51,865 nucleotides of DNA. It comes from Pseudomonadales bacterium. GTDB taxonomy: Bacteria; Pseudomonadota; Gammaproteobacteria; Pseudomonadales; JAHRWD01. The position numbers and the translations under genes are program-made. Numbering within the stretch: the first letter of the stretch is position 1; every line of letters starts with the position of its first letter. The notes beneath the pieces are model-generated. The model saw only the letters and a list, made by a program, of their open reading frames with translations, did not search any database and had not been told where the DNA came from. The stretch spans positions 1-51,865 of the forward strand of contig JAESUM010000065.1 in NCBI GenBank assembly GCA_016763075.1, read 5' to 3'. This document shows, in pieces, positions 1 to 51,865 of this stretch.

Positions 1-365
1 CTGATGATGTCGAGCTTTTCCTGCACCTGTGCATCGGGGAAATATTCAACATCTGGGGCGATCGGCTGATAGTCGATATCAGGCATCGGGTAGGCCATCA
101 TGTCATCGGCCCGGAAAGAGTCGAGGGAGTCTTCGCCCTGGAACTCCAGTTGGTTGTCTGCTTTGCCGTCGCGTATTTCCACCTTTGCAGCGTCGGGTAG
201 CTCCTCTTCAAGTCCCGAGTTACCCATGCTCCAACGTACTTTGTCGGCCACAAATAACCCAGTGCCGTGTAACACAATAGAGACCACCAATGGGATCAGT
301 GCAAGACCAGCCCAATGTATTAGGTTGATTCTCTTCAATAACGGAGGAAGTTCGACTTGTTGCAT
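1..365 (-). CDS. Hypothetical membrane-anchored protein, 3' end outside window
   Basis: An open minus-strand frame starts at ATG 363-365 and runs off the left edge with no stop (about 121 codons seen). The protein begins MQQVELPPLLKRINLIHW and has one hydrophobic segment at about residues 18-40 (GLALIPLVVSIVLHGTGLFVA), followed by an acidic soluble stretch rich in D, E and P. This suggests a single-pass inner-membrane protein with most of its mass outside the membrane. I recognise no domain in the visible part; a C-terminal von Willebrand A or TonB-like region is possible but cannot be seen. Short frames on the opposite strand have no ribosome site and look like shadows. Confidence 0.6.
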   Translation of the reverse strand, partial: MQQVELPPLLKRINLIHWAGLALIPLVVSIVLHGTGLFVADKVRWSMGNSGLEEELPDAAKVEIRDGKADNQLEFQGEDSLDSFRADDMMAYPMPDIDYQPIAPDVEYFPDAQVQEKLDII

Positions 366-525
366 TAATTACGCCAGTACAAAAAGGTTAGGCGACGGCA
401 TTAATCGACGAGCGAGTGAGCGCTGGAGGTAAGTGCTGAAATTCATAGTGCGTATTTATTATTGTTAGTGTCACGTAAATCGAGCATGAATCCTACCTGA
501 TTGATCCGCACTTTTGAACGTGATT

Positions 526-551
526 GTTACATTGTTACATTAGGTTACATT
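526..551. repeat. Three 8-bp direct repeats GTTACATT
   Basis: GTTACATT occurs at 526-533, 534-541 and 544-551, the first two in perfect tandem. They lie about 160-190 bases upstream of the start of the minus-strand gene at 365, so they could be regulator sites for it. That role is inference; only the repeats are seen. Confidence 0.55.
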
Positions 552-637
552 TGCACCGATTACGCGGATATTTCGATCTCATGTCGGCATTCTATAGTGC
601 GTTGAAGTGCTCTTAATAGTCTGAATTCCAGGCATAA

Positions 638-673
638 AAAAGCCCCGGTCACATCGCTGCGAGCGGGGCTTTT
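638..673 (-). terminator. Rho-independent terminator of EF-G2 gene
   Basis: AAAAGCCCCG (638-647) pairs with CGGGGCTTTT (664-673) across a 16-base loop. The stem lies just past the EF-G stop codon at 691, and T runs exist on both strands, so it may work in both directions. Confidence 0.85.
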
Positions 674-690
674 GTAGAGCGGGTGACTAG

Positions 691-2774
691 TTACTTAGCC
701 GCGTTGCGCTCTTTGGTCTCTGCAATAACTACTTCAGAAACGTTTTTCGGGCATGGCAGGTAGTGCGAGAACTCCATAGAGAACTGACCACGACCAGAGG
801 TCATGGTACGCAGTGTGCCGATGTAACCAAACATTTCAGCCAGTGGAACGTCGGCCTTAACACGTACACCGGTAACGCCTTTCTCTTGGTCTTTGATCAT
901 GCCGCGACGACGGTTCAAATCACCAATTACGTCGCCAACGTGATCGTCTGGAGTGAACACGTCAACTTTCATGATCGGCTCAATCAGTTGTGGGCCAGCT
1001 TTAGGCATAGACTGACGATATGCGCCACGGGCAGCAAGCTCAAACGCTACCGCGGATGAATCGACTGCGTGGTAGCCACCGTCGTACAGTTCAATTTCAA
1101 CGTCGAGTACTGGGAATTCAGCCAATGGGCCTTTTTCCATCATGCCTCTGAAGCCTTTTTCGATCGCAGGGAAGAATTCTTTAGGAACGTTACCGCCGGT
1201 CACGCTTGAGGTAAATACGTAGCCAGTACCTGGCTCGCCTGGTTTGATACGGTAATCGATCTTACCGAACTGTCCAGAACCACCTGATTGCTTCTTGTGG
1301 GTGTAGGTATCGTCGATTTCTTCGGTGATGGTTTCGCGGTATGCCACTTGTGGCTGGCCTACTTCTAATTCAACATCGTAAGTACGTTTAAGAATATCAA
1401 CTTTAATATCCAGGTGAAGTTCGCCCATTCCTTTAAGGATGGTTTCGCCTGAATCGATGTCTGTTTCAACGCGGAACGAAGGATCTTCTGCAATCATTTT
1501 ACCGATAGCAATACCCATTTTTTCAGAGCCGCCTTTGTCTTTCGGTGAAACTGCAATCGAAATTACAGGCTCAGGGAAGATCATTGGCTCAAGTGTGGAT
1601 GGGTTTTTAGGGTCGCAAAGTGTGTGACCGGTTTGTACGTTTTTCATGCCCACGATAGCGATGATATCGCCTGCTTGTGCGCTGGAAATCTCGTTTCGGT
1701 CATCGGCGTGCATCTCAACCATTCGGCCGATACGCTCGGTTTTACCGGTGTAGGTGTTAAGAATGGTGTCGCCTTTGTTCAATACGCCGGAGTAAATTCG
1801 AACGAAAGTCAGTGCGCCAAAACGGTCTTCCATAATTTTGAAGGCCAATGCTCTGAAGGGCTCATCGATAGAAACCGTAGCTACTTCGCCAGTATCGTTG
1901 CCGTCTTCATCGGTCAGTGGCTGAGGCTTTACTTCGGTTGGGCTTGGCAGGTAATCAACAACCGCATCCAAAATAAGTTGAACACCTTTGTTTTTAAAGG
2001 CTGAACCACAGTATGTTGGGAAGAAGTCGAGTGCGGTGGTGCCCTTACGGATGCATCGTTTGATATCTTCCATGGCTGGCTCTTCGCCTTCCATATATTG
2101 CATCATCACGTCGTCGTCTTGCTCAACCGCCATTTCGATCAACTTTTCGCGGTACTCTTCAACTAGCTCAACCATATCCGCTGGGACATCGGAGACTTCA
2201 AAGTTTTCAGGTTCGCCGCTGTCATCCCATATGTAGGATTTGCGAGTTAGCAGGTCGACCATTCCTACAAAACCGTCTTCAACCCCAATAGGTAAGACCA
2301 TCACCATCGGGTTAGCGCCGAGTACTTTTTTGACCTGTGTCACTACCCGAAGGAAGTCAGCACCGACTCGGTCAAGTTTGTTGACGAAGATAATACGCGC
2401 AACTTCAGATTCGTTCGCATACGCCAGTTGGTTTCAGACTGAGGCTCAACGCCGCCAGAACCACAGAAAACACCTACACCGCCATCGAGTACTTTAAGCG
2501 AACGATACACTTCAATGGTGAAGTCAACGTGGCCCGGGGTATCAATGATGTTGAAACGGTGATCTCTCCAGTAGCAAGTGGTTGCAGCTGACTGAATGGT
2601 TATGCCTCGCTCCTGCTCTTGTTCCATGAAATCAGTGGTCGCTGCACCGTCGTGCACCTCACCTGTTTTATGGATTTTTCCGGTGAGCTTTAGGATACGT
2701 TCCGTAGTGGTGGTTTTGCCTGCGTCAACGTGGGCGAAAATACCAATGTTTCTGTAGTGGCTTAAGTCAGTCAT
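691..2774 (-). pseudogene. fusB: Elongation factor G, second gammaproteobacterial copy (EF-G2), one-base frameshift
   Basis: EF-G is the GTPase that drives ribosome translocation. Codons 1-117 (from ATG 2774) hold the P-loop [13 protein letters not shown], the switch region RGITIQSA and the DTPGHVD motif. The remaining domains II-V continue in another frame down to 691. Together they make about 694 residues, normal for the family. The sequence resembles the Vibrio/Shewanella paralogue ([16 protein letters not shown] is typical), and there is no rpsL, rpsG or tuf beside it, so I read it as the second copy, not the str-operon gene. The frame breaks near 2420: CGT-ATG-CG should be CGT-TAT-GCG (R-Y-A), so one T is missing. 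Either the gene is newly inactivated or this is a sequence error; flanking codons show no other decay. Confidence 0.85.
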
Positions 2775-2946
2775 TGCTTTGCTCTGAGTTTGAAAGGGCT
2801 GAAAATTGCGCGGGATTATACCCGAAATTTGATGATGCGTACTACCGGATTTTAGTCTAAGTTTGGATAAATATTATCCAGAAAAGGCATTAATTTGAGG
2901 TATTCGGGAGGAATATCGAGACCAAGGCCAAAATAGCACGCGTTAT

Positions 2947-2984
2947 GCTATCAGCAGTGCCTATGGTGGGCCACTGTTGATAGC
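2947..2984. repeat. Intergenic hairpin, 13-bp arms with one mismatch
   Basis: GCTATCAGCAGTG (2947-2959) and CACTGTTGATAGC (2972-2984) form a stem with one mismatch and a 12-base loop. It sits between the M20 peptidase stop (3052) and the EF-G start (2774), both on the minus strand. No clear T run follows on that strand, so terminator function is uncertain. Confidence 0.4.
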
Positions 2985-3051
2985 TTCTTGTTCGAGTGCC
3001 TAATCGAGGTTTTGGTTGAAAGGTAGCCTGATCCAACCTTTACATTACCGG

Positions 3052-4548
3052 CTAATTTGCGTTGATTGAATCCATGTTAAGGATCAGCTGCGCGTAAAAC
3101 TGAATCATTCGTTGGTAGTCTGCTATTTTTATTCGCTCATTAACACCGTGAATTCGGCTAAGGTCTTCGGGGGCCATTACGTACGGGGCGAACCGGTAGT
3201 TGTTATCAGCAACTGCTTGGTAGTGCACCGAATCTGTACCCCCTAGCACCAAACCCGGTGCAAATATAGAACCCGGAAATAATTGCCTTGCAGTCACCCC
3301 TATCGCTAAAAAAGCCGCGGTATCTGCCGCAGATATCGCCGAAGGTTCATTGTCGATACTGAGCATTGAGCGCTCAACGGTTACCGCCGAATTGGCAATG
3401 ACCGCATTGGCGTGGCGGATAACATCTTCGGAAGTTTCCCCCGGGATGATGCGAAAATTCACCATGGCGGTTGCTTGAGAAGGCAAAACGTTCTCTTTAA
3501 CCCCAGCATGGATCATTGAAACCGCGGTGGTGGTTCGGATCATCGCTGCTGTCGAATGTTGCTGCTCAAGAATAAAAGTAATCACGCCATCAAATAACCA
3601 TCGATTGGCCAACAGAGTTTTTTCCACGAGGCTCATTTCAGGGCCAAGGAAGTTAAACATGTGCTCAGCGGCACCTGTAATGCCTGAAGGCCGCTGGTTT
3701 TCTTCAAGCGCTGTAATGGCCTTAGCCAACGTGCCGGTAGAGCTTATTGGTGTGGGCATAGAGGTATGCCCACCGGTTACTTTTGCGGTGATTTTGAGTG
3801 TCAGGTAACCCTTTTCTGCGATGCCAATAATAGCGGTAGGTTTTTTTGCAGGCGAAAGCCGCGAGTCCAACACCACCATACCCTCGTCGAGGGTGAACAA
3901 AGAGCTGATGTTATGTTTGGCCATGTATTGTGCAATGAACGCTGCGCCTTGGTCTCCGCCAATCTCTTCATCATGGCCAAACGCCAAATAAACCGTTCGA
4001 GCTGGTTTGAAACCCGAGGCGATAAGATGCTCGACAGCCTCTAATACGCCAAACACAGAGGCTTTGTCATCTAATGCGCCGCGGCCCCAAATAAAGCCTT
4101 CCTCTATTGCACCGGAAAATGGCGGATAGGTCCATTGGCCAATAGAAATAGCCTCTGGCGGCACTACATCGTGATGGGCCAAAAAGGTAATGGGTTTTAG
4201 CGCTGCATTTGAGCCAGGCCACTTAAACAGAAGAGATTTCTGGTTAATGAGGGTTCGCTCAAGATGTAGGGCAACCTGTGGGTAGTGACTGGAAATTAAC
4301 TCAATCAGCTCTATAAATGGTTGGTCGGTGGCATCTTCCGGGTTTTGGTGTGAAATTGTTTTGAGTTGAACGGCGCTGGAGAGCCGCTGTGCAGCGGCCG
4401 CGGCATCCACGGATATGGGCTCAATTGCGCTGAAGTCAGGTTGCTTTGATGTGAACCGTAATGTGTTGACCAAAATAGCAGCTGCGAGGATAACGAACAG
4501 CGCAAGCGCAACTAGCGATAGACGCCTAGCAGAGGTACGAAATGACAT
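3052..4548 (-). CDS. M20 family metallopeptidase, PM20D1/carboxypeptidase S-like
   Basis: 498 residues. An N-terminal hydrophobic segment at about 10-30 (signal anchor or signal peptide) places the enzyme outside the cytoplasm or on the membrane. Zinc and catalytic motifs of the M20 family are visible: HHDVVP (H125, D127), GRGALDDK (D160), GHDEEIGG (E194 catalytic, E195 metal) and LDEG near 220. The segments MIRTTTAVSMIHAGVKEN and RIHGVNERI are strikingly like animal PM20D1, which makes and breaks N-acyl amino acids. A role in hydrolysing N-acyl amino acids or peptides is therefore likely, but the substrate is inferred. The gene stands alone, 128 bases from the divergent gene at 4677. Confidence 0.85.
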   Translation of the reverse strand: MSFRTSARRLSLVALALFVILAAAILVNTLRFTSKQPDFSAIEPISVDAAAAAQRLSSAVQLKTISHQNPEDATDQPFIELIELISSHYPQVALHLERTLINQKSLLFKWPGSNAALKPITFLAHHDVVPPEAISIGQWTYPPFSGAIEEGFIWGRGALDDKASVFGVLEAVEHLIASGFKPARTVYLAFGHDEEIGGDQGAAFIAQYMAKHNISSLFTLDEGMVVLDSRLSPAKKPTAIIGIAEKGYLTLKITAKVTGGHTSMPTPISSTGTLAKAITALEENQRPSGITGAAEHMFNFLGPEMSLVEKTLLANRWLFDGVITFILEQQHSTAAMIRTTTAVSMIHAGVKENVLPSQATAMVNFRIIPGETSEDVIRHANAVIANSAVTVERSMLSIDNEPSAISAADTAAFLAIGVTARQLFPGSIFAPGLVLGGTDSVHYQAVADNNYRFAPYVMAPEDLSRIHGVNERIKIADYQRMIQFYAQLILNMDSINAN

Positions 4549-4676
4549 GAGAGAACCTATTGAGCATCAAACAAATAATATAACAGTGTTTCTTTGGCGA
4601 GTGCTACTGGCTACTATATGCCCTCGCTGAGGGAGTAGTCTCTTTTGTTATCAAATGACTAGCAGGTAAAATAATA

Positions 4677-5471
4677 ATGAGCGGTCAAGCCAATATTTTT
4701 GAAGACTTACGCGCAGAGGGCGAACAGCTTTATACGTTCCTCAAAACATTAAAAGAGGAGGATTGGTCTAAAACCACCACCTTTAAATCATGGACGATCA
4801 ACGATGTTGTAGAGCATCTGCATTTCTCAGATTACATGGCCGTGACGTCGCACAAAGGTGAGGACGACTTCAAAGCGATGATGGCCGAAATGATGGACCC
4901 TAAGTTAAAAAAGGGTGAGTTCTCAAAAAAAGTGACCGGCAATACCAGCGGTGTTGAGCTGCTAGAGCGCTGGAAAGTATTGTTTGAAGATATGTGCGAT
5001 CGCTTTGTAGCTACCGAGCCTAGTCGTCGTTTGCCATGGTTTGGCCCGGACATGGGCATCTCGATGTTCGCCACCGCACGATTGATGGAAACATGGTCAC
5101 ACAGCTGGGCAATCTACGATGTGATTGGTGTTCCGAAAGTATCGACAGATGTCATTAAAAACATCGTGACAATCGGTGTTAAAACCTACGGTTGGACTTT
5201 TGTTAACCGCAAAGAGACCGCTCCAGAGCCAAAACCATACGTTAAGCTCACGGCACCTTCTGGTGAAGTGTGGGATTGGAACGAGCCTCAGGCCGATAAC
5301 ATGGTTGAAGGCGATGCGGTTGAGTTTTGCCAAGTGGTTACCCAAGTGCGAAATATAGCCGATGTGAACTTAACCGTAACCGGCGGCCCTGCTAACCAAT
5401 GGATGGACATTGCTCAGTGTTTTGCTGGCCCACCGAATGATCCACCTGTTCCTGGCAGCCGTCTTAAGTAA
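4677..5471 (+). CDS. TIGR03084/DinB-type metal-binding protein (maleylpyruvate isomerase-like)
   Basis: 264 residues of the mycothiol-dependent maleylpyruvate isomerase / DinB_2 superfamily. The N-terminal four-helix bundle carries the expected metal ligands: H47/H49 in VVEHLHFSD, then E138 and H142 in ARLMETWSHSW. A second domain follows from about residue 165. In the family the metal helps a thiol cofactor isomerise or transfer a substrate; proteobacteria usually lack mycothiol, so the true cofactor is unknown. It opens a plus-strand run of monooxygenases, a dehydrogenase and an esterase, which suggests a role in the same catabolic route. ATG 4677 has a weak AGG-type ribosome site ten bases upstream. 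Confidence 0.75.
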   Translation: MSGQANIFEDLRAEGEQLYTFLKTLKEEDWSKTTTFKSWTINDVVEHLHFSDYMAVTSHKGEDDFKAMMAEMMDPKLKKGEFSKKVTGNTSGVELLERWKVLFEDMCDRFVATEPSRRLPWFGPDMGISMFATARLMETWSHSWAIYDVIGVPKVSTDVIKNIVTIGVKTYGWTFVNRKETAPEPKPYVKLTAPSGEVWDWNEPQADNMVEGDAVEFCQVVTQVRNIADVNLTVTGGPANQWMDIAQCFAGPPNDPPVPGSRLK

Positions 5472-5734
5472 ATAGCCGTCTTAAATAAATGGCCGGTTTA
5501 AGTGAGCCGCCGTGAATAAAATGCATGAACCGGCTCGTTTCATGTAAAGACTAAAAGAAAAAGTAACATCAAAAAAGCCAAGTAGATGAGGGTTGCTAAA
5601 ACCCGATCCGTTTGGTTTTTTCGTAACGAACAGTAAGGCGTGGCCCCGCGTAAAAACCGGGCTTAGGTTTACGTACAAATGCTTTGGAAGTATCCCGAGC
5701 AACGATAAATGGTTAATTAAGTAGAGGAATAAGC

Positions 5735-7237
5735 ATGAGTGTTGCAACTGCATCGAGCAGCGTAAAAACCGAAATAGCCGGGCATTTTGATGTGTTGGTC
5801 GTTGGCGCAGGTATTTCTGGCATCGACGCAGCCTATCATCTGAAAAAAGACTTCCCCGAGAAAAGCTTCACGGTACTCGAAACACAGGGTAGTTTTGGCG
5901 GAACCTGGGAGTTTCATAAATACCCCGGTATTCGCTCAGACAGCGACTTATACACCTTTGGTTACAAATGGAAACCTTGGGTTGATGCGCCAATAGCCTC
6001 GGCACCAGAAATTTTGAAATACCTAAACGAAGCCATAGACGAAAACGCCTTGCGTGAACACCTGCGTTTTCAGCATCAAGTAAAATCTGCAAGCTGGAGC
6101 AGTGAAGACAAACAATGGTACTTAACCGTTGAGCAGCTAGAAACCGGCGAAGAGATTTTCTTCACCTGCGGTTTTTTGTGGATGTGTCAAGGCTACTACA
6201 AATTTGACGGTGGTTACGTACCCGACTGGAAAGGTAAAGAAACCTTCAAAGGCGACCTTATCCACCCCATGGAGTGGAAAGAAGATTACGACTACGCCGA
6301 TAAAGAAGTGATCGTTATTGGCTCTGGAGCCGCTGCGGCGACCATTGTTCCGGCTATGGCAGGAATCGCCAAGCACGTGACTATGCTGCAACGCTCACCC
6401 ACTTACTTCAGCCCAGGCCGAAACAAAAACGAACTGGCAGACACCCTGCGTGATTTGGACGTACCCGACGAATGGACCCACGAAATTGTCCGTCGTCAGG
6501 TATTAAAAGAAGGCGCAACCATTACTAAATTGGCTTTCGAACAACCCGAAATGCTAAAAGAGCAGCTGCTAAATGGCGTGAAATCGTTCTTAGGCGAAGA
6601 CTACGACGTAGCCAAACATTTTACCCCTACCTATGAGCCTTGGCGTCAGCGTTTGGCCTTTGTTCCAGATGGTGACCTTTTTAAAGGTATCAATGCCGGT
6701 GATGCATCCATGTGCACCGATAACATTGAATCATTCAATGAAAACGGAATATTGCTGCAGTCCGGCAAACAGCTTGATGCGGATATCATAGTCAGCGCGA
6801 CGGGTTTTAAACTTTGTGTATTGGGCGATATCGAATTCAGCGTGGATGGCAAAGCGGTCGATTTCTCTAAAACCACGACCTATCGTGGCTGCATGTTCAG
6901 TGATGTTCCCAACATGGCGTGGGTTTTTGGCTACTTTAGAGCAAGCTGGACGCTACGAGCAGATCTAATATCAGAGCTGTTGTGTCGTATGTTTGGCCAC
7001 ATGAAAGAAAAAGGCAGCACAGTGGTGACGCCTGCGTTACGTGAAGAAGACAAAAACATGGCGAGCCTACCGTGGATCGACCCTGATAATTTCAACCCAG
7101 GCTACATGCAGCGCGGCTTACACAAAATGCCTAAGCAAGGCGATCGTGAACCTTGGATCTTTACTCAAGATTATGACCTTGAGAAAACAGAGTTCCCTGC
7201 TGCGAACCCTGATGATGGATCATTACTGTATACGTAG
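5735..7237 (+). CDS. Flavin-containing monooxygenase, Baeyer-Villiger type
   Basis: 500 residues. FAD-binding GAGISG at 24-29, GGTWEFHKYPGIRSD near 55-69, the fingerprint FKGDLIHPMEW at 171-181 (FxGxxxHxxxW), and a second NADPH Rossmann motif GSGAAA at 196-201. These mark a class B flavoprotein monooxygenase, which uses NADPH and O2 to insert oxygen next to a carbonyl or oxidise N/S atoms. The residue after the fingerprint W is K rather than the usual P or D, so the exact subgroup is uncertain. A GAGGAA ribosome site precedes ATG 5735. It is 264 bases after the DinB-like gene and 292 bases before a second monooxygenase, probably in one catabolic cluster. Confidence 0.88.
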   Translation: MSVATASSSVKTEIAGHFDVLVVGAGISGIDAAYHLKKDFPEKSFTVLETQGSFGGTWEFHKYPGIRSDSDLYTFGYKWKPWVDAPIASAPEILKYLNEAIDENALREHLRFQHQVKSASWSSEDKQWYLTVEQLETGEEIFFTCGFLWMCQGYYKFDGGYVPDWKGKETFKGDLIHPMEWKEDYDYADKEVIVIGSGAAAATIVPAMAGIAKHVTMLQRSPTYFSPGRNKNELADTLRDLDVPDEWTHEIVRRQVLKEGATITKLAFEQPEMLKEQLLNGVKSFLGEDYDVAKHFTPTYEPWRQRLAFVPDGDLFKGINAGDASMCTDNIESFNENGILLQSGKQLDADIIVSATGFKLCVLGDIEFSVDGKAVDFSKTTTYRGCMFSDVPNMAWVFGYFRASWTLRADLISELLCRMFGHMKEKGSTVVTPALREEDKNMASLPWIDPDNFNPGYMQRGLHKMPKQGDREPWIFTQDYDLEKTEFPAANPDDGSLLYT

Positions 7238-7246
7238 TTGATGAAT

Positions 7247-7283
7247 GGCTGGTTGGCCTAAACTGAAAAACGCTTAACCAGCC
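7247..7283 (+). repeat. Hairpin after first monooxygenase gene
   Basis: GGCTGGTT (7247-7254) pairs perfectly with AACCAGCC (7276-7283) ten bases past the stop codon. No T run follows, so it may stabilise or partly terminate the transcript rather than act as an intrinsic terminator. Confidence 0.35.
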
Positions 7284-7430
7284 GGTGACACTTAGCCATT
7301 TATATTTAAACGCCTCTCTAGCTAAACGCCTCTTCGCATTTCGTTGATAAATAACGGCCTGCGACGGGGCGTTTTCTTTGCGAAACCCTCCGAAATTGAG
7401 CCGGTCAAACACTCTTTACTGTAGACCTGA

Positions 7431-9179
<1,749 letters not shown>

Positions 9180-9306
9180 AATACCACAAAAAGAACGAGA
9201 ATATTGCCTCGGTAGTGTGCTCGTTTGAAATGAGAATGCAGGTAGGGACAGTACAAATAAAAAATTGGGACTGACAAATAATAATAAAACTAAAAGGAAT
9301 CTTTAT

Positions 9307-9753
9307 ATGAGTAACGTTACAGAAGTAAATGAGTTAAGCGAAGCGATCGAGGAAAAAGAATTAAGCGCCGAACAAAAAGCGCTTAATGTTGCCAATTACG
9401 GCAGCCGGTTTTTTATTCTTGGGCAAGTCGGTGCAGTGATTGTAGTGATGACATCGCTACATCCATTCTTTGCTATATACAATATTCCTGCAGCTATCAT
9501 GCTTACGCTAACCATTGTTTGGGATGTATGGGAAAGCGCAAGCAAGTCGGCTAAAAAAATGATTGCCCTTGCATCACTCGGTACTGGTATCGTTATTCAA
9601 ATAAATAGTTTGGGTAAATTTATTCTTCCTGAAGTGGTAGACCCAGAACTAGCATACATGGCTACACTCACCATGACCGGTGGCGCTATTGGCCACTTGA
9701 TTATGATTATTGCTGCAATCCAAGGGTTAAAAGCCGTTAAATATATGGATTAA
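9307..9753 (+). CDS. Small integral membrane protein of monooxygenase cluster
   Basis: 148 residues from ATG 9307, with AAAAGGA eight bases upstream; the open frame extends to 9265 without a better site. A charged, Glu-rich N-terminus (about 1-35) is followed by four hydrophobic segments at roughly 38-55, 58-77, 85-105 and 120-142. I do not recognise a family. Its place between a BVMO and an SDR/esterase pair, same strand, suggests a link with the cluster, for example in uptake of or tolerance to a hydrophobic substrate; this is only inference. A hairpin with T-rich tail follows. Confidence 0.7.
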   Translation: MSNVTEVNELSEAIEEKELSAEQKALNVANYGSRFFILGQVGAVIVVMTSLHPFFAIYNIPAAIMLTLTIVWDVWESASKSAKKMIALASLGTGIVIQINSLGKFILPEVVDPELAYMATLTMTGGAIGHLIMIIAAIQGLKAVKYMD

Positions 9754-9763
9754 ATTTTTTGTG

Positions 9764-9797
9764 GTGCTTGGTGTGTTTTGTTGAACATGCCAAGCAC
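9764..9797 (+). terminator. Probable intrinsic terminator
   Basis: GTGCTTGG (9764-9771) pairs with CCAAGCAC (9790-9797); TCATTTTCGTTTTT follows. It sits 10 bases past the membrane-protein stop and would divide the cluster into two transcripts. Confidence 0.6.
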
Positions 9798-10049
9798 TCA
9801 TTTTCGTTTTTATTGGCGACGGCATATTACTGTAAACATGATAAATCCAGCGCTATGCGAACAAACCCTCAGTAATGCCTCAACTATTGGCGGGTATCGC
9901 CAACCACTTATAAGGCTCCATGTACAGCCTACCATCTAGCATTAGAGTGCCCAGCATTCGATTTTCTACTTCACCCAATAGATTTTTATGTAAATAACCA
10001 CTAGAGTCCTGAGCTGGAATTCCAACATAAATATAAGAGGAATCGAGTA

Positions 10050-10817
10050 ATGTTTGATCTAACTGGAAAAGTCGCGCTGATCACCGGCTCAAGTCGCGGC
10101 ATTGGAAAGAGCATCGCTATGCAGATGGCGCTTAGCGGAGCTAAGGTGGTTATCTCTAGCCGAAAGTCAGAGGCCTGTGATGCAGTAGCCGCAGAAATAA
10201 ACGATGCCGTACGTTCCGATACGCCGGTAGCCGTTGCGATCCCCTGTAACATTTCATACAAAGATCAGCTCCAGCAATTGGTTGACCAAACCCACGCCAC
10301 GCTTGGCAAGATAGATATATTAGTCTGCAATGCTGCGGTAAACCCTTATTTTGGATCCTCTGCAACTATCCCCGATGAAGCCTTCGATAAAGTGCTCAGT
10401 TCAAATATAAAATCGAACCACTGGCTGAGTAACATGGTGTTACCCGATATGATCGAACAAAAAGATGGCGTGATCATTATCGTTTCTTCGGTGGGAGGGT
10501 TTAAAGGCTCCACGGTGCTGGGAACCTACGCAATCTCTAAAGCGGCGGATATGCAGCTTGCGCGAAACTTAGCGGTCGAACACGGTGCCAATAATATTAG
10601 AGCCAATGCAATTGCCCCAGGTTTAGTGAAAACAGATTTTGCCAAGGCGCTATGGGAAAACCCAGAGGTATTAAAAGCATCGCTTAGCCACACCCCGTTA
10701 AAACGTATTGGCAATCCAGAAGATATAGCAGGCTTAGCATTATTTTTGGCCTCAAAAGCAGGAAGCTTTATAACAGGGCAAACCATTGTTGCAGATGGCG
10801 GTGCATCTATCGCGTAG
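10050..10817 (+). CDS. SDR family oxidoreductase
   Basis: 255 residues of a classical short-chain dehydrogenase. NAD(P)-binding TGSSRGIG is at 12-19, the structural NAA at 94-96, catalytic S147, Y160 and K164 (YAISK), and the C-terminal GQTIVADGG. The family oxidises or reduces alcohols and ketones. Next to two BVMOs it would most simply oxidise a secondary alcohol to the ketone they use, as ChnA does in cyclohexanol breakdown; that is an analogy, not a demonstrated role. ATG 10050 follows AGAGGAA. The 62-base gap to the esterase at 10880 suggests one transcript. Confidence 0.9.
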   Translation: MFDLTGKVALITGSSRGIGKSIAMQMALSGAKVVISSRKSEACDAVAAEINDAVRSDTPVAVAIPCNISYKDQLQQLVDQTHATLGKIDILVCNAAVNPYFGSSATIPDEAFDKVLSSNIKSNHWLSNMVLPDMIEQKDGVIIIVSSVGGFKGSTVLGTYAISKAADMQLARNLAVEHGANNIRANAIAPGLVKTDFAKALWENPEVLKASLSHTPLKRIGNPEDIAGLALFLASKAGSFITGQTIVADGGASIA

Positions 10818-10879
10818 TTATTCTTGGTTGTACTCATATCGCCTGTATAAAAAAATAAAAACAGAAAAGGAACTCCATC

Positions 10880-12082
10880 ATGACTACGTTACAGACAATA
10901 GAAAATAACTATGACTTCTCTGAAATGCATGATTCTATTCAAACGTATGTCGATAAAAATATATTAAGTGGTGCGTCGTCCGTTGTGTTAAAAAACAACG
11001 AAATTGTTGATGTAAAAATGTGGGGCCAAATGGACATGGAAAATAACAAACCCATGCAAAGCGACACCATCTTTAGGATTTTCTCCAATACAAAAAAAGT
11101 AGTGTCTGTTGCAGCCATGATTATGTATGACAGAGCTGCTTTTAATCTGGATGACCCGCTAGAAAAATATATTCCCGAGTTTGAAAAATTACGTGTTCTA
11201 AAATCTGGCGCAGAAGACCCCACGCAAACCGAAGCCCTCAATAGTGCACCAACAGTCAGACAATTGATGTGCCATAACGCTGGGTTTTCTTACGGAATAT
11301 TTGTTGAATCAGCAGTGGATACTCTCTATTTGGACCAAAATATTTTGGATGCAAATAACACCCTTGAACAAATGGTTAAAAAACTGGGAGAGATTCCTTT
11401 AGCGTCGCAACCGGGCAGCCGCTGGCAATACAGCGTGTCGGTAGATGTATTGGGAAGGTTAGTAGAAATTTGGTCAGGCCTACCGCTGGACCAATTCTTA
11501 CAAGAAAATATTTTCGAACCGTTGTCGATGAAAGACAGCGGGTTTTACGTGCCAAAAGAAAGCCATCATCGGTTGGCAGCCAACTATGTGCCAGTTAACC
11601 CGTTAGACCCAATGGAAGGTGGTTTAACCCTACAGCCCGATCACCCTATAGGCGCAACGACCACCCCTAAAAAGTTATTCTCGGGCGGCGCAGGCTTAGC
11701 TTCAACGCTCGGTGACTACACTAACTTTATACAGATGCTAATTGGCAAGGGAGAATGGCAGGGCAACCGAATTCTAAAACCAGAAACGGTAAAGCTGATG
11801 CACACCAATCAGTTGCCCAAAGGTGTTGGTTTAGTACTACCAAACTGGCCGATGGAGAATACTGGTTTTGGGCTTGGCTTAGCAGTGAAAAGCGCGCCGG
11901 GTGAAGGCGAGCCAGATGCAGCTAAAGGCGAATACCACTGGGGCGGCCTTGCGGGTACTCATTCCTGGGTATCACCAGAAACTGGAATTGCAGGGATTAT
12001 ATTTACCCAACGATTGCCGGGCTTCTTTCATCCTTTTAGTCAGGACTTCAAACGGTTGGTTTATGATGTGCTTGCTGAATAG
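10880..12082 (+). CDS. Serine hydrolase, beta-lactamase-fold (class C/family VIII) esterase
   Basis: 400 residues with the penicillin-binding-protein fold. The nucleophile motif SxxK is S69-N-T-K72, the YxS-type motif is Y184-S-V (in RWQYSVSVDVLG) and WGGLAGT near 353 replaces the KTG box, as in family VIII esterases such as EstB. No signal peptide is visible, so it is probably cytoplasmic and an esterase rather than a beta-lactamase. Placed after the SDR and BVMOs, it fits hydrolysis of the ester or lactone made by them. AAGGAA lies seven bases before ATG 10880. Confidence 0.87.
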   Translation: MTTLQTIENNYDFSEMHDSIQTYVDKNILSGASSVVLKNNEIVDVKMWGQMDMENNKPMQSDTIFRIFSNTKKVVSVAAMIMYDRAAFNLDDPLEKYIPEFEKLRVLKSGAEDPTQTEALNSAPTVRQLMCHNAGFSYGIFVESAVDTLYLDQNILDANNTLEQMVKKLGEIPLASQPGSRWQYSVSVDVLGRLVEIWSGLPLDQFLQENIFEPLSMKDSGFYVPKESHHRLAANYVPVNPLDPMEGGLTLQPDHPIGATTTPKKLFSGGAGLASTLGDYTNFIQMLIGKGEWQGNRILKPETVKLMHTNQLPKGVGLVLPNWPMENTGFGLGLAVKSAPGEGEPDAAKGEYHWGGLAGTHSWVSPETGIAGIIFTQRLPGFFHPFSQDFKRLVYDVLAE

Positions 12083-12133
12083 TTATTTGTTTTTTTGGAT
12101 GTTAACACGGTTGCTGAGAAACAAGATAAAGCG

Positions 12134-12655
12134 ATGGAAATAGAAACAGCGCAAACTCTAATCGAGTTGCTTCAAGCAGTGCTATCGAAGCCAGATAGTA
12201 CTGCGACAGCCGCTTATATCACAATTGGTGGAATGTTCGGCGTTGCCGCAATTACTGCGGTTACGCAATGGTTAGTTACTAAATCTATCATTCGTTCAGA
12301 GCATGCAAGACTCCATACACAGCTTCGTTCTGATTTTGAACTGAATCAATTCGCGAAATGGCAAGATGAAATAGTGACGGTGGTTTCTGAGTTGCTTACA
12401 CATACTGACCTTGAAGTTTGCCCCGCACCGCAGCGTGAAAAGGTGGTGCCCTTAATACTAAAGACACAACTTCTTTTGAATTTGAATGTTCAAGTGCATA
12501 GGAATATCAATAATTTGGTTAATGAGTTGGGGCTCGCTGTAACTAAGTGGGAAGCACGTGGCGTATCTGAAATACTAGGTATACATAGCAGGCTACTGGA
12601 AGCTGCGCGTGAGGCCATTTATTTACCTGGCCGGCAAGCTCATTCACCTCGATGA
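12134..12655 (+). CDS. Hypothetical single-pass membrane protein
   Basis: 173 residues from ATG 12134; an upstream ATG at 12095 would add 13 residues and neither start has a clear ribosome site. One membrane segment lies near residues 25-50 (IGGMFGVAAITAVTQWLV), followed by a helical, Leu/Val/Glu-rich cytoplasmic part that could form a coiled coil. No family recognised. It starts 51 bases after the esterase and may be cotranscribed, though its composition does not tie it to the catabolic cluster. Immediately downstream is a relic of a yoeB 3' end on the other strand. Confidence 0.55.
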   Translation: MEIETAQTLIELLQAVLSKPDSTATAAYITIGGMFGVAAITAVTQWLVTKSIIRSEHARLHTQLRSDFELNQFAKWQDEIVTVVSELLTHTDLEVCPAPQREKVVPLILKTQLLLNLNVQVHRNINNLVNELGLAVTKWEARGVSEILGIHSRLLEAAREAIYLPGRQAHSPR

Positions 12656-12656
12656 G

Positions 12657-12701
12657 TTAGCTATAGGAATACCGAAGTTGAGCGATCAATATTGTATCGT
12701 T
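12657..12701 (-). pseudogene. Relic copy of yoeB 3' end
   Basis: Read on the minus strand these 45 bases encode NDTILIAQLRYSYS plus stop, one residue different from the C-terminus of the intact YoeB at 12781 (NDTILIAQLRYHYS). Only these 14 codons remain. The two stop codons are 124 bases apart, with a short hairpin element between them. Confidence 0.8.
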
Positions 12702-12709
12702 TTATCTCG

Positions 12710-12731
12710 TTCCCACGCTCCCGCGTAGGAA
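12710..12731. repeat. Short palindromic repeat (GTTCCCACGC-type)
   Basis: TTCCCACGC (12710-12718) and GCGTAGGAA (12723-12731) form a hairpin with one mismatch and a 4-base loop. The wording resembles a palindromic repeat common in gammaproteobacterial intergenic DNA. It lies between the yoeB relic and intact yoeB and may have arrived with the rearrangement there. Confidence 0.5.
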
Positions 12732-12780
12732 TGCATACTAACTATTATCCATTAATATGCGGCTTATGCTGAGGTTGTTA

Positions 12781-13038
12781 TCAACTGTAGTGATATCGAA
12801 GCTGAGCGATCAATATCGTATCATTTTGAAATTTATAAACGATACGGTGCTCATCATTAATCCGACGAGACCAATAGCCAGCAAGCCCATGCTTTAGTGG
12901 CTCCGGCTTGCCGATGCCTTGGTAGGGCGAGCGGTTAATATCTTTGATGAGGGTATTGATTCTTTTTAGCGTTTTTTTATCGGTATGTTGCCAGTAAAGG
13001 TAATGCTCCCAGGCGATCGAAGAGAACGTTACCTTCAT
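12781..13038 (-). CDS. yoeB: YoeB toxin, ribosome-dependent mRNA endonuclease
   Basis: 85 residues, the usual YoeB length. YLYWQHTDKKTLKRINTLI, GKPEPLKH, GYWSRRINDEHRIVYKF and the final RYHYS all match the family; E and R of the SRRI-EHR region and the C-terminal His-Tyr form the RNase site. YoeB cleaves mRNA in the ribosomal A site when not bound by YefM. Its ATG overlaps the antitoxin stop by four bases, the standard translational coupling for this pair. Confidence 0.95.
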   Translation of the reverse strand: MKVTFSSIAWEHYLYWQHTDKKTLKRINTLIKDINRSPYQGIGKPEPLKHGLAGYWSRRINDEHRIVYKFQNDTILIAQLRYHYS

Positions 13039-13286
13039 TCAATAAGTTCTCTTTGGGTGCCTTTACCTGCCTCCAGCTCAGCAATGGACTCGAGTAATTG
13101 CCCGGCGTTAGCCGGTGAGCGAAGCAGGTACGTGGTTTCCTCCATTGCCTGATAATCCTCGAGGGACATCATGACTACTGGGCTTTCGCTTTTGCGGGTG
13201 ATGATGATAGGTGCGTGGTCTTCGCAAACCTTCGCCATTGTACGGGCAAGGTTTGCGCGAGCGGCGGTGTAACTAATGGCATCCAT
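13035..13286 (-). CDS. yefM: YefM antitoxin
   Basis: 83 residues from ATG 13286; a TTG twelve bases further up is open but GGAG sits correctly for 13286, and E. coli YefM is the same size. The N-terminal Phd/YefM DNA-binding fold (MDAISYTAARANLARTM, then ITRKSESPVVMMSLEDYQAMEET) is followed by an acidic C-terminal tail that would neutralise YoeB. It should repress its own promoter just upstream, with YoeB as corepressor. The pair is a self-contained module between unrelated genes. Confidence 0.93.
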   Translation of the reverse strand: MDAISYTAARANLARTMAKVCEDHAPIIITRKSESPVVMMSLEDYQAMEETTYLLRSPANAGQLLESIAELEAGKGTQRELIE

Positions 13287-13475
13287 GGAAGGCTCCAAAG
13301 TAGGCGTGTACGGTTATACGTACAGGCATCCTAGGTGGCCCCAGCGTTTAGGTCAAGTTGATTTCAGCATCCGTTGCATGGGCTGCGGATTTTTGGGTCA
13401 TTGGATTTTGCGAATGCAGCACATGATGTATTAAGATATTACGGCTCCTCTACTTATGCCTGCAAGGAGTACGTT

Positions 13476-14000
13476 CTATTTATCCCAAACCGATGGTTTT
13501 ACCGCCTTTGGTTCTTCAGCAGCTTGATCGCTTTCGTTTGAGGGTTTTCGGTATTTGATCTGAACGCCCTTCAAAAAATTACGTAATATTTGATCTTTAC
13601 ATTCACGGTAGTGGCTGTTGGTTGGCTTTCTAAAAAATGAACTCAGTTCATGTTCGCTCATTACAAAATCGGCGGATTCTAGAATCTCTAGTATTTCGTT
13701 TGATTTTAAGTTGAGTGCAATTTTTAGTTTCTTGAAGACAATATTATTGGAAAGTCGTTTCTCTGGCTTGGGTTGATCACCTTCCTTTTTTCCACGCCGA
13801 CTAATAATAAAGCCATTTAAAAATGTCGCCATTTCTACGTCGTGGAATTTTTTAAAATCAGTATCTTCTTCTTTTTTTAACCAGTTACTAATTTCTGCAC
13901 GGGTGACTTGTTTTTCAGCGAGCCGAAAAATAGCAATCATTTTGGTATCGCTAAAGTCAAAGGCGTAGCGAAGTCGGCGTAGAATATCGTTGTTAGTCAA
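13476..14000 (-). CDS. DUF1456 (YehS) family protein
   Basis: 174 residues with two repeats of the DUF1456 domain: the first starts at ILRRLRYAFDFSDTKMI and the second at NNIVFKKLKIALNLKSNEI, each ending with an F-L-x-G motif (FLNGFI, FLKGVQ). The same arrangement is seen in E. coli YehS. Function is unknown; the fold is helical and probably binds nucleic acid or protein. A basic/Pro C-terminal tail from about residue 155 is extra. The cvfB-type gene lies upstream on the same strand, 63 bases away. Confidence 0.88.
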   Translation of the reverse strand: MTNNDILRRLRYAFDFSDTKMIAIFRLAEKQVTRAEISNWLKKEEDTDFKKFHDVEMATFLNGFIISRRGKKEGDQPKPEKRLSNNIVFKKLKIALNLKSNEILEILESADFVMSEHELSSFFRKPTNSHYRECKDQILRNFLKGVQIKYRKPSNESDQAAEEPKAVKPSVWDK

Positions 14001-14063
14001 GTCAAGCTCCGTGTAGGAAGTGGTGTTCTATTTTGTAGCGTGTAAAAAATTGGGTTGTAGCTG

Positions 14064-14912
14064 TTACGTTTCTATTTCTGTTTCTATTAAATAGATGCCG
14101 TCGGCCTCAATGCGAATCAAGCGGTTTTTATAAAGACCACCGATAGATTTTTTAAAGGCCTTTTTACTCATGCCAAGCTGATCGGCTATTAATTTAGGAT
14201 CAGATCTATCATTTAACGGCGAGTAGCCTTTGTTGTATTTCAAGTGGTTGAGAATGGCTTTGGTATATTTGTCGCGGGTTTCTCTACCACCTTGAAGTGA
14301 AAGATCTAGCCTTCCGTCGGGTCGAACATATTTAACAAAGCCATCAATCTGTTGGCCAAAACTTAGCCGTTGGTGTACGTCGTTTTTGTAGAGCAGGCCC
14401 CAATGGCTATTGTTCACAATAGCTTTGTAGCCAAGCTCGGTACTGTTCGCAATAATCAGTTTTACCGGTTGTTGCGCCTTGAAGGTATGTGGTTGGTCGT
14501 CATCAATAAAGTTGTCTACTTTCGAGGATGCGGCAATTCGGCCATCGAGCCGGTCCAAATATAAATACACCAAATATTCACGGCCCTCTTCCATGGGGCG
14601 GTGCTGCTCGGCAAAAGGTACAAAGAGGTCTTTGTCTAAGCCCCAATCTAAAAATGCGCCAACTTGGTTGGTGTCTATCGCGGTTAAGTAGGCGAATTCA
14701 CCTACGACAGCTTTGGGTGTTTGGGTGGTAGCGATCGGTCTGTCTTCTGAATCGAGGTACAAAAATACGTCTACGCTGTCGCCTTCTTTTAAGTTTTCTG
14801 GCGCTAGCTTGCGTGGCAGCAGTACTTCGCCAAGGTTCTGGGCGTCCAAATAGAAGCCGAAATCCAGCTCCGTTACGACCTCTAACAGGTGGCGTGTTCC
14901 AATGTTGATCAT
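14064..14912 (-). CDS. CvfB-type S1 RNA-binding protein
   Basis: About 282 residues from ATG 14912, where family members begin (MINIGTRHLLEVVTELDFGFYLDA); an in-frame ATG at 14996 would add a basic, repeat-like leader with no family counterpart. Three S1-type OB folds (about 1-60, 65-130, 145-210) precede a winged-helix end (YSPLNDRSDPKLIADQLGMSKKAFKKSIGGLYK). CvfB/YitL proteins bind RNA and affect virulence and gene expression in Firmicutes; the role in proteobacteria is unknown. Coordinates of the start are the only doubt. Confidence 0.85.
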   Translation of the reverse strand: MINIGTRHLLEVVTELDFGFYLDAQNLGEVLLPRKLAPENLKEGDSVDVFLYLDSEDRPIATTQTPKAVVGEFAYLTAIDTNQVGAFLDWGLDKDLFVPFAEQHRPMEEGREYLVYLYLDRLDGRIAASSKVDNFIDDDQPHTFKAQQPVKLIIANSTELGYKAIVNNSHWGLLYKNDVHQRLSFGQQIDGFVKYVRPDGRLDLSLQGGRETRDKYTKAILNHLKYNKGYSPLNDRSDPKLIADQLGMSKKAFKKSIGGLYKNRLIRIEADGIYLIETEIET

Positions 14913-15169
14913 ATCGTTGTCTCGTCGGCGAGCGCTCGCCCGCGTTTGGCGGTTGTCGCTCGTAGGGCGTTGTTGGCTTGTTTTAACAACCGTCATATTG
15001 AGTAAAGTCTAAATACGCGATTGCAACCGGTCGGCATTATACCGATCAATTACATCTTATATTACTCATCGGTGTAATTAGCGGCTAGAGTGCGTAAACA
15101 GACGGTTATTCAGAGCACACTTTAAGAGTGAGATTGCGTTTATCCGCAGTAAAAATGGGTTACTTTGTC

Positions 15170-15883
15170 TTAGTCTTGCCGGTGAATACTGCCGGCTTCA
15201 GCCGCGCTGAGTTCACGGTACTGGCCAAGCTCAAGATCGCCGAGTTGTAAATTACCCACTCCATAGCGGTGTAATACCAGCACCTTGTTTTGGAAGCGGC
15301 CAAACATGCGTTTAACTTGATGGTAGCGGCCATCGGTGATACTTAGCTCTACCATGCGCTCACTCAGTACGCGTAACTGTGCCGGCGCTGTGGTGATCTG
15401 TTCATATTCAAAGTAGATGCCCTGTGCGAATAGCTCGGCATATTCCGCAGTAACAGGGTTCTCTAATTCTACCAAATAGTGCTTTTGGATGTGGTTTTCA
15501 GGTAGTGATAAATTGCGAGACCAACAGCCGTCGTTGGTTAATAGTATTAAACCGGTGGTGTTGTAGTCGAGCCTTCCGGCTATGTGCAGCTCGTTACGAA
15601 AGGGTGCGTCTATGATATCCAACACCGTTTTATGCTGTGGGTCGGTGGTTGCACTAACCACCCCAGCGGGTTTGTTTAGCATCAAATAGCGGGGTTGGTT
15701 GTTCTGAATAGACACGCCATCAACGCTGATTTGGCTGAATTGATGAACGATTTTCTGAATATCACTCACCGCAACGCCATCAACCTCTATTCGGCTTTGG
15801 GCTAATAATAGCCGAACATCACGGCGACTAAACGACGTGTGCTGACTAATGAAGCGGTCAAGGCGTGTACGAGCAGATATCAA
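15170..15883 (-). CDS. rsuA: 16S rRNA pseudouridine synthase, RsuA family
   Basis: 237 residues if translation starts at TTG 15883, just before the S4 domain (TRLDRFISQHTSFSRRDVR); the frame stays open to 15982 but the extra 33 residues match nothing in the family, and GGAA precedes this TTG. The S4 RNA-binding domain is followed by MLNKPAGVVSAT and the catalytic block GRLDYNTTGLILLTNDG with its Asp nucleophile. RsuA makes pseudouridine at position 516 of 16S rRNA. The related RluE/RluF group is possible, but size and motif order favour RsuA. Confidence 0.88.
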   Translation of the reverse strand: MISARTRLDRFISQHTSFSRRDVRLLLAQSRIEVDGVAVSDIQKIVHQFSQISVDGVSIQNNQPRYLMLNKPAGVVSATTDPQHKTVLDIIDAPFRNELHIAGRLDYNTTGLILLTNDGCWSRNLSLPENHIQKHYLVELENPVTAEYAELFAQGIYFEYEQITTAPAQLRVLSERMVELSITDGRYHQVKRMFGRFQNKVLVLHRYGVGNLQLGDLELGQYRELSAAEAGSIHRQD

Positions 15884-16185
15884 TTGAGTTCCGGTATAGT
15901 GGTTTACTGGTTGCGTTGAGAGTAGGGGGTTGAGAGTAAGCGCGAGACACGACAAATTACATCTGTGAACCGCGCAGATCATAATTGTTTTAGCAGTATC
16001 AGACCATCGATACAGGCTAGGCTAGGCTCTTCGCGCTGATATTTTGAACGAGTATAGGTTCTGTCGTTATGTCCAAAGCCTCACGAATAAACCTTCGGGC
16101 AACTAATTTTTAATAAACGGTTGAACTCGATCAGTACTGCGCTACATTTCACAATGACAACATTTAACCGTATAGGAATATTTTC

Positions 16186-17199
16186 TTGAACCCAGCACTC
16201 CATTGCTCTTCCTTTTATAGTCGGCATTTTTCAATTCGAAGGTGGCTATCGGCGCTGCTGTGCAGCCTGAGCATTGGCATCACCAGTTCGTCTTTCGCAG
16301 CAGTTGGCCTTAATACCCGTGATGACAACCCCATGTTGCAGAAAATATACCTGCCAACATTGAGCGCATCAGACAATCCCGGCTGGCAGTTTTCTCATCT
16401 TGCCGTGGCTACTAATACTTATCAAAAAGAAATTGAGACATCAGAGTTTTTGATAATGGACGTTGAGTTATACCGGTACGAATTCTCGCTGGGGTATCAG
16501 TGGGATGATTGGCGTGTAACGGCTAAAACACCCATTATATCGTTTCAGTCTGGCGCGTTAGATAGCGTGATTGATCAATTTCACGACCTGTTTCAATTAC
16601 CCGAAGGAGGTAGGCGACTAACCGCCAACGATAAAATAAACTTGGTTTATATGCGTAATGGTTTAGTGGTTTTTTCGCAAGATTTTCGTGATAGCGGTTT
16701 AGGTGATATTGCAGTTTCGTTGACGCGCCACATATCTCAGCAGAATAATATAACCAGCGAAATATCTATTGGTGTTGAAATTCCAACCGGTAATCGAGCT
16801 GTTTTTGGCGGTGGCGGTGGAATAGATTACGCATTATGGCTTACCCACATTAGAGAGCTAAACCCGTCGGTAATGGTCTATGGTTTGTTTGGTTTAAGTT
16901 ACTTGGATACCAATGAATTTGTTGAACAATTCCAGACTAAAAGCGTATCGTTTTCTCAAGTGGGCATTGAATATAGTTTTACCCACAGCATAATATTTAT
17001 TTTACAACTCGATATGCATAGCGCAATTATTAAAGACAGTGCGCTTAATGCCTTTGGTAGTTCGCTGCAAATGCAAGGTGGTTTTAAATTAAAAAGTTGG
17101 CTTAAACATTATGACGTTGATTTTTTTGTGGCCGAAGATATTAAAGTAGGCTCATCCCCAGATGTTGCTTTTGGAATGCGGTTTGTGAAAAAACATTAG
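16186..17199 (+). CDS. DUF3187 outer-membrane beta-barrel protein
   Basis: 337 residues starting at TTG 16186 behind TAGGAAT. A signal peptide spans about 1-38 (LSALLCSLSIGITSSSFA). The mature part begins with GLNTRDDNPMLQKIYLPTL and shows alternating amphipathic strands (ELYRYEFSLGYQWDDWRVTAKTPI, then GLGDIAVSLTRHI) typical of the DUF3187 family, ending in RFVKKH. Such proteins are predicted outer-membrane barrels of unknown function. Its stop is five bases from the convergent LysR stop. Confidence 0.82.
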   Translation: MNPALHCSSFYSRHFSIRRWLSALLCSLSIGITSSSFAAVGLNTRDDNPMLQKIYLPTLSASDNPGWQFSHLAVATNTYQKEIETSEFLIMDVELYRYEFSLGYQWDDWRVTAKTPIISFQSGALDSVIDQFHDLFQLPEGGRRLTANDKINLVYMRNGLVVFSQDFRDSGLGDIAVSLTRHISQQNNITSEISIGVEIPTGNRAVFGGGGGIDYALWLTHIRELNPSVMVYGLFGLSYLDTNEFVEQFQTKSVSFSQVGIEYSFTHSIIFILQLDMHSAIIKDSALNAFGSSLQMQGGFKLKSWLKHYDVDFFVAEDIKVGSSPDVAFGMRFVKKH

Positions 17200-17204
17200 G
17201 AAAT

Positions 17205-18122
17205 TCAAGAACAAGATTTATCAAAAAAATGTTTCACCAATTGATAAAACCGAGTTACGTGAATCGGCTTTTCCGCGCTGAAGCGGTGAACCATGTAAAA
17301 CGGCCAGAGCCTACCTTGGTGAGTAGGCAATATTTGAACCATCTGTCCGGAGTCTAAGTGCGGCTGCACGGCAAATTTTGGAAGCAAAGCAATACCCATT
17401 TCGTGCAGTACCATTTCTACAGCGGTGGTCAGCGTATTGGTATACGCTTTAAAATCTATATTCAGCTTTATTTCTTCAGACAATAAATTATTTCGATACA
17501 GGCTTACGGTGTTTTGTTGCCAAGGCGCAGAGATCCACCTGCGCTGTGGTAAATCTTCAATCGTTTTTATATCACCTAATTTGCTAGCCACCGCTGAGCT
17601 TGCGCAAATGATCTCGCCGACGGTGCCAATAGGCAGGGCGCGGTAATTGCTGTCTTTTAGTTCCCCAAACGACAACGCCACATCAAGCTGTTCGTCGATT
17701 AAATCCTTTACCTCATCTGATACCAGTATTTTTGGTTCGATATCTGGAAACTCAATGCACAGTTGGTTAAGAGCGGGTATGACAATTTGTCGTTCGCATG
17801 AGTGCGCAATGGTGATAGCAAACACACCGGATGGTTTTTCTAAGCCGCTGTTTATTTCTTCGAAGGCCAGCTGTACTTGGTCTTGTAATAGCTCGCAGCG
17901 CGCTAGCAATTTTTGGCCAACAGCGGTTAACGACATGCCGCGGGTATGACGCGACAACAGTTGTTGGCCTATTTGGGCCTCCAGGCGTTTAACTTGTTGG
18001 CTCACAGCAGATTTACTCATGCCGAGCTTTTGCGCAGCTTGCGTGAATGAGCTTTGTTGTGCGACTTCGGCAAACACCAGCAGGCTAGGTAGCAGCTTTA
18101 TATTGTTCATATTATTAAACAA
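17205..18122 (-). CDS. LysR family transcriptional regulator
   Basis: 305 residues. The N-terminal winged helix-turn-helix (LLVFAEVAQQSSFTQAAQKLGMSKSAVSQQVKRLEAQIG, about 11-49) is diagnostic; the rest is the substrate-binding-like sensor domain, with ISAPWQQNT and MVLHEMGIALLPKFAV. It is divergent to the DUF1330 gene at 18199 across 76 bases, so it probably controls that gene and itself from the shared region. The ligand is unknown; the single-cysteine-poor, AaeR/DsdC-like effector domain gives no clue. Confidence 0.92.
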   Translation of the reverse strand: MFNNMNNIKLLPSLLVFAEVAQQSSFTQAAQKLGMSKSAVSQQVKRLEAQIGQQLLSRHTRGMSLTAVGQKLLARCELLQDQVQLAFEEINSGLEKPSGVFAITIAHSCERQIVIPALNQLCIEFPDIEPKILVSDEVKDLIDEQLDVALSFGELKDSNYRALPIGTVGEIICASSAVASKLGDIKTIEDLPQRRWISAPWQQNTVSLYRNNLLSEEIKLNIDFKAYTNTLTTAVEMVLHEMGIALLPKFAVQPHLDSGQMVQILPTHQGRLWPFYMVHRFSAEKPIHVTRFYQLVKHFFDKSCS

Positions 18123-18198
18123 AGAGTTAAATAGTTGCCTATTGTAACGATTTGGCGGTCAATTTACGCTACACAGCCTTACAAAAACGGAGAAACGC

Positions 18199-18477
18199 AT
18201 GACCGCACTTATTATTGTTGACCTAATCCCAATCGATAAAGACCAGATGGCTACATACAGCGCCTTGGCGGCAGAAACGTTAATACCTTTTGGCGGTGAG
18301 TTTATTGCCAAAGGCCCCATTAGTTCATTACACGGCGACAGCCACTTTGCGATGAAGGTAGTGATTCAATTTCCGGGCCGGGAAAACGCCGAGCAGTGGT
18401 ATGCATCCAAGGCGTATCAAGAAGTTATCCCGATTAGAGACAAAGGCATGGAAAGCCAATTTCACTTGGTGGGCTGA
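18199..18477 (+). CDS. DUF1330 family protein
   Basis: 92 residues, the usual size. ALIIVDLIPIDKDQMATYSALA, FIAKGPISSLHG and the NAEQWYASKAYQEVIPIRDKGM block match DUF1330, a dimeric ferredoxin-like alpha+beta fold related to the antibiotic-biosynthesis monooxygenases. Function is unknown. It is divergent from a LysR gene, which is a frequent setting for this family, and has GGAGAAACGC before ATG 18199. Confidence 0.88.
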   Translation: MTALIIVDLIPIDKDQMATYSALAAETLIPFGGEFIAKGPISSLHGDSHFAMKVVIQFPGRENAEQWYASKAYQEVIPIRDKGMESQFHLVG

Positions 18478-18611
18478 GTTGGTGGGCTGAGGTGGCGGGT
18501 TTGCTGGGCGCAGACAGCTTAACCCTGACCTTAAACCTCAGCCGAACTGTTTTCCACTTATGATTAACGGCTGTTTTACAGATCATGCTTTTTTCAGGCG
18601 TGACCAATACA

Positions 18612-19016
18612 TCAACCCAAATAAACGATAACTACTGACATCAGCAATATACTCAGTACTCGATAACCCGACTGAATTAACAACAGCTTTACACCCCAGC
18701 CGCAAAATAAGTTGTCGGATAGTAACGCTGGGAACACCACCAGTATTCCTAACGTAAGCCCTAGCGTAATGGCGTCATAAAGCTGCTCCACGCCTACCAG
18801 CGAAAAGACTACTGATACACCAACAGCCGTGAGCAAACTGGCAATCACGCTGCCGACCATGGGTAATGTGGGTGTGCCGATGGTCTCGGGTGTTTTATTG
18901 ATAGATGCCATCCACTGCTTTTGAAATAGCAGCGGCGAATACCAAAGCCCGCCCAGCACCATGCCTGCACAAGTAGCCGCTATCACGGCGATTAAATTTA
19001 GACCTAAAAATTCCAT
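18612..19016 (-). CDS. DUF1761 membrane protein
   Basis: 134 residues with four hydrophobic helices (about 5-26, 52-73, 83-104 and 112-132). The start MEFLGLNLIAVIAATCAGMVLGGLWYSPLLF is characteristic of DUF1761, a family with no known role. AAGGAAC precedes its ATG. It lies 87 bases after the SRPBCC gene on the same strand, and ArsR-SRPBCC-DUF1761 order suggests one regulated unit. Confidence 0.85.
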   Translation of the reverse strand: MEFLGLNLIAVIAATCAGMVLGGLWYSPLLFQKQWMASINKTPETIGTPTLPMVGSVIASLLTAVGVSVVFSLVGVEQLYDAITLGLTLGILVVFPALLSDNLFCGWGVKLLLIQSGYRVLSILLMSVVIVYLG

Positions 19017-19091
19017 GGCGTTGGTTCCTTTTTATTGTGGATACTTTAAAAATTACGTTCAAATAAGCCGCGTATGGGTTCGGTAATTTAG

Positions 19092-19120
19092 CTCATCAAC
19101 TCATCAACTCATCAACTCAT
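19092..19120. repeat. 8-bp tandem repeat at 3' end of SRPBCC gene
   Basis: CTCATCAA occurs 3.6 times in tandem. It covers the last codons and stop of the SRPBCC gene. Reading the minus strand, N-E-L-M-S-stop results whether one or several units are present, because the sequence after the repeat also gives AGC-TAA, so copy-number change would not alter the protein. Confidence 0.85.
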
Positions 19121-19529
19121 TCAAACAATCGATAATTCTACCCCATCCGCCTTCGTGATCTGCGCGGCGCTCTTCATCGATAAATCGAACATGGTTGAGT
19201 TTAATTTCGGTGCGGTTATTTTTAAGTTCTTTAAAGTTCAGGGTAACGATGCTGTTATCGATCGACGCGGGAGATTCCCATGTGAATACCAATTTTCCTG
19301 GGCGGTCGATCTCCAGATAGTTGCCGCAGTGGGGAACGGTGTTGTCACCCACCTGCATCAATATTTCAAATCGTCCATTTACCACAGGGTCGTTGGTGGT
19401 GGGGGATAACTGCATTTTAGGGGAGGGACGCATAAAATGCGCGAGCATTTGCGGGTCTAGCCAGGCATCGAATACTTTTCCAATTGGCGCGTTGATCTCT
19501 TTCGTAAGGTTTACGGATAGCTCGGTCAT
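19104..19529 (-). CDS. SRPBCC/AHSA1-type domain protein
   Basis: 141 residues. VNLTKEINAPIGKVFDAWLDPQMLAHFMRP at the start, GRFEILMQVGDN, PGKLVFTWESP and the closing HEGGWGRIIDCL are those of the Aha1/START-like fold, which binds hydrophobic ligands in a central cavity. It starts two bases after the ArsR stop, so the two are translated from one message. ArsR-SRPBCC pairs are widespread; the regulator may sense the same ligand, but no ligand is known. Confidence 0.9.
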   Translation of the reverse strand: MTELSVNLTKEINAPIGKVFDAWLDPQMLAHFMRPSPKMQLSPTTNDPVVNGRFEILMQVGDNTVPHCGNYLEIDRPGKLVFTWESPASIDNSIVTLNFKELKNNRTEIKLNHVRFIDEERRADHEGGWGRIIDCLNELMS

Positions 19530-19531
19530 GA

Positions 19532-19873
19532 TTATTTCTCCGTTTCGTTTTCCATAAGTTCGGTGAGTTTGTCGAGGCGTAATTCCCAGATCGACTTCAG
19601 TTCTTTAAACCAATTTTCTACGATTTTAATATTATCCAAATTGGCTTCGATCCAGTGGACTCGGCCCGATGTGGTGCGTGTAATCAGTTCGCACTTTTCA
19701 AGTACTTTTATATGTTTGGATACAGCATTGAGAGAGATATCGTAAAAAGCAGCCAGGTCAGTCACGCGGCAGGGGCCTTCCTGACATACGCGAGTTAACA
19801 GTGATCGGCGTGTTGGATCGCTCATACTTTTGAGTATTTCCGACAGTTTTGGGTTATCACTATATTCAACCAT
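19532..19873 (-). CDS. ArsR family transcriptional repressor
   Basis: 113 residues. Winged helix-turn-helix: ILKSMSDPTRRSLLTRV, then CRVTDLAAFYDISLNAVSKHIKVLEKCELITRT and a beta-wing GRVHWIEAN. The classic ELCVCDL metal site is absent, so it probably senses something other than arsenic, as in the ArsR proteins paired with SRPBCC partners. It heads an operon with the SRPBCC gene. A near-consensus sigma-70 promoter ends just before the ATG, so the message may lack a leader. Confidence 0.9.
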   Translation of the reverse strand: MVEYSDNPKLSEILKSMSDPTRRSLLTRVCQEGPCRVTDLAAFYDISLNAVSKHIKVLEKCELITRTTSGRVHWIEANLDNIKIVENWFKELKSIWELRLDKLTELMENETEK

Positions 19874-19880
19874 AGGGTTT

Positions 19881-19910
19881 AATATATGTGTTGGTCGGAC
19901 CTATTGTCAA
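19881..19910 (-). promoter_or_regulatory. Sigma-70 promoter of arsR operon with operator-like spacer
   Basis: On the minus strand TTGACA (19905-19910) and TATATT (19881-19886) are 18 bases apart. The spacer holds the palindrome GGTCCGACC. A start of transcription seven bases past the -10 box would fall at about 19874, next to the ATG at 19873. In addition ATATTCAACCA (19862-19872) and TGGTTGAATAT (19916-19926) form an 11-bp inverted repeat around the promoter, a candidate repressor site. Confidence 0.65.
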
Positions 19911-20217
19911 CTGTTTGGTTGAATATTAATGCGTCTATAATAATTAGACCTTGAGCGCGATCTAGCAGTTTGGGTTTTTTAAAGCTGAATGCGCGGCGAG
20001 CGCTGTATAACGGCGTCTTACATCGGTAGAATAGGCGGGTTATATCGCATGCCTTCGTGCATCTATCGAATGCCATGCATAGCAAGTTATTGAAAGTAGC
20101 CCAGCAACCAAAGACAAATGCCGGCTGGGTGTTTTCAATAACCTGTTGAGCCTGCTGCTGCGCCTACAGTGAAATTAGCATGAAATGAATTCTTACCCCT
20201 TAACGACGAGTAAATCC
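19911..20217. other. Divergent intergenic region arsR / acnD
   Basis: About 300 bases between the arsR promoter and acnD. A 68-codon minus-strand frame (19879-20085) lacks a ribosome site and a recognisable protein. The acnD promoter must lie here, but I see no strong consensus. Confidence 0.5.
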
Positions 20218-22809
20218 ATGAATACTGAATATCGCAAATCCCTACCGGGTACCGAGCTAGATTATTTCGATACGCAAGCGGCTGTCGAAGCCATTTCACC
20301 CGGCGCATACGCCAAATTGCCCTACGTATCACGGGTTTGTGCAGAAAACCTGGTGCGTCGTTGCGATCCAGCGGTACTGACCGATTCACTCAAACAGATC
20401 ATCGAAGGTAAGCAAGACCTAGATTTTCCATGGTACCCAGCACGAGTCGTATGCCACGATATTTTGGGCCAAACCGCACTGGTAGATTTAGCTGGCCTAC
20501 GTGACGCCATCGCAGAAAAAGGCGGCGATCCAGCCAAAGTAAACCCAGTCGTGCCCACACAATTAATTGTCGATCACTCGTTGGCTGTGGAAGCTGCCGG
20601 TTTTGATAAAGACGCCTTTGCGAAAAACCGCGCCATTGAAGATCGTCGTAATGAAGACCGATTCCACTTTATTAACTGGACCAAAAAGGCCTTCAAAAAC
20701 GTTGATGTGATTCAGCCTGGCAACGGCATCATGCACCAGATCAATCTGGAGAAAATGTCGCCGGTAATTCAGTCCCGCGACGGCGTAGCCTTTCCCGATA
20801 CTCTGGTCGGTACCGACAGCCACACACCACACGTTGACGCGCTGGGTGTAATTGCCCTTGGCGTAGGTGGCCTTGAAGCCGAAACCGTCATGCTGGGCCG
20901 TCCTTCCTACATGCGTATGCCCCACGTAATTGGTGTAGAGCTAACCGGCAAACCTCAGCCCGGCATCACCGCAACCGACGTAGTGTTAGCGTTAACCGAA
21001 TTTCTGCGAGCACAAAAAGTAGTCTCCTCTTACCTTGAGTTTTATGGCGAAGGTGCTGCGGCGCTTACGCTTGGTGACCGCGCGACCATCTCTAACATGA
21101 CACCAGAGTTTGGTGCATCTGCTGCGATGTTCTACATTGACCAACAAACCATCGACTACTTAAAGCTAACTGGCCGCGACGACGAGCAGGTCAAACTGGT
21201 TGAAACCTACGCCAAACACACCGGCCTTTGGGCAGAAAGCCTAAAAACCGCGGTCTACCCACAAGTGTTGAGTTTCGATCTGTCTAGCGTGGTGCGTACC
21301 ATCGCCGGGCCATCCAACCCCCATGCACGAGTCCCAACCAGCGAGCTAGCTGCACGTGGAATTTCCGGTGTTGTCGAAAACGAAGAGGGCTTAATGCCAG
21401 ACGGCGCGGTCATCATTGCCGCCATCACCAGCTGCACCAACACCAGCAACCCACGTAATGTGATTGCCGCTGCGCTTATGGCGCGTAACGCCAACAAACT
21501 GGGCCTCGAGCGTAAGCCCTGGGTGAAAACCTCCTTTGCGCCGGGCTCCAAAGTGGCTCAACTGTATCTGGAAGACGCAGGCCTGTTGCCTGAGCTGGAA
21601 AAGCTCGGTTTCGGGATTGTCGGTTTTGCCTGTACTACTTGTAACGGCATGAGCGGTGCGCTTGATCCAGTCATCCAAAAAGAAGTGATCGACCGTGACC
21701 TGTACGCAACCGCAGTGCTTTCTGGCAACCGTAACTTCGATGGCCGAATCCACCCTTATGCCAAACAGGCATTTTTGGCATCGCCGCCGCTAGTGGTGGC
21801 TTATGCAATTGCCGGAACCATCCGTTTCGATATCGAAAAAGACGTGCTGGGGCAAGACCAAAAAGGCAACGATATTCGGCTCAAAGACCTCTGGCCAACC
21901 GATGAAGAGATCGACACCATCGTAGCTGCCAGTGTTAAACCACAGCAGTTCCGTGATATCTACATTCCGATGTTTGATCTCAGTAAAAGCGAAGACGAAA
22001 CAATCAGCCCGCTGTATGACTGGCGTCCGCAGACCACTTATATTCGTCGTCCGCCATATTGGGAAGGCGCATTGGCCGGTGAGCGCACCATGAAAGGGAT
22101 GCGTCCGTTGGCAGTATTGGGTGACAACATCACCACCGATCACCTGTCGCCATCCAACGCCATTCAGCTTGATAGTGCTGCCGGTGCTTACCTGCACAAA
22201 ATGGGCCTGCCTGAAGAAGATTTTAACTCCTACGCTACCCACCGTGGTGACCACCTCACCGCCCAGCGCGCAACCTTTGCCAACCCCAAGCTGTTTAACG
22301 AGATGGTGCAGGAAAACGGTGAAACCAAGCAAGGATCACTAGCCCGTATCGAGCCAGAGGGCAAAGTCAGCCGTATGTGGGAAGCGATCGAAATCTATAT
22401 GGAACGCAAACAACCGCTGATTATTGTTGCCGGTGCAGATTACGGCCAGGGTTCATCGCGGGACTGGGCAGCCAAAGGCGTACGCCTTGCCGGTGTTGAA
22501 GCCATTGTTGCCGAAGGCTTCGAGCGTATTCACCGGACTAATTTGGTCGGAATGGGCGTAATGCCGCTAGAATTCAAAGCCGGCGAGAACCGTAAAACCT
22601 ACGCTATCGATGGCACCGAAACCTTTGATGTCATCGGCAAAGCCAGCCCACTGGCAGCGCTTACATTGCGCATCAATCGTAAAAACGGCGAGTCTGTAGA
22701 TGTACCCGTAACCTGCCGGCTCGATACCGCCGAAGAGGTACTGGTTTATGAGGCCGGCGGTGTATTGCAGCGCTTTGCTCAGGACTTTTTAGAGTCGTCA
22801 ACAAACTAG
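20218..22809 (+). CDS. acnD: 2-methylcitrate dehydratase, Fe/S-dependent (AcnD)
   Basis: 863 residues from ATG 20218; AcnD proteins begin MNTxYRKxLPGTxLDYFDT exactly as here, so the eleven extra codons from 20185 are rejected. The aconitase fold is complete, with [4Fe-4S] cysteines in ITSCTNTSN and FACTTCNGM and the swivelling C-terminal domain (AGADYGQGSSRDWAAKG). AcnD dehydrates 2-methylcitrate to 2-methylaconitate in propionate breakdown and needs PrpF to feed the next step. prpF follows 155 bases later. prpC and prpB, normally adjacent, are not in the window. Confidence 0.96.
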   Translation: MNTEYRKSLPGTELDYFDTQAAVEAISPGAYAKLPYVSRVCAENLVRRCDPAVLTDSLKQIIEGKQDLDFPWYPARVVCHDILGQTALVDLAGLRDAIAEKGGDPAKVNPVVPTQLIVDHSLAVEAAGFDKDAFAKNRAIEDRRNEDRFHFINWTKKAFKNVDVIQPGNGIMHQINLEKMSPVIQSRDGVAFPDTLVGTDSHTPHVDALGVIALGVGGLEAETVMLGRPSYMRMPHVIGVELTGKPQPGITATDVVLALTEFLRAQKVVSSYLEFYGEGAAALTLGDRATISNMTPEFGASAAMFYIDQQTIDYLKLTGRDDEQVKLVETYAKHTGLWAESLKTAVYPQVLSFDLSSVVRTIAGPSNPHARVPTSELAARGISGVVENEEGLMPDGAVIIAAITSCTNTSNPRNVIAAALMARNANKLGLERKPWVKTSFAPGSKVAQLYLEDAGLLPELEKLGFGIVGFACTTCNGMSGALDPVIQKEVIDRDLYATAVLSGNRNFDGRIHPYAKQAFLASPPLVVAYAIAGTIRFDIEKDVLGQDQKGNDIRLKDLWPTDEEIDTIVAASVKPQQFRDIYIPMFDLSKSEDETISPLYDWRPQTTYIRRPPYWEGALAGERTMKGMRPLAVLGDNITTDHLSPSNAIQLDSAAGAYLHKMGLPEEDFNSYATHRGDHLTAQRATFANPKLFNEMVQENGETKQGSLARIEPEGKVSRMWEAIEIYMERKQPLIIVAGADYGQGSSRDWAAKGVRLAGVEAIVAEGFERIHRTNLVGMGVMPLEFKAGENRKTYAIDGTETFDVIGKASPLAALTLRINRKNGESVDVPVTCRLDTAEEVLVYEAGGVLQRFAQDFLESSTN

Positions 22810-22876
22810 TAAAGTCTTCAACGAGTCAATAAAGTCTTCAGCAGCTCGCTAAAGTAACGTTACTCGCTACACAAAT

Positions 22877-22913
22877 GATGCAACAACGTTGAACGATTCA
22901 GCGTTGTTGCATC
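22877..22913. repeat. Perfect 12-bp inverted repeat between acnD and prpF
   Basis: GATGCAACAACG (22877-22888) pairs with CGTTGTTGCATC (22902-22913) over a 13-base loop. The only T-rich feature is absent, so a role in message stability or partial termination between acnD and prpF is more likely than full termination. The preceding 60 bases also hold three loose copies of AAAGTCTTCA/AAAGTAACG. Confidence 0.6.
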
Positions 22914-22964
22914 CAATAAACAACCCACTCTCAGCCGCACCCATTCAAGATCAGGATAAAACCC

Positions 22965-24143
22965 ATGGCACATGCTCCCCAAATCAAAGTCCCCGCAACC
23001 TACATGCGCGGCGGAACCAGCAAAGGTGTTTTCTTTAGCTTGAAGGACCTGCCAGAGGCAGCGCAGGTCGCCGGTGCAGCAAGGGATGCGTTACTGCTAA
23101 GAGTAATCGGCAGTCCAGACCCCTACGGCAAACAAACCGATGGTATGGGCGGAGCAACCTCCAGCACCAGCAAAACCGTAATTCTGGCAAAAAGCCAACA
23201 AGCGGATCACGACGTCGATTATCTGTTCGGCCAAGTCGCGATCGACAAAGCCTTTGTAGACTGGAGCGGTAACTGCGGCAACTTAACCGCCGCAGTCGGA
23301 GCCTTTGCCATCAGTAATGGCCTGGTCGATGCGGATCGTATTCCCGCCGATGGCATCGCCGTAATCCGAATCTGGCAGGCCAATATCAAAAAAACCATCA
23401 TCGCCCACATACCCATGACAGCAGGTCAAGTACAGGAAACCGGAGACTTCGAGCTGGATGGAGTCACCTTCCCCGCCGCCGAAGTGCTGGTTGATTTTAT
23501 CGACCCTGCCGACGGTGACGGAGCCATGTTCCCCACCGGCAACGTAGTTGATGACCTCGAAGTACCCGGTGTCGGAACCTTCAAAGTCACCATGATCAAC
23601 GCCGGAATCCCCACCATCTTCCTCAATGCAGAAGAGATTGGTTATACCGGCACAGAGCTACAGGAAGCGATCAATGGCGACCCAGCAGCGCTGGAACGGT
23701 TTGAAACCATCCGCGCCCACGGCGCAATCAAAATGGGCCTGATCAAAAACGTAGAAGAAGCCGTAGCGCGCCAACACACCCCAAAGGTTGCCTTTGTTGC
23801 CAAGCCAGTCGCCTACACCTCATCCAGCAACGAACCGGTAGCCGCGTCGGATATCAACCTGCTAGTACGCGCACTCTCCATGGGTAAACTACATCACGCC
23901 ATGATGGGTACCGCAGCAGTTGCCATCGGTTCTGCTGCCGCTATTCCCGGCACATTGGTCAACCTGGCTGCAGGCGGTGGCAAGCGTAACAGCGTTACCT
24001 TCGGTCACCCCTCCGGCACCTTAAAAGTCGGTGCAGACGCGAGCGAAGTAAATGGTGAGTGGGCAGTGAATAAGGCCAGTATGAGTCGTAGTGCCAGAGT
24101 ACTGATGGAGGGCTGGGTGCGGGTGCCTGGGGATCTGTTTTAG
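22965..24143 (+). CDS. prpF: 2-methylaconitate cis-trans isomerase PrpF
   Basis: 392 residues. The opening PATYMRGGTSKGVFF and the WSGNCGNLTAAVGAFA segment are typical of PrpF, which has a two-domain diaminopimelate-epimerase-like fold; the SGNCGN cysteine-bearing loop and K near residue 20-75 line the active site. PrpF isomerises the trans product of AcnD to the cis form used by aconitase. It directly follows acnD, as in Shewanella and other proteobacteria lacking PrpD. Confidence 0.95.
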   Translation: MAHAPQIKVPATYMRGGTSKGVFFSLKDLPEAAQVAGAARDALLLRVIGSPDPYGKQTDGMGGATSSTSKTVILAKSQQADHDVDYLFGQVAIDKAFVDWSGNCGNLTAAVGAFAISNGLVDADRIPADGIAVIRIWQANIKKTIIAHIPMTAGQVQETGDFELDGVTFPAAEVLVDFIDPADGDGAMFPTGNVVDDLEVPGVGTFKVTMINAGIPTIFLNAEEIGYTGTELQEAINGDPAALERFETIRAHGAIKMGLIKNVEEAVARQHTPKVAFVAKPVAYTSSSNEPVAASDINLLVRALSMGKLHHAMMGTAAVAIGSAAAIPGTLVNLAAGGGKRNSVTFGHPSGTLKVGADASEVNGEWAVNKASMSRSARVLMEGWVRVPGDLF

Positions 24144-24318
24144 AGAATTGTTTTTTGGTGTTGATGGGTGAGGCTTGAATAGATGCAGCGAGATTAATGT
24201 TGCATTGCAAGGCTTCGTCCCAGTTGGTATATGAACTCGTTGGTATAGGTTGCGTAACAAGCTATCTGTTGCGGCTATTTTAGCTATATTGGACATAACA
24301 GCCATAACTGAGCTAACC

Positions 24319-24609
24319 ATGCTAAAAACAATACCTGCGGCTGAAGCAAAGAATAAATTTGGCTTGCTGATGGATACAGTGCAACGTGAGGCTGTTGCAA
24401 TCTCAAAGAAAGGCCGTACCAGTGCCATTATGATGCCTGTCCATGAATATGAAGAATATAAACAGCTAAAACTTGAAAAATTAAAGCGTCATGTAGCCGA
24501 AGGCATTGAACAGGCTAATCGTGGTGAAACCACCATCATCAACAGCGAGGACGAGCTTCACCTGCTTTTAACGTCCATCAAGCAAGAGAATCGAAGCAAA
24601 GAAGCCTAA
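24319..24609 (+). CDS. Phd/YefM-type antitoxin (ParD-like partner of relic ParE)
   Basis: 96 residues from ATG 24319; the open frame starts at 24250 but the Phd/YefM fold begins here (MLKTIPAAEAKNKFGLLMDTVQREAV, then ISKKGRTSAIMMPVHEYEEYKQL). The C-terminal half is a long charged helix with GIEQANRGETTIINSEDELHLLL, the usual toxin-binding part. Three bases after its stop lies a broken ParE toxin. With no functional toxin the antitoxin is an orphan unless it neutralises a toxin elsewhere. Confidence 0.82.
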   Translation: MLKTIPAAEAKNKFGLLMDTVQREAVAISKKGRTSAIMMPVHEYEEYKQLKLEKLKRHVAEGIEQANRGETTIINSEDELHLLLTSIKQENRSKEA

Positions 24610-24612
24610 TAA

Positions 24613-24895
24613 ATGAAGTTAGAGCTTGCTGACTTAGCCCTGAAAGGTTTATCCACCATCGAAAAGACACACGGGGAAACTGGGGAGAGCATCAGGCTGA
24701 TGCTTATCAATATTCAATAGACTGAACAACCCAGAAATTGGCCCTCAGCGACCCGATATTGCAGAAAACTGTCGATACCTTCCCGAACAAAGCCATCTAA
24801 TTTTTTATCATATAGACAATGATAGTGTCGTCATCTTAGTCATTCCCCATAGCAGCATGGATATAAAAAAACATGTCGAGCAGAAAGAGGGTTAA
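24613..24895 (+). pseudogene. Degenerate ParE/RelE-superfamily toxin
   Basis: The ATG at 24613 opens MKLELADLALKGLSTIEKTHGETG, a typical ParE start (family: KLSLADLALQDLENIEKTY). The frame then shifts at GGGG near 24681 (continuing GEHQADAYQYSID) and again near 24722, after which NNPEIGPQRPDIAENCRYLPEQ, SHLIFYHIDNDSVVILVIPH and SSMDIKKHVEQKEG complete the toxin to TAA 24893-24895. Two frameshifts therefore inactivate a once complete toxin of about 95 residues. ParE toxins poison DNA gyrase; this copy cannot make that protein. Confidence 0.82.
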
Positions 24896-24968
24896 AGGAG
24901 CTAAGAACTGCAGCAACCTTGTACATAAAACATGATCAATTTAGGGTAATTTCTCACATCAATCGATG

Positions 24969-24998
24969 TCTGAACCCATTGATATCAATGGGTTCAGA
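24969..24998. repeat. Perfect 30-bp palindrome
   Basis: TCTGAACCCATTGAT (24969-24983) is followed at once by its exact reverse complement ATCAATGGGTTCAGA (24984-24998). It lies 29 bases beyond the end of the IS4-type transposase relic and may be its terminator hairpin or part of the element end. Confidence 0.9.
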
Positions 24999-25026
24999 TT
25001 CACTGCTGGCCACTTATTTTCATCGT

Positions 25027-25700
25027 TTATAACAAAGCCAATTGCGGCGACTGAATGAACGTATCTGATGGTGGCTTGAATAAAGCGATCAGATTCCTTC
25101 GTGTAAATAAATTGATGTGGCTCAGGCGGGACGTTTGTTAGAGGTTGTGGTTAAACCGCATCTCGAGCTAAAGGTACGCCAAGATTAAATAAACACATAA
25201 CGCCACAAATACTGGTGGCATCACGGCATTATCCGTAAGGCCGACAAATTATTTTATTTTGAGGTTTTGTTTGATCTATTTAAAGAATGACTCTACCTGC
25301 CAGCGCTGTGTGTGAATATCAGCAATCGTGTTAGCTGACCTATCCAGATGGTTGGTGATAAGCGCATGATTTTTCTGGGTTTGTGCATCATAAACCCCCG
25401 CATGCCTGACTGGCCTAAAGCGATTTCTACGTGACCGGTTTGAGGGATATTCAATGATTTGATCGCTGGTGACACCTTGTGATTGATTGACTGCACGGCG
25501 TTTCAATACACGATTTGGCATTACCTCTATTTGGGTTACCCAACATACCCCCTTTGCTCGCCAACTGGCTATGCCAAGTATTGTCCGTGTAACCCTTATC
25601 AAAGAGCAGAACACTGCCGATGGAAAAGTCCATCCGGTTAATCGTGCCGTCGACATGGCAATAAAGCGTGCCCAACGATTCGCAGCATAACTACGACGTG
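25027..25700 (-). mobile_element. Relic of IS4-family insertion sequence (transposase C-terminal half)
   Basis: Minus-strand translation gives the C-terminal half of an IS4-type DDE transposase in pieces: GTINRMDFSIGSVLLFDKGYTDNTW, frameshift at a G5 run near 25549, CWVTQIEVMPNRVLKRRAV, RFRPVRHAGVYDAQTQKNHAL, then QRWQVESFFK with the catalytic E, TAG, IKQNLKIK, TAA, FVGLTDNAVMPP, and finally HINLFTRRNLIALFKPP to a stop at 25027. The N-terminal half is missing. The TAG after FFK stands where relatives have W. The element is dead, old and 5'-truncated near 25700. Confidence 0.85.
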
Positions 25701-25849
25701 CTCGATCGCGCGTCTTTGCCAGCGAGGGCTCAGTTACCAGACCCGTAAATGACGACTGGCACTAAATGTCATAACAATGGCTGGCACAGTTGTAAGCGTA
25801 CGAAGGCTCTTCTTTTATACTAGGGCTTATCAATCATGAGGGTGTGAAT

Positions 25850-26035
25850 ATGAGACGATGGGCATTATTAGCTGTATTACTGGTTATGACGATTTCGACT
25901 GTCGGCTGCAGCGGGGGCAGTTCATCAGTTCCAGCAACACCAGCAACAACTCCCGAGCCAACGCCAGAACCAGAACTACTACCTGACCATCAAGCGCAAC
26001 AATTTAACGCAGCCTATTTTGATATCAGCAGAATG
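25850..26035 (+). pseudogene. Lipoprotein gene truncated by IS110 element
   Basis: From ATG 25850 (GAGGGTG upstream) MRRWALLAVLLVMTISTVGC is a lipoprotein signal peptide with lipobox T-V-G-C, followed by GGSSSVPATPATTPEPTPEP, a low-complexity Pro/Thr linker. After about residue 60 the frame enters IS110-flank DNA (GAATGGGGTCA repeats) and stops at 26080. The remainder of the gene is not recognisable on the far side of the element. The function of the original secreted protein is unknown. Confidence 0.6.
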
Positions 26036-26075
26036 GGGTCACAGCAGAATGCAACAGAATGGGGTCAGATACCGT
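26029..26075. repeat. GAATGGGGTCA direct repeats at left side of IS110 transposase gene
   Basis: CAGAATGGGGTCA occurs at 26029-26041 and again at 26055-26067. The second copy extends to GAATGGGGTCAGATACCGT (26057-26075), which recurs imperfectly at 27081-27101 on the other side of the transposase gene. Confidence 0.75.
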
Positions 26076-26083
26076 CTTAAAAC

Positions 26084-27043
26084 TCAAGCGAATTTTGCAT
26101 TAAATGGCACGCCATTCTTTAATACACCGTAAATCAAGTGAACCAACTTTCGCATGGCTGCACCCACAATAGCCATCTTGGATTTACCCACCAGGGTAAG
26201 CCGTTCCTTTAATTCCATGATGATAGGGTTGTAGCGTAGCGCAACTAAAGCAGGCATAAAAAATGCTTTTCTAAGCTGGGAGCGACCTGTCTTTGACATT
26301 TTCCCACGGTCTCTAAGTGAGGTGCCGGATTCCCGCACACGTGGTGCAACGCCAATAAACGCAGCGAGTGCTTTTGCATTTTTAAAACGATGAATGTCGC
26401 CAAATTCTGACAATATGACGCGTATGGTGGCTTCGCCAATCCCAGGAATGCTGGTCAGTAACCCTCTACGAGTTTCTAGATCTGGATGACCTTCGATCTG
26501 TTGATCGATCAGATTTTTGATCTGCTTAATTTCATGATCGAGGTAATCAATGTGATCTAATAAATGCGTTTGAATCACTTTGCTCGCTGCTTCAAGGCGA
26601 TTCTTTTCTTGTTGGCGCATGCTTTGAAGTGCATCCAAATGTCTGACCAGGTCTCGTAACTCTCTAATTTCCTTTGGTAAAGGTGACCAGGTTTGCGGTT
26701 TCATGGCAAAACAAAAACGTGCAATAAGTCCTGCATCGGTCTTATCGGTTTTATTTCTCTGTAATTCGCTTTGGGAAAAACCTTTTACTCGCGCCGGGTT
26801 CACTACGCTGAGCGTATATCCAGCATCAAAGAGATATTCTGACAGTGCCTCACCATAAATACCCGTGGCTTCGAGACAAACATGAGCTTCCAGGCCATCT
26901 TGTTTAACAAGCCACTGATGTAATAGCTGGAACCCTTTTTCGTCGTTGGTGAATTTTTTATGCTTAAGTTTTTGATTAGAAAGAAGCGCTACATCAAACT
27001 TCTTTTTTGAAATATCAATACCCAGTGTTTTATGGTTGATCAT
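26084..27043 (-). CDS. IS110 family transposase (DEDD recombinase)
   Basis: 319 residues, complete. The RuvC-like DEDD domain has D10 (GIDISK), E58 (LEATGIYG), D100 and D103 (NKTDKTDAGLIARF). The Transposase_20 domain follows with LTSIPGIGEATIRVILSEFGD, AAFIGVAPRVRESGTSLRDRGKM and GRSQLRK, including the conserved serine near 239-242. All key residues are present, so the enzyme looks active. IS110 members move without inverted repeats and are guided by a bridge RNA encoded in the non-coding end. The element interrupts a lipoprotein gene. Confidence 0.93.
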   Translation of the reverse strand: MINHKTLGIDISKKKFDVALLSNQKLKHKKFTNDEKGFQLLHQWLVKQDGLEAHVCLEATGIYGEALSEYLFDAGYTLSVVNPARVKGFSQSELQRNKTDKTDAGLIARFCFAMKPQTWSPLPKEIRELRDLVRHLDALQSMRQQEKNRLEAASKVIQTHLLDHIDYLDHEIKQIKNLIDQQIEGHPDLETRRGLLTSIPGIGEATIRVILSEFGDIHRFKNAKALAAFIGVAPRVRESGTSLRDRGKMSKTGRSQLRKAFFMPALVALRYNPIIMELKERLTLVGKSKMAIVGAAMRKLVHLIYGVLKNGVPFNAKFA

Positions 27044-27508
27044 ATTTGTTCTCGCTAACCTCGTGATGCAGGCTCACCATGAATGGGGCCCAAGATACCG
27101 TTCGGCGTAATAAACAAAACGGTTGAGGCACCTATCTGACCCCCAGGTTCGAAACCTAAAGTCTTGGCGATGTCACTCAACCGTACCACTACTTCTATAT
27201 TATATTTCAGTGGCGCAGTTAAGATGCGAGGTCTTGCAGTCCAGCATTTGGTTAGCCGGCAGCCTCAAATTCAAAGTGGGGTAGCAGTGAGTCTGATACT
27301 ATTTTGATGAGTTAAAGAATCAGCAGGTATTTCCGTCCACGACTAGGGATGTGTGATGCACACCGTAGCACGCTGAGAGTGGCTAAGGCTCCGGTAAGTC
27401 GAGGCTGCGTGACCACACTAGTTTTGAGTGGGTTCTACTCCTTGCAGCTGGAGTGCTGCAATTCTGCGGCATTGATAACCTTGCTCTAACTTTAAACAGC
27501 TCTGAGCT
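27044..27508. other. Non-coding flank upstream of IS110 transposase gene
   Basis: These 465 bases have no credible gene. The first 60 hold an imperfect copy (27081-27101) of the repeat on the other side of the transposase gene. A possible structured RNA follows (27081-27184). From about 27200 to 27500 I see GC-balanced, structure-rich sequence that I cannot assign; it could include the true element end and leftovers of the split lipoprotein gene. Confidence 0.5.
27081..27184 (-). ncRNA. Candidate IS110 bridge-RNA region
   Basis: In the 5' flank of the transposase gene, ACGGTTGAG (27119-27127) pairs with CTCAACCGT (27176-27184), enclosing AGGTT-CGA-AACCT (27145-27157). ACCGTT near 27098 could instead pair with AACGGT at 27118-27123. 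IS110-group elements encode their bridge RNA here, upstream of the recombinase. Structure is seen; identity as a bridge RNA is inference. Confidence 0.3.
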
Positions 27509-28150
27509 TTAATGCGCAATAATATCTTTCAATATTTTACGAATAATAGGCCTGTGTTTCGCCGTGGCGTGTATATAGATATCGGAAGCAATCACGTATT
27601 TCAAGCGCCATTTTAGCTCGCTGGATGCAATGCTATTACTTGCCCATAAAAACAGGCTGCCGGCTACGGAGGCGGCTATTTGTTGGCTAACAAACGTGGC
27701 GTTGGTTTGCTGGGCTAGGGTCTTGTCGGTTATTTGCTGTTTAATCCATCCGTCGGCTATGCCTTGCATGAGCAGCAACAGCGGTTGGGTGTCCAGCTCT
27801 GGCGAGCTTTGTATGATGCCGCTAATTAACTCTTTGACGAATGTTTCTTTGGCCATCATGGCAGATTCTATTTTGTCGATATGACTAAACACCTCTAGCA
27901 GCGAATCCGAAGGGCTGGTAATCAGCTGCAGCTCTATTACATCGGTTAGGAAATCTTTAACGATGACATCTATCAGTAGCTGCCGTTTAGAGCCAAACAG
28001 GTTGTAGGGTGTGGTGGGGCTTACGTTAGCTTTTTTGGCTAGCGCCCTCATTGTCATTTGCGTCGCGCCGTGTTCGCGGATCATTAATTCCGTGGCTTCA
28101 ATGATGCGGTTTCTGAGCTGGATGGTTTCTTCTTTGCTGTATCTGGTCAT
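27509..28150 (-). CDS. TetR family transcriptional regulator
   Basis: 213 residues. The N-terminal helix-turn-helix is clear: RNRIIEATELMIREHGATQMTMRALAKKANVSPTTPYNLFGSKRQLL (about 12-58). The C-terminal ligand domain is all-helical and not assignable. It is divergent to the large lipoprotein gene, and two GCGTTAC-type palindromes lie between them, so it probably represses that gene and perhaps itself. Start ATG 28150. Confidence 0.9.
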   Translation of the reverse strand: MTRYSKEETIQLRNRIIEATELMIREHGATQMTMRALAKKANVSPTTPYNLFGSKRQLLIDVIVKDFLTDVIELQLITSPSDSLLEVFSHIDKIESAMMAKETFVKELISGIIQSSPELDTQPLLLLMQGIADGWIKQQITDKTLAQQTNATFVSQQIAASVAGSLFLWASNSIASSELKWRLKYVIASDIYIHATAKHRPIIRKILKDIIAH

Positions 28151-28217
28151 ATGCCTATAAGACCTTAAAAACCTTTTCGTGACAAACCATTATTGGTGAA
28201 ATATTGCCAACTAAGAA

Positions 28218-28260
28218 TAACGCGTTACACTATAATGGTGGAGCGCGTTACAGTAATGCG
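28218..28260 (+). promoter_or_regulatory. Candidate TetR operators and promoter
   Basis: TAACGCGTTA (28218-28227) is a perfect palindrome; CGCGTTACAGTAATGCG (28244-28260) is a second with one mismatched pair. A TATAAT box lies between them at 28231-28236. The layout suits repression of the rightward lipoprotein gene by the divergent TetR protein. Confidence 0.55.
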
Positions 28261-28333
28261 TACATCTAGTGAGCTACCGCTTTTTTTTGTATCGGGTAGC
28301 TTGAATATGGATTGTGATTACAGGTTGTTGATT

Positions 28334-31215
28334 ATGACGATGAGTAAATTAGGGCGTTTGGTGGTTGTGCTTTGCATATTCATTGGCCTGGCGGGCTGCG
28401 ACACCGCCGGCACTGAGGGTTCATCGGGCTCGAATCAAACCAACACGGGGAACCAAGGTGGCGATTCGCCGGCTTCTCCGCCGCTAAAAGTACTGTTTAT
28501 TGGCAATAGTTATACATCAGCGAACAACCTGCCGAGTATTTTTAGTCAATTGGCGCAATCAAACGGACGCTCAGTTGATGTTTCGGCTACGGCCCCCGGC
28601 GGTTATAAATTTGAAGACCATGCGGGTAATTCAGCCACGTTAACGGCGATTAACTCGCAGCAATGGGACTTTGTGATTTTACAAAACCAAAGCCAGGTAC
28701 CGGGATGGCGACCAGGAGCGGTTACAACCCATAGCTTGCCCCACGCGCAGACATTAGCCCAGGCCATACAGGCCAATAATCCAGATTCAGAAATCATTTA
28801 TTACGTGACGTGGGGCCGGGAATCTGGCGACCAACAAAACTGCGATTACTACCCCGTGGTTTGTACCTTCACAGGTCATACCGCAGCCTTGTTAGAGGGT
28901 TACAACATTTACCAGACCTCAACCGGCGGGACGTTGGCGTTGGTTGGGCCTGCGTGGGAAGCCGTGGTGAAAGACAGCGCAGCGGTGTTTGCTGCTGCTG
29001 ATTTATGGTCTTCCGATGGCAGCCACCCCAGCGTGAGCGGCTCTTATTTGGCGGCAAATGTGCTGTATATCGCACTGTTTAAAGAAGCCGCCAATGGCGC
29101 AACGTATACCGCTGGGCTACCGGTTAATAGCGCAACCTACATTCAACAAATTGCCACAGCCACGATGTTTTATAACAACCAGGATGTCGACGGCGATGGA
29201 ATACCCACACAAGGATATGTGGATGATTTTGAACAGGGTAATTTGGGCCGGCTTAACTGGAACCCGACTGGCGATGCCAACTGGCATGTCACCAATGAAG
29301 CAGCCCAAGAAGGTGCTTTTTCTGTAGCGTCTGGCGATATTACCGACAGCCAATCAAGCGGTCTTTCTATTGATGTTAATGTAACCGATAGCACGGTGAG
29401 TTTTTGGTATTTGGTTGATTCAGAAGAGGATTACGACTTCCTGCATTTTTATATCGACGGTGATTTAATGCTTGAAGCAGCGGATATATATCCGTGGGCT
29501 CGCTTTAAAGCTAACCTAAGCGCCGGAAGCCATACCCTAACCTGGACCTATACCAAAGACTCTTCAGAGTCCGAAGGCGCAGACAAAGCATGGGTCGACA
29601 ACATTATAATATGGACTGATAACTGCCCGTTGGTAGCCAACCCCGATCAGGCAGATATCGACGACGATGGCCTGGGTGATGCGTGCGACGACGATAGCGA
29701 TAACGACGGCGTGCCAGACATAGCCGATGCCTTTCCGCTGGACGATACCGAAACTACAGATACAGACAACGACGGCATCGGTAACCATGCCGATGGCGAC
29801 GACGACGGTGACGGACTGCCTGATGCTTATGAGGCATTATACGCGTTCCTTAACCCTTTATTAGCTACCGATGCCGCGGAAGATTTTGATAACGACGGTT
29901 ACAGCAACCTTACCGAATATCACGCGGTTACAGCGCCGGATGATGCAAGCGTACCCGCTTTAGCTTTAGATGGAGTCAATGGGTTTTACAAAGCGGTTGC
30001 CGGTGATGGAAAAACATTCGACTACTTTGGGCGCAGTGTTTCTATTGATGGCGACACCGCGCTGGTAGGAGCGGTGGGAGTTGACCCAAACGCAGAGATA
30101 AACCCAACTGCCAGCGGCGCAGCGTATATTTACGAAAGAGACTGGTATGGCCGTTGGATCATGCAAGCCAAACTGACGGTTCCACCGGGCGAAACAAGCA
30201 TCAGCTTTGGGTACAGCGTGTCGTTACACAATGGTACAGCCGTAGTCAGCGACATACGAAACGCCGAAATCAGCACAAACTCCGGGGCAGCCTACGTATT
30301 TGTAAACGATGGCAACGGCAATTGGTTGTTCGAGACAAAACTATTGCCGTCATCCAATAGCGAAATTCAGACATTGTTTGGCGGTTCCGTAGCGGTACAG
30401 GGCGACACCATAATAGTGGGCGCGTATGGCGATAAACTCGGTACGCAATTTAATAAATATGGCTCGGCATATATCTACACAAGAGCTGGCGGAAGCTGGA
30501 CTGAGCAAGCCAAGCTCACCGCTAGCGACGCATTCCCCCTCAATGCCTTTGGCCGTAAAGTGGCCATTCATAATAACCGTGTTCTTATTACCAGCGGTGG
30601 CGGCGTATACCTGTTTACCCGCGACGCCAATTCAACATGGACAGAACAACAAAAACTAGCCCGTTAGACCCGGTTAATGCCACCGTATTCAACGACAGCA
30701 ATATCATGCTCAGCTCGCGTGCAAGTAATAGCCATTCAAGTGAAGCCGGCGCCGTGTACGTGTATACCGAGCACCCAACCGACGGTTGGCAGGTGGCAGA
30801 AATATTATTTCCTGGCAATATAAAAACATGGGATAACTTTGGTGCTGGCATAGCGCTAAGCGGTAACATTCTTGCAGTGAGTAATTCCCCCGCGAGTGAT
30901 CCAATATCAGTTTATATTTTTGAAAAAGGCAACGACGGGTTTTGGCGCGAGCAAAACAAAATAAATGCACATGATGCTGGCGGTAACGAAAGCTACGGCG
31001 ATGTGCTCTCAATAGACGGCGACACCGTGATGATTGGCGCGCCGTTAGATGACGACAACGGCGAAAATTCCGGAGCGGTTTATTTCTACACCGGGCTGTT
31101 ATCCGATCTGGACCTGGACGGAATAAAAGATGCTATTGATAACTGCCCAGCGCAATACAACCCGGGGCAGGAACATGAAGATGGCGACGCCTACGGGGAT
31201 GTGTGTGAGCCATAA
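28334..31215 (+). pseudogene. Large lipoprotein: SGNH/DUF4886 hydrolase, thrombospondin-3 and FG-GAP repeats, frameshifted
   Basis: From ATG 28334, a lipoprotein signal (LVVVLCIFIGLAGC) leads to a DUF4886-type SGNH hydrolase: LFIGNSYTSANNLPSIF with the nucleophile S, and SDGSHPSVSG with the D-x-x-H pair. A beta-sandwich region follows, then calcium-binding thrombospondin type 3 repeats (DIDDDGLGDACDDDSDNDG) and FG-GAP repeats (FGRSVSIDGDTALVGA). The frame breaks near 30660: GCC-CGT-TAG should read GCC-CCG-TTA (A-P-L), one C short, and continues in another frame to 31215 (SEAGAVYVYTEH onward, ending in another TSP3 repeat). If intact it would be about 960 residues, a surface hydrolase of unknown substrate. 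Confidence 0.85.
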
Positions 31216-31304
31216 AAAGTTATCTGAGTTCACAATTTGTAGGTGATCAGAAAAGGCCGAAAGCATAGGTTTTTGGTCGAAGTGTTATTTGTTTTTATTC
31301 CTGC

Positions 31305-31336
31305 TTGACCCTGAAGTATACTCCAGGGTTTATACT
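31305..31336 (+). promoter_or_regulatory. MerR-family promoter with operator in stretched spacer
   Basis: TTGACC (31305-31310) and TATACT (31331-31336) are 20 bases apart, as in MerR-activated promoters. The spacer region ACCCTGAAGTA / TACTCCAGGGT (31308-31329) is a near-perfect dyad and closely resembles ZntR/PbrR-type operators. It drives the merR-permease operon. Confidence 0.88.
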
Positions 31337-31368
31337 CCGTTGCACACACTTACTTGGAGGTATGCCCC

Positions 31369-31767
31369 ATGCGTATTGGTGAGCTAGCAAAACAAAGCGG
31401 TGTAACGGTTGATACGTTACGTTATTACGAAAAAGAGGGGGTGATCTCTGCCCCGCCTCGTAGCGAGTCGGGGTACCGCGAGTATCTGCCTGAAACCGTC
31501 GACTTCCTGCGTTTTGTTCAAAGCGCCAAAGCGGTTGGGTTTTCTCTTAAAGAATGCCGGAACCTACTGGGGATTTTCCATAACCGAGACGCGCATACCT
31601 GCGCAGAAGTGAAGAGTTTATCCGAGCTTAAGCTTGCAGAATTAGAACAGCAGATGAAAAGCCTGAAGGCAATGCATCAAACCCTTAAAGCCATCTCTGA
31701 TGCCTGTTGTGGAAGTAATGAGTCCGCTGTGAGCTGCTCTATTTTAAACCACTTAGAGGAGGCTTGA
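31369..31767 (+). CDS. MerR family metal-responsive activator, ZntR/CadR type
   Basis: 132 residues from ATG 31369, where the family starts (MRIGELAKQSGVTVDTLRYYEKEG); the upstream in-frame ATG at 31354 is rejected. After the helix-turn-helix and dimer helix, metal ligands appear as HTCAEV (C79-equivalent) and DACCGSNESAVSCSIL, matching the C, CC, C pattern of zinc/cadmium/lead sensors such as ZntR. Bound metal would untwist the 20-bp-spacer promoter upstream and turn on this operon. The permease gene overlaps its 3' end. Confidence 0.9.
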   Translation: MRIGELAKQSGVTVDTLRYYEKEGVISAPPRSESGYREYLPETVDFLRFVQSAKAVGFSLKECRNLLGIFHNRDAHTCAEVKSLSELKLAELEQQMKSLKAMHQTLKAISDACCGSNESAVSCSILNHLEEA

Positions 31768-31772
31768 GTATC

Positions 31773-32879
31773 ATGTTATTTTTAACCAATTTCTTAGAGC
31801 TGGCTCTTGAAGCCGCACCCTGGTTGGTGTTTGGTTTGTTGTTGGGTGGCCTGGTGGGCAGTGTTATCCCTACTTCATTTTTAGAGCGTCACTTAAGTGG
31901 CGACGGCATTGGTTCCATCTTAAAAGCCACGGTGTTGGGCGCACCTTTACCGTTGTGCTCTTGCGGGGTAATACCCGCGGCCATGGGGCTACGTAGGGCC
32001 GGTGCATCCAAACCGGCGACAGCGGCCTTTTTGGTTTCGACCCCGGAAACAGGGGTGGATTCAATTTCAATAACCTACGCTTTGCTGGGGCCGGTAATGG
32101 CGGTGGTGCGGCCAATTGCTGCGCTGAGCTCGGCTATCACCACAGGGCTGTTGGTCGCCATGTTTGACCGCGAAGAACATCGGTCAGACTCTAACGCCAG
32201 CAATCAAACAAGTGGCTCTTGTTGTTCATCTAAAGAACCGGAGCAATCAGCGAGCGAGTCAAAGCAGCAAGAGAGCTGCTGTGCGACCGAGAATAAACAG
32301 CAAGCCAATGAATCTGTTATTGCAAAAACATGGTGCGATATTCATTCAACCTTCACTGATTTACTCAATGGAATTGGGTTGTGGTTACTTGCTGGGATTG
32401 TATTTGCCGCAGCGGTTCAAACATATTTGCCGACGGATTTTTTGGCCGCTTGGGGGCAAGGTTTTATCGCTATGTTTGTAATGGTGCTGGTGGGTATTCC
32501 AATGTATATCTGCGCTACAGCCTCTACCCCGATCGCGGCAGGTTTAATGATTGCTGGAGTATCGCCGGGTGTGGCGTTGGTGCTACTGCTCACGGGGCCG
32601 GCTACTAATATATCCACTCTTGGAGTGATCTCTCAAGAGCTCGGTAAACGCAGCATGTGGTTGTACCTGCTAGGCGTAACAAGCACGGCAATACTTGCGG
32701 GTTGGCTAGTAAATAATATGATAGCGATATTCGAGATGGATATTCAAGCCCAAGTGCATGGGCTGCACAGCGGCGTACCCGCATGGCTGCAATGGAGTAC
32801 GTTGTTATTGTTAGTAGCAGTGGCTTTGCAACAAAAAATAAAACCACATTTAGCCGTGCCAGCCAAAATAAAACTGTAA
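31773..32879 (+). CDS. SO_0444-type Cu/Zn efflux permease (ArsP_1 family)
   Basis: About 368 residues from ATG 31773; AGGAGG lies eleven bases upstream, and a TTG at 31764 is too close to it. Two bundles of membrane helices (about 5-140 and 200-330) flank a cytosolic loop with CC pairs (SCCSSKEPEQ, ESCCATENK) that could bind soft metals. LPLCSCGVIPAAMGLRRAGAS and GIPMYICATASTPIAAGLM are the conserved repeats of the permease family. Driven by the MerR regulator just upstream, it should export zinc, copper or a related metal. Confidence 0.88.
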   Translation: MLFLTNFLELALEAAPWLVFGLLLGGLVGSVIPTSFLERHLSGDGIGSILKATVLGAPLPLCSCGVIPAAMGLRRAGASKPATAAFLVSTPETGVDSISITYALLGPVMAVVRPIAALSSAITTGLLVAMFDREEHRSDSNASNQTSGSCCSSKEPEQSASESKQQESCCATENKQQANESVIAKTWCDIHSTFTDLLNGIGLWLLAGIVFAAAVQTYLPTDFLAAWGQGFIAMFVMVLVGIPMYICATASTPIAAGLMIAGVSPGVALVLLLTGPATNISTLGVISQELGKRSMWLYLLGVTSTAILAGWLVNNMIAIFEMDIQAQVHGLHSGVPAWLQWSTLLLLVAVALQQKIKPHLAVPAKIKL

Positions 32880-32927
32880 TAATATATTCTGTTTTCTTGC
32901 GCATAGAATAAAAATAAAAGGCTGAAT

Positions 32928-33458
32928 ATGAACCGACGAACATTTATAAAAGCAACGGTAGCCAGTGGCGTATTGATGGGTTTCAGCACAGGTGCATTTT
33001 GGCTAAATGATGACTCAAACAGTGATGAGCTAATCATTACAGCGGCGTTAAACAAATTAGAATTATTAGGTAGTACAGCGGTGTCTAATGGGGTTTGGAA
33101 CCCGACGCAAATATTTACCCATTGCGCGCAGAGTGTTGAATATTCGATGTCTGCTTTCCCGCAACACAACTCAAAAATATTTAAAAGCACGGTAGGCCCC
33201 TTGGCATTATCGGTGTTTGTATCCAAAGGCGAAATGAGTCACGGGTTAAGTGAGCCAATTCCTGGAGCGCCGCCATTACCAGCCGCTCAAAACCGTAGTA
33301 TTGCTTTAGCTCGTTTGAAAAATTCCATGATTAAATTTTCACAATATGAAGGCTCGCTTGCACCGCATTTTGCATATGGGATGTTGACCAAACGTGAGTA
33401 TGAAATTGCGCATGTCATGCACCTTTATAATCACTTGAATGAAATTTCACATGCGTAA
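32928..33458 (+). CDS. Tat-exported DUF1569 protein
   Basis: 176 residues. The first residues NRRTFIKAT form a twin-arginine signal, so the folded protein is sent to the periplasm. The rest matches DUF1569 (DinB-like bundle): VWNPTQIFTHCAQSVEYSMSAFP near 60-82, then LTKREYEIAHVMHLYNHLNEI with the H-x3-H-type end expected of metal-binding DinB relatives. Function is unknown. It follows the metal permease by 48 bases and could be cotranscribed with it. Confidence 0.8.
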   Translation: MNRRTFIKATVASGVLMGFSTGAFWLNDDSNSDELIITAALNKLELLGSTAVSNGVWNPTQIFTHCAQSVEYSMSAFPQHNSKIFKSTVGPLALSVFVSKGEMSHGLSEPIPGAPPLPAAQNRSIALARLKNSMIKFSQYEGSLAPHFAYGMLTKREYEIAHVMHLYNHLNEISHA

Positions 33459-33612
33459 GCGTTCACCTAGCCGTGTATTTATGCGGGTTATTTAGACGGG
33501 TGAAAGTATTCGGTCGTAGGGTAATGACCGTTATAGCGCTTAAATGAAACGTGTGAATCAAATACGAGCCGGTAGTGGTTAGTATCTGAAACGATAACTG
33601 AGTTGAAATAGT

Positions 33613-34798
33613 TCACCGGTTATTCTTAGCGGAATAACCAATCGTGGTTCGTGCTTGGCGTTCACTTTCGATGTATAAATATTCCATAATAACCACGTCT
33701 TTTTCACCTGTTTTAATTGAAAAAGTGAGTGTTAAAGCCTGGCCGGTTTCATTGCTATTATCGACAATCACCGTGGAGTTGTCGTCAGTGCTGAACCAGT
33801 CGTACCGTACGCTAGTGCGATACTCGCCAGTTTTTTTAGTTAGTAATAAAAATACAGCATCGTAATCCACGTCAATAATACGAGCATACCCAGCTATCTT
33901 GCCGCCCATATCGGTAGTGCCGTTCATATATTGTGAAATGAAGGTGTAGGTTTTCCAAAAATTAAATTGCAGGTAAAAATTAGCAGACTTGGTTACCCAG
34001 CCGTACTGGTGTTTATCTACATCTTCTGGATCGCTGCGGTTATCGCAATAGAGTACTCCCATTTGAAACTTACGCTGGTCTTTCCATTCTATAGTGCCGT
34101 AAAAACCCAGTGTGTTATCCACTTCTCTAATAGGTTTTACTTCATAAGGTTGTGGTGCAAAGGTGCTATTCAGGCCAATAGCGGGTGGTTGTGCTAGCGG
34201 TAACATCCCCAATGGCCCAGCCACGAAAGGCCAGTAATGTACCGGCCGGATCGTTGTATGCAAACGCGCTGCCGGTTACAAATAACTTGCCATAATCACT
34301 ACGGTGTCTAAATGTTAGTTCTATGCCGGTGGTTCGAATCTCTTCGCCTACCTAGCTATTAATGGCTGAGGGCGAAATGGTGTATGGGCTGGCCCAGGCA
34401 ACGCCGGTGTTCTCTCTAGATATTTTTGGAAAGAACACTCCAGCTTTTATTCGGTAAGAGATGTTCTAGTTCGGGGCAGGTTGGTATTTAAAATAGACCT
34501 CCATTAAATTTACTGCGTTTCTTTGCTCAGGGGTATTTTTCAGGTGTAAAAAACCTTCTAAATCCCAGCTGGGTTCCCATGTAGTAATTAAAGATGTTTC
34601 AGAAATGTGCATATCACTGGCGGTGCGGCCATTTAAACCTGCGCCATAACGGGTTTTACCCAATTGGCCATCCAGCCAGCTGGGCTCGCCTTTAGCAGGG
34701 GTGTAGCGCGCATCGATAAATAATCCGTTAGATACTGTATTTGCAGCGAAAATTGCCGGTAACATCAGCAGCAAGGAGGTCAAAAAATTAAATTTCAT
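33613..34798 (-). pseudogene. Outer-membrane beta-barrel-like protein, two nonsense codons and a frameshift
   Basis: From ATG 34798 MKFNFLTSLLLMLPAIFAA is a signal peptide. The frame is open to TAG after KYQPAPN (34453 region), continues with NISYRIKAGVFFPKIS to a second TAG after SPSAINS, then GEEIRTTGIELTFRHRSDYGKL, and shifts frame near 34200 into the last part ending YSAKNNR at 33613. Relatives would be about 395 residues. Both stops stand where a TGG or similar codon is likely. The ATG overlaps the end of the upstream sensor gene, so this was the third gene of an operon. Family unknown. Confidence 0.75.
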
Positions 34799-36424
34799 TG
34801 TGTGACTCTGACGCCAGAAATACCTCTGTTTCTTTAGGTGGAACAGGCCGTCAAATGAAATAACCTTGTAGCGTATCGCAGCCGTACTAGCGCAATAGTT
34901 CAACGGTTTCTTTGTCTTCTACACCTTTTGCGGTGACTTTTGATCCAAGGTTGTGAGCAAGCTCTATGGTTGAGCGTACAAGGGTTCTATCTTCGTCGCT
35001 AGTCGCCAAATTTAATACAAAAGCTTTATCGATTTTTAATTCACTAACCGGTAAGTTTTTCAAATAACTCAGCGATGAATAACCGGTGCCGTAGTCATCG
35101 ATCGATAATTCCAGTCCAACGGCGCTGAGCATATTGAGTACTTCTAACGCTTCGCGTAGGTCGCTCATCATCGTTAAGCGGCCCATGAATTGTTCGTTGT
35201 TACCTTTTACATACTTGCATAACCCTTGGCTGAGGTGCGGGCTTGGTCTAGTGCCGAGTTAGCATATTGCATCAGATTCAACGGGTTTCGGCTATCTTCA
35301 GGAAAGTAGGTGAAGCTCATTTTTACCGAAGCATCAATCGCTACGCCGTTGACTTCAAATGGCGTAAGAAATGCATTCGATATCAGTGAAACCATGACTT
35401 GTGCTAGCGAAATATCATCGAGTAAAAAAATGAATACTTCAGTAGATAAACGCGATACATCGGTGTTTTAAATGTGGCTTATACGTTGGCCAATACCGGT
35501 TAATAGATCATTCACATAGTTGTGGTTCAGCATATTTATCAAAGTGGTTACTGCTGAACTTCGGCCACCACGACGATAAATTCTTGGTCTTCGGAAACGG
35601 ATTTGGTGATTCGACTGAAAAACAATGCGGTTTCCCCGTTCTTTAACCGCGGCAACCATTAGCTTGAAATTTCGAGTCACAGCGGAGATCTCATCGCCTC
35701 TTTGGGTGCTGGCTACTTCGGTGTAATCCCCTTCAGCAATACGTTGGCTTGCGTGAGCTAAATCTCGCAGGGGTTTGGTTACGCTGTTGGCAATGGCCAG
35801 GCTTCCACCAATAAGCAATACCCAAGCCTAGGGCCATTAGGCTCGATAGCGCCAACGCCGCTGCAAAGTATGGCTCCAGTGCCTGCTCGATAGAAAAATA
35901 CACCAGTGCACTGATCTGTTTATTGGAAGTGCCTTTACTAACGCCGGCTTTGTGTGTGAGCGGAATATGCCTAAACATGTAATCTTGACCGTTAAATGTG
36001 CTGCGAAACAACATCGCGGTGTTTTGGTCGATATGGCTGGTTACAAAGCTCTCCATCGGGCCACGCATGGAGGTCGTTGAGGACAAGTGATACCCTGCAT
36101 GATTTTGGTATAAAAAAATTCGATTTCTAAATCGATCGGCGACAGCGATTTGATTTCTTGTGCAGCCACCTCGTCTAGCTCAACCCCGAGTGCGATCCAG
36201 GCAACGACGTTAGGGGCTTTATCGCCAAGGGCAATAATTTTCTCAGCAATGATTTTCTCGAAGACCGGTGCAGATGCCCCAAGTTGCCGTTCAACTTGTT
36301 GTCCTACGTTAGTGGTTACCGTGTTGTAAAATGCCAACAGCAATGCGCCCTGAACCGTTAAGAACAGAATAAGGAATACTAACGTGAATTTTGTTTGAAA
36401 ACGCAGTTGCCCCGTGATTAATAG
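34788..36424 (-). pseudogene. HAMP-GGDEF-EAL membrane sensor, heavily decayed
   Basis: Pieces in several frames assemble to a membrane sensor: MTINHG then (after an extra G at 36410-36413) QLRFQTKFTLVFLILFLTVQ, a periplasmic domain, a second helix, HAMP (SVTKPLRDLAHASQRIAEGDY), a degenerate GGDEF domain (VSRLSTEVFIFLLDD in place of RxGGDEF) and an EAL domain. Between LREALE and VLNMLSAVGLELSIDDYGTG about 110 residues of EAL, including the E-x-L motif, are missing in frame. Two more stops interrupt the end (LLR-stop-YGCDTLQGYFI-stop-RPVP). It overlaps both neighbours, showing former operon structure. It once probably sensed or turned over cyclic-di-GMP. Confidence 0.8.
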
Positions 36425-37101
36425 TCATCAGGCTCAGGGGGTGATTGCACGCGCCGGATCGAGCGCATTGCCATCGTCACTTTGAGATTAGCGGATTCAG
36501 TATGGATAACAATTCTTTGAGTATGGCTTTGCCTGCGGTCTTTTTGGTCGGGGTGCCAAATGGTCATTTGGTACGTGCCGTTTTTTACATTGGCAAGGCG
36601 AGTCATACCATTTTCATCGGTGACTGCGTAATAGGGTGCGTGGGTTATGTAAATATAGGTCAGCATGTTGTCATGAATATTACAGCCTAAAACCACCACT
36701 CCGGCGGTATCGAACACAACATGTTTGGACTCCTCTTTGCCATACAGGCGCAGTTCAAAGCGTTTGGGTTTTGAGTAGGAATATACTTGGTGCCGGAACT
36801 GATCGAAGTTTGGAAAACTTACAGGAGTGTTCACCGCTACTGACAGCACAAAGGGTTGGAACATAGCTTCGCGCTGTTTCATTTGCGCTGTTTGGGTAGT
36901 TACACTAGCCCCGTCATGCTCGAATAACGGGGCTAGTGTAACTACCGCATGGGTAACCACCGCATGCTCCGCGATGTTGGTGTTTGTAACCGTTACGAGA
37001 ACTTCGAAATTACCGGCATGCAGGGGTAGAGCATGGCCGACGAACAGCAGCGTAAGCCATGACAACAGTGCGCGACGACTTTTAATAGTTGTAGCAATCA
37101 C
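36418..37101 (-). CDS. Cupredoxin-like periplasmic protein (methylamine-utilization-protein type)
   Basis: About 227 residues if translation starts at GTG 37101, which has AAGGG seven bases upstream (TTG 37116 is the longer option). A signal peptide precedes GNFEVLVTVTN. The type-1 copper ligands H104, C140, H143 and M146 are visible in FRHQVYSYS and VVLGCNIHDNM, so copper binding is likely; the tail resembles a carboxypeptidase-regulatory-like fold. In other bacteria such proteins precede GGDEF/EAL sensors. Here both following operon genes are pseudogenes, so this intact gene has lost its partners. A 20-bp perfect inverted repeat lies inside it. Confidence 0.8.
   Translation of the reverse strand: MIATTIKSRRALLSWLTLLFVGHALPLHAGNFEVLVTVTNTNIAEHAVVTHAVVTLAPLFEHDGASVTTQTAQMKQREAMFQPFVLSVAVNTPVSFPNFDQFRHQVYSYSKPKRFELRLYGKEESKHVVFDTAGVVVLGCNIHDNMLTYIYITHAPYYAVTDENGMTRLANVKNGTYQMTIWHPDQKDRRQSHTQRIVIHTESANLKVTMAMRSIRRVQSPPEPDDY
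36895..36946. repeat. 20-bp perfect inverted repeat inside cupredoxin-like gene
   Basis: GGTAGTTACACTAGCCCCGT (36895-36914) and its exact reverse complement (36927-36946) are separated by 12 bases. The structure is wholly within coding sequence, encoding about VVTLAPLFEHDGASVTT, and would form a very stable hairpin in message and DNA. Confidence 0.95.
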
Positions 37102-37354
37102 GTATTGACCCTTCAATATTTTTCTTAACCTACTGATGCGTAGCGTTGCCGATCTAGATTAGTTCAACAAAAAGGATGGTACGCGAGGAAGATGCTGCCA
37201 ACGTGCGCGGAACAATTTACGCGAATAAATGCCGTATGTGGGTTTGCAGCGGCATTGAAGTTATGGTTGGATCATTAGCTACGCTCTGTTTCGACTAACA
37301 TACTGACTAACGAAACGAGTGAAACAAGGCTATGGTCAAAAGCCTCGAGTAATG

Positions 37355-38470
37355 GATGTTGAAGTGATTTGCAAAGCAAAACGCAGCGTAACGGCAACCC
37401 TAAGCGTATTACTAACAGGATTAGTTATGATCGGTTGTAGCGCATACCCAAATACCTCAGAGCAAAACTTAAAGCGCATTCACGAGTCGAAACAATTCAT
37501 TAAAGGAAAGTTTCGCAACGAGCTGCACACTCCAGGTTTTAGCATGAGTAAAACCTGGGCCATGGCAAAGGATTTTTTTAATAATAAATCGGCTAGCTCA
37601 GTGCCGGAACAAACCCTTCCCATTCAGGCGTTAACGCCGGGCATGTTTGACCTTACCGACAAAGATGCACTGCGTTTTTCGCGCTTAGGCCATTCCACCG
37701 TATTGATACAGCTTGCCGGAAAGTACTGGCTCACTGACCCGGTCTTTAGCGAGCGTACCTCGCCGGTTCAATGGGCGGGGCCAAAGCGTTTTCATCCCGT
37801 ACCGATTGATATCGATTCAATAAAAGAGATTGAAGCGGTGTTGATTTCGCATAACCATTACGACCACCTTGATGCCGGCAGCATTAAAATGCTCAAAGAT
37901 AAAGTTAAACACTTTGTTGTGCCGTTAGGGGTTGGCGGCAAGCTTGTGAGCTGGGGCGTAGACCCCAAAAAAATTGTTCAGCTCGATTGGTGGGAAAACG
38001 CATTCATCGACGACGTTGAGCTTGTATTTACCCCAGCGCAGCACTTTTCAGGCCGTGGCATGGGCGATGCTAACCAAACCCTGTGGGGCTCGTGGGTTAT
38101 TCGAACCGATAAACACAGTTTGTACTTTAGTGGCGATACCGGCTATTTCCCGGGTTTTAAAGCCATTGGCGAACGCTACGGCCCATTTGATTATGCGTTT
38201 ATTGAATGCGGCGCATATAACGAGTTATGGCGCGATATTCACATGCTGCCAAAAGACAGTTTGCAGGCCTTTAAAGATGTAAAAGGCAAAGTGATGGTGC
38301 CGATTCACAACGGCACCTTTGATCTGTCTACCCACGCTTGGTTTGACCCCATGGAACAAATCACGGCGTTGGCGAACGAAAGCAATATTGATCTGTTGAT
38401 TCCGACCTTTGGTCAGCTGATCGATGCGGATAAAAAACCCGTCACGCCACCATGGTGGAAAACGCGCTAG
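37355..38470 (+). CDS. MBL-fold hydrolase lipoprotein, NAPE-PLD/UlaG-like
   Basis: About 371 residues from ATG 37355 (GTG 37319 is the longer possibility). The signal LLTGLVMIGC ends in a lipobox, so the protein is probably lipid-anchored. The metallo-beta-lactamase fold has LGHSTVLIQ, SHNHYDHLD (the HxHxDH zinc site), QHFSGRG, YFSGDTGY and PIHNGTFDL, in the order of NAPE-hydrolysing phospholipase D and its bacterial relatives. It may cut phospholipid-type or other esters near the envelope; substrate inferred only. A bidirectional terminator separates it from the convergent SDR gene. Confidence 0.85.
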   Translation, partial: DVEVICKAKRSVTATLSVLLTGLVMIGCSAYPNTSEQNLKRIHESKQFIKGKFRNELHTPGFSMSKTWAMAKDFFNNKSASSVPEQTLPIQALTPGMFDLTDKDALRFSRLGHSTVLIQLAGKYWLTDPVFSERTSPVQWAGPKRFHPVPIDIDSIKEIEAVLISHNHYDHLDAGSIKMLKDKVKHFVVPLGVGGKLVSWGVDPKKIVQLDWWENAFIDDVELVFTPAQHFSGRGMGDANQTLWGSWVIRTDKHSLYFSGDTGYFPGFKAIGERYGPFDYAFIECGAYNELWRDIHMLPKDSLQAFKDVKGKVMVPIHNGTFDLSTHAWFDPMEQITALANESNIDLLIPTFGQLIDADKKPVTPPWWKTR

Positions 38471-38555
38471 TGGTTGGTTGGCCATTGAGCTAGTTGCTGG
38501 GATATTGTGAAGGTTTAAGGGGTCAGAGCTTCACCCCACTTTGATATTTAAGCCA

Positions 38556-38589
38556 AATAAAAAAGGAGGCCTAGGCCTCCTTTTTTATT
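38556..38589. terminator. Bidirectional terminator, 34-bp perfect palindrome
   Basis: AATAAAAAAGGAGGCCT (38556-38572) is followed directly by its exact reverse complement. A runs and T runs flank a GC-rich core on both strands, between two convergent genes (stops at 38470 and 38615). Confidence 0.93.
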
Positions 38590-38614
38590 CTAACGCTGTA
38601 GTGGGGTTTAAAAA

Positions 38615-39370
38615 CTACCCGCCACGCACTTCAATGACGTCCCCTGAAAGGTAGTCATTTTCAAAGATATGCTGAACAGTTTGTGCAATGTTGTCTACGT
38701 CGCCAATACGCTGTACCGGTATTTTCTTAGCCATTTGGGCCAGAATTTCAGCAGGCATAGAGCGCAATAACGTAGTATCGATAGCACCGGGTGCTATCGC
38801 CATAGAACGAATACCAAAACGCCCAAGCTCCAAAGCCCACACTTTAGACTGAGCAACAATCCCAGCTTTAGCCGCAGAGTAGTTGGTTTGACCAAAGTTA
38901 CCGTGGAATGCCATAGAAGCCATGCTAATGATGCAGCCTTCTTCGATGCCGCACTCAACCATGTGGCTGGCAGCTTCACGTGCACAAAGGAACGCGCCTT
39001 TCATGTGAACGTCGGTGACTAAGCTGTAGTTTTCAAGGGTCATTTTCTTAATGACTTTGCCGTCTTTGACTTTAATAAGCTGCGCATCACGTAAAATACC
39101 GGCGTTGTTTACCAGGCCGTGGATCACACCAAAATCTGCAACGATCTGCGTAAAGGTGCTTTCAACTAATGCTTCGTCCGCAACGTTACAGTGGTAGCCG
39201 CGAGCTTCAGAACCGGCTTCTTTAACCAGCGCAATGGTCTCAGTTACGGATTCGTCATCCAAATCCAACAGTGCAAGTTTTACGCCTTGTTTAGCTAGTC
39301 GAATCGCAATCGCTCGGCCAATACCTTTTCCGCCGCCGGTGATGGCAACTACCTTATCTTGTAATTCCAT
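38615..39370 (-). CDS. FabG-like SDR oxidoreductase
   Basis: 251 residues. TGGGKGIG (NADP-binding, about 10-17), NNAGILRD at 88-95, MASMAFHGNFGQTNYSAAKAG with the catalytic S, Y and K, and the terminal LSGDVIEVRGG place it in the FabG/3-hydroxyacyl-CoA dehydrogenase branch of the SDR family. The likely reaction is NAD(P)-dependent oxidation or reduction of a 3-hydroxyacyl or related substrate. It stands alone on the minus strand, with GAGGAGAT just before its ATG. Confidence 0.9.
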   Translation of the reverse strand: MELQDKVVAITGGGKGIGRAIAIRLAKQGVKLALLDLDDESVTETIALVKEAGSEARGYHCNVADEALVESTFTQIVADFGVIHGLVNNAGILRDAQLIKVKDGKVIKKMTLENYSLVTDVHMKGAFLCAREAASHMVECGIEEGCIISMASMAFHGNFGQTNYSAAKAGIVAQSKVWALELGRFGIRSMAIAPGAIDTTLLRSMPAEILAQMAKKIPVQRIGDVDNIAQTVQHIFENDYLSGDVIEVRGG

Positions 39371-39678
39371 TTTATATCTCCTCGTTAGAGTCTATGTCAG
39401 TGTGTTGTGAGTACGGCCTCTACATGGGCTATACCCTATCTAGGGCGGGGTGATTCTGACCGAGTTTGCCAAGCGCAGCAACCATCAAATAATTTTCCGC
39501 TTTGGCAGGTGAAAAAACACATTACACAGCACTATTAGTGGTGATTGCGGCGCACCAATTTCCGGCCATGGGCGCATCATAAATAAATGAAGTATTGCTA
39601 GGGTATGGTTCGAACAATCAACGAGTTACGAATACGTTACCAACATCCTACAAAAGCCGTTAACGACAAAAAAAACAT
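39371..39678. other. Divergent intergenic region
   Basis: Some 300 bases between the SDR and FetB starts. A short minus-strand frame inside it has no ribosome site. The only structure is a small CCCTA-TC-TAGGG hairpin near 39440. Promoters for both genes must lie here but I cannot pick them. Confidence 0.45.
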
Positions 39679-40422
39679 ATGACAACAGAACCGCAATTGT
39701 TACCGTTTGCCCAACTATTGGTTGTTTTAGTGCCCGTGGCAGTCGTGATTGGTATTTTGTTTCAGTGGTCACTGCAAGGCTTAAACGCGTTGTACAGCGT
39801 GGGCCGCATGGCATTACAGCTGGCGCTAGTTGGTTTTGTATTAACTACTATTTTTAGCTCCGACAACCCGTGGGTGGTGGTTTTGGTATTAACTATTATG
39901 GTGGTAGCGGCCAGCTGGATAGCCCTTGGCAGCGTTACTGAACAACGAAAAGCGCTTTATCTTCGTGCGTTGTTATCGATAGGTATATGCGGCGGTGCGG
40001 TGCTGTGGTTAGTGGTGGGTTTGGTGTTGCGCCCGCAATCATTACTAGCACCTGAAATTGTAATCCCGCTCGGCGGCATGATCTTCGCCGGTGCCATGAA
40101 CAGCATAAGCTTGGCTGCAGAGCGCTACCAAACCGAACGGCAAAACGGCCAAGCGCCACAGCAAGCGCGTAATGTTGCCATGCAAACTGCAATGATTCCG
40201 GTAGTCAATTCAATGTTTGCCGTAGGGTTGGTGTCGCTTCCGGGCATGATGACGGGGCAAATTTTGTCTGGTGTATCTCCGTTAGTAGCGGTGCGCTACC
40301 AGGTGGTTGTCATGTGTATGTTGTTCGGTGCATCTGGGCTGGCCACCGCAATGTTTTTGCAGTGGGTAATGCAGGTTGATGGTGCAACTAGCTCCGCCAA
40401 ACCTAGCGAGAAAAGCACATAA
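39679..40422 (+). CDS. FetB-like ABC permease (UPF0014), no adjacent ATPase
   Basis: 247 residues with seven hydrophobic segments. VGRMALQLALVGFVLTTIF, PLGGMIFAGAMNSISLAAER and PVVNSMFAVGLVSLPGMMTGQILSGVSPLVAVRYQ are the signature of the FetB/YbbM family, the membrane half of the FetAB exporter that removes iron in E. coli. The partner ATPase FetA is usually next to it but is not in the window. The following genes are unrelated, so it may pair with a distant ATPase. Confidence 0.87.
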   Translation: MTTEPQLLPFAQLLVVLVPVAVVIGILFQWSLQGLNALYSVGRMALQLALVGFVLTTIFSSDNPWVVVLVLTIMVVAASWIALGSVTEQRKALYLRALLSIGICGGAVLWLVVGLVLRPQSLLAPEIVIPLGGMIFAGAMNSISLAAERYQTERQNGQAPQQARNVAMQTAMIPVVNSMFAVGLVSLPGMMTGQILSGVSPLVAVRYQVVVMCMLFGASGLATAMFLQWVMQVDGATSSAKPSEKST

Positions 40423-40688
40423 GGTTATAACTGCAGCCTCGTAACCTATGTTTTATGTAAGTATTTATCGACGCGTTTATGAAGCTGCTTGTGCAGCCCT
40501 CTACTTGCGTTATTTCACATCAAACTCCGCTTCCAGTTACCACGATAAATTTAGCTGGAAGCCACCCACAATATTGTTTATAACATTACTCGTAGACAGA
40601 GCTCGTTTACATATTCGTTTAAAGCGCATATGTAAAAATAGATGCCAATACAAACAAACACATATTGATAAAAACAAACGGTAAAGCA

Positions 40689-41105
40689 TTGAACCCATCG
40701 CAAACTCAATACGGCCAACAAGATACCTCCTACAAAGCAGCAGGACAGCTACCCGGCATTACCCAGCTGGTTGATCTGTTCTATGACAATATGGACTCGC
40801 TTGCAGTAGCTAGCGTGATTCGTAACATGCACCCGCAAGATTTAACTGAGTCCCGTACCAAACTGGCGTACTTTTTATCAGGCTGGTTGGGTGGCCCAAA
40901 GCTGTATTCGCAGCACTACAAACCCATTGGTATTCCAGCGGTGCATAAACATTTACCCGTTGGCCAAAGCGAAGCCGAGGCCTGGCTTCACTGCATGAAA
41001 CAAGCTATAGATCAGCAGCCTTATGAAGAGGCTTTTAAAGACTACTTTATTAAACAGCTACGAGTCCCAGCAGAACGAATAAAACAGGTATGCTCCAAAC
41101 AATAA
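40689..41105 (+). CDS. Truncated hemoglobin, group II (trHbO type)
   Basis: About 138 residues from TTG 40689, preceded by GGTAAAG; TTG 40665 is equally open and no ATG exists, so the start is uncertain. YKAAGQLPGITQLVDLFYDNM, MHPQDLTESRTKLAYFLSGWLGGPKLY, the proximal His in AVHKHLPVG and the G8 Trp in EAWLHCM are those of group II truncated globins. They bind haem and handle O2, NO or peroxide. Unusual: the normally conserved GHPRLRARH segment reads KPIGIPAVHKH. It begins a plus-strand run ending with FadH. Confidence 0.82.
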   Translation: MNPSQTQYGQQDTSYKAAGQLPGITQLVDLFYDNMDSLAVASVIRNMHPQDLTESRTKLAYFLSGWLGGPKLYSQHYKPIGIPAVHKHLPVGQSEAEAWLHCMKQAIDQQPYEEAFKDYFIKQLRVPAERIKQVCSKQ

Positions 41106-41204
41106 CTTATCTATAACACTCAAAATATACTGAGCTTACGAATCAAATCAATATATAAATCAACAGACAAACCCAATAAATGAATCAACAAAACCAAGGG
41201 CAAT

Positions 41205-41597
41205 ATGAAGCTGATTAACAACAATATTAAATGGATTATGCTGGTGTCGGGAATATTAACATTCTCTATGGTGTTTGCAGCTATAACACCTCAGCAAGCT
41301 CTAAACTCAATGTTTGGCCAAGGCCTTGGCGACCAACCATTAGCGCAAATGATTGTGCGCAACTGGGGTGCGCTTATTGCATTAATTGGCGCAATGCTGG
41401 TGTACGGCGCGTTTAACCAGGCAAATCGAAAGTTCGCGCTGGCTTGCGCAGCAATAAGTAAAAGCTTGTTTGTTGGTTTAGCCATTTATTACGGCTTTGG
41501 CCAGCAGCTGTGCACCGCTGCAGTGTTCGATAGCGTGTTGGTAGTTATATTTGTTAGCTATATTTTTACTGCTAGCCCAATGGTTAATACCGAATAA
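41205..41597 (+). CDS. Small membrane protein of unknown family
   Basis: 130 residues from ATG 41205 (GGGCAAT upstream). Four hydrophobic segments at about 9-27, 50-70, 78-97 and 103-123 make up most of the protein, with ITPQQALNSMFGQGLGDQPLAQ as a polar loop between the first two. The arrangement resembles small DoxX/DUF4345-like proteins, but I cannot assign it. It is between the globin and the VOC gene on the same strand. Confidence 0.65.
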   Translation: MKLINNNIKWIMLVSGILTFSMVFAAITPQQALNSMFGQGLGDQPLAQMIVRNWGALIALIGAMLVYGAFNQANRKFALACAAISKSLFVGLAIYYGFGQQLCTAAVFDSVLVVIFVSYIFTASPMVNTE

Positions 41598-41634
41598 AAT
41601 ACGAATAGCCCATAGGGGTGCATAGAGGTGTACG

Positions 41635-42006
41635 GTGAAAATTAACAACATCGATCACACAACGCTATACGTAAACTCTATTGATAGCGTAATAAAATTT
41701 TACGCCGAGCTATTTGAATTTACAGTAACGCCAGGCGTTAGTGAAGATGGCCGTTATTTAATGGTAGAAAACGATCAGATACATTTCTTTATTTTAGAAG
41801 ATGCATCTATTTCAAAAAAATTTATTGCCAAACAGCATTTGTCGTTTTCGGTGCCTAGTTTAAAACCTGTATATGAGCAACTAAAGAGTATGGGTGTTAG
41901 TTACCAACGGGGAACATTTAACGGTTTTAAGAAGCGTAATTTTGACTGGTGCGAATGGATTGACCCAGAAGGCATTCGCCTTGAATGCGTCGAGCATATT
42001 GATTAG
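41635..42006 (+). CDS. VOC superfamily (glyoxalase/dioxygenase-like) protein
   Basis: 123 residues starting at GTG 41635 with GAGGTG upstream. One betaalphabetabetabeta pair: IDHTTLYVNSIDSVIKFYAELFEFTV, then HLSFSVPSLKPVYEQLKSMGV and WCEWIDPEGIRLECVE. The metal ligands of glyoxalase-type enzymes would be H8, H72 and E120. Substrate cannot be told. Gene order globin, membrane protein, VOC, ABM, FadH on one strand points to a common operon. Confidence 0.85.
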   Translation: MKINNIDHTTLYVNSIDSVIKFYAELFEFTVTPGVSEDGRYLMVENDQIHFFILEDASISKKFIAKQHLSFSVPSLKPVYEQLKSMGVSYQRGTFNGFKKRNFDWCEWIDPEGIRLECVEHID

Positions 42007-42067
42007 TTGAATGCTTTAAAAAAACATATTCCGCACTAACGCTAAGGAAAACATCAAGGTGTAACTT

Positions 42068-42349
42068 GTGAAAAAAATAGTACTCAAAGGTTATATCACC
42101 ATCCCAGCGCAAGATCTTAAAGCCGTACAGCTTGAGCTGACAACCCACATAAAACTCACTAAATCTGAATCAGGTTGTGTGGTGTTTGATATCACCCAAG
42201 ATCAAAGTGATAAACATAAATACAGTGTTTATGAAGAGTTTATAAACCAAGAGTCGTTTTTGTTGCACCAGCAGAGGGTTAAAAACTCGGCATGGGGTAA
42301 GGTTACAACAAATGTTGAACGCCATTACAAAATTGATGGGTTAGATTAA
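42068..42349 (+). CDS. Antibiotic-biosynthesis-monooxygenase (ABM) domain protein
   Basis: 93 residues starting at GTG 42068. The single ferredoxin-like ABM fold shows KGYITIPAQDLKAVQLELTTHIKLTKSESGCVVFDITQD, YSVYEEFINQESFLLHQQ and KNSAWGKVT, as in YgiN-type proteins, which act on quinones or as heme-free oxygenases. It is 61 bases past the VOC gene and 123 before fadH. Confidence 0.85.
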   Translation: MKKIVLKGYITIPAQDLKAVQLELTTHIKLTKSESGCVVFDITQDQSDKHKYSVYEEFINQESFLLHQQRVKNSAWGKVTTNVERHYKIDGLD

Positions 42350-42472
42350 TCTGCGTAGCCAAAACGCGCATCAATAAATAAACAGGCAGAAAAACTAGAA
42401 CCACGTTTAAACTGAACCTAATTAAGAACGTCACCTGAACACATTAAAAACCCTAATCGAGTGCCATACACC

Positions 42473-44509
42473 ATGAGTCAAACCAAGCAATACCCAAAAT
42501 TACTCGAGCCCTTAGATCTTGGGTACACCAAACTGCGTAGCCGAACCATTATGGGTTCCATGCACACTGGGCTAGAAGAAGACAGCGAAGGCCTAGGAAA
42601 AATGGCAGAATTTTTTGCAGCGCGAGCCAAAGGCGGTGTTGGGTTATTAATTACAGGTGGTTTTAGTCCTTCCGTAAGAGGCGGTTTAGGGCCGCATTCA
42701 TCGGCAATGATTACCGCAGCAGATGCACAGCGCCACGAAATAGTTACGCGGCGTGTGCACGAAGAGGGTGGTTTAATAGCACTGCAACTACTTAACGCAG
42801 GCCGGCAATCATACTCACAAGAGCTAATTGCACCTTCACCGATTCGGTCGCCCATTTACCCTTTTGTACCGCATGAATTAACCGATGCAGAAGTAGAAAA
42901 CGAAGTAGAGAGTTTTGTAAACGCAGCAGAGCTGGCAAAATCTGCCGGTTACGATGGCGTTGAAGTGATGGGCTCTGAGGGGTACATCATTAACCAATTT
43001 TTATCCGAGCGAGCCAACCAGCGTACCGACCAATGGGGTGGCAGTTACGAAAATCGTATGCGCTTCCCGCTAGAAATTGTTTCGCGTATCCGAAAGCGAG
43101 TGGGCGAAGAATTCATCATTGTTTACCGCCTATCCCTCATAGACTTAGTACCCGGCGGCAGTACCTGGGAAGAAGTCATTATATTAGCCAAGGCAATAGA
43201 AGCCGCCGGCGTAACCATTATTAATAGCGGGATTGGCTGGCACGAAGCGCGTATTCCTACCATTGCCACCATGGTTCCGCGCGCTGCTTTTACGTCGATA
43301 ACCGCGCAATTAAAGAAAGAAGTTTCCGTGCCGGTTTGCGCAAGTAACCGCATCAATACCCCTGAAGTAGCCGAACAAGTATTAGAAGATGACGAAGCCG
43401 ACTTAGTATCCATGGCGCGGCCAATGCTGGCAGATCCAGAGTTTGTAAACAAAGCCCGTAACGGCCAACGCGCAAATATAAATATTTGTATTGGCTGCAA
43501 CCAAGCTTGTTTGGATCATACCTTTTCTGGTAAACGTGCATCGTGCCTGGTAAACCCACAAGCCTGCCATGAAACCGAACTGGTGTATGTACCAACCAAA
43601 CAACCCAAAAAAGTAGCCGTAGTGGGTGCTGGCCCCGGCGGCTTAGCCTACGCACGAGTAGCCGCAGAACGTGGCCACAACGTCACATTGTTTGATGCCC
43701 AATCCGAACTTGGTGGCCAGTTTAATTACGCGAAGCAGATTCCCGGTAAAGAAGAATTCTACGAAACTATTACCTATTTTAAAGCAGAGCTTGAACAATA
43801 CGGTGTTGATATTCGTTTAGGTAAAAAGGTTACGGCCAGTGAATTAATAAACGGCGGCTTTGACCATGTGATATTGGCAACCGGTATTGTGCCACGGGCA
43901 CTAGAAATTGAAGGTATTAATAACTCAAACGTACTTTCGTACATTGATGTTATTCGTGATAAAAAACCAGTAGGGAAATCAGTCGCCATTATTGGCGCAG
44001 GCGGTATTGGGTTTGATGTTGCAGAACTGTTGTCACACGGTACAGCCAATACATCGTTAGATAAACAAGCCTTCTTTGAACAATGGGGTATTGATGCAAG
44101 CCTAAACTCAAGAAGCGGAATAGAAGGCGTAAAAGAAAACTTTGAAGCCTCCCCAAAAGAGATTTTTTTACTGCAGCGTAAAACCACTAAAATTGGAGCA
44201 GGACTAGGAAAAACCACAGGCTGGACTCACCGCACCACGCTAACGAACAAAGGCGTAAATATGATTAACGGCGTAACCTACCGCAAAATTGATGATGCCG
44301 GACTACACATCACAGTGAACGACGAAGAGCGTCTGTTAGCAGTAGACAACGTAATTATTTGCGCTGGCCAAGAGTCACTAAAAGAACTGCAAGCGCCATT
44401 AAAGGCCGCAAATGTTTCAGTGCAACTAGTGGGTGGTGCAGACTTAGCCGTAGAGCTAGATGCCAAAAGAGCAATAGATCAAGGCAGCCGTTTAGCAGCG
44501 GAGCTGTAG
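42473..44509 (+). CDS. fadH: NADPH-dependent 2,4-dienoyl-CoA reductase
   Basis: 678 residues from ATG 42473; the family starts here. Old-yellow-enzyme TIM barrel with catalytic Y (SAGYDGVEV) and H (GIGWHEARIPT), then the 4Fe-4S cysteines C339, C342, C346 and C358 in CIGCNQAC and SCLVNPQAC, and the FAD/NADPH domains (AVVGAGPGGLAYA; AIIGAGGIGFDVA). Length and motif spacing match E. coli FadH. It reduces 2,4-dienoyl-CoA during beta-oxidation of unsaturated fatty acids. Last gene of the globin-VOC-ABM run. Confidence 0.95.
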   Translation: MSQTKQYPKLLEPLDLGYTKLRSRTIMGSMHTGLEEDSEGLGKMAEFFAARAKGGVGLLITGGFSPSVRGGLGPHSSAMITAADAQRHEIVTRRVHEEGGLIALQLLNAGRQSYSQELIAPSPIRSPIYPFVPHELTDAEVENEVESFVNAAELAKSAGYDGVEVMGSEGYIINQFLSERANQRTDQWGGSYENRMRFPLEIVSRIRKRVGEEFIIVYRLSLIDLVPGGSTWEEVIILAKAIEAAGVTIINSGIGWHEARIPTIATMVPRAAFTSITAQLKKEVSVPVCASNRINTPEVAEQVLEDDEADLVSMARPMLADPEFVNKARNGQRANINICIGCNQACLDHTFSGKRASCLVNPQACHETELVYVPTKQPKKVAVVGAGPGGLAYARVAAERGHNVTLFDAQSELGGQFNYAKQIPGKEEFYETITYFKAELEQYGVDIRLGKKVTASELINGGFDHVILATGIVPRALEIEGINNSNVLSYIDVIRDKKPVGKSVAIIGAGGIGFDVAELLSHGTANTSLDKQAFFEQWGIDASLNSRSGIEGVKENFEASPKEIFLLQRKTTKIGAGLGKTTGWTHRTTLTNKGVNMINGVTYRKIDDAGLHITVNDEERLLAVDNVIICAGQESLKELQAPLKAANVSVQLVGGADLAVELDAKRAIDQGSRLAAEL

Positions 44510-44547
44510 TTTTTGAACAAATAGTTATTGGGCTGTTAATTAGATAA

Positions 44548-44580
44548 GCTGTTGGGCTAGTTATAAAAATAGCCCTTCAG
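44548..44580 (+). terminator. Possible terminator hairpin after fadH
   Basis: GCTG-TT-GGGCTA (44548-44559) faces TAGCCC-TT-CAGC (44570-44581) in a stem with one symmetric internal loop. It lies 40 bases beyond the fadH stop. No T run follows, so function is uncertain. Confidence 0.35.
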
Positions 44581-44645
44581 CAACTATCCAAACCGCTAGT
44601 AACTTAGAAAATACAGCCAATATATATGTGTAAACTTATAATTAG

Positions 44646-45011
44646 ATGTTGAGCATACAGCCCAAATTAATCGCAATTATGTTGTTGGCTGTATTCGTTT
44701 CTTCCTGCGCCTTTGTACCGGAGGTATCCAGCACTCAGCACTATTCTGCTAACTGCAAAATGTTCACAAAAAAATTAATGCTCACTACCATCAGGGCAGA
44801 TGGTGTGGGCTGCGCAGGCCACGGTCAAGCAAATGCCGAGGCCTGCTTGTTAATTTATGGCATCATTGTGCCTGCAGGGTCTTTCGTTATTTCTGGCGGT
44901 ATTGTACTTACCACCAATACCTTGCATTGGCTGGAATACCAAGGTTCCTGTGATGATGGGGTTATTCTAAAAAGCGTAGAGAAACTCAAAAATACATTCA
45001 ACAAAAGTTAG
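44646..45011 (+). CDS. Small lipoprotein of unknown function
   Basis: 121 residues. LIAIMLLAVFVSSC is a lipoprotein signal with lipobox V-S-S-C at Cys21. After a Ser-rich linker come several cysteines (NCKMF, VGCAGHGQANAEACL, GSCDDG) that could form disulfides in the periplasm, and a hydrophobic stretch IYGIIVPAGSFVISGGIVL near 75-93 that could be a membrane hairpin. No family recognised. It is convergent with the esterase pseudogene. Confidence 0.65.
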   Translation: MLSIQPKLIAIMLLAVFVSSCAFVPEVSSTQHYSANCKMFTKKLMLTTIRADGVGCAGHGQANAEACLLIYGIIVPAGSFVISGGIVLTTNTLHWLEYQGSCDDGVILKSVEKLKNTFNKS

Positions 45012-45049
45012 CTTTGTAACCGCATGAAAATGCCGATGTAGATTGGGTT

Positions 45050-46014
45050 TCACTGCTGCAAATAAGCATCCTGAAAAAAGGACCAAATCTCTTCAGCGGC
45101 AACAAAATCTTGATTGGTATTACCAAACAACTTGAACTCCTTTATTTTTGGGTGTGGTACGTTGTGACCGCCACCAATAACGCTGTATAGCGCGACAGGC
45201 TTAATTCCTAGTGCTCGCCAAAGGTTAATTTCCACCGTACTGTCATCATCCAAAGTATTATTTGGCAGAGTCATTTTTTCAGGGCGCTGGTGTGGCCAGC
45301 AAGGTTGGCCCAATAAAGTACGCTAGTTTTAGATGAAATAACATCACCCCTATCACCGACAAGCCCATATAAAGCAACTTTGCCACCGGCATAAGGGTTC
45401 ATTGGGTCACCGGTACCATTCATTAAAAGAACAGCAGCGGGCTCACCTGATGCCACGCAATCCATGTTGTCGTCAGCGGGAATGCTCGTTGACACTAGTG
45501 CAACTGCGGTTATTAACTCTGGCGCCTCAAGTGCTAAGCGCAATGCCATCTGGCCGCTGTTAGAAAATCCTGTTGCATATACCGCTGCTGAATTAACGTT
45601 TTGCGTCGCCATAAATTTATCTACCAGCGCACGCATAAAACCTATGTCGTCAATATTGAGTGTATTCGCTTGATACGGCGCTTGCTTGCGGCAGCCGTTG
45701 TAGTGGTTTTTATAACCTGCTGGATACATCACTAAAAAGCCGTGTTCTTCTGCCAGGGTCTCAAAGGCGTAGCCAAATAATTCTCGGCTCTGTTGGGTAT
45801 CACCACCTGAGCCATGAAACACAAAAACCAACGCCGGGTTATCTGAAACCCTAGACGGCGTGTAATAAGTATAGGTTCGCATATAGCCATCCCATCTGAA
45901 TTCGGCGCTGGTCAAAACACCGGGAAGCTTTGGTTCTGGTGCGCGTATGAAATGAAATAGATAAAATATACTTACCAACAATAATGCTGCGCAAAGCATT
46001 AAAAATCGTTTCAT
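45050..46014 (-). pseudogene. Polyhydroxybutyrate-depolymerase/feruloyl-esterase-like hydrolase, one-base frameshift
   Basis: Starting at ATG 46014, a membrane anchor (LMLCAALLLVSIFYLFHFI) precedes an alpha/beta hydrolase: ALVFVFHGSGGDTQQSR (oxyanion region), VYATGFSNSGQMALRL with nucleophile S, NGTGDPMNPYAGG with the Asp, and SVIGGGHNVPHP with the His. The frame is lost near 45280: ALKK-stop versus PEKMTLPNN, consistent with loss of one base from a CCC or A6 run. The two frames overlap and join perfectly to about 320 residues. Either a recent mutation or a sequence error; no further damage is seen. Such enzymes hydrolyse polyesters or aromatic esters outside the cell. Confidence 0.82.
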
Positions 46015-46171
46015 ACCTAGCGGCAGAGAATTTCCTTATTTAAGAAGTGGTGCGATTGCACAAGATGGCAATTTTACGTCAGCTAATATGCAGCGTACGC
46101 AGGTTGGGGTTTATTGCTTCGTATAATGTTATAGGCCTGGTTTCGAAGGGGTGTAGCCACCGGATAAAAGT

Positions 46172-46681
46172 TCAGGTCGCTAAACGCAGTATTTTAGACG
46201 CCAGAGTTCTGGCTTTAAATACAATAATAGCCGCAACAATAAGCTCTAACGCGGTGGCTGCCATGCTAGATTTTGTATTTACATCTAGGATTAGTGGGGC
46301 CGCCGAGTACTGGCTATTCAAACTCATTTGCCACCACGTTGCCCAATAAACAGAGTCTATCACTGCGTTATATAGGCTTAGCGAACCAATACCTAATATG
46401 AATACCGTTAATAGCTCTTTGGCTCGCATTGGCTCTATGGGGTGATCAATTTCGGGTTTCAATAGTATGTTTGCAACCGTACACGGGTATACCCACAAAA
46501 CCACGGCAATGACCAAGGGGCATACGACAGTAGAAGCCACAAACACCGTGGAAATATCCATGCCGTTTATCCCGCCCGTACTAAACACTTCAATCAAAAT
46601 GGAACTTTGTTTGAATGCATACAATAGTGAGAATAGGGCAAACACTCTTACCGCTACAGCTAAATAATGGCTCGCTTTCAT
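46172..46681 (-). CDS. Hypothetical four-helix membrane protein
   Basis: 169 residues. Hydrophobic segments lie at about 5-26, 42-67, 88-110 and 142-160. Nothing matches a family I know. A run of 8-bp tandem repeats lies 80 bases upstream, in what should be its promoter region. The gene is separate from its neighbours on both sides. Confidence 0.6.
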   Translation of the reverse strand: MKASHYLAVAVRVFALFSLLYAFKQSSILIEVFSTGGINGMDISTVFVASTVVCPLVIAVVLWVYPCTVANILLKPEIDHPIEPMRAKELLTVFILGIGSLSLYNAVIDSVYWATWWQMSLNSQYSAAPLILDVNTKSSMAATALELIVAAIIVFKARTLASKILRLAT

Positions 46682-46760
46682 GGGTATGCCTTTATAATGA
46701 TTGGATAATAGACTGCCAGTGGAGTTTGCGGTTATCGCCGCCGGCAGGGAATTGATAAAG

Positions 46761-46790
46761 TTGTTATCTTGTTATCTTGTTATCTTGTTA
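46761..46790. repeat. 8-bp tandem repeat TTGTTATC
   Basis: TTGTTATC occurs 3.75 times in perfect tandem, about 80 bases upstream of the start of the minus-strand membrane-protein gene. Copy-number change here would alter promoter spacing if the promoter spans it. Confidence 0.9.
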
Positions 46791-47003
46791 GCTGAATCGA
46801 GTTAATGCGAACGAATTCTTCCGCGACATATATGAGTAAAGGTAATTTCTATCTTTCACATTAAATAAAACATTCGGAATAGATTAGGGTTTTCAACCCC
46901 GGAATTCGAATAGGTGCTAGTAGTATGATAATTCAAAAAGGCTAGATTATTTTTGTAAAAAAGTTCTACCCATTTTTATTTTAGTTTTTCTAGTGTTCGT
47001 AAC

Positions 47004-47086
47004 AGGTAGGTTGGGCTTAGCTAGCGAAGCCCTGCAATGTGTAGTAGCGGTTCCCCTGTTGGGCTTCATGCTTGTTCCCACCCTGC
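47004..47086. repeat. Degenerate palindromic repeat element (MITE-like)
   Basis: GTAGGTTGGGCTTAGC at the left and the reverse-complementary-like TTGGGCTTCATGC...CCCACCCTGC at the right make an imperfect overall dyad; inside the left arm GGGCTTAGC-TA-GCGAAGCCC (47013-47032) is itself a hairpin. The wording resembles widespread GTAGGTTGGGCT intergenic repeats. Flanking AATAAAACAT-type copies could be remains of a target duplication. Confidence 0.45.
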
Positions 47087-47230
47087 GCGCTAGAATAAAA
47101 CATATTCGGAATCGCTTCGATATTAAGGTACGTTGACTATCATTCTGAAGAATATAATTTGGCGGTCAGCTGAGTTTTAATCTAGGGAAGTGTTGCATTG
47201 AAAGACCTGACCGTGAATTTTTTTGGCTTT

Positions 47231-47755
47231 TTAAATATTGTGGCAGTTGGTCATTGTGAGTTCATAATCTTTTCTCACGTGGAATGTTTTGCTGACCTCT
47301 TGCTCGGAAACCTGCACCACTATTTTCCAGTCTCCTTCCACGAGTTCATACTCTGCCTCGAAAAAAAACATGGCACCGCCAATATGACCGCCATTTTCAA
47401 AATGAGAAGTCTTCGATTGCCAAACATCGATCTCAGTACTTTTTCCATCATAACCAGAAATGGTGGGGTGGTGAGTTTCGACGGTAACGGGTATGTCTAT
47501 CAATGTTTTATCTAACCCAACTATTTTATAGTGAATCCCAAATGTAACACCGAGTTTCATCGGAATTTTGTCAGTTTGGCATACTATCTCCGGGTCAGAT
47601 GTTGTTAGTCGTCCACTTGTTGAATTTTGGTCAATCTCGCTAATAGGCTTATATGCATCTTTTATAAAGACACCGCTATGAGTTATTTTGAGGTCAGCGA
47701 TGGGTACTTGCGTACAGCCCGACAAAAGTATTGCGGCCAGGATTATTTTCTTCAG
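47231..47755 (-). CDS. Lipoprotein of unknown function, probable CTG start
   Basis: About 174 residues if translation begins at CTG 47755: this gives LKKIILAAILLSGC, a complete lipoprotein signal with lipobox, and AAGG lies seven bases upstream. The alternative TTG at 47725 would give MSGC with no signal peptide, which is implausible. The mature part has beta-rich segments (GVTFGIHYKIVG, GGAMFFFEAEYELVEGDWKIVVQV) suggestive of an immunoglobulin-like sandwich. No family known. It sits alone next to the intergenic repeats. Confidence 0.65.
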   Translation of the reverse strand: MKKIILAAILLSGCTQVPIADLKITHSGVFIKDAYKPISEIDQNSTSGRLTTSDPEIVCQTDKIPMKLGVTFGIHYKIVGLDKTLIDIPVTVETHHPTISGYDGKSTEIDVWQSKTSHFENGGHIGGAMFFFEAEYELVEGDWKIVVQVSEQEVSKTFHVRKDYELTMTNCHNI

Positions 47756-47822
47756 GTTTTAACCTTGTGTTGAAAGCATGTAGATGGGGTGGAAAATCTA
47801 GGGATACGATACTTCATAGCCT

Positions 47823-48584
47823 CTATAGAACTCGAACAGGCGCTTGTGGAACCGTACTCCAAAACTCCGGATCATGCCCATAAAAAATCTCAGCGCCCTT
47901 CGCTTCAAGTTCCTTGAGCGCCCGCAAAGATTTAAGCATTTGATCGGCATCATGTACCAACGCCGGTAATTTCATCTCCTCTAATGTACGACGCAGATAA
48001 CAGGCATCCCCTGCCAATAATATCTGTCGTTTGCGGGTTTTTATAAAGAGCGATTGATGGCCTGGGGTGTGGCCGGGAGTGGGCACTAAATTTACCGATC
48101 CGTCGCCAAATAAATCAAGTGCGCCGTTGATCAGCATCATATCCTGCCCCAGGTCATATTCTTCTGGGTTGTAGGCAAAGGATTCAATAAAGTCTGGTTC
48201 ATGGGCTGCATCCCATTCATCTTTTTGTACCAGAATACGGGCGTCTGGAATAAACGCGTTGCCACCGGCGTGGTCAAAATGCAGATGGGAGTTGATGACC
48301 ATGTCGATATCACGGACATCGACATCCATTTGCTGCAATCGGCTTTGGATATCTTCATCGTTAGCGAAATTAACTTGTATAAACGCGCTGGCATCACCCA
48401 AAAACCCTGCTGGGTCTTGCTGTGCTTTTAGACTCATGCCGGTATCAAAAAGCATGGTGCCCTTCGGGTGACGAATTAAATAACTCGGAATCGGTATTTT
48501 AATATTGCCCTCTTCACCGCCAATCATGGTTTGCATTGGCATGGTGAGCCAGCCGCAGGTCATCGCGTAAAGTTGTAAGTCCAT
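47823..48584 (-). CDS. MBL-fold hydrolase, AHL-lactonase-like (AttM/AiiB type)
   Basis: 253 residues. The two-zinc site is visible: H100, H102, D104 and H105 in SHLHFDHAGG, then GHTPGHQSLF, GDACYL and GHDPEFW. The segment order and YLIRHPKGTMLFDTG start are those of N-acyl-homoserine-lactone lactonases, which silence quorum signals; other lactonases share this pattern, so the substrate is not certain. It follows the acyl-CoA dehydrogenase gene by 53 bases on the same strand. Confidence 0.85.
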   Translation of the reverse strand: MDLQLYAMTCGWLTMPMQTMIGGEEGNIKIPIPSYLIRHPKGTMLFDTGMSLKAQQDPAGFLGDASAFIQVNFANDEDIQSRLQQMDVDVRDIDMVINSHLHFDHAGGNAFIPDARILVQKDEWDAAHEPDFIESFAYNPEEYDLGQDMMLINGALDLFGDGSVNLVPTPGHTPGHQSLFIKTRKRQILLAGDACYLRRTLEEMKLPALVHDADQMLKSLRALKELEAKGAEIFYGHDPEFWSTVPQAPVRVL

Positions 48585-48637
48585 TTTAAATTTCCGTTTT
48601 TATGGCTTCTATCTATTTTGGTTTGACACGTCTGCGG

Positions 48638-49819
48638 TTAGAAAAATGCCTGGATGTCGGTTTGTGCCCGGCCAAGAATCAGCGCATGAATATCGGCGGT
48701 GCCTTCGTAGGTATTGACGACCTCTAGGTTGAGCATATGGCGCATGACTGGGAACTCGTCGGATATGCCATTGCCGCCCAACATGTCCCGCGCTACCCGG
48801 GCGATCTCTAATGATTTTGAGCAGTTGTTACGTTTCATCATCGAGATTAATTCAACACCGAGTTGGCCCTGGTCATACAGCCGGGTGGCCTGTAGTGCGC
48901 CCAGTAAGCCAAGATGAATCTCTGTTTGCATGTTGGCCAGCTTAAGCTGAACCAGCTGGTTAGCAGCCAATGGGCGGTTAAATTGTTTGCGATCAAGCAC
49001 GTATTGGCGGGCGGTTTTCCAGCAGGTTTCGGCTGCGCCAAGTGCGCCCCAAGAAATGCCCAAGCGTGCACCATTGAGGCAACCAAAGGGGCCTTTCAAA
49101 CCTTTTACGTTTGGTAGTAGTTGTTCGTCAGAAACGAATACTTCGTCCATTACTATTTCGCCGGTGATGGAGGCTCGCAATGCCAGCTTGCCTTCGATTT
49201 TTGGCGTAGACAGCCCCTTCATGCCTTTTTCGAGTATAAAGCCGCGAATCACGCCGTCGTCGGTTTTGGCCCAGACGATAAACACATCGGCTATTGGCGA
49301 GTTGGTGATCCACATTTTGTTACCCGAAATGCTATAGCCGCCATCAACGGTTTTGGCGCGGGTGATCATGCTGCCCGGGTCTGAACCGTGGTCAGGTTCG
49401 GTAAGCCCAAAGCAACCTACCCATTCGCCGGTGGCTAGTTTTGGTAGGTATTTTTCGCGTTGGGCTTCGCTGCCGTATGCGTGAATGGGATGCATGACTA
49501 GGCTGGACTGAACGCTCATCATAGAGCGGTAACCGGAATCTACCCGTTCTATTTCTCTGGCAGCTAACCCATAACTGACGTAATTAACGCCTGCGCAGCC
49601 GTATCCTTCGATGGTTGCGCCAAGCAGGCCCAGTGCGCCCATCTCGTGGAATATATTGCGATCAATATCTTCATTACGAAAAGCCATCTGCACATTAGGC
49701 TGTAGCTTGTCTTGCGCATATTGGCGTGCGCTGAGCATAATCATGCGTTCATCTTCGCTGAGCTGTTGCTCTATTTGGAAGGGGTCTTCCCAGTCAAATT
49801 TTGCTAGTTTGCCGGCCAT
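48638..49819 (-). CDS. gcdH: Glutaryl-CoA dehydrogenase
   Basis: 393 residues, the usual length. [48 protein letters not shown] and [19 protein letters not shown] with catalytic Glu (about E372) identify GcdH within the acyl-CoA dehydrogenases. It oxidises and decarboxylates glutaryl-CoA to crotonyl-CoA in lysine, tryptophan and some ring-cleavage pathways, passing electrons to ETF. AGGAG lies before ATG 49819, 27 bases after the SDR gene, so the two are probably cotranscribed. Confidence 0.93.
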
Positions 49820-49846
49820 GATTAAGCTCCTGTGATTAACGCGGGT

Positions 49847-50548
49847 TCAAGCGGATAGTTCGCCACCGTCTACGGTAACAATGGTGCCGCTTGTGTATTG
49901 GTTTTGTAGCAGGTAAATATACGCATTGGCTGCCTCAATTTGGGTGCCAAGGCGTTTTGCTGGGATACGAGCGCTTAAGCTCTGCACCATATTCCAGCGC
50001 TCGGTATCGTCGCCGAACCGTTCAATAAACCCCGGTGTTACGGCGTTTACTCTAATGGGTGCTAACTCAACCGCGAGGGATTTAGTGAGTGACTCGATGG
50101 CCCCGTTAATAGCCGCAGTGCATGAAAACCCTTGGTATCCTCTAACCGCTGCAATACCGGAGGTAAATACAATACTGCCTTTTGCCGAAATCGTATCTAA
50201 ACAATAGCGCGCTAAAATATATTGCCCCCAAAATTTGGCATCAAAGGCCGCGCGGGAATCCGCCGGTGCTGATTCGGTAAATGGGCCGGTGAGGTGATCT
50301 GGCCGTATGGTCACAACCAAGTGATCAAACTCGCCAAGCTCAGAATAAAACCCAATGACCGCTTGTTCGTCACCGGCATCTAATGGATACGCCGATGCAG
50401 CCGTTCCTAATTCGGTGCAAACCCTCTCTAGTTTTTTAATATTGCGCGATGCAATAACAACCTGCGCACCCATATCAATTAATTGCTTCGCAAGGCAAAG
50501 GCCGATGCCCGTGCCGCCGCCAACAATGAGTATGCGCTTGCCTTTCAT
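49847..50548 (-). CDS. SDR-like protein lacking the YxxxK catalytic pair
   Basis: 233 residues. The Rossmann start VGGGTGIG, the LGTAASAYPLDAGD segment, the VRVNAVTPGFIERF-type region and GTIVTVDGG are SDR-like. Where classical members have Y-x3-K followed by AAVEALT, this one reads FSCTAAINGAIESLTKSLA, so Tyr and Lys appear replaced by Thr/Cys and Asn. A subgroup of SDR-like proteins (Lin1944-like) shares this trait. Either it uses other residues or it binds a ligand without catalysis. It lies between the PEBP and gcdH genes on one strand. Confidence 0.82.
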   Translation of the reverse strand: MKGKRILIVGGGTGIGLCLAKQLIDMGAQVVIASRNIKKLERVCTELGTAASAYPLDAGDEQAVIGFYSELGEFDHLVVTIRPDHLTGPFTESAPADSRAAFDAKFWGQYILARYCLDTISAKGSIVFTSGIAAVRGYQGFSCTAAINGAIESLTKSLAVELAPIRVNAVTPGFIERFGDDTERWNMVQSLSARIPAKRLGTQIEAANAYIYLLQNQYTSGTIVTVDGGELSA

Positions 50549-50569
50549 TGGGCCAGATTTTCCTGCTAA

Positions 50570-51115
50570 TTATCTTTGGTTGTAAAGCACAACAGATGCT
50601 TTGGCTAGCGTATGAAAACTCAAATTAAACCCGACCATTGCGGGGGTTGTATTCTGGCTGAGACCCAGTGTTTTAACATCTAGCGCAAATGCGGTGAACG
50701 TATATTGATGAGGGCCGTGGCCTTTGGGTGGGCAAGAACCACCAAAACCGACGGTGCCAAAACTAGTGGTACTTTGAACGCTGCCTTTTGGCGCAATAGA
50801 TGCGCTCAAGTTGCCTGCATTGGTTTTAAGTGATGTGACATCGGCGGGGATATCAAATATCAGCCAGTGCCAAAAACCGCTACCGGTTGGTGCATCTGCA
50901 TCGAACAGAGTAATGGCAATGCTTTTTGTTCCTTTTGGGACATTTTTCCAGGTCAGCCTTGGGGAGATGTTTTTTCCGTTACAACCAAAACCATTGAATA
51001 CCTGATCGTTGGTTAACTGGCCCTGTACGTCGGGGCTTTCCAGTGTGAAGCCGTCGGCATGTGAAAAGCTTGAAAATGCTAATAACATTATTGTGATTAG
51101 AGAGTATTTTTTCAT
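50570..51115 (-). CDS. YbhB/YbcL (PEBP) family periplasmic protein
   Basis: 181 residues. A signal peptide (YSLITIMLLAFSSFSHA, cleavage after about 20) sends it to the periplasm. LFDADAPTGSGFWHWLIFDIP and the GGSCPPKGHGPHQYTFTAFAL block are the anion-binding loops of the phosphatidylethanolamine-binding-protein fold. E. coli YbhB and YbcL have no settled function; roles in kinase inhibition were proposed for relatives. Its stop is 21 bases from the SDR start. Confidence 0.9.
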   Translation of the reverse strand: MKKYSLITIMLLAFSSFSHADGFTLESPDVQGQLTNDQVFNGFGCNGKNISPRLTWKNVPKGTKSIAITLFDADAPTGSGFWHWLIFDIPADVTSLKTNAGNLSASIAPKGSVQSTTSFGTVGFGGSCPPKGHGPHQYTFTAFALDVKTLGLSQNTTPAMVGFNLSFHTLAKASVVLYNQR

Positions 51116-51167
51116 GGTGAGTCCTGAGTGTTTATTTTGAAAATCAGATTAACATTAGAAGTTAAAA

Positions 51168-51865
51168 TTAATCGGTGTTTGCTCCAAATTCTAACCAATG
51201 GGCAAGTTCCGGTGTGGCGTGTTCTTTAAGCTGCTGATGGTATACGGCAATATCTTCTTCAGAAAGAAGCCCGCGCCATTGCTCGCTTTTCCCGCTATTA
51301 AAAAAACTGGAATTATTATTCCACAGGTTTTTTTCAGCATCCGGTGCAATGTTGTCTGCTTTAGATTTCATGTTTTCGAAGGTGGCAGCAGCTACTAATT
51401 CGGGCCATTTTTCTTGTGGTACTTCTATATTTAAAATATTAGCAATCCTTTGCATCTCTTTAGGAAGATCCGTTTTAAGATCGTTGTAGTGAATAAAGTT
51501 AATGTTGGAAAGGTGACGGTATTGCCAGAAAGTAGAAACAAAATTCATTACCGAAGGTGTGCCTGCATCATCACGTTCGCCGGGTTTTCCAGAAGCGCTC
51601 ATCCAGCGTTGAAACCGAACGCCCAAGTCGTCTTCACTCATATCGGGTAAAACGACTTCGTGGGTAGCGTTACCCATCATGGTGACGAATGATTTTGGAT
51701 TCATATTCTTTAAATGTGGCTGCATCGAAATAAATGCGTCACGTGGGTCGCGGCCAACGCATAAATAAGTCACGTCATCAAAGTAGGGTAGGCCATCGAG
51801 GGGTGTGTGGGTTTTAATAAACCGCCGGTGTGTTTGTGCGCTTAGTTTTTCTAGTACGTCGTCGA
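51168..51865 (-). CDS. Sulfotransferase, 5' end outside window
   Basis: About 232 codons are visible up to the right edge; the frame continues upstream of the apparent ATG at 51773 (RRFIKTHTPLDGLPYFDDVTYL), so the gene is cut by the window. FIKTHTPLDGLP and YLCVGRDPRDAFISM (3'-phosphate-binding R and S of PAPS) mark a sulfotransferase domain; the 5'-PSB loop lies outside. It would move sulfate from PAPS to an alcohol or amine; substrate unknown. The C-terminus ends in HWLEFGANTD. Confidence 0.82.
   Translation of the reverse strand, partial: DDVLEKLSAQTHRRFIKTHTPLDGLPYFDDVTYLCVGRDPRDAFISMQPHLKNMNPKSFVTMMGNATHEVVLPDMSEDDLGVRFQRWMSASGKPGERDDAGTPSVMNFVSTFWQYRHLSNINFIHYNDLKTDLPKEMQRIANILNIEVPQEKWPELVAAATFENMKSKADNIAPDAEKNLWNNNSSFFNSGKSEQWRGLLSEEDIAVYHQQLKEHATPELAHWLEFGANTD

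Follow-up and report, generated by a model that had tools for sequence, protein, structure and literature searches.

Why should one stretch of DNA carry the 3′ end of a toxin gene twice, in the same orientation, with a palindrome in between? The question is raised by the window studied here, by which we mean the whole stretch analysed (51,865 nucleotides of a Pseudomonadales bacterium; assembly GCA_016763075.1, contig JAESUM010000065.1). A first-pass annotation had reported, 124 bases past the end of an intact yoeB, a second yoeB end of 14 codons plus stop, and had proposed either that an element or incoming toxin-antitoxin module had entered an older yoeB, taking the place of most of it and restoring the frame, or that a second such locus was lost by deletion.

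An intact yefM-yoeB pair and a second yoeB end

YoeB cleaves mRNA in a ribosome-dependent manner and is neutralised by YefM. In the window, the intact toxin gene yoeB (12781..13038, minus strand, 85 aa; PF06769, E 2e-37; TIGR02116 above cut-off) has as upstream partner the overlapping, intact antitoxin gene yefM (13035..13286, minus strand; PF02604, E 9e-24; NF008499, E 1.4e-34, just below cut-off), for which we adopted the ATG at 13286 as start, the list of open reading frames having the TTG at 13298. Residues 1-84 of the window YoeB align without gaps to E. coli YoeB (PDB 2a6q), and the C-terminal end reads NDTILIAQLRYHYS-TGA.

The second end occupies 12657..12703 on the minus strand and reads NDTILIAQLRYSYS-TAA at 12701-12657. 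A repeat search of the window returned it as a direct repeat (12661-12703 and 12785-12827, 84% identity, spacing 124). When the window YoeB was compared with the window by tblastn, three matches were obtained: the gene itself, a match of residues 72-85 to 12701-12660 (E 3e-4), and another at chance level (E 4.4). In a BLAST search of its own genome with a 151-base query (12640-12790), the sole match besides self was the intact yoeB end (E 2e-6). The resemblance of the second end to yoeB is therefore not due to chance, and sequence, open reading frames, repeat search and tblastn agree on the second end as first reported. The earlier statement that the copy starts exactly at AAC holds for the reading frame, which opens there only because a TAA directly precedes it; the homology at the base level reaches further, to 12703. 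No other piece of yefM or yoeB, a 5′ relic included, rose above chance level in the window by tblastn.

The second end does not form a complete open reading frame with a start: it has 14 codons, with a stop immediately upstream. As it has no start codon and follows directly on a stop, it is untranslatable alone. Moreover, it carries Ser where the intact YoeB has His83, a position that aligns to His83 of E. coli YoeB, a catalytic residue of the toxin. Given the missing start, the upstream stop and the altered His83 position, we see no reason to assign it a function and regard it as a putative non-functional scar, referred to below as the relic.

The two ends probably diverged as separate genes

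The same orientation of the two ends and the short distance between them are what would be left if the yoeB end had recently been duplicated in tandem on the spot, as slippage might do, but their divergence speaks against such an origin. Indeed, the intact and relic ends share just 36 of 44 bases, and their stop codons differ, TGA in the intact gene and TAA in the relic. Over the 42 coding bases, eight differences are spread over seven of the 14 codons, and these are mostly silent, a single residue being changed (H83 to S); under random base changes, one residue change or fewer has a probability of 5e-5, or 4e-4 with a transition bias. Seven altered codons with one altered residue suggest that two genes diverged under selection at the protein level before the truncation.

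Compared with the relic, the yoeB tails of other genomes reach at best 37 of 44 identical bases, then 36 of 44, the same value as the neighbouring intact end. The relic lineage is, by these counts, apparently about as distant from the intact yoeB as the yoeB genes of related species are from one another. Since the differences are mostly silent and the neighbouring end is no more similar to the relic than are tails from other genomes, the relic was most likely part of a separate, working yoeB during most of its history, the truncation coming later. The second end is therefore, as far as the sequence tells, not a fresh tandem copy, and we give a recent duplication almost no credence.

The palindrome and the junction

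The 77 bases separating the two ends contain no gene: they consist of a 42-base spacer after the intact yoeB stop (12739..12780, no strand) with no recognised feature, a 33-base REP-like palindrome (12706..12738, minus strand; GTATGCATTCC...GGAACGAG, an exact pattern match) and two junction bases (12704..12705, no strand) at the edge of the conserved core. The palindromic repeat said to precede the copy is thus present, set off from it by these two bases. No Rfam family was found in 12000-13600, nor a terminator-like site in 12500-13500.

In the window, the palindrome pattern has one occurrence against 0 expected by chance. Other genomes of this order contain the same repeat, with the consensus GTATGCATTCCCACGC-N-GGAGCGTGGGAACGAG. 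In 32 other copies, conservation drops directly after ...GAACGAG and before GTAT; the inner columns of this alignment were selected by the search pattern and the outer columns were not. From this boundary of the conserved core and the position of the junction, it follows that the yoeB homology stops two bases short of a complete palindrome.

The likeness to REPs, as they are described in PMC3733652, lies in an imperfect palindrome of 33 bases, downstream of a gene and between convergent genes, and the palindrome falls outside genes and within the 20-40 base range. It differs in its ends, GTAT and CTCG instead of the GTAG or CGTC tags described there, and it lacks the high copy number of REPs, with two places in the 2.65 Mb of its own genome at up to two mismatches, here and on contig C23. 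As to a REP-associated tyrosine transposase (RAYT), two Y1_Tnp matches above cut-off were found in the same genome, on contigs other than those with palindrome copies. By analogy with the role considered for REPs in PMC3733652, the 3′ end of the yoeB transcript may be where the palindrome acts, but the search for a terminator-like site was negative.

Two other places in the genome can be mentioned here. On C23, near copies of the palindrome form a close pair between a RecQ-like helicase gene and an acyl-CoA dehydrogenase-like gene, both named by eye (L071, G000:C23:30000-36000, about 2690-2850). C49 carries a decayed second yoeB and, some 0.8 kb from it, an ORF for a Y1-type (RAYT-like) transposase that is interrupted by a stop close to its start (L072, G000:C49:1-6000, 1540-2850).

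A 47-base repeat that takes in the 3′ terminus of an intact gene would resemble, in its anatomy, the attachment-like ends of an integrative element that entered at the yoeB 3′ end, made the gene whole again and was afterwards reduced to 77 bases. Such a pair would consist of near-identical repeats around an island bearing an integrase; here the repeat is just 84% identical, what it encloses is spacer and palindrome only, and a second tail was found at none of 80 other named yoeB loci, in flanks of up to 3 kb that would miss large islands. We consider this origin very improbable.

The same site in a congeneric genome

Beside the relic lies a convergent ORF of 186 aa (12095..12655, plus strand) whose stop is one base from the relic stop and which has no match in Pfam, NCBIfam or PADLOC. 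Relatives of this ORF were found in only 2 of the 273 other genomes of the class searched; the homologue in one genome (G487) ends six codons earlier and has a GNAT-like gene nearby. In a genome of the same genus (G001) the flanking genes are the same, with a beta-lactamase family protein on one side and DUF1456 on the other, and its DNA matches the window up to 12137 and again from 13545 (13477 if a 24-base piece is counted). Between these flanks, the place of yefM-yoeB is taken in G001 by a GNAT-like gene (named by eye); aligned globally, the two variable stretches gave nothing informative beyond their shared edges.

G001's own closest yoeB, identical at 89% of residues, is found elsewhere, beside ctaA (named by eye). 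The unit common to both genomes comprises the promoter region, yefM and yoeB, to just past the stop (12775..13326, minus strand; blastn, 80% to G001 C14 over exactly 12775-13326), the matching beginning about 40 bases before the yefM ATG and stopping just past the yoeB stop; another genome (G045) matches it at 82% over 12773-13325. Conversely, the ctaA site of the window's own genome is without yefM-yoeB and has instead a RelE-like ORF and an IS3-like transposase, both named by eye from translations. As the module is present at one site in each congener and absent from the other's site, it seems to have moved between sites as a unit, and both spots are places of changing cargo. The G001 site behind ctaA (L067, G001:C14:258000-270000; own-genome counterpart L201, G000:C70:12500-16000) also has, beside yefM-yoeB, a second RelE/ParE-like pair (named by eye).

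That the sites differ in two congeners, and hence that the module does arrive anew, suits the main rival to a loss, in which a yefM-yoeB module arrived together with its flank and the palindrome and, by recombining into an older resident or by replacing most of it, left just the old 3′ end. The origin of the two ends from diverged genes, the shared orientation of module and relic, and the position of the relic on the 3′ side are also in keeping with it. However, the window has no 5′ relic of an older module, and four relatives match the intact module at an even level of identity throughout, except at the promoter end, so that the intact yoeB gives no signal of a hybrid gene. This lends no support to the idea, put forward in the first-pass annotation, of an insertion that restored the frame; a replacement that also took away the old 5′ part is compatible with the data. 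As the search gave neither a 5′ relic nor a sign that the intact gene is a mosaic, loss is more likely than an insertion into an older yoeB, and we hold replacement by an incoming module to be unlikely, though worth keeping in mind.

Integron cassette traffic in this genus is possible. An integron integrase above cut-off was found in the window's own genome (G000, at C79) and in G001, where contig C5 (L228, G001:C5:1-14000) carries a chromosomal integron, with two 97-base attC-like repeats, 79% identical, at 37-133 and 540-636, and an integrase at 2164-3108. No match to these repeats was found in window positions 11901-13700; an attC motif scan was also blank there, but it was blank on the G001 repeats too.

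The own genome is a draft of 95 contigs and the yoeB genes of relatives are similar, which would suit a misjoining of yoeB-bearing fragments from different cells. Yet a complete palindrome adjoins the relic, which is not close to a contig end, and the gene order on both of its flanks matches that of the same-genus genome, which makes an assembly artefact most improbable.

Search for the arrangement in other genomes

In the flanks of the named yoeB loci of relatives (the best 80 of 349, the window serving as positive control), neither a second yoeB tail nor the palindrome was found at any of the 80, two of which (L078, L145) have fewer than 124 bases downstream and one of which (L148) has a broken yoeB and is uninformative. 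The window is thus akin to type II YefM-YoeB modules (PF02604/PF06769, TIGR02116) in its intact overlapping pair and full-length YoeB above curated cut-offs, and differs from them in its extra downstream 3′ relic. A yoeB tail no more than 30 bases beyond the palindrome was found in one of 369 genomes of the class, the own genome, and, with a stricter pattern, nowhere in viral contigs.

A search for the yoeB tail gave 55 places in 53 of 390 genomes of the order; its pattern needs a near-intact tail and misses the window's own relic, so that relics are undercounted. The places comprise 44 intact genes (our own included), three that are full-length and broken by a stop or frameshift (L173, L177, L182), three truncated at the 5′ side (L209, last 12 codons; L216, residues 40-84; L197, residues 31-84), two at contig ends (L174, L202), two that are not yoeB (L187, L192) and one that is unclear (L212). 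None of the 54 other than ours shows a second tail or the palindrome within the locus examined, contig ends having shortened the flanks of some of these loci. The pattern named beforehand as speaking against an insertion, relatives in which long conserved DNA separates two ends, was not seen in the loci read, and neither were relatives with two ends at all or with two full copies in tandem.

The unit itself was equally absent elsewhere: with the 151-base query, no other genome among 293 of the order had palindrome and yoeB tail in one match, 28 of them matching some part, mostly the palindrome and in few cases the tail. Seven plasmid records matched this query, none covering 80% of it, and no phage did; the plasmid matches to 12095-13300, among those listed (20 of 45 records), fall within yefM-yoeB. 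In the literature on REPs and on transfer and decay of yefM-yoeB, no title concerned the two-ended arrangement and none was relevant to the palindrome strings, which are absent from the main text of PMC3733652 and have no match in PMC3116915.

Among the truncated tails, L209 (G078:C6:7000-9000, minus, about 1010-1110) is the shortest. The 43 bases directly before its tail match a stretch of another locus (L219; 77%, E 0.005) that is, judged by its distance from the tail, the yefM promoter region; L209 looks like the product of a single internal deletion running from promoter to yoeB tail. Loss of a module down to its last dozen codons is thus not unique to the window. The relic shares with such decayed or internally deleted toxin-antitoxin modules a 5′-truncated yoeB tail, which in L209 is fused to the promoter-like stretch, and differs from them in adjoining a palindrome and in lying behind an intact, diverged copy.

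Discussion

The locus displays two yoeB ends in the same orientation, diverged mostly at silent sites, with a complete palindrome two bases from the breakpoint. In our view, the second end is probably the dead 3′ relic of another yefM-yoeB module, lost by a deletion or replacement that ended at the palindrome. Two modules would have come to lie side by side at a spot, flanked by conserved genes, where the cargo differs between species; a deletion, or a replacement, would then have removed everything of the second module between the palindrome and codon 71 of its yoeB, leaving a piece presumably without function. The palindrome may already have stood on the left, so that the deletion came to a halt at it, or may have landed there and helped to cause it.

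Of the two origins first proposed, loss of a second locus by deletion fits best. The divergence under selection, the truncated tails in other genomes of the order, the apparent deletion in L209, and the differing sites of the module, absent from this one in G001 and present elsewhere there, all favour it. Against it stand the old yefM and its promoter, of which the window has no trace, and the fact that no genome was found with both modules in tandem or with a longer relic at this site.

It is doubtful, in our estimate, that the palindrome actively made the breakpoint, such palindromes then acting as one-sided points of cutting or joining that trim neighbouring toxin-antitoxin modules. A breakpoint made in this way would explain why the yoeB homology resumes only two bases past the palindrome end; the link, however, rests on one junction (1 of 369 genomes). 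This is the sole point of wider interest, which a single junction cannot decide: if the palindrome did cause the cut, the influence of REP-like repeats on the loss of genes could be approached at the level of sequence.

In conclusion, the second yoeB end is a known kind of event, an ordinary scar of gene turnover. It is a small fossil of chromosomal toxin-antitoxin modules coming and going, in a genus that has the same module at two spots and where a diverged predecessor or neighbour would have left only its last 14 codons.
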